DNA from: Gammaproteobacteria bacterium
GTDB taxonomy: Bacteria > Pseudomonadota > Gammaproteobacteria > UBA6429 > Thiohalophilaceae
Direction: 5' to 3'
Assembly (NCBI GenBank): GCA_022712915.1
Contig: JAFLJQ010000224.1
Location: forward strand, 1-35,260
DNA: 35,260 bases
Made by a program: the position numbers and the translations under genes. How positions within the stretch are numbered: the stretch's first letter is position 1; the number at the start of each line of letters is the position of its first letter. Shown piece by piece: positions 1 to 35,260 of the stretch. The notes under the pieces are model-generated. The model ran no database searches. It was not told where the DNA came from and saw nothing but the letters and a program-made list of their open reading frames with translations.

Positions 1-402
1 TTTTATAAAAATGAGCTCTTGAATACTTCGGATAACCCCTAATTTCCCTCTAATATAGAAAAAAATAGCGTTGAGATCCTTTGCGGTTTAGATCTTTAAA
101 TGGATTAAATACTTAGCGGGACAGTAGTGATCCCCTTTATAAAAAAAACCGTATTATTTTTAAACAACTTTCGGGGGAACATTGCGATTTTAGGGCGAGT
201 CGATTAATCTGAATTTAAAATGTCGCCTAACGTTAATATTGGCTTAGTGCTTTTATAATATTTTTGTTGCCCTTTTCACTTCAAGAAATAGAGGGTGATC
301 ATCAATTATTAAAACTTGCATAAATCTTCCCCACCATATGTCTATTTATAATTATTAGACATCATCTATATTCATTTCATACGTATCTTATTTGGTATCC
401 GG
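1..402. other. Intergenic stretch, left edge
   Basis: AT-rich sequence with no reading frame that looks coding on either strand and no convincing hairpin or repeat. It lies beyond the 3' end of the small membrane protein gene at 403-807. I see nothing I can name in it. Confidence 0.5.
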
Positions 403-807
403 TTATAGATAAAAGAATAACATCAGAAAAACAAGAGGCACATAAGGGTACGCCACAGTGGGTTTTGCTGCGTTAAAAAGATATTCTTTTATTAAACCAA
501 CAGCGCCTTGACGTTCATCTTCCCATTGAGAATAAAATTGAAAAGCAGAAATGTTTTCACCGGAGGTATTTTGTAATGCCTGTTCAACAAAAACAATCCT
601 TTTTTCCATGCGCTTTTGAAATGTTTTCCAAATACCATCCTGCAACCACAAAATAAGGATTAACGGCATAGCAAACCATCCATCGACAGGAAAGGCCATA
701 GATAACAGGCAAATCAGAACACTAAAAAGCTTTATAAAAAGAGAAAACCTTTCGTACTTCTCAATATCGCCGTGGAGGATAGCCCATTCATTTTGAAAAT
801 TGTTCAT
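403..807 (-). CDS. Small membrane protein of unknown function
   Basis: The predicted 134-residue protein has a hydrophobic hairpin of two adjacent membrane segments at about residues 22-56. A charged soluble stretch rich in Lys, Arg, Glu and Gln follows (about 60-105), and a third hydrophobic segment closes the C-terminus (about 118-134). The ATG at 807 is preceded by AAGG about six bases upstream, which supports the start. I do not recognise a family. It stands alone, with about 400 bases of apparently noncoding sequence on each side, so context gives no role. The balanced composition and plausible ribosome site argue for a real gene. A membrane accessory protein is all that can be said. Confidence 0.6.
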   Translation of the reverse strand: MNNFQNEWAILHGDIEKYERFSLFIKLFSVLICLLSMAFPVDGWFAMPLILILWLQDGIWKTFQKRMEKRIVFVEQALQNTSGENISAFQFYSQWEDERQGAVGLIKEYLFNAAKPTVAYPYVPLVFLMLFFYL

Positions 808-1212
808 TATTTACCTTGTATAGCGCTATTGCTAGTGAGACCAGACATGCACTATACAGATCCGGAACGCATAGTTAACAGTTTTATTTGACAATATTGC
901 CATATGGGTTTTTCAGCATAAACAGATATTAACTGCATGTTATTCGACGTTATACGGCACCTTCTACACCCTGTATTTATCCCATCAATGGTAGCAGAGA
1001 CATCAACTGCATGAATACCCAGTCCAGGGAAACGGCATGTCTTATTGTTATTTACTCGTTACTTGGTGTCTTTTAAGGTCAGAGTCTCACTTGTCGCTAC
1101 GTTGAGTCATGTTGTAATCAATATCAGGATGGGTATCTGTGCAGACCGCGATGAAATCTATGACGATGATGAAGATCAAGTGATCTAAGTCTGAAGGATC
1201 TCCACGTTTTGA
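808..1212. other. Intergenic stretch without recognisable gene
   Basis: About 400 bases between two minus-strand genes. I see no convincing frame, RNA gene, repeat or terminator. It presumably holds the promoter of the 403-807 gene and the end of the transcript from the 1213-1689 gene. Confidence 0.4.
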
Positions 1213-1689
1213 TTAAAAATTATAACCGATTCCAAAACTGTAATTATCAAATACTGGTTTCTCCGGATAGCGTTCCTTTGCCATAAATATTGTAAATTTT
1301 TTGATAACTTCAAACTCAGAACGAACCCTTACGATATAACCTTCATTGCCATAGCCATATTGTACTTGTAAATACCGACCCAGCCCAAAACCAGTATAGG
1401 TATTAGTGGCTGAACGATCATCAAAATGTTGGTATTCAACAGAAAAATTAAACCAAAGCATAACAAGATTGGCGTATACAGATGCACCTTGTTTATTATT
1501 CTCTGCGCTGATTCGGCCAATCCCGGCCGTCACGCCCACCAGATGTTCATATTGATCATTTTCGTTAATGACCGATCTTGTTTGCGTAGACCGACCAAAA
1601 GGTGCAGCCCATACCATATTGTGCATCACGATAAAAAGCGAAAAATAAATAAGTATCCATGTTTTTTTGAAGCGGCGATGTATGTTCAT
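1213..1689 (-). CDS. Small secreted, possibly outer-membrane beta-barrel protein
   Basis: The 158-residue product begins with a Lys/Arg-rich N-terminus and a hydrophobic core ending in VWAA (about residues 10-29), which reads as a Sec signal peptide. The mature part is rich in alternating aromatic and glycine residues, and the last residues end in a phenylalanine (GIGYNF). That terminal Phe pattern is typical of proteins inserted by the Bam machinery, so a small outer-membrane barrel is plausible. The start ATG overlaps the stop of cca by four bases, so it is probably translated from the same mRNA. I do not recognise a specific family, and the function is unknown. Confidence 0.6.
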   Translation of the reverse strand: MNIHRRFKKTWILIYFSLFIVMHNMVWAAPFGRSTQTRSVINENDQYEHLVGVTAGIGRISAENNKQGASVYANLVMLWFNFSVEYQHFDDRSATNTYTGFGLGRYLQVQYGYGNEGYIVRVRSEFEVIKKFTIFMAKERYPEKPVFDNYSFGIGYNF

Positions 1690-2909
1690 TCTTGACTCTT
1701 GATTTTGTTAATGGCTTCGATTCTTAATTGGGTCAATCTATCAGCCAGTTCTTTACCTTGCAAACCGGCATCGATCAGCGGCTTTACACTAACATTACTG
1801 GCCGCGGTCAATGCTGCACGCATAATGCTCGCCTGATCAAAATGTTTATTTTCATAACCTGTACGTCCACGGGAGTCGGCCTCACAGGCCAGTAAAAATT
1901 GTTCAAAGCGTTGTGGACGACGAAAGGCATCCAATGACAGCAAGGTCTTTAACAGAGTGCTGGTCTTGAGTTCAGCGGTACGATGATAATGCAAATGATA
2001 TCGTGTAACCAAAACAGCCAGTTCCTGATAGGCCTTGGGTATTTTTAGTCGCTGACAAAGCGCTTTGACAAGCGGCACACCGCGTTCTTCGTGGGCAATG
2101 TGTCGAGGCCATTCATGTTTAGGGGTGATGCCTTTACCAAGGTCGTGTACCAACGCTGCAAAACGAACCATAGGATCAGATGAAAGCTTGCAGGCTTGTT
2201 GCAGAACCATAATGGTATGGACTCCGGTATCGATCTCCGGGTGATATTTCTCCGGTTGAGGGACGCCGTACAATCGTTCAATTTCGGGAAAGAGTTTTGC
2301 CAGTGCACCACAGGAACGTAACACGTCGATAAAGACCTCTGGCCTCGGCTCGGCCAGTGCCTTCACGGTCTCCTGCCAGACACGCTCGGCGACCAGAGCA
2401 TCAACCTCACCAGTATCAACCATGCCGCACATCAGTTTAGTGGTTTCTTCCGCCACTCGGAAATTCAAATCGGCAAAACGGGCCGCGAAACGTGCTAGGC
2501 GCAGGATACGTACCGGGTCTTCAGCAAAGGCAGGGGAAACATGGCGCAGGATGCGTCGATCCAGATCATGCAGGCCATGACAGGGGTCGATGATCTCACC
2601 GATCTCTGTTTCAGCGATAGCGTTAATAGTCAGATCGCGACGCTTGAGATCCTCTGCCAGGGTAACATCAGCACTGGCATGAAATTCAAAACCGGTATAA
2701 CCGGGGCCTGTTTTGCGCTCGGTTCGAGCAAGGGCATATTCTTCTTTCGTCTCTGGGTGTAAAAAGACAGGAAAGTCTTTGCCAACCTGTTTATACCCTT
2801 GTTGCAGCATTTGTTCGACAGTCGCACCCACCACCACCCAGTCCCGATCCCTGATCGATAGACCCAGTAATTTGTCACGTACACAGCCACCCACGAGATA
2901 ACATTCCAT
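1686..2909 (-). CDS. cca: Multifunctional CCA tRNA nucleotidyltransferase
   Basis: This enzyme adds or repairs the CCA end of tRNAs in the cytoplasm. The 407-residue length matches the long gammaproteobacterial form that carries a C-terminal HD phosphohydrolase domain. Visible landmarks are the nucleotidyltransferase motif GGCVRDKLLG near residue 7, RDRDW just after it, and RRDLTINAIA around residue 89. The RILR-ARFAARF helix region follows, and an HD motif (HDLGKG) lies near residue 255. The start ATG at 2909 sits directly after the NDUFA9-like gene on the same strand, and the downstream secreted protein gene overlaps its stop. Family assignment is secure. The phosphohydrolase activity is inferred from the HD domain. 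Confidence 0.95.
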   Translation of the reverse strand: MECYLVGGCVRDKLLGLSIRDRDWVVVGATVEQMLQQGYKQVGKDFPVFLHPETKEEYALARTERKTGPGYTGFEFHASADVTLAEDLKRRDLTINAIAETEIGEIIDPCHGLHDLDRRILRHVSPAFAEDPVRILRLARFAARFADLNFRVAEETTKLMCGMVDTGEVDALVAERVWQETVKALAEPRPEVFIDVLRSCGALAKLFPEIERLYGVPQPEKYHPEIDTGVHTIMVLQQACKLSSDPMVRFAALVHDLGKGITPKHEWPRHIAHEERGVPLVKALCQRLKIPKAYQELAVLVTRYHLHYHRTAELKTSTLLKTLLSLDAFRRPQRFEQFLLACEADSRGRTGYENKHFDQASIMRAALTAASNVSVKPLIDAGLQGKELADRLTQLRIEAINKIKSQE

Positions 2910-2945
2910 GGGCGCATAATAGCCTGAATAATTCGTGTTTGGCTA

Positions 2946-3917
2946 TCAACGATGGCGCAAGTATTGCTGAGCGTAACGACGATAAATATCAAAATGATCC
3001 CGCTGGCTATGACGGGCAAGATAAAGAGGCACAATTTCTTCAATACTACGGGGCTTACTTGCAAAGATCGCTGGAAAGTGTCCCTTACACACACTATCAA
3101 CCTGCAATGACTGGTAGTTATCAAAGGAAAATGGCTTACCCGGCACATATTCCATGATGTAGGCCTGTAGTTTGGATAGTACAGGCAATAATCCAACAAT
3201 CTTGCGCTGATAAGAAAAAAAACGCCCAGTGTATTGCACCAGTTGTTTAAGGGTATAAACCCGAGGCCCACATAAATCATAACGTTGGCCAATCGTGCTG
3301 GCATTGTGCAAACTATACATGAAGGCTCCAACAACATCGCCCACGTAGACCGGTGCAAACCGGGCTTGGGGGCAGGCAAGTGGCATCACAAAGGGACTGA
3401 GCCGAAGTAAATTAAAAAACCGGTTAAAAAAACTGTCCCCTGGCCCAAAGATCACCGAGGGTCGAAAACTGGTTACTTGTAAAGTATCAATGATATGCGC
3501 CAGATCCTCAGCCTGCCCCTTGCTCAGCAAATAATGACTTATCTTCTTCTTTGAGTTGGCATTAAGGGCGCTCATGTGCAACAAACGACTAACCTTATTA
3601 GCTTCACAAGCCTGTATTATTTTTTGCACCAATTGCACATGAGCCCGTTGAAACCCCTTACCACTGTGGCAAGTCTCATTGAGAATACCAACCAGATTGA
3701 TAATCACATCCTGACCGGCAAAATATTTTTTCAGCACACTCTCATTATGAATATTGGCCTGGATCAGCTCAACAGTGGGCAACACCAAAAGATCACGATG
3801 GCGCTCTCGGTGGCGAGCAAGTACCCGAACGTAATGACCTTCACCAGCTAGTCGACTAACCAGATGCTTGCCAACAAAGCCGGTTCCTCCTAGAACACAG
3901 ATTTTGTATTTTTTCAT
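2946..3917 (-). CDS. NAD(P)-binding NDUFA9-like / atypical SDR protein
   Basis: The 323-residue protein opens with a Rossmann glycine motif, GGTGFVGKHL (residues 10-19). It continues as an atypical short-chain dehydrogenase of the group related to the complex I subunit NDUFA9. The segment VINLVGIL near residue 93, the HMSAL stretch near 135 and the RPSVIFGPGD stretch near 175 all fit that group. The YxxxK pair is read here as YLLSKGQAE. In gammaproteobacteria such genes often lie beside cca, as here, but the substrate is not established. It is cotranscribed with cca, about 36 bases downstream. NAD(P) binding is supported by motif; the reaction is unknown. Confidence 0.85.
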   Translation of the reverse strand: MKKYKICVLGGTGFVGKHLVSRLAGEGHYVRVLARHRERHRDLLVLPTVELIQANIHNESVLKKYFAGQDVIINLVGILNETCHSGKGFQRAHVQLVQKIIQACEANKVSRLLHMSALNANSKKKISHYLLSKGQAEDLAHIIDTLQVTSFRPSVIFGPGDSFFNRFFNLLRLSPFVMPLACPQARFAPVYVGDVVGAFMYSLHNASTIGQRYDLCGPRVYTLKQLVQYTGRFFSYQRKIVGLLPVLSKLQAYIMEYVPGKPFSFDNYQSLQVDSVCKGHFPAIFASKPRSIEEIVPLYLARHSQRDHFDIYRRYAQQYLRHR

Positions 3918-4085
3918 AAATTTAATAGTGTGATTTTAGTCGCGTTCTCATAATTGGATACGCTCAAACTTTATTAGGCCATACCAGCCCGATTTAAAAG
4001 TCTAGTCGTCACTTGGATAGCATTCCAGTTTATGGGGGCGACACAGTGTAAAATAACAACATATAGAGACAAAAGGAAAAAAACA

Positions 4086-5433
4086 ATGAGTTTTGCGGCA
4101 ATCAACCCGGTTAACGGACAAACAATTACAAAAATTCCAGCCTGGAATGAAACACAGTTAAATGAAGCACTGCATCAAGTTGCCATTACCACCCCGATTT
4201 GGGCGGCGACACCCCTGACTGAGCGTTGCACCCTCACACAAAAGGTCGGCCAGATATTACGCGACAAGCGTGATGAATACGCCAACCTCATTAGCCGAGA
4301 AATGGGTAAATTGATCACGGAATCCCGGGCCGAAATTGAAAAATGTGCACTGGCCTGTGACTACTACACCGAATATGGCCCAGCCTTTCTTAAAGATGAA
4401 TTTATCGAATCCGATGCCAGCAAAAGTTATGTTACCCACCCGCCACTGGGTACGATACTGGCAGTTATGCCCTGGAATTTTCCCTTCTGGCAAGTATTCC
4501 GCTTCACCATTCCGGCCCTGGTGGCCGGTAATACAAGTGTGCTCAAACACGCATCCAACGTACCTGAATGTGCCCTGGCCATCGAAAAGGTGTTTCAACT
4601 GGCCTGATTTCCCAATAGCGTGTTTCGTAGCCTGATGATCGAGGCCGCCCAAGTACAACAAGTTATTGAAGATCCGCGCATTCATGCCGTAACACTCACC
4701 GGCAGTGAACCGGCCGGACGCCAAGTTGCCGCCACTGCTGGTGCTTATCTGAAAAAATTGGTGCTCGAACTGGGTGGCTCCGATGCCTTTATTGTGCTGG
4801 ATGATGCCGATCTGGATGCCAGCATTAGTACCGCAATAACCTCACGTTTTTCTAATGCAGGGCCAAGCTGCTTTATTATCGTCGACACAATTGCTGAAGA
4901 TTTTATCAACCGTTTCAAGGCCGCTGTGGAAACCTTACGACCAGGCGATCCACTTGATGAGAAGACCTCTCTCGCCCCCATGGCTCGTATCAATACGAGA
5001 CGAACTCCATCAGCAAGTCAGTGACAGCCTCTCTGCCGGGGCCATCGCCGTGACTGGATGCAAACCAATTGCCGGACAAGGTGCATTTTATCAAGCCTCC
5101 ATCATCGATCACCTTGAACCCGGTATGCGCGCCTATGATGAAGAGCTATTTGGTCCGGTTGCCATCATCATCCGCGCCCGCAATGAACAAGATGCCATCC
5201 GCATCGCCAACGACTCTCCCTTCGGCCTCGGCGGCAGCGTCTGGACTCGCAATAGTGCTCGTGGTGAACGCATAGCAAGACAAATAGAATCCGGTGCCAG
5301 CTTTGTGAATGGGCTAGTAAAAAGTGATCCACGCCTGCCATTTGGCGGTGTTAAAAACTCAGGCTACGGCAGAGATCTATCACATCACGGCATAAAAGAA
5401 TTTATCAATGCCAAGACAATCTGGGTTAAATGA
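4086..5433 (+). pseudogene. Succinate-semialdehyde dehydrogenase (Sad/YneI type), decayed
   Basis: The conceptual product follows the short NAD(P)-dependent succinate-semialdehyde dehydrogenases of the E. coli Sad/YneI type from end to end (INPVNGQ, PWNFPFWQVFR, LELGGSD, DELFGPVA-like and FGGVKNSGYGR blocks). It carries three lesions. An in-frame TGA at 4605-4607 stands where the family has Gly (A-G-F-P). About five codons are missing right after the catalytic Cys near 4870, where AAAKR-like residues are expected, and the Gln two residues before that Cys is Pro. A frameshift lies at about 4989-4998, after LAPMAR and before RDELHQQV. A ribosome site (AAGG) precedes the ATG at 4086. The catalytic-site deletion makes activity unlikely even with readthrough, so I call it a pseudogene. 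Other ALDH assignments are less likely. Confidence 0.88.
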
Positions 5434-5569
5434 TAAAGCATGCCCATCCCAGAGAAGGGCGAGTTAAACCGGGCACCAACCATCTAACTCTCCTACATTG
5501 CCCCCCTTAAAAATCCAACTATAATCCTTAAGACAATACACAGTATGTAAATCCTAACAATAACAATAC

Positions 5570-8500
5570 ATGACCATATTACGTCATACTAAATCAGGTG
5601 AAAAAGTGCCCACAAACAACACATTTAACAACTTGATAAATGAGATTCTCAAAACCGTAGGCATTACCACTACTGACATTAGCAAACAAAAGGAAAATCT
5701 TGAACTGACCGAGGCAGACCTGACCACCTTAAAAGCATTGCAAGCAGCACTACAACCCGCCCATCGTGAATTGATGTTACATTTTTATAAACACCTGTTG
5801 GCATTTCCCCAAACCACCCGCTTTTTGAACAATGAACAAGCATTCAACCTTAAAAAACAAAAAAAGACCGAATATTTTACGGCCCTGCTGAGTGGTGAAT
5901 ATAGCTGGGACTACGTTCTCGATAGACTCTGTGCCAGAGTAATTCATCATGAAATTAGCCTGAAACCACACGAATATTTCGGTGCCTACGGCAAATATAT
6001 GTATACCCTGTTGCCAGGCATATGGGCCGCATCAGAACAGAATGTAACACTCACCATTGCCGGTATCCAGGCACTCCTCAAGGTCGTTTTTCTCGATACC
6101 AAGCAGGCTATCGAAACTCAGACCCAAACTGAGCAGCACAAAATCGAATCACTCAAGAACTTTTCTGAAAAGCTCATCTGTAATGTCCCGTCTGGGCTGG
6201 TCGTTCTAGACAGCAAACTGATGGTTCTATCCGTTAATCCGTTCATGGATCGCATCATTATCGAAAATTATGCGATCCCAAAGGGTCATTTGATTGATGA
6301 TTTATTTTCTGATGCCGGATTACGTGACCAGGCCAATCAGGCCCTGACTAATCTGCGTGGCCAGCATGACATTATGATCCCCTGTAAGAATATTCACGAT
6401 AAGGAACTCTTTTTTAGATTCAGTATTATCCCCATGCTCATCACAGATAACCAGAAACCGCTAATGACCGATGCCAGATTATTAATGATTATTGAAGATA
6501 TAACTGAACAAGAAACCCTCCACACCCAGACCACTGTGTCTGATCAACGGGTACGCGCCATTATAGACAATGCATCTGATGGAATTATTACCATTGATAA
6601 AAACGGCATTGTGGAATCCTATAACGCCGCAGCAGAACGACTATTTCAATACACTGCCAATCAAGTCATTGGCCAGAACGTCAAAATGCTCATGCCGGAG
6701 CCCTATAAAAGTCAACACGACAACTACCTGTCACATTGCCATAATTCCGTTGAGCACAGCTATCTGGAACCAGGATGCAAAGAAGTTAAGGGTCAACGAA
6801 AAGATGAAACATGTTTCCCAATGGAACTATCCCTCAGCAAAATGACACTAGGCAATGAGCACTATTATATCGGTCTGGTTCGCGACATAACATTACGCAA
6901 ATACGCTGAAATAGAGATGGCCAAATTTTCTCATGCCATTGAGCAAACGGCGGACAACATCATGATTACGGATAAAAACGGGCTCATTGAATACGTCAAT
7001 ACCAGTTTTGAGGAAACTACCGGATACAAACGTCATGAGGTCATTGGCAAGGCATCGAATATCGTCAAATCCGGAAAAATGGACAAGACATTCTATTTAC
7101 AACTTTGGGAGGTACTCAAACAGGGCAAAATTTTTCGTAATGTATTTATAAACAAGCGAAAGGATGGCAGCCTCTATTATGAAGAAAAAACCATCAGTCC
7201 TATGCGAAACAACAATAGTGATATCACACACTATATTTCATCCGGCAAGGACATTACAGCTCATATGCACACTCATAAACAACTACAACACCTCGCCCAC
7301 TATGACGTCCTGACCAGCTTGCCAAACCGCTTATTATTTACTGACAGGTTGGCACAAGCCATCAAGAGTGCCAGCCGTTCAACCGGGCATGTTGGTCTAA
7401 TCTATCTGGATATTGACCGGTTTAAAAATATAAATGACACACTGGGCCATACTACAGGTGATACACTGCTTCGTATCATTGCAGAAAGACTGCGCGATAT
7501 ATTGCGAGACAATGATACAACCGCCCGTTTGAGTGGTGATGAATTTGCAATACTATTAACTGGCATACTCGACATCAACGTCATCCCCAGCATTGCCAAT
7601 AAAATTCTCTTTGAAATATCCAGGCCAATTGATATCAATGCACATGAATTATTTATCACCGCCAGTCTCGGAATCGCTGTTTACCCAAATGACAGCCATG
7701 ATCCACAAACTTTGTTAGAGCATGCTGATACGGCCATGCATCATGCCAAACAAAATGGGCGAAACGGCTATCAATTCTATACAGCAAACATGAATATGAT
7801 GGCAACGGAGCAATTACTTCTAGAGAACCAGTTACATCGGGCATTGGAACGTAATGAATTTGAAGTTCACTTTCAACCACAATATAATATTCGTACGGGT
7901 AAGCTATGCGGAATTGAAGCCCTGCTACGCTGGCAACACCCCGTTCATGGATTGCTGCCCCCCGCCAGTTTTATCGGCCTGCTTGAAGACACCGGCCTGA
8001 TCATTCCCATCGGCGACTGGGTACTTACAACCGCCTGTGTCCATTTCAGCCGCTGGCTGGATAATGGCTTTGATATCCCAAAACTGGCCGTTAATGTCAG
8101 CCCACGGCAATTTTCCAATAAAAACTTTGTCCGCCACGTCAATCAAACTTTGCAGGACACTCACCTACCTGCATACAAACTCGAACTGGAAATAACCGAA
8201 AGCACACTTATCGAGGAACAAAACACCCATATCAACGCAATACACGACCTGCATAAAAACGGCATAGGCATTGCCATGGATGACTTTGGAACCGGTTATG
8301 CATCACTCAGTTATCTGCGTCAATTTCCAATACGTACCCTGAAAATTGACAAATCATTTATCAAACAACTTCCAGATAACCATGATGACTGCGTACTAGC
8401 AAGAACAATTATTGCCATGGGGCAAAATCTCAACCTCAATGTCATCGCTGAAGGCGTCGAAAACCATGAACAACTAACATTTCTAAAACAACTCGGTTGT

Positions 8501-8584
8501 AATTCTGCACAAGGCTATTTATACAGCCCTGCTCTGCCCCATGAGTTATTTACCATGGACTTCATCTACTCGAATATACAATAA
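5570..8584 (+). CDS. Globin-coupled PAS-GGDEF-EAL cyclic-di-GMP protein
   Basis: This 1004-residue cytoplasmic sensor probably makes or degrades cyclic-di-GMP. An N-terminal globin-coupled sensor domain spans about residues 40-185; H126 in the helix RVIHHEISL is the likely proximal heme ligand. Three PAS domains follow (about 200-320, 325-450 and 455-570). A GGDEF domain has SGDEF at the active site and an intact RxxD inhibitory site five residues earlier. The EAL domain keeps EALLRW, NVSPRQFS, ELEITES, DDFGTGYASL and IAEGVEN, so phosphodiesterase activity is likely. SGDEF is a tolerated variant of GGDEF. The ATG at 5570 has a weak ribosome site; a GTG at 5609 preceded by AGGTG is an alternative start. 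No transmembrane segment is seen. The heme globin suggests O2 or NO sensing, which suits the nearby denitrification genes. Confidence 0.93.
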   Translation: MTILRHTKSGEKVPTNNTFNNLINEILKTVGITTTDISKQKENLELTEADLTTLKALQAALQPAHRELMLHFYKHLLAFPQTTRFLNNEQAFNLKKQKKTEYFTALLSGEYSWDYVLDRLCARVIHHEISLKPHEYFGAYGKYMYTLLPGIWAASEQNVTLTIAGIQALLKVVFLDTKQAIETQTQTEQHKIESLKNFSEKLICNVPSGLVVLDSKLMVLSVNPFMDRIIIENYAIPKGHLIDDLFSDAGLRDQANQALTNLRGQHDIMIPCKNIHDKELFFRFSIIPMLITDNQKPLMTDARLLMIIEDITEQETLHTQTTVSDQRVRAIIDNASDGIITIDKNGIVESYNAAAERLFQYTANQVIGQNVKMLMPEPYKSQHDNYLSHCHNSVEHSYLEPGCKEVKGQRKDETCFPMELSLSKMTLGNEHYYIGLVRDITLRKYAEIEMAKFSHAIEQTADNIMITDKNGLIEYVNTSFEETTGYKRHEVIGKASNIVKSGKMDKTFYLQLWEVLKQGKIFRNVFINKRKDGSLYYEEKTISPMRNNNSDITHYISSGKDITAHMHTHKQLQHLAHYDVLTSLPNRLLFTDRLAQAIKSASRSTGHVGLIYLDIDRFKNINDTLGHTTGDTLLRIIAERLRDILRDNDTTARLSGDEFAILLTGILDINVIPSIANKILFEISRPIDINAHELFITASLGIAVYPNDSHDPQTLLEHADTAMHHAKQNGRNGYQFYTANMNMMATEQLLLENQLHRALERNEFEVHFQPQYNIRTGKLCGIEALLRWQHPVHGLLPPASFIGLLEDTGLIIPIGDWVLTTACVHFSRWLDNGFDIPKLAVNVSPRQFSNKNFVRHVNQTLQDTHLPAYKLELEITESTLIEEQNTHINAIHDLHKNGIGIAMDDFGTGYASLSYLRQFPIRTLKIDKSFIKQLPDNHDDCVLARTIIAMGQNLNLNVIAEGVENHEQLTFLKQLGCNSAQGYLYSPALPHELFTMDFIYSNIQ

Positions 8585-8689
8585 ACTGTCTGTTGCACCA
8601 TAAAGGTGATGCCGTATTTTTCACGTTTACAACACACTCGTATAGTCCACACGCTATACTAACAATGTCGCTCTATAAATCATCTATAT

Positions 8690-10261
8690 CTATGATATTC
8701 TCATCAGCATGGGCTGCATCAGCAACCATAAATTAAACAGTGTCACGGCCATAATCAACATCAAAACAACCATATTCACCTTCAAGCGTAGCAACACCTG
8801 CTGCAAGGCCAATGTAGTTAAGCGCTGTTGCAGAATTCGTACCGCAAACCAAAAGCCCATAATCATCAAGCCCGCCTGCAAAGAAAATAGCATATCTTGT
8901 GATATCAGCGGTGACAAATATCGTAATTGAAGCTCATACTGACTCATGGGCAAGGTATTCAAGCCCAGAGGATTCATAAAAACATCGATCAAACCTCTTC
9001 CTTCACGTACCAGATAATTCAGGTTGAGGGCCAGGTGATAGGCAAAAGCCAAGGGCAAGAACGGCAAGCCAAGCAAGGCAAACAGGCGTTTGAATTCCAA
9101 ATCTCGTTCTTTTAAAAGCCATTGCAATAGTTTAATGACCAATGAAAAAACAGCGATGGGTAGAATAATGCTAAGCAACATACCACTAGTGAAACCCCAC
9201 AGTAATGGGCTAGTGCCACCTATGATGCTTGTCCACTGACTAAGCCATGCCTCCCAACTTGATAACATGGTCATGCCATGAAAACTGGTCAACGTCACCA
9301 GGATCAGGATAAACCAGCTTTCATCCCAACTAGGTCGCACATGGTATATCGCCTCTTCACCACTCTTACGTAGCGACCAGTTAATATTCTGGTATGGACA
9401 ACTTTGAGAACACGCGCCACAACTAGTACAAAAGGTATTTTGTTTACTACGCCCTAGCACAATGTGTGTTGGACAAGGCTCAATATCGTCTGTCCCTTTA
9501 AAGCACTCTAAAGTTTTACATTGGGCACAGATATTTGGGTCCACTGGTCGTAATGCCATCGGTGATAGACTGGCGTAAAAGCCGATAGCCCTGCCAACCG
9601 AACAAAAATAACGGCAAAACGCCTTACGCTCATAAACAATTTGCGACAACAATGCAAGAAGCACCACCAGTAGAGATAAAATGGCCGTTGCATAAGGATT
9701 TCCCGTCAAACCAAAACCTAGTTCCAGCCAGGTCAAAATAATAAACATCCCACTGGCTAACCAGACATTACGTATTGGTTTAGGTACGCGCAGGTTAAGA
9801 CTGCTGATGGGGCTACCACGACGCCATAAACGCAAACGAACCAACCAGGTAGCCAACACATCCCATGGACACACAGCACACCAGACACTGCCAAAAAAAT
9901 AGGTCACGATAATTAAACCTGTCCACCACAGAGTCCAGGTCAAGGTCGTGGCCAGATTGCGCTCCGCATAAGAAGAACCAAACAAACCGCTAACAATAAC
10001 CAACAAAAAGACAGACACAAACACCATTCGAAAAAAGAGCAATGCCCACGGTCGAGTAACCATTCTATGTAAGCTGTTGCCTATCAGAGGAAATGTCTTT
10101 AAGGAAATTAAACGAGGTTTATATTTTGGCGGGTTAGTAAATAAACTCCAGAGACCAATCACTAGTAACATTGCAAGAACAAAATAAACCCAGTTATCAG
10201 ACAGGCCGGGGTGCATCATCATGCCAGTAGATTTTATTTTGAACAGATCAAGACTAAACAT
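8690..10261 (-). CDS. Membrane polyferredoxin (NapH/NosR/CcoG-like)
   Basis: The 523-residue protein has multiple membrane segments carrying two cysteine pairs at segment ends, CAVCPW (C128, C131) and CRYFC (C216, C220). A soluble loop then holds two ferredoxin-like clusters: C245, C248, C253, C263 and C278, C281, C284, C288. This layout is shared with NapH, the C-terminal part of NosR, and CcoG/RdxA, which move electrons across or along the membrane. Several more membrane segments follow the ferredoxin loop, giving a longer C-terminus than NapH. It lies downstream of nirN on the same strand after a 463-base gap, so it may have its own promoter. Its electron donor and acceptor are unknown. 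A link to nitrite or NO reduction is inferred only from location. Confidence 0.75.
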   Translation of the reverse strand: MFSLDLFKIKSTGMMMHPGLSDNWVYFVLAMLLVIGLWSLFTNPPKYKPRLISLKTFPLIGNSLHRMVTRPWALLFFRMVFVSVFLLVIVSGLFGSSYAERNLATTLTWTLWWTGLIIVTYFFGSVWCAVCPWDVLATWLVRLRLWRRGSPISSLNLRVPKPIRNVWLASGMFIILTWLELGFGLTGNPYATAILSLLVVLLALLSQIVYERKAFCRYFCSVGRAIGFYASLSPMALRPVDPNICAQCKTLECFKGTDDIEPCPTHIVLGRSKQNTFCTSCGACSQSCPYQNINWSLRKSGEEAIYHVRPSWDESWFILILVTLTSFHGMTMLSSWEAWLSQWTSIIGGTSPLLWGFTSGMLLSIILPIAVFSLVIKLLQWLLKERDLEFKRLFALLGLPFLPLAFAYHLALNLNYLVREGRGLIDVFMNPLGLNTLPMSQYELQLRYLSPLISQDMLFSLQAGLMIMGFWFAVRILQQRLTTLALQQVLLRLKVNMVVLMLIMAVTLFNLWLLMQPMLMRIS

Positions 10262-10724
10262 AATAATTCAGAACAGTTTGCTAACATATTGTTTAAAATA
10301 TATCAGATTAATCAGCCACAGCTTGTTGGTTATTCAAACTAGTCAATGCTTGTCAACGGTGTAATTCACCCTCCATATGCTTAATGCATAACAAATCACC
10401 ATCGTACCAGAATGTATATGCCACCATTTATACTCCAGCGACAAGTGTCTAACAATATTTTTCCAGATAGTGAGAGTGCATTTTTAAGTTTTTATTCAGT
10501 TGTCCTTAATTTTCGTATCAAATCCAAAATGCACCTGTTGCACTAACCCACAGACATCCCACAGTTGATTAGTTGCCAACAATAAGGAAGTGATCAAAGT
10601 CGACCACGGTAAAATAAAAACCACCGACAAAACTCACTATTCAAGAGTTAAGAGGGAAACGAGATGATCACCATCACACCAACGCAATAAAATAATAACC
10701 CGTATATAGCGAGAAATTCAAAAG
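10262..10724. other. Intergenic gap between nirN and the polyferredoxin gene
   Basis: About 460 bases with no convincing frame. I looked for a TTGA-N6-TCAA palindrome and found only scattered half-sites (around 10330-10355). There is no strong hairpin with a T-run after nirN. Confidence 0.45.
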
Positions 10725-12278
10725 CTAATGACTAGTTCCGGTTGAGCGGTTAATCTTATTATAGATATTGTATTTGCCAGAAGGTTTTTTCATAGGTAGG
10801 CGCTTGATCTCTTTTAAGGTCTTGGCATCATAGACAATAAGCGCACCATCCATATCCCAAACGCTGAGCAGCGCATGCTTACCGTAGCGATCAAATTCCA
10901 CATGGGCGGCATTTTTACCCGGCATGGGACGGAGGGTCTTGACGATTTCCAGTGTCTTTTTGTCAATCACATGCACCGCATCCTTATTTGGCCCAAAGAA
11001 AACATCCACCCAGGCATAGTCTGAATTTTCATGGCTGCGCATAAAGAAACCTGACCCCAGGGTCTTAATCGTTTTAATGGTCTTCCAGGTCTCCATGTCG
11101 ATAATACTAACCTCGCTTTTCTTCAGGTTAGGTGTCGCCATGACAGTGCGACCTTTGTATTGCCAGGTAATACCCGAACCAAGATGGGGCATACCGGTAA
11201 GATCCAGTTTATTCACCACCCGTTTCAGATCCAGATCCACTACCTGCCCCACACCCTGCCGTGAAGATCCCATTAGCAAGGTATATTCCTGATTAAAGAA
11301 AAAATCATCGAGGTAATCATTCACCCGGATACGACGTACCGGGAATGGAGGTGGTTTAATCTCATCACCTGAGACTTCGTTGTAATCATGCACCCAACCA
11401 GAAAAACCGGACGGTGGAGCATCGGCATAGGATATCTCCCATACTTCGGGGAGATCCTTCAGTGCCGCAATAAAAGTCTCACGCGGTTCCGCCGTATAGA
11501 CCGCACTCACCCGTGAGGTCTTGCCATCCGCCCCCTTGGTTGGGATCACTTTGAGGGGAAGCAAGGTTTTACTATCCAGCACCACCAGAGAATGGGGCAG
11601 ATAATTGGCCACCATGATATGACGACCATCACCGGAGACGGCAATATTGCGCGTGTTGATCCCGGCACGAACCTCAAGCACGGTTTTTAGATTATAAATA
11701 TCAAATTTACTCACCCAACCATCACGCGAGGCAAAGTAGACATAGCGACCATCTGGGGAATATTTGGGACCGCCATGTAATGCAAAGCGGGTCTTGAAAC
11801 GGTGGATAGGTTCAAATTTATCACCATCCAGTAGAGTCGCATGATGATCACCCAGTTCAACCACAATAAACAGATTCATCATGTCTGCTTTATAAAGCGG
11901 CTTGTTACCCAGACTGTCAGGCTTGAAATGAACGATATTAGACTTGCTGATGTCAGCCATATCCCATTTAGGCATGGAGGGTAAGGGGCTATAGATGTAA
12001 TCAGCAAGCATGCCAACCTGTTGAACCGTGAGCATCTTGGCGTGGGCAGGCATTTGTGTGGCCGGACGTCCGTTTTTAATCACGGCGATAGCACTTTTCT
12101 TACTCAAGCGTTTGAGATTTTCCGGTATCAAAGCCGGCCCCATTCCGCCAAGGCGATCCATACCATGACACTGAGCGCAGTGTTTAAGAAAAAGTTGTTG
12201 ACTCGTATCCGCAGCAAAAATACTTTGTGTAATCAGGAGACTCAGAACAACAAGACCAAATCCTCTCAATAGGCACAT
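10725..12278 (-). CDS. nirN: NirN, dihydro-heme d1 dehydrogenase-like cytochrome
   Basis: NirN is a periplasmic relative of cytochrome cd1 that carries out the last oxidation in heme d1 maturation. The ATG at 12278 is chosen because GGAG lies seven bases upstream and a clean signal peptide ending in FAAD follows. From this start the protein has 517 residues. A c-type heme motif CAQCH is at residues 34-38, followed by an eight-bladed d1-type propeller. The first of the two catalytic His of cd1 nitrite reductase is absent (LDDFFF where NirS has LHDGFF), while the second is kept in GMPHLGSG. This loss separates NirN from NirS. It lies 31 bases after nirJ at the end of the heme d1 operon. An alternative start at 12380 would overlap nirJ. 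Confidence 0.88.
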   Translation of the reverse strand: MCLLRGFGLVVLSLLITQSIFAADTSQQLFLKHCAQCHGMDRLGGMGPALIPENLKRLSKKSAIAVIKNGRPATQMPAHAKMLTVQQVGMLADYIYSPLPSMPKWDMADISKSNIVHFKPDSLGNKPLYKADMMNLFIVVELGDHHATLLDGDKFEPIHRFKTRFALHGGPKYSPDGRYVYFASRDGWVSKFDIYNLKTVLEVRAGINTRNIAVSGDGRHIMVANYLPHSLVVLDSKTLLPLKVIPTKGADGKTSRVSAVYTAEPRETFIAALKDLPEVWEISYADAPPSGFSGWVHDYNEVSGDEIKPPPFPVRRIRVNDYLDDFFFNQEYTLLMGSSRQGVGQVVDLDLKRVVNKLDLTGMPHLGSGITWQYKGRTVMATPNLKKSEVSIIDMETWKTIKTIKTLGSGFFMRSHENSDYAWVDVFFGPNKDAVHVIDKKTLEIVKTLRPMPGKNAAHVEFDRYGKHALLSVWDMDGALIVYDAKTLKEIKRLPMKKPSGKYNIYNKINRSTGTSH

Positions 12279-12309
12279 TGCTACTCCACTTAACTTACGG
12301 TAATGGATT

Positions 12310-13497
12310 TTAAGCATGACGTGTAAAAGGCGTGACCTGTAAGCGCTCGGCAGATGTTTGAACACCAATTTCATCGTCATCCAGATAACAGGCAGGATCT
12401 TCGGCCCAAAAATCTTCGGTTAGCTGATGTGCCCGCACGCGGGTATTACCACCACAGACATCCAGATAAGTACACTGGCCACAGCGTCCCTTGAGTGGCC
12501 GGGGTGAGGACTTCAACCCTGCCATAAGCGGATCGCTGGTATCCTGCCATATCTCTGAGAGGGCCCGTTCCCGCACATTACCCAGACTATAGTGCCACCA
12601 GAAGGTATCGGGGTGAACCACGCCCAGGTTGTCAATATTAGCAATATTAACACCGGAGGAATTGCCTCCCCACTGCGCCAGTTTCGCACGCATGTGTTCC
12701 AGCTTGTCGGGGAAGTGTTTAGCAATCCAGAATAATAAATAGACACCATCGGCATCATTATTACCCGTCACAAATTCTCGATGTCGCCCAGCCTGCACAT
12801 CCTGCCAGCAGGTATCAAACAATAGATCCATGGCATTACGGGTCATCTGATGAATAACGTCATCTTTACGATTTTTATTACCACGCCCGGCATAATTCAA
12901 ATGCGACAAATAAAACTTGTCGACCTTTTCCTGCTCCATAATATTCAACAGCGCAGGCAACTCAGTGGCATTGTCCTGAGTAAGCGTAAAGCGCATGCCA
13001 ATTTTGATGCCATGATCATGGCATAAACGAATGCCCTGCATAGATTCATCAAAGGCACCCTGCTTACGGCGGAACATATCATGGGTCTCACGTACACCAT
13101 CGATACTAATACCAACGTAGTCGTAATTCACCGCAGCAATGGCATCAATATTTTTGTCTGTAATCAAGGTACCATTGGTTGACAGGCCAACATAAAAACC
13201 CATCTCTTTAGCTCGATGTGAGATGTCAAAAATATCAGGCCGTAACAAGGGTTCTCCACCAGAGAGGATCAGTACCGGGACATGAAACTTCTTCAGATCA
13301 TCCATGACAGTAAAGACTTCATCCGTGTTCAACTCGCCAGGAAAATCCTTGTCTGCCGAAATGGAATAACAGTGCTTACAGGTGAGATTGCAGCGGCGCA
13401 CCAGATTCCAGATCACCACCGGTCCTGGCGGGTTACGCTTCGACCCTAGTGGAGTTGGGCTGGCAAGTTCCTGCATGTATTGACTGATTCTAAACAT
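12310..13497 (-). CDS. nirJ: NirJ, radical SAM enzyme of heme d1 synthesis
   Basis: NirJ is a cytoplasmic radical SAM enzyme that installs the oxo groups of heme d1 by removing propionate side chains. The 395-residue product has the radical SAM cluster motif CNLTCKHCYS (C36, C40, C43), followed by LSGGEPLLRPD. A C-terminal SPASM-like Cys set for an extra Fe-S cluster includes CGQCTYLDVCGG and a final Cys near residue 367. The ATG at 13497 is preceded by GGAG six bases upstream, within ten bases of the nirH stop, so the two are tightly coupled. PqqE-like and AhbC/D-like proteins are the nearest alternatives, but the nir context makes NirJ the best call. Confidence 0.95.
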   Translation of the reverse strand: MFRISQYMQELASPTPLGSKRNPPGPVVIWNLVRRCNLTCKHCYSISADKDFPGELNTDEVFTVMDDLKKFHVPVLILSGGEPLLRPDIFDISHRAKEMGFYVGLSTNGTLITDKNIDAIAAVNYDYVGISIDGVRETHDMFRRKQGAFDESMQGIRLCHDHGIKIGMRFTLTQDNATELPALLNIMEQEKVDKFYLSHLNYAGRGNKNRKDDVIHQMTRNAMDLLFDTCWQDVQAGRHREFVTGNNDADGVYLLFWIAKHFPDKLEHMRAKLAQWGGNSSGVNIANIDNLGVVHPDTFWWHYSLGNVRERALSEIWQDTSDPLMAGLKSSPRPLKGRCGQCTYLDVCGGNTRVRAHQLTEDFWAEDPACYLDDDEIGVQTSAERLQVTPFTRHA

Positions 13498-13507
13498 GTC
13501 CTACTCC

Positions 13508-13984
13508 TCAGGAGGCTATACGCATTCCGGTCTTTTTCAGGATTCGGGTACTGAATAGCACATCATGACCCCGATCATTATCACCCAGAATATCGGCAAT
13601 CACATTAACCTGCTGGAGGGCCTCTTCCCTGTTGTGAGCATGAACCATGGCAAACAGATTATAAGCCCATTCCGGTAGATGGCGTGGGCGGTGATAACAA
13701 TGACTAACAAAGGCCAGAGAACCTATTTTTTGACCCAATTCCTGCACCTTTTCATCAGGCACATCCCATACGGTCATGCCATTAGCCTTGTACCCGAGTT
13801 TATAATGGTTTGGCACAGCACCGATTCGCCTTATCACGCCGCTATCTTGCATAGCTTGCATACGTTTCTTTAACTCATCATGCGAGATACCAATTTGTGT
13901 TGCCAACTGCAAATAAGGTTTTGCCGTTAAAGGCAAACCGGCCTGGGTTGCGACTATGATCCGCCGATCAATATCATCTACCAT
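13508..13984 (-). CDS. nirH: NirH, siroheme decarboxylase subunit
   Basis: This 158-residue protein belongs to the Lrp/AsnC-like NirDLGH family, which decarboxylates siroheme to 12,18-didecarboxysiroheme on the way to heme d1. It has an N-terminal winged-helix-like part (about 1-60) with the GLPLTAKPYLQLA stretch typical of the family, then the ligand-binding half. The family-typical HCYHRPRHLPEWAYNLFAMVH region is visible at about residues 95-116. It resembles NirL in the same operon in the CYxRPRxLPxWxYNLFxMxH stretch, so NirH and NirL are one paralogous pair. Which of the two is H or L is judged from the order relative to nirJ. It directly precedes nirJ. Confidence 0.88.
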   Translation of the reverse strand: MVDDIDRRIIVATQAGLPLTAKPYLQLATQIGISHDELKKRMQAMQDSGVIRRIGAVPNHYKLGYKANGMTVWDVPDEKVQELGQKIGSLAFVSHCYHRPRHLPEWAYNLFAMVHAHNREEALQQVNVIADILGDNDRGHDVLFSTRILKKTGMRIAS

Positions 13985-14061
13985 TTGTTATTCGACCGGT
14001 TTTTTTAGGACAATTTGGCATTCAAGACCTTATTTACTTGTCTTAAGAAACGATAGCGAGC

Positions 14062-14862
14062 TTACTTACGCATACTTGTACTAACAGCTGCTGGTAAGGC
14101 TGAGTACATGCCAGTAAGCTCATTCATACGTTTTAACAGTTGTTCACTGGTCATCGCAATAATAAGCGGTATCAACCTTTTCTCACCACGACCCAAGCCA
14201 TGTTTAAATAACATCCATTCCACAGCCGCCTCATCGAGTGATTTCTTAATTTCAACCGTGTTTTGAGGGGCCGATTGTAATTCAGAAAGCACGTCATTAA
14301 ATTCAGTCTTGGTCTGCTTCATTTTAGTCCGAAGAGCAGCATTATCCACACCCCAGGTACGTAACATATAAAGTTTTGCCAACCTCTGTGATAACATACG
14401 TTGTCGGCCTGAGACATTCACTAAATGACCCTCTGAACTGCCCGAATGTTTTTCTAGCAACACTACAACCTTATTAGTAGCTTGCAGTAATTTTTCATTC
14501 GACTTCAGCAATTTTTTTGCCTCCTTTAGGTTCACTTCCTCCATAATCGTACGCTTAAAAGGTCGCCACAGTTCATCAACCTTTAGCAAGCTAGTGCGTA
14601 TTTGCCTGGTAGGTGAATAAGCCAGTAATTCCTGTAGCTGCTTATCAAACAATTTAATAGCACTACCAAGTTGCCTTTCTGCCTGGTATGCCTGTACGTC
14701 TACCCCAATCATGCAATAGGACTTCAATATACGCTGGGTTAACATGCGTTGCCGGCCGGCCTTATTAATCGCATCTGATATACCCGTTACTTCTGCATAG
14801 GACACATCAAGCATTGCCAACATAACAAGTAAAACATTAATTCCAATAAACTTTTTTTTCAC
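14062..14862 (-). CDS. Secreted two-copy PilJ/NarX-like sensor-domain protein
   Basis: The 266-residue product starts at a GTG (14862) with a Lys-rich N-terminus and a hydrophobic core ending in SYA (about residues 9-23), a likely signal peptide or N-terminal anchor. Two copies of a PilJ/NarX-type helical domain follow, each opening with a near-identical motif: INKAGRQRMLTQRI at about residues 32-45 and VNVSGRQRMLSQRL at about 148-161. In NarX and NarQ the related P-box helix binds nitrate and nitrite. Here no kinase, HAMP or methyl-accepting domain follows, so it is a free periplasmic module. It sits between nirG and nirH on the same strand, with 53- and 77-base gaps, inside an otherwise canonical heme d1 operon. 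Its role is not known to me; nitrate, nitrite or NO sensing, or heme trafficking, are guesses. Confidence 0.8.
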   Translation of the reverse strand: MKKKFIGINVLLVMLAMLDVSYAEVTGISDAINKAGRQRMLTQRILKSYCMIGVDVQAYQAERQLGSAIKLFDKQLQELLAYSPTRQIRTSLLKVDELWRPFKRTIMEEVNLKEAKKLLKSNEKLLQATNKVVVLLEKHSGSSEGHLVNVSGRQRMLSQRLAKLYMLRTWGVDNAALRTKMKQTKTEFNDVLSELQSAPQNTVEIKKSLDEAAVEWMLFKHGLGRGEKRLIPLIIAMTSEQLLKRMNELTGMYSALPAAVSTSMRK

Positions 14863-14915
14863 TTCCCTGACCTCGATGCCTTATCACAAAGGCATATATT
14901 TATTCACGAGTTAAT

Positions 14916-15359
14916 TCAAACAAAAAATTTTAATTTAATATAAAATTCTTGCAGCTTGGGCATATTATATAACGGATAGCCCGTCTGTTGTGTAATTTTA
15001 TTATTTATGCCATCAACTTGTTCAGGGGTTTCTGTTGCTAACACAAACCACATATTAAATTCATGATCACGCTGATAATTATGAGCAACTTCCGCAAAAC
15101 TATTGACTATGTCTACCACTCGATCAAAATCATGTTGAGGGATTTTCATTGCTACCAGGCTAAACGCCCCGCCTAATTTTTCAGCATGATACATAGGGCC
15201 AAAACGTGTAAGGGTTTTCTCTTGCAGCATTATATCCAGTCGCTGCAAAAGAGTGGTTTCATCCGTACCTAATTCAACCGCCACATCGGCGTAAGGACGA
15301 TCACTTATTGGGAAACCGTCCTGCAAACGGTTGATAATGTCTTTATCCAGCTTATCCAC
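14916..15359 (-). CDS. nirG: NirG, siroheme decarboxylase subunit
   Basis: This Lrp/AsnC-like subunit of the siroheme decarboxylase complex acts in heme d1 synthesis. The family stretch DGFPISDRPYADVA lies near the N-terminus. The second half has AEVAHNYQRDHEFNMWFVLAT, matching the NHNYERxHxxNLWFVV signature of the NirD/NirG half of the family. I favour the GTG at 15359, because GGAG lies nine bases upstream. A TTG at 15368 would sit directly against that site. It follows nirL after a few bases and is followed by the PilJ-like gene. It pairs with NirD in sequence type, whereas NirL and NirH form the other type. Confidence 0.88.
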   Translation of the reverse strand: MDKLDKDIINRLQDGFPISDRPYADVAVELGTDETTLLQRLDIMLQEKTLTRFGPMYHAEKLGGAFSLVAMKIPQHDFDRVVDIVNSFAEVAHNYQRDHEFNMWFVLATETPEQVDGINNKITQQTGYPLYNMPKLQEFYIKLKFFV

Positions 15360-15374
15360 GTAATACAACTCCAG

Positions 15375-15923
15375 CTAACCGGTATCACCATCTGGCTTCA
15401 AACGGTGATAACGTGCACCACGCTGTTTAAAACGGCGTTTGCTAAAAAGTACATCATGAGAAACATTATCCAGTTTGCAACGCTCAATCAATGTTTCAAT
15501 ATTGTGATGCACTTCACCTTTATCCTGACCATGTATCATACAAAATAAATTATACGGCCAAATAGGAAGTCGCCGGGGGCGTTGATAACACAAGGTTACA
15601 AAGTCAAACTGCCCCATACTTGAACCCAATTTAGAGACACGCTCATCCGGGATATCCCACACCACCATCGCATTGGCACGATAACCGAGCTCATGATGTT
15701 TCACCACCACGCCCATACGCTTGATCACTTTACCCTGTAACATACGTTGCAAGCGCTGAATGACTTCATCTTCATCCATAGCAATACGGGCACCAATCTC
15801 TGCATAGGGTCTAGAACACAGTGGCAGGCCCGACTGAATTGCCGCAACTAAAGCTTGATCCTGTGCATCAAGCAGGCCGGTCAATTGTTTTGTCTTAGAC
15901 AAGGCTTTAACCTTCACGTCCAT
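15375..15923 (-). CDS. nirL: NirL, siroheme decarboxylase subunit
   Basis: NirL is an Lrp/AsnC-like subunit of siroheme decarboxylase in heme d1 synthesis. The 182-residue protein has a basic N-terminal extension (about 25 residues) before the usual winged-helix part with SGLPLCSRPYAEIG. The second half has CYQRPRRLPIWPYNLFCMIH, the NirL/NirH-type signature, with conserved His and Arg residues. The C-terminus is rich in Lys and Arg (KRRFKQRGARYHRLK). Its start overlaps the nirD stop by ten bases, which implies translational coupling, and its stop is a few bases from the nirG start region. Assignment to NirL rather than NirH follows operon order. Confidence 0.9.
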   Translation of the reverse strand: MDVKVKALSKTKQLTGLLDAQDQALVAAIQSGLPLCSRPYAEIGARIAMDEDEVIQRLQRMLQGKVIKRMGVVVKHHELGYRANAMVVWDIPDERVSKLGSSMGQFDFVTLCYQRPRRLPIWPYNLFCMIHGQDKGEVHHNIETLIERCKLDNVSHDVLFSKRRFKQRGARYHRLKPDGDTG

Positions 15924-16393
15924 TTAAGCTCAAACCCCAAATCTATATGATAGTCATGTAACATTGGCAAAAAGAGAACAGGGCAAGCAGTGCATTTTTC
16001 CATATCGAGCAAAACATTTTGCAGATGGGCATCATCTTCAGCCGTTACAACAAACCAGAGATTATAATGATGCTCCCGTTCGTAGTTGTGATTGACTTCA
16101 TCATAGGCACTAATGATCTGTGCTACTCGATCCAGATCATCTTCAGGCACGGCCATGGCGGCTAACATACTTGCACCAACACTATTTGCCCTGAATACAG
16201 CACCTATCCGGCTGATAAACCCATCATCTTGCAGTGTTGCCAGCAAGCTCAGCACTTCGACTTCACTTATCCCCAATTGCTCACCGATATCCTTATAGGG
16301 TGTCGGTGATATCGGAAAACCATGCTGAAAATCATTCAATAAACGACGCTTCAGTGGGTCATCAAGTAATACGTCAGTATTGTGTCCGTGCAT
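15914..16393 (-). CDS. nirD: NirD, siroheme decarboxylase subunit
   Basis: The 159-residue protein is the first of four Lrp/AsnC-like siroheme decarboxylase subunits in the operon. It carries HGFPISPTPYKDIGEQLG near the N-terminus and VNHNYEREHHYNLWFVVTA in the second half, the NirD/NirG-type signature. An AAAGG ribosome site precedes the ATG at 16393. It lies 33 bases after nirF and overlaps nirL by ten bases. In some denitrifiers NirD and NirL are fused; here they are separate frames. The product is cytoplasmic. DNA-binding ability is doubtful despite the Lrp-like fold, because the family is enzymatic. Confidence 0.9.
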   Translation of the reverse strand: MHGHNTDVLLDDPLKRRLLNDFQHGFPISPTPYKDIGEQLGISEVEVLSLLATLQDDGFISRIGAVFRANSVGASMLAAMAVPEDDLDRVAQIISAYDEVNHNYEREHHYNLWFVVTAEDDAHLQNVLLDMEKCTACPVLFLPMLHDYHIDLGFELKWT

Positions 16394-16426
16394 CTACCTT
16401 TACTCTTAAAAATTAGACCAAACCGG

Positions 16427-17611
16427 TCAAAGACCTATACGATGGGCGCGAGCTGCAAAAAATATACCGCTGGGCTTGTCCGCAGACAAACGGCTAATTT
16501 CCTTAAAGGTTCGAGTATCATAGACCTTGATGAGATCCTCATCCCGCACTGAAACCCAAACGTGTTCGCCCCGCGGGGTAAATTCCATGTGCAACACGGC
16601 CTTACCGGGTTTAAGCGTCTTCACCACTTTCAACTGTTCGGTATCAATCACCTGAACAGTATCATTATTTGGAAAAGCGAAGTTGACCCATACGTGGCGA
16701 CCATCGGGTTGTGCCATGGCAAACACTGGTTGGCCATAAACTTTGATGCGACCTCGTTGTTTCCAGTTATTACGATTTACCGCCAGCACTTCATTATGAC
16801 CGATGGCCGGTAAAAATGCGTGTTCCCCAGCCACGGCCCAACCCTCCAAATGAGGCATTTTGTAAACAGGTAATTTTTTTTCACCACGACCATAGCCACT
16901 GAGTATGCGTTTTGGTTGCTTATCTATATTCCAAAGATCCAACAAACTGAGGCCATCTTCACCAAATAAGCCAGCTATATAGTAACGGCCATCCTCCGTA
17001 ATCAGCGCGTCATAAGGTTGAGTGCCAATATTTTTGAATTTTTTGACCTTCGGCATTGTCGGCTGTTTAAGATCAGCAACCCATATTTCACCCGCGTCAT
17101 ACAGGCTAAAGACAAACATCTGCCCTGGTGCATCGACCAAACCCACAACCTTGGAACGTTCACCCAGCTTACCGTAAGTCGCGGGAATATCCGCCACCAA
17201 CTCAAGGGTATCGGCTTTAAATACTTTTACACCACCGGGGGAATAATTCGATACTGCGATAAGTTTGCCATCCTGTGAAATAGCACCGCCAATACTATTC
17301 CCAGCCTGAATCACCCGTTTAACCAATTTACCTTCAAGAATATCAATTTTACTCAGACCACCATCACGGCCAAAGACATAGGCATAACGTTCATCACGCG
17401 AATAAACAATCGAGGCATGAGACAAGTCACCAAGACCTGTAATCTGTTGCAGGCGAGTACGTCCCGTTGTTTCAACAATCTGCACACTGCCGCTGGCCCG
17501 CTCAATGACGACCCCAAGATCACCGGTTCCGCGCAGACTGGTACATCCGGTCAAGGTGATTAAACAGACTATCAAGCAGAAAAAATGAGGCAGAGTATAT
17601 TTATAAGACAT
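16427..17611 (-). CDS. nirF: NirF, heme d1 biosynthesis lipoprotein
   Basis: NirF is a periplasmic d1-type beta-propeller needed for heme d1 maturation. The ATG at 17611 has AAGG eight bases upstream and opens a signal peptide ending in a lipobox, LTGC (about residues 20-23 from this start), so the protein is probably lipid-anchored. The propeller repeats are visible as recurring VFGRDGGLSKID, GQLIAVSNYSPGG-like and DTRTFKEISRL stretches. Unlike NirS and NirN it has no c-heme motif. Its start overlaps the end of nirC by eleven bases, implying coupled translation, and nirD follows 33 bases on. The C-terminal DKPSGIFFAARAHRIGL stretch is typical for NirF. Confidence 0.93.
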   Translation of the reverse strand: MSYKYTLPHFFCLIVCLITLTGCTSLRGTGDLGVVIERASGSVQIVETTGRTRLQQITGLGDLSHASIVYSRDERYAYVFGRDGGLSKIDILEGKLVKRVIQAGNSIGGAISQDGKLIAVSNYSPGGVKVFKADTLELVADIPATYGKLGERSKVVGLVDAPGQMFVFSLYDAGEIWVADLKQPTMPKVKKFKNIGTQPYDALITEDGRYYIAGLFGEDGLSLLDLWNIDKQPKRILSGYGRGEKKLPVYKMPHLEGWAVAGEHAFLPAIGHNEVLAVNRNNWKQRGRIKVYGQPVFAMAQPDGRHVWVNFAFPNNDTVQVIDTEQLKVVKTLKPGKAVLHMEFTPRGEHVWVSVRDEDLIKVYDTRTFKEISRLSADKPSGIFFAARAHRIGL

Positions 17612-17927
17612 CGGATTGACCTTGAAGCAATACATCCAGCAACCAGTTTGCCTCCTCAGTTGTCAGAAATGTTTTCCAGGGCGGCATCGGTGTACCCGGA
17701 CGCCCCTCCAGAATAGTCGCCAATAACATTTGCCGTGGTTTTTTCATTAAAACATCCTCTGTTAATGCTGGCCCGAGACCACCTTTCAGACTCATGCCAT
17801 GACATGAGCCACAATCATGTTTTAACAGATGACGTAACTCAAGCTGTCGCGTTAATGAAATATCAGCCATGCTGTAACATGGTGCTGCTACCAGTACTAA
17901 CAAGGCAAGCAATAAAAAATTATGCAT
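17601..17927 (-). CDS. nirC: NirC-like small c-type cytochrome
   Basis: A 108-residue periplasmic monoheme cytochrome c. I choose the ATG at 17927, which has AAGGGG just upstream and opens a clean signal peptide (LLLALLVLVAAPCYSMA). The heme motif is CGSCH, and RPGTPMPPW supplies a Met that is a candidate sixth ligand. In other denitrifiers NirC supports heme d1 maturation and can pass electrons to NirS. It overlaps the nirE end by eight bases and the nirF start by eleven, so the three are tightly coupled. It resembles the N-terminal cytochrome domain of NirN (GGLGPAL and GRPGTPMP versus GGMGPAL and GRPATQMP), suggesting shared ancestry. Confidence 0.87.
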   Translation of the reverse strand: MHNFLLLALLVLVAAPCYSMADISLTRQLELRHLLKHDCGSCHGMSLKGGLGPALTEDVLMKKPRQMLLATILEGRPGTPMPPWKTFLTTEEANWLLDVLLQGQSDVL

Positions 17928-18729
17928 TTGCCCCTTGCTCTTTATGTAGACGACTATTTTGTTCCTCATAGCTGCTAACAAACCAATCAAGTCTGCCAGC
18001 CAGTGAAACAACTCGTCCGATCACAATCATGACCGGTGCCTTCATTTTGTACTGCAAGACCTGATCAGGTAGATGGTGCAACGTTGCAATACAACGCCGT
18101 TGCTGCATAGTCGTACCATTTTCAATGACTGCCGCAGGCGTTTCGGGAGAAAGCCCAGCCTCAATCAGCTTATGACAAATCTGTTCCAGATTGGCCAGGC
18201 CCATGTAGACTACAATCGTCCGATCCGGATCCGCAAGCCTTTGCCAATCAAGTTCAAGAGGTTCATTTTCCAGACAATGACCAGTTATGATATGCACACC
18301 ACGGGACATGCCCCTGTGTGTTAGTGGAATTCCAGCATACGCCGTACATGCCACTGCTGCGGTGATGCCCGGTACAACTTCAAAAGCAATACCCCGCTCA
18401 GCCAAATAGATGGCTTCTTCACTGCCTCGCCCAAATACAAATGGGTCGCCGCCTTTTAATCGCACAATCGTCCTGTCTTTTCCGGTGCCAAGAGCAGCCA
18501 ACAATTTGTTAATCTCATCCTGCGGCACAGGATGCCTGCCCGATTCCTTGCCAACGTATATCCGTGAAATACCATGTGGTATGTGTTCAATAATTTCGTC
18601 GGACACCAAACGATCATAAACAATTACATCGGCAGTTTGTAGTAACCGGTGGGCCTTGATCGTCAATAAATCCGGATCGCCCGGGCCAGTCCCAACCAGA
18701 TAAATTTTTGCTTGCATAGCCATCGCCAT
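17920..18729 (-). CDS. nirE: NirE, uroporphyrinogen-III C-methyltransferase
   Basis: This SUMT-family enzyme methylates uroporphyrinogen III twice with S-adenosylmethionine, giving precorrin-2 for heme d1. The 269-residue protein has the family landmarks VGTGPGDPDLLT (residues 11-22), VYDRLVS, RLKGGDPFVFGRG (about 89-101), VPGITAA, GIPLTHRG and VYMGL. It has no siroheme synthase domain (no CysG-like N-terminus), so precorrin-2 oxidation and iron insertion must come from elsewhere. Its position as first gene of the heme d1 operon, behind a Dnr-type palindrome, favours NirE over CobA. Tandem in-frame ATGs (18729, 18723 and 18717) leave the exact start open by a few residues. Confidence 0.9.
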   Translation of the reverse strand: MAMAMQAKIYLVGTGPGDPDLLTIKAHRLLQTADVIVYDRLVSDEIIEHIPHGISRIYVGKESGRHPVPQDEINKLLAALGTGKDRTIVRLKGGDPFVFGRGSEEAIYLAERGIAFEVVPGITAAVACTAYAGIPLTHRGMSRGVHIITGHCLENEPLELDWQRLADPDRTIVVYMGLANLEQICHKLIEAGLSPETPAAVIENGTTMQQRRCIATLHHLPDQVLQYKMKAPVMIVIGRVVSLAGRLDWFVSSYEEQNSRLHKEQGANA

Positions 18730-19107
18730 TCTCTAAAATGCTGCGCCACCAACTCAGTGGTTCCAATCCCCAAACCACCACGACCCTGACAAGTCATTAT
18801 CAGGCCCTAGGTTTTCACTAATCCTTGATTTAGGTCAAGTATGGTTAGCGTAATGGTAAAGATCAAGCACGAGAATATAAAGCTGAAGTAGCACGACAAA
18901 CCGCAATTCACCTTTAGAATCAGTCAAATAGACCAATTACAGAAATTATAAAGATGTACTACCTTTCATTGCAAAAGCAATGCTAAACTTTGATATCATT
19001 TGTATCAGGCTAGCCTGAATCACAAATTATTTATGACGCTTCGTGCGGACTAATTGCACGATTACCCGGTTTGCATTTGACTGTACTACTAAAGAAGGAT
19101 CAATCCC
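18730..19107. other. Divergent promoter region between nirE and the hemerythrin gene
   Basis: This 378-base region separates nirE (minus) from the membrane hemerythrin gene (plus). It holds the Dnr-type palindrome at 18825-18838. The right half, before the hemerythrin gene, has a TTGATATCA element near 18990 that lacks correct palindrome spacing. No reading frame is apparent. Confidence 0.6.
18825..18838 (-). promoter_or_regulatory. Dnr/FNR-type palindrome upstream of nirE
   Basis: TTGATTTAGGTCAA fits TTGAT-N4-(A/G)TCAA. A GATAAT-like -10 sits about 30 bases downstream toward nirE (18796-18801), giving the spacing of a class II FNR-type promoter. It could also serve the hemerythrin gene on the other strand, but I see no well-placed -10 in that direction. 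Confidence 0.72.
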
Positions 19108-19674
19108 ATGAATAAACAATTTAGCATGTTCGGCATTGCACTACTCATACTAATAGTGCTCACCTCCGTAATACTGGGCCTGGCAGCAGGTCCCACTAAT
19201 CCACTGACCTGGCTTCTGGTTGCCTTTCTGATCTCTATCCCATTTATACACAAAAAGATGGCGAAACGAACTTATATAGAATGGGAAGATAGCTACAGTG
19301 TCGGTCTCAACTCAATTGACCTGCAACACAAAAAACTTATTAACCTGATCAACCAGCTACAAACAGCCGTGGATTACTCCACAGGCGAGGAATTTGAACG
19401 GGAGGCACTAAATGACGTACTTGATTATACCAAAACCCATTTCACCCACGAAGAAGGACTTTTGGAACAGCACGGCTACCCCGAACTTGAACCTCATAAG
19501 GCTGAACATCTACGGATGATAAAGTACATTGAGGTCACTATTGCCAAATATGAAAAAGATCCTGACAGTAGCATCAATAACGCACTTGATTTCCTCAAAC
19601 AATGGTTGATCAATCACATCAATGGGACTGACAAACAGTACAGCAGTTTTATGCTTGAAAAAGGTGCCCAATAA
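19108..19674 (+). CDS. Membrane-anchored bacteriohemerythrin
   Basis: The 188-residue protein has two short hydrophobic segments at about residues 8-29 and 33-46, then a hemerythrin domain (about 57-185). The diiron ligand set is visible: His in DLQHKKL, His and Glu in HFTHEEG, His in EQHGYP, the HKAEH pair, and HINGTD near the end. Hemerythrins bind O2 and in several bacteria NO or bound iron; a membrane form could scavenge NO at the inner face. GAAGGA-like sequence lies upstream of the ATG. It is divergent from nirE and convergent with the cupredoxin gene. The role in NO or O2 handling is inferred from family and place. Confidence 0.9.
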   Translation: MNKQFSMFGIALLILIVLTSVILGLAAGPTNPLTWLLVAFLISIPFIHKKMAKRTYIEWEDSYSVGLNSIDLQHKKLINLINQLQTAVDYSTGEEFEREALNDVLDYTKTHFTHEEGLLEQHGYPELEPHKAEHLRMIKYIEVTIAKYEKDPDSSINNALDFLKQWLINHINGTDKQYSSFMLEKGAQ

Positions 19675-19681
19675 AATATAA

Positions 19682-19706
19682 GGCTCCCTCTAATTTAGAG
19701 GGAGCC
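19682..19706 (-). terminator. Hairpin terminator between hemerythrin and cupredoxin genes
   Basis: GGCTCCCTCTA and TAGAGGGAGCC form an 11-base-pair stem with a three-base loop. On the minus strand it is followed by a T-rich stretch (TTATATTTTATT), so it most likely ends the leftward nirS-cytochrome-cupredoxin transcript. It can also fold at the end of the hemerythrin mRNA, where the tail is less T-rich. Confidence 0.75.
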
Positions 19707-19837
19707 CATCAAGCATAATTAATGTCTACATACCAACCGCAACAAAGAATAATTTTCCGACCAACACAAACAGGTACCACCACGGCAAATCCTGTCTCAA
19801 GTAAAAATATATCTTTGCAACACCTTAACAGACCTTG

Positions 19838-20170
19838 CTAATCAACCACGTGCACAACGCCTGTCATTTCATTATGTGGCCCACAACGGTAAGGAAACAC
19901 ACCAACCGATTTAAAGCGGCGCTCATAAAACTCCTCAGGGAAAAAATAGTCCGCCTCAGGCTCTCCTAGGTTTTCAAACCAGACACTATGGTACTGGATT
20001 TTTTCCCTGTTCTCCCATCGCACCAGTCCGCCCTTTTTAACCGTTACTTCCTGTGGTTGGAACTCCATCTTCTGGATCACAACGATAACCGGCTCGGCGG
20101 CCAGAGCGTTCCCCACCAGAGTGGGAAACAACAAGGGCGCAAGAAGATACAGGACTCGAATGTTTTTCAA
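19838..20170 (-). CDS. Plastocyanin-like type 1 copper protein
   Basis: A small periplasmic blue copper protein of 110 residues from the preferred TTG start at 20170, chosen because AAGGAAG lies six bases upstream. A signal peptide ends at NALAA. The type 1 copper ligands are visible: His in YHSVWF, then Cys, His and Met in YRCGPHNEMTG near the C-terminus. The CGPHNEM spacing matches the plastocyanin/amicyanin group rather than classic azurin. An earlier TTG at 20191 is possible. It follows the multiheme cytochrome gene by about 30 bases and probably shuttles electrons to NirS or back to a membrane complex. That partner assignment is inference from the operon. Confidence 0.85.
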   Translation of the reverse strand: MKNIRVLYLLAPLLFPTLVGNALAAEPVIVVIQKMEFQPQEVTVKKGGLVRWENREKIQYHSVWFENLGEPEADYFFPEEFYERRFKSVGVFPYRCGPHNEMTGVVHVVD

Positions 20171-20198
20171 TGTTGTCTTCCTTAATATCAATTGTTAT

Positions 20199-21899
20199 CT
20201 ATTTCTTGATAGCATTGATCTCCGCTTCATCATTATCAAATCCGAGCTTGTAACCAAGCGAGACATGGTGATAGCGGGTATCACTATAATCATCATGTAT
20301 AGCAAAGCCAATATTGTACACTTGGTCAAGCGCCATACTCACATCGCCAGCCTTATTTGACTTTAATTTACGTTTCATATCAATCACCCACTGGCCATTT
20401 TTCTTATGACTAGTAAATGTTGCCCCCTGACCACCTTTCATCACCCGGTCAGCGAGGATATAACCATCGTCTACCGTACCGGTGCCGCTCGAATACCGCA
20501 CAAGATCCATAAAGTGGCCTGCCTTAAATTCAGCGTCAATCTCAGCTTGTGACTTACGTTTATCCCAACCTCCCTGCTTCTTACCATTTTTCCCCTTAAT
20601 CTCAATCTCAGTACGGCTTTCAGTAATATATTTTGTTACTTTTTTACCCTCGGGTTCCAATGGCATGCTCTTGGCGTCGATATGACACGTCCCCCAACAA
20701 CCAGCCTGCCCAGCATACTGAACGTCATCCGTTGCCAGCATAAATGCCAACTTAATTGGATTCTTTGGATCCATCTTACCACCCTTCACGCCAGGGACAG
20801 GCGCATGCTTACTCTCCGGCCATACAAAGCGCATATAAAGATGACTGCCATCATGGGTTGCACTAATCGTCACCGGAATGCTACCGCGCTTACCCGGAAT
20901 TGGATTGGATTCAAGCTTCTCACCCGAAACAATCAGCTGGCCAATATCGACCGCTTCTTCATCGTGGCAGTCAAAACAACGGTCGCCAGCCTTAACGGGC
21001 CGTGCCCCACCATGATCCCTGCCACGCATAACCCATTCCATAGAAGATTGTCCTGGGTAGAAGAATACGACCTTACGACTGGGTACTTTAGCCCAGTCGT
21101 CAACTGCTCCACTGCTGGCTGGTGCGGCAGTGGCAGTGGCAGTGGCAACCTTAGCAACAGGAGCTGCAGTGGCCGTTGTAGTGGGCGCATCATCACTTTG
21201 ATTTGTCTTATCATGATCTGATCTAGATGCGACAACTTTACCACCATTATCCACAAAGGCCTGCCACTGCGGGGGTAATGGCTCGATTAACAAAGGATCA
21301 GGTAGCATGAGCTCATCCATGTCCTCTTCACTCAACTGGTCATGTACTTTTGTATGAGCAATCCCCTTGTGGCAGTCAATACAGGTATTGCCCTTCAACA
21401 TCGCATTCAGATGCTGCTTACGCGCCCGAGGTTTCTGATTCTCCGGGTTCATGGTTTTAAAATCATGACAATTGCGACACTCACGGGAATTTGTCGCCTT
21501 CATTGTTCTCCAGACGTTGCTCGCTAACTTGAGTCGCTTGGCGTCAAATTTTTCTGGTGTGTCAATACTGCCCAGTAACATGTGAAGCACTTCATTGGAT
21601 GCCTGAACCTTGCGTACCACCTTATGTACCCACGTTTTTGGAACGTGACAATCAGCACATTCGGCACGCACACCAGAACTGTTCGTATAGTGAACTGTCT
21701 CTACATATTCTTTGTAGACATTATCTTTCATCTCGTGACAAGCGATACAGAAATTCGTCGTATTCGTGACTTCCATAGCGGTATTAAATCCGCCCCAGAA
21801 AATCACACCTACAATCATGAAAAAAAGTGCCGCACCAATAGTGGTCCCCAATAGCGCCTTACGTGAAAACAAACTAAAATTTGTGTTTGATTTAGCCAT
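20199..21899 (-). CDS. NapC/NirT-like tetraheme cytochrome fused to EB_dh-like heme domain
   Basis: The 566-residue protein has an N-terminal membrane anchor (about 15-37) and four CxxCH hemes at C51, C81, C141 and C173, as in NapC/NirT quinol dehydrogenases. A low-complexity Thr/Ala linker (about 238-262) follows. The C-terminal half has a fifth CxxCH at C308 and a beta-rich domain (about 335-540). That domain includes DGSHLYMRFVW and GCWGTCHIDAKSMP, which resemble ethylbenzene dehydrogenase or cytochrome c-552-type heme-binding proteins. The CWGTCH motif at 401-406 has CxxxCH spacing. It lies after nirS and a hairpin, and before the cupredoxin gene. It probably links quinol to periplasmic nitrite reduction; that role is inferred. 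Confidence 0.85.
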   Translation of the reverse strand: MAKSNTNFSLFSRKALLGTTIGAALFFMIVGVIFWGGFNTAMEVTNTTNFCIACHEMKDNVYKEYVETVHYTNSSGVRAECADCHVPKTWVHKVVRKVQASNEVLHMLLGSIDTPEKFDAKRLKLASNVWRTMKATNSRECRNCHDFKTMNPENQKPRARKQHLNAMLKGNTCIDCHKGIAHTKVHDQLSEEDMDELMLPDPLLIEPLPPQWQAFVDNGGKVVASRSDHDKTNQSDDAPTTTATAAPVAKVATATATAAPASSGAVDDWAKVPSRKVVFFYPGQSSMEWVMRGRDHGGARPVKAGDRCFDCHDEEAVDIGQLIVSGEKLESNPIPGKRGSIPVTISATHDGSHLYMRFVWPESKHAPVPGVKGGKMDPKNPIKLAFMLATDDVQYAGQAGCWGTCHIDAKSMPLEPEGKKVTKYITESRTEIEIKGKNGKKQGGWDKRKSQAEIDAEFKAGHFMDLVRYSSGTGTVDDGYILADRVMKGGQGATFTSHKKNGQWVIDMKRKLKSNKAGDVSMALDQVYNIGFAIHDDYSDTRYHHVSLGYKLGFDNDEAEINAIKK

Positions 21900-22013
21900 T
21901 ATTTTATACTCACCATGATTAAATTACCGATCGCATAAGGACTGTCTTAGCGTCAACCCTGATGCCATTGTTATCTAAATTAAGTTATCTATTAAATTTT
22001 TTAGATAAAGAAA

Positions 22014-22041
22014 GGGCGGACACAATTAATCGTGTCCGCCC
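22014..22041 (-). terminator. Hairpin terminator or attenuator after nirS
   Basis: GGGCGGACAC and GTGTCCGCCC form a perfect ten-base-pair stem with an eight-base loop. On the minus strand it lies about 36 bases after the nirS stop and is followed by TTTCTTTATC. It should end much of the nirS transcript and lower expression of the downstream cytochrome gene. Confidence 0.82.
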
Positions 22042-22076
22042 ATTCACTACTTGTAACAAAACATCCGATTACCGTA

Positions 22077-23702
22077 TCAAGTTACGTGGTTTATACGGTT
22101 ATAGACGTTGAACTTACCCGTTGGCGCATAGAGACCTTTGATGCGAGTCTTCTCTTTGAGAGTCTTGGCATCAAATACAACAATCGCACCATTGGCTTTC
22201 AAGCTATCTGAACGATTCCAGATAGAAACCCAGACTTCAGAGCCGTCTTTATTGAATTCCATATGGACTGCTGCATAGCCTTTTTTCTTAGTCAGGCGGA
22301 TAGTTTTGACAATCTTGCGGGTTTTCTTATCAATAACTTTGATCGACTGCTGAACTTCAGGCTCGGGGTGTAAAGTCTGATCGACCCAGACATAGTCAGA
22401 CTCGGGATGGGTGCGAATAAAGACGCCAGGGCCATCTGTTTCAACTTCATAACAAATTTTCCAGGCATTATCTTCATTATCTTCAGGATCATTACCCCAG
22501 GCAGTCATCTTACCAACACCCAGATGTGGGGTGCCGCCAACCGGGCCACACTCAGGATCAATCCAGTTAGCACCAGGGCCAGGATGAGGTTTCTTGTCTG
22601 TATCGATCATGGCGACGCGTTTCTCGGCCACAGTATCGACAACCACCATCTTGTTAGAGGCATTCGCCGCAATCTGGAAGTAACGACCGGTTGGATCAAA
22701 GAAACCATCGTGTAAAAATTTGGCTGTATCCATCTGGACGATTTTCAGATTATCGATATCCGAGTAATCTACCTGCCACATTTGACCCAGCTCTTTCGCT
22801 GCAACGATCCAGGACGTTTTAAGTGGTGTGTCGTAGATAGCGGCAACACGTGATTCGTTGACATATTCACCATCAACATTCACACCACGGGTAGAAACTA
22901 CCTTGATCGGTGTCATGGTCGCAGCGTCAACGATAACGAAGTGAGGCGGCCAGTAACCACCACCAATGACGTATTTTCCATCACCCGACACAGCAACATC
23001 ACGCGCATCATAGGCGACCTGCACTTCGGCAACTCTCATCTTGTCAGGCGTCTGCCACAGATCGATCTTGGTCAGCTTGCCATCACGACCCATGGTGTAC
23101 CAAAAACGTCCATGGGTTTCTGCGTCGAGTACCTTGTTATGCTCGTTAGACTTAAGCACGTGTACAGCATACCCGGTGGGTATATGGGCAATAATCTCAT
23201 GAGTATCGCCATCGATCACGGCAACCTTACCAACATCACGTTCGATGACCAGGAAGAAATTCTCCCAGTTACGACCATGTAGTGGTTTTGTTGGGTAGTC
23301 TCCAGGCTGAACAAAAGTCTTCATGCGCTTTTTCATGAGGGCCATTGACATTTCAGGTGGAATCGGTGGCTCATGCTGAATGTACCTCGCCATAAGCGCT
23401 ATCTCTTTTTTCGTCAAGATATCGTTATAGTTATTCATCCCGCCTTCAGTCCCCAACGTAATAATACGCGTCAGACGTTTTGTGCCTTTCTTAATTGTAT
23501 CTTTGGGCATCAGGCTCTTACCTGTTGCACCCTTACGCAGCACACCATGACAACCAGCGCAATGCTGAAAATATGTCTTCTTGGAACTCTCGAATTCGGC
23601 GGATGTTAACTTCGGCGCTTTCTTAGCCGCATGTACCGCCCCCCCGAAACTCATACCGACTGCAAATGTTATTGCAATCAACCCTATTAACGTTTTTTTC
23701 AT
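22077..23702 (-). CDS. nirS: NirS, cytochrome cd1 nitrite reductase
   Basis: The periplasmic enzyme that reduces nitrite to nitric oxide. The 541-residue precursor has a signal peptide ending in VHA (about residue 25), a c-heme motif CAGCH (48-52) and a d1 propeller. The d1 proximal ligand corresponds to H181 in GYAVH. The two catalytic His are both present: H331 in LHDGFFD and H373 in KPHPGPGANW, spaced 42 residues apart as in the Pseudomonas aeruginosa enzyme. Other family blocks are YWPPHFVIVD and VSTRGVN. GGAG lies upstream of the ATG at 23702. A Dnr-type palindrome is about 130 bases upstream, and a strong hairpin follows the gene. It is separated from the heme d1 genes by three other genes. 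Confidence 0.97.
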   Translation of the reverse strand: MKKTLIGLIAITFAVGMSFGGAVHAAKKAPKLTSAEFESSKKTYFQHCAGCHGVLRKGATGKSLMPKDTIKKGTKRLTRIITLGTEGGMNNYNDILTKKEIALMARYIQHEPPIPPEMSMALMKKRMKTFVQPGDYPTKPLHGRNWENFFLVIERDVGKVAVIDGDTHEIIAHIPTGYAVHVLKSNEHNKVLDAETHGRFWYTMGRDGKLTKIDLWQTPDKMRVAEVQVAYDARDVAVSGDGKYVIGGGYWPPHFVIVDAATMTPIKVVSTRGVNVDGEYVNESRVAAIYDTPLKTSWIVAAKELGQMWQVDYSDIDNLKIVQMDTAKFLHDGFFDPTGRYFQIAANASNKMVVVDTVAEKRVAMIDTDKKPHPGPGANWIDPECGPVGGTPHLGVGKMTAWGNDPEDNEDNAWKICYEVETDGPGVFIRTHPESDYVWVDQTLHPEPEVQQSIKVIDKKTRKIVKTIRLTKKKGYAAVHMEFNKDGSEVWVSIWNRSDSLKANGAIVVFDAKTLKEKTRIKGLYAPTGKFNVYNRINHVT

Positions 23703-23827
23703 TTTTGTAATCTCCTAATCAAAAGATAATTCGCTTATACTTATGGTACTTACACACACCTTGATACGCATGCTGAACATGAATCTTCGACTGTTAATGA
23801 AATTACGGCCATATCAGCGTTCGCGCC

Positions 23828-23841
23828 TTGACTTAAGTCAA
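23828..23841 (-). promoter_or_regulatory. Dnr/FNR-type palindrome upstream of nirS
   Basis: TTGACTTAAGTCAA is a perfect palindrome. A TAATTT -10 lies at 23800-23805, at the spacing expected for a class II FNR-type activated promoter. The predicted transcript would start near 23793, with about 90 bases of leader before nirS. Confidence 0.85.
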
Positions 23842-24332
23842 GAATTGACCGTCAAATATCAAGGTAATTAACCTTATGGCTAAATTACTTTTATGCTCAA
23901 TAAAAATCCCATCCCCCCATTGTAATGACACGATACAAACTGATTCCACCAAGGCTCAAGCAGATCTGTATCTAATGTATTGAATTAAAATAACAATTAA
24001 ATGTGTGACTTATTGTACTGTTATTTACCCGTAACGCTAAAACTTAGACTAGCAGATACTTTGCCGGAATCTAGACTCAATCAATGAAATAGCATGGATA
24101 ACAAAACTAACAATTCAACGACATGATCGTATTAATACCTTAAGCATGTTTATGCCACACACTATAACGTGCGGCAAAATACTAAGGCGCTAATAAATTG
24201 ATAATAACGTTCAATTACATATATGCTACCCGCCCTAAATTAAGTCTAACAATCAAACTTATTGCAAGGCTAAACGCATACTGAGGTACTCTACTGTCCA
24301 GATAGACGGATTAACGGCAAAAAAATGTCCCC

Positions 24333-24346
24333 TTGATCTAAAACAG
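24333..24346 (+). promoter_or_regulatory. Possible degenerate Dnr/FNR site before the 64-residue protein
   Basis: TTGATCTAAAACAG has one perfect half-site and a poor second half (AACAG against ATCAA). TAATAA at 24369-24374 is correctly placed for a -10. The small gene starts about 75 bases downstream. Confidence 0.35.
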
Positions 24347-24421
24347 ACCAATAGGCTAAGGTATCGGGTAATAAAATGGGTTGGAATAACAGACAACAAC
24401 TAACTATAGGTGAGGAATTAA

Positions 24422-24616
24422 ATGGAGATTCTCTGGTTTACTCTGGTAAGTGTCGGGATTTACATGGTTTCGAATGGCGTTCTAGATCGTATCGAACGCA
24501 GGCGCGGTCGTCCCCTGGAAAACCGCAGTGTGATATTTTTTGTTATTTTTCTGGTTCTTGCTCTGAGTAGCTTTGAATTGATCCAATATTTTAGCCAACC
24601 CAACGGCGCGAATTAA
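24422..24616 (+). CDS. Small two-segment membrane protein
   Basis: The 64-residue product has two hydrophobic segments (about 4-20 and 37-57) joined by a basic turn containing RIERRRGRP, so the turn is probably cytoplasmic. GAGG lies about seven bases before the ATG, and a possible -10 and degenerate Dnr site lie upstream, which supports a real gene. It is convergent with the divergent heme-copper gene, whose stop is 16 bases beyond its own. I do not recognise the family. Association with the NO-reductase-like complex, as a small accessory subunit, is a guess from place only. Confidence 0.6.
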   Translation: MEILWFTLVSVGIYMVSNGVLDRIERRRGRPLENRSVIFFVIFLVLALSSFELIQYFSQPNGAN

Positions 24617-24631
24617 TGGGCAGTTGCGCTA

Positions 24632-25993
24632 CTAACAGTGGTTACGGCCCCGTGACATAATCTGCAATACAATCCAGATAAACAGGAAACCACCGATGAT
24701 CGAAATCAGGCCACCCAGACCCATCAAGCCCATGGCCACCACTTCCTGTAGACTATCTAGCCCCTGTGCCTCACCAGCCACCTTACGCTGCACACCATAA
24801 CCACCGGACCAAACCAGCCCAAAGATGTGCAACATCTGTCCAGCCCCGTATACATAGGGTTGAATCCGGGCCAAACGTGGTTTTGGTGCCACATAGCCTA
24901 GAGAAGGTAACAGAACATAGGTCAGGCCCATCAGCGCCAGAGTCACCCCCACAATGGAGCCATGATAGTGGGCCGGAATAATGACATTACTCCCCTGAAT
25001 CATGAAACCAATACCGCCTCCAATACCGAACAAAACCATTGACGCAATCAATGCTGCTCGAAACGGACCCTGCTCAGGCTTGCATTTTTCACTGCGCAGC
25101 AACCCATGCAAGATGGCCAAACCCAACGGTAACGTTGCGAGGCTACCACCATATTTCATCAGCCAGGTAAACAGACTAATATGCTCTGCTGAAAGCACCG
25201 GATAGGAAAAATAAATAATCGGTGTGAAAAATATCGTGAAAAGACCAAAAGCGAACATAACCACCACCACCCGCGGGGTAACCGGCAGATTTACCTCACT
25301 CGCACTTGCCAGCCATAACCAGGCAACCAGCATTAACAAGGTATAGGTGAACTGCAGCATATGACCTCCACCCCAGAACAACAATTCATAATATCCCTGA
25401 CCAGTAAGGCTATCTCCAATCATCCACCAGGACCAGACAAACCCCATAATGGCCATGGCAGTAGCAACTGTTGAGGTATTCAAACCAAAGCGCAAAGCCC
25501 CTTCAGACGAGATACGCTGACCCACCCGAGGTATGGCCGTCATACTGCGCCATACCAACAAGACAATTCCAGCGGCAAAACTTAATAAACCAACGAAGAA
25601 CAATTCAGTTTGCAGTACCGGGATGTAATTACTCATCAAGGGACGGCCATCACCGGTAAAGGGTGTGATTGCAATAATGACCGTACCCGCTATTGCCAGT
25701 CCCAGCGCAGCCCAACCAAGACGCATAAAACGCCCGGTGGAATTCAAACTCCACAATACTCCGCCAAAGGCCAGGAACCACACCAGCACAGAAAGATCGA
25801 CATGCACAACCAGCGCCGTATGGAAAAAATCCAGCCACGGAATGATAGACGAAATAAAGGGTGCGCGAGACAACACCAGTAGCAAAGAAAAAAAACCTGA
25901 AACTAGTAAAGCAATTACACCCAGCCACAACCAGCCACTGGCCAATCGACACTGGCCCTCTGCCGGAATCGGCAGCTTATACACATCACTCAT
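24632..25993 (-). CDS. Divergent heme-copper subunit I, gNOR-like NO reductase candidate
   Basis: The 453-residue integral membrane protein has about twelve hydrophobic segments and heme-copper His residues in the right order. H58 and H64 fall in helix II (low-spin heme region), H211 in FWGGGHMLQF (helix VI, CuB), H271 in AEHISLF (helix VII region) and H342, H344 in PAHYHGS (heme ligands). The cross-linked Tyr of O2 reductases is absent: position +4 from H211 is Phe. Helix VII has one His where oxidases have an HH pair. These changes resemble NO reductases of the gNOR group as I know them. It is the last gene of a Dnr-controlled unit with a cytochrome b fusion. No cytochrome c subunit is adjacent. 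An atypical cbb3 oxidase is less likely. Confidence 0.75.
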   Translation of the reverse strand: MSDVYKLPIPAEGQCRLASGWLWLGVIALLVSGFFSLLLVLSRAPFISSIIPWLDFFHTALVVHVDLSVLVWFLAFGGVLWSLNSTGRFMRLGWAALGLAIAGTVIIAITPFTGDGRPLMSNYIPVLQTELFFVGLLSFAAGIVLLVWRSMTAIPRVGQRISSEGALRFGLNTSTVATAMAIMGFVWSWWMIGDSLTGQGYYELLFWGGGHMLQFTYTLLMLVAWLWLASASEVNLPVTPRVVVVMFAFGLFTIFFTPIIYFSYPVLSAEHISLFTWLMKYGGSLATLPLGLAILHGLLRSEKCKPEQGPFRAALIASMVLFGIGGGIGFMIQGSNVIIPAHYHGSIVGVTLALMGLTYVLLPSLGYVAPKPRLARIQPYVYGAGQMLHIFGLVWSGGYGVQRKVAGEAQGLDSLQEVVAMGLMGLGGLISIIGGFLFIWIVLQIMSRGRNHC

Positions 25994-26035
25994 TTGTTGA
26001 CCTTTGCTTTGTTTCTGTAAATTATTTGAATTATA

Positions 26036-26554
26036 TTAGCGAAAAATAAAACCGCCCGCTTCTGATTCGAAGTCTATTACAAAAACCTGCCCGGGTGCGA
26101 GACTTACATCCATCTGTTTAACATAATTGTAGTCCGCCAATTTTTCATGATCCTTCATGCGGACCACAAGATGATGTTTTCCAATTGGCACCGTCAAGCG
26201 CTCATAGATGCTAGCGATGCCATCCCGCTGAATACCCGATGGTCGCACACTATTGCTAAAAATCAACTTGCCATCCACTTCCAGATCCAGCTGTATCGAT
26301 GACCGCTCCCTTGGGCAAATTTCACTAACACGCATGTTGGGGGAAAGCTTGGCCAATTCATCTGCACTACGTTTGCTGCATTTCCCTTTTATCTGCCCTG
26401 AATGACTAATACTAATCTTAATCAACGCATTGTCGTGCGAAAAGTGTTCATAGGGTGGTGAATTTGAAAAGGTCATCAATATTACAGCAAACAGGGCAAA
26501 AAATATGATTTGCCCTATATGTGCAAATATGCGATTCATTGTTGGATTAGACAT
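26036..26554 (-). CDS. Membrane-anchored periplasmic protein of unknown function
   Basis: The 172-residue protein has one N-terminal membrane segment (about 12-28), then a beta-rich soluble part. Two Cys (in KGKCSKR and SEICPRE) could form a disulfide. The rest has IQLDLEVDGKLIF, GKHHLVVRMKD and a C-terminal QVFVIDFESEAGGFIF. No cupredoxin copper-ligand pattern (C-x3-C-x3-H) is seen, so it is not a CuA subunit. It sits between the hemerythrin gene and the heme-copper subunit gene on the same strand, with short gaps (13 and 42 bases), and could be a second subunit of that enzyme. I do not recognise the family. An alternative start is the ATG at 26539. Confidence 0.65.
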   Translation of the reverse strand: MSNPTMNRIFAHIGQIIFFALFAVILMTFSNSPPYEHFSHDNALIKISISHSGQIKGKCSKRSADELAKLSPNMRVSEICPRERSSIQLDLEVDGKLIFSNSVRPSGIQRDGIASIYERLTVPIGKHHLVVRMKDHEKLADYNYVKQMDVSLAPGQVFVIDFESEAGGFIFR

Positions 26555-26567
26555 ATATGTTTAACCC

Positions 26568-26957
26568 TCAACCCAGTTGGCGATGCAAACGAGCATCTTC
26601 CGACTTAAAATGTAGAGTGAACCAGCTAACCAGAGCCTTTACCAACTTTTCAGCACTGGCATATCCTGACGCCTCATGGTCATCCATTATTTCACGCAAT
26701 TCATCCAGCAATTTATCGTGATCAAGCTTATGTTCCTGATAACGGTCATAACGGTGATTACGCATAATTTTCTCTTCTAGCGCAAAGTGAGCCGAGATTC
26801 TGGCAAATAACTCACCCATCAATTTATCTTTAACAATGCCGGACTTACCGCCAAGTGCCTGACATATTTCATTTAGCAGAATAATCAATTCCCGATGTTC
26901 ATGATCAATTGACTCCACACCAATACAAAAATCATCGCTCCATAACAACTGCGTCAT
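26568..26957 (-). CDS. Soluble bacteriohemerythrin
   Basis: The 129-residue cytoplasmic hemerythrin has the full ligand series: His in DHEHREL, His and Glu in HFALEEK, His in RNHRY, the HKLDH pair, and HFKSED near the C-terminus. It opens with LLWSDDFCIGVESIDHEH, typical of the family. Its ATG overlaps the stop of the cytochrome b fusion gene by four bases (ATGA), so the two are translationally coupled. In an operon with an NO-reductase-like enzyme, O2 or NO binding near the membrane is likely. Delivery or scavenging cannot be told apart from sequence. Confidence 0.92.
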   Translation of the reverse strand: MTQLLWSDDFCIGVESIDHEHRELIILLNEICQALGGKSGIVKDKLMGELFARISAHFALEEKIMRNHRYDRYQEHKLDHDKLLDELREIMDDHEASGYASAEKLVKALVSWFTLHFKSEDARLHRQLG

Positions 26958-28543
26958 AGATCACCCCTTAACTCTTCACCATCTACATCACCATCTGAAA
27001 CGCGATTTTTTTTAACTCGATTGGGACCGAGAATCTTCAATTTTTCTTGAAAGGCCGTTAATTCTTTTCTTAGCTGCTTGATATGTCCTGCCCCATACCA
27101 GAGTCTGGACAATCGTTCTCGTGACACACGTTGTCTCAGGCCGGGATCTCTCTGATTAGTCAGACGTTGCTCAGTCCAATCAATACCAAAGCGATGATGA
27201 CAATTACCATCACGACAACCGGTCAACACAACCCCGTCGGCATAATTACGAGAGATAAGAAAATCAATAAACGACGGAGGTAAAAATCCAATACAGGGCA
27301 ATGACATCACGGCCACACTGTCTGACTTCAAGGAATTTAATTCATCACCATGATCACAACCAAACACAAATACCTTGTTCTCGCCACTTAATGCCTCTGC
27401 CGCATTAATTGTACGTTCACGCAATTCAGAAATAGCGAAGTCCGCCAATTCGATACCCGCCACATGGGCACCCTGACGCCGAAAGGGGGTCGCTGTTGGA
27501 CAAGCCCCGACACAAATGCCACAACCTACACACTGATCCGGGTCGACCACGGCCTCTTTCTCATAAGGCAAACCATCCGTGCGTGCTTGCATAACCACTG
27601 CACCATAAGGACAGTCAACAAAACAGCGCTCACAGCCATTGCAATTTTCCAACTCAACCTCAGCGACTGAAATTCGTTTCGGCCTGACGACCAGAGGCAA
27701 CAACATCAGTGCAAATGATCCCCCCCCCAACAATAACCACACCGAGCCATATGACCAGCTATCCATCAGCGGATAAACACCCAGATAAAACCAATCCAGA
27801 TCAACAACGGTCACCACCTTATCAAGGTTGGCGGGATCCATGCTGATGGCCGGTTTAATAAGGGAAAGCACCACCATGGCCAACAGAACGCGCCAAGCCA
27901 AACCACCCACAGGGTTGCTCTTTGGTTGGCTGATACGCTGGATATGAATCCACATAACCAACAAAAAGACGAGTGGAATACCGATATGCAAAAATGACAG
28001 TAGGGAAAAAAAGCGATCACTCAGGTGGGCTTCATTAAGAAAGTTACGCGCCATAGCCATGTTGAAAATGGGCAACCAGTCCAGCCATTCTGACGTCAGC
28101 ACCGCAACAAACTGGGCCAGTTCATCCCACACCAGCCAGTAGCCACCAACTCCCGAGGCATACATTAGCCACAACAAAAAGACGCCGGAGACCCACGAAA
28201 ACCAGCGCACACCGTTAAATCGCCCCCGACAAAACTCCCTCAGTAGGTGCACAACAACAACCAGCACCATTGCATCGGACGCATAGCGGTGCAGACTGCG
28301 CATCACGCCCCCCAGATACCACTGCTCATGCGTAAGACGTTCAACCGAATTATAAGCTTCGGTAACACTGGTCTCAAAAAAGATATAGAGATAAACACCA
28401 CTAGCGGCCACGATCCAATAGAAGAAGAACGCGAGTCCACCCAGTTGATAGAAGGGGTTCAATTTCGGGCCAAAAAAACGATCAGCCAGCTCTTCAAATA
28501 CCCGAAACAACCTAGTACCTACTTTTTGTATAACTACCAGCAA
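26954..28543 (-). CDS. Cytochrome b / 2x[4Fe-4S] ferredoxin / MvhD fusion protein
   Basis: In numbering from an upstream TTG at 28585, a cytochrome b N-terminal domain (about 30-220) has all four b-heme His: H99/H113 and H200/H214, each pair 14 apart. Two more membrane segments follow. Then come two [4Fe-4S] sites (C315, C318, C321, C325 and C352, C355, C358, C362) and an MvhD/HdrD-like domain (about 400-470) with Cys 410, 431, 457 and 462. The topology places the iron-sulfur part in the cytoplasm. The Dnr palindrome and a TAATTT -10 put the transcript start near 28578, inside the TTG-28585 frame. I therefore prefer the TTG at 28543; a TTG at 28510 is an alternative, both with AGG seven bases upstream. 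It may move electrons between a cytoplasmic donor, quinone and the neighbouring heme-copper enzyme. Confidence 0.85.
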   Translation of the reverse strand: MLVVIQKVGTRLFRVFEELADRFFGPKLNPFYQLGGLAFFFYWIVAASGVYLYIFFETSVTEAYNSVERLTHEQWYLGGVMRSLHRYASDAMVLVVVVHLLREFCRGRFNGVRWFSWVSGVFLLWLMYASGVGGYWLVWDELAQFVAVLTSEWLDWLPIFNMAMARNFLNEAHLSDRFFSLLSFLHIGIPLVFLLVMWIHIQRISQPKSNPVGGLAWRVLLAMVVLSLIKPAISMDPANLDKVVTVVDLDWFYLGVYPLMDSWSYGSVWLLLGGGSFALMLLPLVVRPKRISVAEVELENCNGCERCFVDCPYGAVVMQARTDGLPYEKEAVVDPDQCVGCGICVGACPTATPFRRQGAHVAGIELADFAISELRERTINAAEALSGENKVFVFGCDHGDELNSLKSDSVAVMSLPCIGFLPPSFIDFLISRNYADGVVLTGCRDGNCHHRFGIDWTEQRLTNQRDPGLRQRVSRERLSRLWYGAGHIKQLRKELTAFQEKLKILGPNRVKKNRVSDGDVDGEELRGDL

Positions 28544-28612
28544 CGTCTTACCTACTTTTAATTTAAGAATAATTTGAAATCTCAAATTACCACAGTATTA
28601 CACTCAAGTAAC

Positions 28613-28626
28613 TTGACCTATGTCAA
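28613..28626 (-). promoter_or_regulatory. Dnr/FNR-type palindrome upstream of the cytochrome b fusion
   Basis: TTGACCTATGTCAA has two matching half-sites and overlaps the last codons of the SCO gene. A TAATTT -10 at 28584-28589 has class II spacing. The site would drive the fusion, hemerythrin, unknown protein and heme-copper subunit genes. Confidence 0.8.
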
Positions 28627-29426
28627 GCCTCCTGTTGCCGGTATCGACGCCACTCACGCATGAGTACATAAAAGACAAAACCCATGCATGTCAGACCAAT
28701 AAGGGAACCCATGATAATGGAATAATCGACAAAATAACGGTCATTGGCCGGATCGTACACGGTGCAAAATAAACGAATCTTGTCTCCAATATGACCAATC
28801 AGCGATCCCTTTCGGGGTTGGCCATCCAATAGCTGCTTGAGAGGCTCAACCAACAAAGGGGTTGAAAAGTCCATATCATAGACCTGCCGATATACCTTGC
28901 CCTGACCATCAACAACCGAGGCCTGGATCAGGTGATCAAACCCTTTCGGTGAGACACGAAATTGAAACCCAAGATCTTTCGCCAATCCACTAATGGTTTT
29001 TTCATCGGCACTCAAAAATTGCCAGTTGTCACTATTAACACTCTGTTGTGCAGCAAACACCCGCATAGCATCCACAGTATCATTAGTTGTATCAAAACCA
29101 ATGGTCAGTACATTAAAACTTTTGTCACCCAAGGCCTGCCTGGCCTTGTCCACCACATCGGAGAGGTGACGAGTAACCGTAGGACAAATATGATAACAAC
29201 TGGTATAGATTAAACTGATGACCAAAGGACGACCCTGAAACGAGGCAAGCTGTACTTGTTGCCCATAGGTATTGGTAAACACATAGTCACCAACTACCTT
29301 GCCTATTGCAGCCTGACTATAGGCCAGGATGGCCTTTTGATCAGGTTCAGGAGACGTATCAGCCGCCTGTACGACGGATAATACGAACTGCATTAATGCT
29401 AAGACAAAAAGTATAACTAACTTCAT
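28623..29426 (-). CDS. SCO1/SenC/PrrC-type copper chaperone
   Basis: A 267-residue membrane-tethered periplasmic thioredoxin-fold protein from the ATG at 29426. It has a signal peptide (core LFVLALMQFVLSVVQAA) and the copper-binding motif CYHICP. The distal His is in FDHLIQASVVD, and a C-terminal membrane segment (about 235-258) is followed by a basic tail. SCO proteins load copper into CuA or keep its cysteines reduced, which fits the CuA subunit encoded upstream. A TTG at 29435 would overlap the ctaB stop, so coupling is also possible. The Dnr palindrome of the next operon overlaps its 3' end. Confidence 0.9.
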   Translation of the reverse strand: MKLVILFVLALMQFVLSVVQAADTSPEPDQKAILAYSQAAIGKVVGDYVFTNTYGQQVQLASFQGRPLVISLIYTSCYHICPTVTRHLSDVVDKARQALGDKSFNVLTIGFDTTNDTVDAMRVFAAQQSVNSDNWQFLSADEKTISGLAKDLGFQFRVSPKGFDHLIQASVVDGQGKVYRQVYDMDFSTPLLVEPLKQLLDGQPRKGSLIGHIGDKIRLFCTVYDPANDRYFVDYSIIMGSLIGLTCMGFVFYVLMREWRRYRQQEA

Positions 29427-29431
29427 ACCAT

Positions 29432-30292
29432 TCAAACTACATGAATATCCAGCATAGATCCAATCAAGACCAGAGTAAGTTGAATCAGGGATGCAAAGAA
29501 ATTCCCCATAGCCTTTTTACGTGTAGGTTCCTGCACCAGCTGGATATTTTTGTAAATAAAATATATGCCTCCAACAAAAGCACAGGCCAGATAAAACCAA
29601 CCCAGGCCCCAGTCAAAAAATGCCGGTAATAACGAAACGGCAACCAGCAAAATTGTATTTGCAAGAATAATCCATGCCGCTTTTTGATCACCTACTACAA
29701 CAGGTAACATAGGTACTTTGGCTTCGGCATAGTCTTTATGCAAGGCTATAGCCAGACTCCAGAAGTGTGGAGGTGTCCAGAGGAACAGAACCACAGCCAA
29801 AATGATGGCCGAAGAACTCATCCCGGGATCCGCCGCTGCCGCGCCAGCAAGCACCGCAAAACTGCCCGCCAATCCGCCAATCACAATATTCCAGGCACTA
29901 CGCCGCTTGAGCCACATGGTATAAATCACACCATATGTAAAAGCACCCATGAAGGCATGAAAGGCGACCATAGAATTAAACCACCAGTTTGCCACCACGA
30001 CAGATAACATCAACAAAAGAGCAATGCTCCATAACCATATCTGACCGGCTTTAAAAGAACCCGTCACGAAGGGGCGACTACGTGTTCGCACCATCCGGGC
30101 ATCCAGATCGCGCTCAATATATTGGTTGAAAGCACCAGCACTGGCGGATGACATCAAAACGACCAGGCCGAGCAAAAGAATTTCTAAGGGATGTAAGCTA
30201 CCACCCGGTGTGACCGCATAACCGGCCACTGCTGTAATAGCGATCAATAAACCAATTCTCAGTTTAAAGACATTAACAAGTTGTGAAAACAT
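29432..30292 (-). CDS. ctaB: CtaB, heme O synthase (protoheme IX farnesyltransferase)
   Basis: A UbiA-family membrane prenyltransferase that converts heme B to heme O. The ATG at 30292 is chosen because GAGG lies six bases upstream; the frame extends to a TTG at 30316. The product is 286 residues with about nine membrane segments. The prenyl diphosphate-binding motif NQYIERDLDARM and the following RTRSRPF are present, and YAEAKVPMLPVVVGD lies in the second half. It follows a strong terminator after the heme-copper subunit I gene and leads into the SCO gene. Presence of ctaB and a ctaA-like gene suggests the neighbouring enzyme uses heme O or an A-type heme. Confidence 0.94.
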   Translation of the reverse strand: MFSQLVNVFKLRIGLLIAITAVAGYAVTPGGSLHPLEILLLGLVVLMSSASAGAFNQYIERDLDARMVRTRSRPFVTGSFKAGQIWLWSIALLLMLSVVVANWWFNSMVAFHAFMGAFTYGVIYTMWLKRRSAWNIVIGGLAGSFAVLAGAAAADPGMSSSAIILAVVLFLWTPPHFWSLAIALHKDYAEAKVPMLPVVVGDQKAAWIILANTILLVAVSLLPAFFDWGLGWFYLACAFVGGIYFIYKNIQLVQEPTRKKAMGNFFASLIQLTLVLIGSMLDIHVV

Positions 30293-30341
30293 GACAGGCC
30301 TCAGTTTTTTTGGCAAATTAACATAATTATAAATTAAAAAA

Positions 30342-30369
30342 GTTGGCGGATATTCATATATCCGCCAAC
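30342..30369 (-). terminator. Rho-independent terminator after heme-copper subunit I
   Basis: GTTGGCGGATAT and ATATCCGCCAAC form a 12-base-pair stem with a four-base loop. On the minus strand a run of six T follows. This is a textbook terminator between subunit I and ctaB, so ctaB and SCO expression depends on readthrough or another promoter. Confidence 0.9.
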
Positions 30370-30379
30370 CGTATTGCCT

Positions 30380-32074
30380 CTAGCTTAGACCCCAAGTCTG
30401 GGACAAATATTTCCAGTTTATAAAGTAGTACAACACAAACACCGCCAGGAATACCAGAGCCAGAACCAACGTACCCGGAATAGAGATCTTGCCGATACCA
30501 ATGCCATCATAATTATCAACAGGCTCAGCAATCATAGGCGTAGCTGACTTCTCATTTTCACCCAGGCGTTTACCGAGGAAGATGGAACTCACTATCACCA
30601 GAACAAAGATGCCGCCACCGACAACGGACATCACGACCGACATACCACCAAGTCCCATCAAGGTATAGGCTGCTGCGGGGAAATCATAAGCCATCGCCGT
30701 ACCAGAGAAACCCATGTCCCAGTGACGACGAGGAACACCAAGAGTGCCCGCGCCCATCAGGAATAGAGCCACACCCGTCATACCAATACCAAACACGTAT
30801 GGCTGTATTTTGGCCAACCCTGTCATCATGAGTTTACGACGAAACAGGATAGGTACCAACCAGTAGGTTAGCGCCATAAACGCCAACGTTGTACCTGCCG
30901 CGACAGTCGCATGGAAATGACCAGGGACATAGATGGTGTTGTGGATGATCAGGTTGATCTGTTCAGTTCCCATTACCACGCCAGAGATACCGCCAACAAA
31001 ACCAAAAATAATCAATGACAGAAACATTCCGGAGAAGGTCGGGTTACCCCAGGGAGCCTTACGTAACCATTCAAATATACCTTTATTGTAACCACGTTTG
31101 CGTTGCGCCGCTTCAATAGAACCAGGCACTGTCAGACCGTGAATCATACTGGCCATAACCGCCAGGTACATGGCATAACTGGTGTTGAATATTTTCCACT
31201 CAGCACCGACACCAGGATCAACCAGAATATGGTGAACAGAGGCCAACTGCAGGAACAGAATATACAACAGGAAGGCTGCACGACTGACCTTTTCTGACAA
31301 GGGTTTCGCACCAAAGACCACACCGGCAATCGCATACCAAACCGCAACGTGAGCGGCAACATTGATTTGCTGTGACGAATGACCAAAGGCCCACCAAATG
31401 ACACGATACATGAGCGGATCGATCTTACTGATGTAACCGATTGACCAGAGGTACGTCGGGATCAGAATGATCGCGCCAGAGGCAATGGTGAAAATCGCGA
31501 TAATACAGGCCACCAACGCACCGTACGTTACCAGCGGCAATGAACCATCACCATAGGTATTATCTTCCTTCGCGATAACCAATGTACCGAGAAAAACAAA
31601 ACAACCTATCAAGGCACCGACTGCAAACAGAATCAGACCCAAATAGAAGCTCGGCTCTGCTGCCATAGGCACATAAGATGTCATCATTACACTGGAGCGA
31701 CCTTGCAGCACAGTGAGGTTATTCATCACGGCACCGACCAACATCAGCCCAAAACCAACCCATGCTATGCGTGGTGTGGCCAGCCGACTTCGCAACAACG
31801 TTGACGAGGTAAAATACAACAAAGCAATCTCAAAGAAAATGAGCCAAAAAATCAACACGTTAATACCGTGTGATGTTAATACCATGTAAAAAGCATCCGC
31901 TGGAAGCAAGTGAACTGCCGGCCAGCGTGTCAACCCGACTAAAAGACCAAAAATACCGCCAAACATCAGAAATACTACAGCCACCACGGCATTGACCTTC
32001 ATCAACAGTTCAGCTGGTCGATGAAATAGTAGCCCTGTGTCTGGACAAGTACGAAATTCATTATTATTAGACAT
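30380..32074 (-). CDS. B-family-like heme-copper subunit I with Tyr to Gln, eNOR/bNOR-type NO reductase candidate
   Basis: The 564-residue membrane protein aligns by eye with ba3-type subunit I along much of its length. Ligands are H69 (low-spin heme), H232 (CuB, in WWAFGH), H281 and H282 (CuB, SVHHILVDPG), H386 and H388 (in VPGHFH). The oxidase Tyr four residues after the first CuB His is Gln (Q236, in GHSSQQ). Loss of this Tyr is a mark of NO reductases, and a Gln at this place has been described for eNOR/bNOR-type enzymes. It lies 11 bases after a CuA subunit II gene. A Dnr-type site upstream and nearby nirS also favour NO reduction. O2 reduction cannot be fully excluded. GGGAG precedes the ATG. 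Confidence 0.85.
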   Translation of the reverse strand: MSNNNEFRTCPDTGLLFHRPAELLMKVNAVVAVVFLMFGGIFGLLVGLTRWPAVHLLPADAFYMVLTSHGINVLIFWLIFFEIALLYFTSSTLLRSRLATPRIAWVGFGLMLVGAVMNNLTVLQGRSSVMMTSYVPMAAEPSFYLGLILFAVGALIGCFVFLGTLVIAKEDNTYGDGSLPLVTYGALVACIIAIFTIASGAIILIPTYLWSIGYISKIDPLMYRVIWWAFGHSSQQINVAAHVAVWYAIAGVVFGAKPLSEKVSRAAFLLYILFLQLASVHHILVDPGVGAEWKIFNTSYAMYLAVMASMIHGLTVPGSIEAAQRKRGYNKGIFEWLRKAPWGNPTFSGMFLSLIIFGFVGGISGVVMGTEQINLIIHNTIYVPGHFHATVAAGTTLAFMALTYWLVPILFRRKLMMTGLAKIQPYVFGIGMTGVALFLMGAGTLGVPRRHWDMGFSGTAMAYDFPAAAYTLMGLGGMSVVMSVVGGGIFVLVIVSSIFLGKRLGENEKSATPMIAEPVDNYDGIGIGKISIPGTLVLALVFLAVFVLYYFINWKYLSQTWGLS

Positions 32075-32085
32075 GTCCGTCTCCC

Positions 32086-32628
32086 TTAATCTTTAACGTA
32101 GATCTTGCCCACCATTCGATGGTGACCAATTCCACAATATTCATTACAAAAAATCGAATAATCTCCCGATTTATTTGGTGTCACAGTGATCACCATGTCA
32201 TAGCCCGGCAAAACCTGAGTATTGATATTGACCGGTTGCAGGGAAAAACCATGCTGCCAGTCCATGGACGATAGATGTAAACGATAACTCTGGCCTTTTT
32301 TCAATTCCAGGATTGGCCACCAATCCCATAGTCGAGCGATAAGATAAACATCGCTGCCCACAGGCGGAGCAACCACGGGGATATCTCTATCGGTTTCTTT
32401 GCGCACGGTATATTTATCTACCATAGCCTGGGTTTTATTCTGAAAAAATGTAGGTGTGACGCGATAAGCCTCATTGGACAGGTTCTGTTTACCAACCACA
32501 TGCCAGTAAGGCATCATAAAGGTCATAATCAAACCCCAGACAACGCAGAGGCCGATCCAAATCAGTTCAACACTTTCAATCGGTTCATTCCACCAGATTT
32601 TTTCCGAGGGGGGTGAAAGACTGCTCAT
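32086..32628 (-). CDS. Heme-copper subunit II with intact CuA site
   Basis: The 180-residue protein has one N-terminal membrane segment (about 21-42) and a periplasmic cupredoxin domain. The CuA ligands are all visible: His in WQHGFS and the block CNEYCGIGHHRM (Cys, Glu, Cys, His and Met). It therefore should accept electrons from a soluble cytochrome c or copper protein, not directly from quinol. Short relative to many CuA subunits, it resembles the B-family type. GGAG lies eight bases before the ATG at 32628. It follows the 48-residue peptide gene and precedes subunit I. Confidence 0.92.
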   Translation of the reverse strand: MSSLSPPSEKIWWNEPIESVELIWIGLCVVWGLIMTFMMPYWHVVGKQNLSNEAYRVTPTFFQNKTQAMVDKYTVRKETDRDIPVVAPPVGSDVYLIARLWDWWPILELKKGQSYRLHLSSMDWQHGFSLQPVNINTQVLPGYDMVITVTPNKSGDYSIFCNEYCGIGHHRMVGKIYVKD

Positions 32629-32659
32629 AGTTGCTACTCCGTATCAGTATTATTTTAAA

Positions 32660-32806
32660 TTATTGTGCAATCGGAATGGTCACGATTTCCATGATTCCCC
32701 ACATAATATAAAACACGGTGGGAATAACAACGCCCAAAAATAGCAACAAAAAGGGATTGTCGAGAATGCGTTGCATAACGGGAATACTTTCTTTTTCATT
32801 GTTCAT
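32660..32806 (-). CDS. 48-residue single-segment membrane peptide, probable small subunit
   Basis: This short gene encodes a 48-residue peptide beginning MNNEKESIPVMQRILDNPF, followed by a hydrophobic segment (about 19-37) and ending ...TIPIAQ. GGAGG lies six bases before the ATG at 32806, a stronger ribosome site than most neighbours have. It is the first gene of the CuA/heme-copper unit, with subunit II 31 bases downstream. Small one-helix subunits are known in ba3-type enzymes, so a subunit IIa-like role is likely, though the sequence is too short to prove family membership. Confidence 0.75.
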   Translation of the reverse strand: MNNEKESIPVMQRILDNPFLLLFLGVVIPTVFYIMWGIMEIVTIPIAQ

Positions 32807-33136
32807 ATTTGCCTCCAGCAGACAGGTGTTGATTTTGTTTTGAAATTATTAAATGTGCAGCAATTCCCCCTGCCCTCACGACAGAGAATGGTCTAAATCT
32901 TAAATGCATCTGTAAGGTGCGACTTCAGCATATTCATCAAGATAAATACTTGACTTAAATCAAGGGGGTCTCATGCCCACTCAAACCTAGCTTAAATTTA
33001 TGATATTAATGATAGAATGCTTGTAGCCATAATCAACTATGATAAAAATATTTCTCAGCTATATTAAGCTATCCTTATATTGCAAAAAATTTATCTTTAA
33101 AACTAATGATGTGTACGTACATAACAAAAATAGCGG
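32807..33136. other. Divergent regulatory region, CuA operon and ctaA
   Basis: A 330-base noncoding region between the minus-strand CuA operon and plus-strand ctaA. It contains the Dnr-type palindrome at 32950-32963, which could serve either side. I find no well-placed consensus -10 for either direction, and nothing else notable. Confidence 0.55.
32950..32963 (-). promoter_or_regulatory. Dnr/FNR-type palindrome upstream of the CuA-type operon
   Basis: TTGACTTAAATCAA fits TTGAC-N4-ATCAA. It lies about 150 bases upstream of the 48-residue peptide gene and about 175 bases upstream of ctaA on the other strand. It therefore may control one or both. Confidence 0.72.
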
Positions 33137-34162
33137 ATGAAGCTAATGCAAAGCCAAACCAAGACAAAGTCCAGTAATAGCCTTTTTATTTCACTTGTTT
33201 CTCTTTCTTTACTGTTGACACTAATAACGGTTGTTCTCAGTGCCTATATTCGCTTGTCCGTTAATGGACTGGGTTGTGATAATTGGCCAGACTGTTATGG
33301 CAAGGTCAACCTATCTGTTCAGCATCAAGGCATCGATGTCTTGACCAACACGGGCAAAACAATGCAGCATAGCGGCATACGTACCTTGCATCGTCTGGTA
33401 GCCAGTGTATTAGGTATCTTTGTTGTAATGATTGCCATCATGGCTTTACGCCGGCGAGGTGTCCCTGATAATACGGGAGCCACTGTACCAATACTGATAT
33501 TGGCTATAACAATTTTTCTGTCATGGCTGGGGTACGCCACACCCACCCCCTTACTACCCGCCGTCACACTAGGTAATCTACTCGGTGGCATGGCAATGCT
33601 AGGCTTGCTGTGGTGGCTCAGCCAGCGCATAGCCGTCCAAAATTCCGCGCAACAAATACACAGTTACCACCTTAAACCGAGCATCATCGTGGGTCTTGTT
33701 CTGCTATGCGGACAAATTGGGTTGGGTGCCTGGAACAGTGCTTTTTTTGCCGGACCGGCCTGTCCAGAGCTAGGCTCCTGCTCAGGGGCTGAGTGGTCCA
33801 CATCAGCCATCAATATTTTCACAGCATTAAGCATCGACAACCAGGGTAAAGTCATCAATGCTGGCACAGCCGAAACAATTCATCTGATACACCGCCTGGG
33901 GGCCATTGTCACCGCAATCTATCTGCTATGGCTTGGATTCAAGATCATTGCCTGCAAAGACAAATTACGCACAACCGCTATCACCCTACTCAGCTTACTT
34001 GGTTTACAGCTCTCGCTTGGTCTGTTATCCATCCCCATGCAACTACCACTTCTAATGGTCACGGCACATAATGCCATTGCGGCCATTTTATTATTGACCA
34101 TGATAAATCTCTATCACCTTTTGAGCCCGCCATCGAGGGGAGCAGCACCTTCCAGGGTTTAG
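33137..34162 (+). CDS. ctaA: CtaA/Cox15-like heme A synthase with helix-4 His replaced
   Basis: The 341-residue membrane protein has eight helices in two similar halves, as in heme A synthase, which oxidises the C8 methyl of heme O. Both periplasmic Cys pairs are present (C47/C53 in GCDNWPDC and C209/C215 in ACPELGSC). Of the four heme-ligand His expected, three are visible: H85 in TLHRLVAS, H252 in IHRLGA and H311 in TAHNAIAA. The helix-4 position is Asn (N147 in LGNLLGG, where many homologues have LGHLLGG). The codon is AAT at 33575-33577, one base from His. It is divergent from the CuA-type operon and convergent with dnr. It may be active with altered heme binding, or may have diverged in product. 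Confidence 0.87.
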   Translation: MKLMQSQTKTKSSNSLFISLVSLSLLLTLITVVLSAYIRLSVNGLGCDNWPDCYGKVNLSVQHQGIDVLTNTGKTMQHSGIRTLHRLVASVLGIFVVMIAIMALRRRGVPDNTGATVPILILAITIFLSWLGYATPTPLLPAVTLGNLLGGMAMLGLLWWLSQRIAVQNSAQQIHSYHLKPSIIVGLVLLCGQIGLGAWNSAFFAGPACPELGSCSGAEWSTSAINIFTALSIDNQGKVINAGTAETIHLIHRLGAIVTAIYLLWLGFKIIACKDKLRTTAITLLSLLGLQLSLGLLSIPMQLPLLMVTAHNAIAAILLLTMINLYHLLSPPSRGAAPSRV

Positions 34163-34170
34163 TTTTTTCA

Positions 34171-34860
34171 CTACTGAACAATAAACTGGCGCAAGCCTTT
34201 AACATTGTGCACAGCAATATCCTGCCTTGAAACTGAGATAATGCCATCTTTAATCAAACGTGACAGGATTCGGGAAAAGGTCTCCGGCTGAATTGAAAGC
34301 CTTGAGGCAATCACACTCTTCTGGGTAATGAGGTGGATATCCGGCCGTTCGGTTGCCCCATCGGGTATCTGCTCCAGCAGGTAATTAACAAGCCGGTAAG
34401 TTGCGTTCTGCAAGGCCAGACTATTAATCTCACTGATACGAGAATGCAAACGCTGACTCATGGTAGTCATTAAACGGAAACAGCTATCGTTTGACTCTTT
34501 GAGAATATTGCGAAAAACCCGCATATCAAAACTATAGAGTTCACTTGCAAGAATGGCCTCTACACTGACCGGATACTGATGCTGCTCCATAAACATAATG
34601 GCCTCAGCAAATGTTTGACCTGGCTGAATAATCTCAAATATTTTCTCATAGCCCTCAGCCGAAACCTGAAATAATTTAACCTGACCGGAACACAAAAAAT
34701 AAAACCGCTCAGCATGTTCACCGCGCTCAAATAGCCTCTCATGAGTAGTCAGGCTAACACGGTAAGCCGACTTAATCACCTCATCTAGTTGTTCATCATC
34801 CAGCGATTCGAACAAATAGATACGTCGTATTTCATCTTTAGTAGGCAAATTATTCTGCAT
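34171..34860 (-). CDS. Dnr-like Crp/FNR-family regulator
   Basis: The 229-residue cytoplasmic regulator (start ATG 34860, GGAG eight bases upstream) has a cyclic-nucleotide-type beta-roll with GEHAERFYFLCSGQVKLF, a long dimer helix, and a C-terminal helix-turn-helix ending in PETFSRILSRL. The E-x2-SR pattern matches regulators that read TTGAT half-sites. It lacks the N-terminal Cys set for an FNR-type [4Fe-4S] cluster; only two isolated Cys are present. This makes a Dnr-type, NO-responsive heme regulator more likely than FNR. A perfect palindrome lies about 85 bases upstream, suggesting autoregulation. It probably controls nirS, the heme d1 genes and both heme-copper units. Confidence 0.85.
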   Translation of the reverse strand: MQNNLPTKDEIRRIYLFESLDDEQLDEVIKSAYRVSLTTHERLFERGEHAERFYFLCSGQVKLFQVSAEGYEKIFEIIQPGQTFAEAIMFMEQHQYPVSVEAILASELYSFDMRVFRNILKESNDSCFRLMTTMSQRLHSRISEINSLALQNATYRLVNYLLEQIPDGATERPDIHLITQKSVIASRLSIQPETFSRILSRLIKDGIISVSRQDIAVHNVKGLRQFIVQ

Positions 34861-35181
34861 TTTTTTAGCTCCGCTAACCAACCGGATATGTAACTCTCTA
34901 TTGTAATACCTTAACTCTGACAAGCTTAGTATTTATACTTGATCTAGATCAAGTAGTGAAGCCTTTTGATAGTATTTACGATGGAATCGATTATAAGCAA
35001 CATTCTGTCCGGCCTCCTGAATACCATACATATGCAGCAAAAATTCATCGTTAATGACAAATTAAACATATACAGTCTGCTTTTTAAATATTAAGCAAAT
35101 CATAATGGCGTTAAACACACGGGCCCCTTATATTCATGTTGTTTAGTAACTATTCAGCATGAATTCACCACTCCGAAGTAC
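34861..35181. other. Region upstream of the regulator gene
   Basis: About 320 bases holding the palindrome at 34939-34952, then AT-rich sequence without a convincing frame. It ends at the stop of a truncated minus-strand frame. Confidence 0.5.
34939..34952 (-). promoter_or_regulatory. Dnr/FNR-type palindrome upstream of the dnr-like gene
   Basis: TTGATCTAGATCAA is a perfect palindrome centred about 85 bases before the chosen ATG. A transcript beginning 41 bases from its centre would have a short leader, which fits class II activation or autoregulation. Confidence 0.82.
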
Positions 35182-35260
35182 TCACCTGGCAAATTCAGGT
35201 AGTTTTCCCTCAAATAGCAGAGCCATAGCCTGACTTGAAGACACCCCTTGTTTACGACAA
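35182..35260 (-). CDS. Possible 3' end of a gene cut by the window edge
   Basis: A minus-strand frame open to the window edge ends at a TGA at 35182-35184. The last 25 residues read CRKQGVSSSQAM and end GKLPEFAR. The composition is plausible for a protein C-terminus, but the piece is too short to identify. It has the same direction as the dnr-like gene. Confidence 0.35.
   Translation of the reverse strand, partial: CRKQGVSSSQAMALLFEGKLPEFAR

Follow-up and report, generated by a model that had tools for sequence, protein, structure and literature searches.

The window, i.e. the whole stretch of DNA analysed (35,260 nucleotides), contains a minus-strand operon in which the genes are arranged in the order 48-aa ORF, COX2, COX1 (564 aa), CtaB-like, SCO, cytochrome b protein, hemerythrin, 172-aa protein and a second COX1 (453 aa). 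The 48-aa ORF (32660..32806), located upstream of COX2 and recovered in the recurrent-neighbour screen described below, codes for a single helix and is perhaps an additional small eNOR subunit. COX2 (32086..32628) encodes the heme-copper subunit II, with a CuA-type motif H...CNEYCGIGHHRM recognised by eye, a PF00116 match just over the cut-off and a TIGR02866 score below the cut-off. The genes that follow COX1 (30380..32074) code for a CtaB-like heme O synthase of the UbiA family (29432..30316; PF01040), a relative of which is annotated as heme o synthase in a Defluviimonas operon, and a SCO1/SenC copper chaperone (28623..29435; PF02630), the latter directly upstream of the cytochrome b gene (26954..28543). 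Downstream are found the genes of a bacteriohemerythrin (26568..26957; PF01814, with NF033749 also over its cut-off), the 172-aa protein (26036..26554) and a small heme-copper subunit I (24632..25993; PF00115). A CtaA-like heme A synthase gene (33137..34162, plus strand; PF02628 over cut-off) is divergent from the operon, and next to it a minus-strand gene (34171..34923) encodes a Crp/Fnr-family regulator by Pfam, Dnr-like by eye, with a box at 34939. A strict pattern scan, with a pattern chosen after seeing the list of a looser one (60 boxes in the window versus 29 expected), yielded six TTGAYNNNNRTCAA boxes of the Fnr/Dnr type in the window versus 0.29 expected. One is upstream of the operon (32950..32963), another is between SCO and the cytochrome b gene (28613..28626) and a third falls inside COX1. 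The regulator gene and the boxes make the originally predicted control by Dnr plausible, with the reservation that the enrichment refers to a pattern selected post hoc.

The maximal ORF of the cytochrome b protein (26954-28585, minus strand) comprises 543 aa from a TTG at 28585, and the TTG at 28543, which gives 529 aa, is a better match to the starts of homologues such as that of locus L012; residue numbers refer to the 543-aa frame. Pfam models above their curated cut-offs (Cytochrome_B, 36-218; Fer4_7, 314-365, together with other ferredoxin models; FlpD/MvhD, 422-520) confirmed cytochrome b, double ferredoxin and MvhD domains in one protein, in that order, and a few additional ferredoxin models scored below their own cut-offs. 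An alignment of 58 rows including the window (57 distinct, since L004 = L014), limited to proteins of 470-680 aa with shorter fragments excluded, revealed that the heme ligands His 99, 113, 200 and 214, which correspond to the two His pairs of bc1/b6f cytochrome b, are identical in all rows. The eight Cys of the 2x[4Fe-4S] ferredoxin part (27488..27667; Cys 315, 318, 321, 325, 352, 355, 358 and 362) and the four of the MvhD/FlpD part (27011..27376; Cys 410, 431, 457 and 462) are present in the window protein and complete in 55 of the 58 rows, so the ligand sets had been correctly described as intact; the remaining three are paralogues in which the C-terminus bears another module. The MvhD part (PF02662, 46.3 bits for a cut-off of 22.3) matched two PDB MvhD chains (E 3e-10 and 1e-8), with which Cys 431/457/462 align, Cys 410 being outside the aligned stretch, and Foldseek matched it to 5odc_D (TMt 0.73). 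The sole match in a PHROGs search was the ferredoxin piece. Neither hydrogenase nor Hdr genes were detected in the operon by Pfam scans of the window proteins, as the original prediction had stated, and in the genome assembly there were one FlpD match, seven matches to CCG domains elsewhere and zero to the large subunit of NiFe hydrogenase. The Pfam scan of the cytochrome b/ferredoxin/MvhD protein revealed no flavin domain; a separate flavin subunit is possible.

The membrane part (27677..28504) has helices A-F and resembles the cytochrome b of bc1 complexes. An AF2 model of the protein, built with 42 sequences (pLDDT 83.9, pTM 0.83), was matched by VIA-align to whole bc1 cytochrome b with Z values of 16-20 over residues about 27-303, among the matches listed, and hhalign matched the membrane part, at E 5e-13, to the bc1 cytochrome b of the genome itself. 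This part extends beyond a cytochrome b6 N-terminus. The hhalign comparison sets Asp264-Trp265 (27791..27796) on the PVWY of the genome's bc1 cytochrome b, i.e. on the Qo motif PEWY, of which it would be a variant. Both residues are invariant in the 58 rows, where the position reads x-D-W-[F 50, L 4, Y 3, M 1] and not PEWY; the original prediction was silent on them. By homology with bc1, the Asp-Trp loop would be periplasmic and the chain past helix F cytoplasmic, which agrees with the cytoplasmic location proposed earlier for the iron-sulfur part. Three Rieske matches were found in the genome, none of them on the window's contig or among the 15 window proteins scanned, and one of the three adjoins the ordinary bc1 cytochrome b. 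A cytochrome c1/f partner was not seen in the window-protein scans or among the recurrent neighbours.

Two heme-copper enzymes are encoded in the operon. In the parts of PMC8756737 that concern these families, eNOR is recognised by a Gln in place of the active-site Tyr, and a table gives Asp at the same position for gNOR. The 564-aa COX1, with the sequence GHSSQQ, has Gln at the active-site Tyr position of oxidases in 43/43 rows and the ba3 oxidase as closest PDB match, and a cupredoxin subunit II is encoded beside it in the window. Because of this Gln, the larger CuA heme-copper enzyme upstream of cytochrome b is assigned to eNOR on the residue criterion of that source. Among relatives of this subunit I, those from Thermomicrobium and Thermus plasmids carry GHGAQQ, i.e. 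the same GHxxQQ, and that from Haloarcula GHPVVY. The small COX1, aligned with the 43 eNOR rows, has Phe at the active-site Tyr position in all its 11 rows, where gNOR would have Asp, so the label gNOR-like given to it in the original prediction does not hold by the sole residue criterion applied.

The GTDB representative genomes were scanned, and 48 loci from alpha-, beta- and gammaproteobacteria were obtained. Neighbours were counted on the same strand from tblastn tables, with loci having too little flank excluded from the denominators; a table based on ORF picking was discarded, as long antisense ORFs in GC-rich loci masked real genes in it. Both eNOR subunits I and II were found in 40/40 loci with enough upstream flank, the 172-aa gene in 45/45 with enough downstream flank, SCO in 43/44 (within 3.5 kb), CtaB in 38/41, hemerythrin in 31/42 and the small COX1 in 10/39. 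These counts support a conserved gene linkage and a role in an NO operon, as in the original prediction, and do not support the gNOR-like subunit I as the partner. The small COX1 is thus an optional member of the operon, and the steadier partner of the cytochrome b is the larger CuA enzyme. That the adjacent gNOR-like enzyme, together with hemerythrin, is the electron partner is very improbable: it is adjacent in the window, and in genome G195 a CtaA gene and the small heme-copper gene come after a cytochrome b/172-aa fusion, apart from eNOR, but 29 loci have no gNOR-like gene in the flank. For the gene next to the small heme-copper gene in L159, an assignment as CtaA-like was dropped, since that gene gave no Pfam match. 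The larger enzyme as steadier partner had not been mentioned in the original prediction. A screen for families recurring in at least six loci recovered NirD/NirJ-like genes (by eye), a NosR-like gene (FMN_bind + Fer4_5) and the small ORF that precedes COX2, and no candidate partner for MvhD.

The association was also analysed in whole-genome samples of the class (274 genomes) and the phylum (398 genomes), which share some genomes and are phylogenetically non-independent, and in which the best 3 or 5 first-look candidates per genome were scored, so that misses are possible. eNOR I was detected in 24 genomes of the class sample, cytochrome b in 24 and both in 23; the phylum sample contained eNOR I in 30, cytochrome b in 34 and both in 29 (Fisher 3e-31 and 8e-38, respectively, uncorrected for relatedness). 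The sole eNOR genome without cytochrome b in the class sample (G301) has a contig end 24 bases past the COX1 match, and in that of the phylum sample (G370) the contig stops just past SCO. Conversely, the only class-sample genome with cytochrome b and no eNOR (G253) has a completeness of 77%, and its contig stops within SCO. Five genomes of the phylum sample (G419, G435, G443, G524 and G575) have cytochrome b without eNOR, and in one of them, G443 (96% complete), opposite-strand genes that by eye are ABC-transporter-like occupy the usual place of eNOR upstream of CtaB. Adjacency is looser than co-occurrence: the two genes were within about 6 kb in 18 of the 23 class-sample genomes with both, farther apart on one contig in 2 and on different contigs in 3, and the corresponding figures for the 29 in the phylum sample were 15, 2 and 12. 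Some of these separations are contig breaks and others look real. Genus g331, which belongs to a different class of the phylum, is an example: of its 8 genomes that contain the pair, 7 have eNOR on a separate contig, and in 4 of 9 short loci cytochrome b is adjoined by a nirS-like gene. No such cytochrome b gene was found within 7-8 kb in the eNOR-type loci of the Thermomicrobium and Thermus plasmids, and the plasmid collection yielded no further one, bar one Defluviimonas record.

The 172-aa protein was modelled (pLDDT 95) as one N-terminal helix followed by an Ig-like beta sandwich, which would face the periplasm. Fold searches with this model gave no trustworthy match, including to cofactor-bearing folds (best Foldseek E 5e-3, best Z 9.3). 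Of the Cys residues of this domain, one is invariant and another nearly so, and inspection by eye revealed neither a copper-binding motif nor a redox ligand set. Natural in-frame fusions of the 172-aa protein with the cytochrome b protein occur in G195 and G305, at a distance of about 11-14 kb from SCO, and in L050 and L053 the reading frame is open through both genes. L023 and L054 have two cytochrome b copies, each with a separate 172-aa gene after it; in one family a single 172-aa gene is common to tandem copies, a ferredoxin/MvhD copy in L159 (genome G662) has none directly after it, and no match was found near L151. The gene is consequently not strictly one per cytochrome b copy. The near-constant partner and the strong eNOR association are compatible with a direct wire, in which the b hemes would reduce the CuA of eNOR through the 172-aa protein as docking domain and with no quinone chemistry. 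This is improbable given the invariant Asp-Trp motif, the lack of a redox ligand set by eye in the docking domain and the genomes in which the cytochrome b and eNOR genes are unlinked.

The C-terminal module of the cytochrome b protein is exchangeable, as judged from sequence, since in paralogues the ferredoxin-MvhD part is replaced by a BenC-like or a CysJ-like module. Five cytochrome b copies with plant-type [2Fe-2S] ferredoxin, FAD and NAD(P) domains form one clade (support 1.0); this module was checked by Pfam in two of the five and by tblastn to the same module in the rest. For the copy of L151 the top-scoring model was BenC (203.8 bits, with a cut-off of 430), and no NOR gene match was found in the 17 kb around this copy. 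The paralogue of L152 (genome G194) has flavodoxin, FAD and NAD domains (CysJ at 547 bits, where the curated cut-off is 668), and its cytochrome b part is identical to that of its ferredoxin/MvhD neighbour in 276/276 residues. Modules of the CysJ and BenC types normally draw their electrons from NAD(P)H, and cytoplasmic electron entry would therefore be the simplest direction.

The genes around the CysJ-type copy are arranged in the row PCuAC - CtaG - SCO - cytochrome b/CysJ - NnrS, and this copper-gene setting, together with the constant SCO neighbour, which in the window is directly upstream, keeps a maturation role possible. The protein would then be a transmembrane reductase that uses cytoplasmic electrons to keep copper or thiols reduced for SCO and for the CuA/CuB centres of eNOR, with CcoG and the STEAP reductases as functional analogues. 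We regard this as a serious rival, if an unlikely one. The NAD(P)H modules of the paralogues and the conserved Cys residues of the 172-aa domain also fit it, but an invariant Asp-Trp Qo motif is unexpected in a metal reductase, the fusions of G195 and G305 are distant from SCO and the 172-aa protein has no copper-binding motif by eye. The Asp-Trp motif thus favours quinone chemistry over both a bare wire and a metal reductase.

The best explanation, tentative but well ahead of the preceding ones in our judgement, is that the cytochrome b/ferredoxin/MvhD protein and the anchored 172-aa domain form a small complex, with the former as membrane subunit, which would accompany the proteobacterial eNOR and carry cytoplasmic electrons to a periplasmic quinone-type site in its service. 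A cytoplasmic flavoprotein or ferredoxin partner docking on MvhD would be the donor, replaced in the paralogues by NAD(P)H itself, and electrons would pass from the MvhD cluster through the two [4Fe-4S] clusters to heme bH and heme bL. They would leave on the periplasmic side at the Qo-like Asp-Trp site, most likely reducing quinone, and the reduced quinone would then feed NO reduction. Several observations do not fit this proposal well. No donor for MvhD was found in the searches, eNOR owns a CuA subunit for a donor of the cytochrome c type and the Thermomicrobium and Thermus plasmid loci lack the gene nearby. In addition, quinone reduction on the P side with electrons from inside would spend membrane potential, FNR-type modules are also able to run in reverse, eNOR is unlinked in most g331 genomes with both genes and the G662 copy is not directly followed by a 172-aa gene.

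Electron bifurcation, raised in the original prediction, is possible but not indicated, because the protein has no flavin domain and no Rieske gene is present on the window's contig. At the Asp-Trp site QH2 would be oxidised, one electron going to the CuA of the high-potential NO reductase and the second passing bL, bH and the clusters on its way to a cytoplasmic acceptor of low potential, and NO reduction would thereby drive the production of NAD(P)H or reduced ferredoxin; this is a rather unlikely scheme. The bc1 fold with both heme sites and the Qo motif, the N-side iron-sulfur module exchangeable for NAD(P) modules and the highly oxidising acceptor enzyme in the same operon are in its favour. 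However, one of the Rieske matches of the genome belongs beside an ordinary bc1 cytochrome b, the model of the P-side 172-aa partner resembles no cofactor-bearing fold in a trustworthy way and the usual reaction of the CysJ- and BenC-type modules is NAD(P)H oxidation, so these paralogues fit simple cytoplasmic electron entry better. Slightly less likely still is its specific form, a Rieske-free bifurcating bc-type cytochrome b sending one electron to NO via the CuA enzyme and the other uphill to ferredoxin or NAD(P), which would make low-potential reductant from NO respiration.

If the preferred reading of cytoplasmic electrons delivered to a periplasmic quinone site is true, a bc1-type cytochrome b wired to cytoplasmic iron-sulfur or NAD(P)H modules may carry electrons across the membrane for NO reduction, and its exchangeable electron module would widen the roles of this cytochrome family, with a membrane-anchored beta-sandwich partner standing where bc complexes have the Rieske protein. 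A near-constant and hitherto unremarked component would be added to the proteobacterial eNOR systems, providing a gene set for asking how eNOR receives its electrons or is assembled. The literature searched, which did not cover the main NO reductase family survey, contained no description of this cytochrome b gene in a NOR operon. Orf1 of the norSY-senC-orf1 cluster of ammonia oxidisers is a candidate counterpart of the gene.

Compared with the cytochrome b of bc1/b6f complexes, the protein shares helices A-F, the four heme His, a Trp and an acidic residue in the ef-loop motif, and the fold at the Z values given above. It differs in that no Rieske or c1/f gene was seen with it, in its end after helix F, in carrying a fused iron-sulfur or NAD(P)H module on its N side and in the Asp that replaces the Glu of PEWY. 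The Cys of the sequence FYCLGG of b6 binds heme cn in b6f, and the present protein has FYQLGG, with Gln for Cys, so that no Cys would be available for heme cn. Among NCBIfam models, ExtP (NF040969) matched the cytochrome b part best (114 bits, far below the cut-off of 290), and in the CysJ paralogue residues 220-291 were matched by ExtQ (NF040970; 32 bits, far below the cut-off of 150). Both are b-type cytochromes of selenite/tellurite reduction operons, covered by separate models without a ferredoxin/MvhD part. Cytochrome b6, DMSOR_beta-like and FlpD domains are combined in one ORF, RME88945.1, in Table A3 of PMC8756737, where it is listed for its extra cytochrome c 'C1' domain, with no tie to eNOR in the parts of that source concerned.

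The MvhD/FlpD subunit and the C-terminal part of HdrA2 have the same ferredoxin-MvhD order and Cys pattern. Unlike in those systems, this part is here attached to a cytochrome b, the flavin part of HdrA is missing, no HdrBC or hydrogenase gene belongs to the operon and the whole-protein HdrA2 score (NF040770) is 68.7 bits, well under the curated 1100. In the b6f-FNR association of cyclic electron flow, electrons from ferredoxin/FNR enter the cytochrome b from the N side. The system described here differs from it in having no Rieske protein and in its NO reductase context, and the FNR-type paralogue would amount to a covalent version of that association.

Tandem pairs of cytochrome b/ferredoxin (Fd)/MvhD copies were found at loci L116, L118, L155 and L205, in four genome assemblies of family f198, which belongs to another class; these assemblies are 1.2-1.9 Mb in size, with a completeness of 69-88%. 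At L152, a locus of genome G194, a CysJ-like NADPH flavoprotein is joined to cytochrome b in a single fusion (5675-8212, minus strand), and this fusion is a recent duplicate of the adjoining Fd/MvhD-type gene. The bc1 cytochrome b of the window's own genome (locus L002) carries PVWY in place of PEWY.

In the small heme-copper subunit (window 24632-25993, minus strand), the active-site Tyr position is occupied by Phe and the helix VII His-His of the CuA-type NO reductase (eNOR) corresponds to Ile-Tyr, both in all 11 rows of this subunit in an alignment of distant sequences. At locus L142, a CtaA gene (PF02628) immediately precedes the small heme-copper gene.

The gene adjoining nirS (window 20199-21899, minus strand) encodes one fused protein with a NapC/NirT tetraheme domain (PF03264) and an ethylbenzene-dehydrogenase-type heme domain (PF09459), which is an unusual combination. 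The second hemerythrin-domain ORF of the window (PF01814; 19108-19674, plus strand) displays N-terminal hydrophobic stretches on visual inspection.

A 48-aa ORF with a single helix (window 32660-32806, minus strand) is located 5' of eNOR subunit II, and an ORF located 5' of COX2 at locus L033 resembles it. This small protein is perhaps a piece like subunit IIa of ba3.
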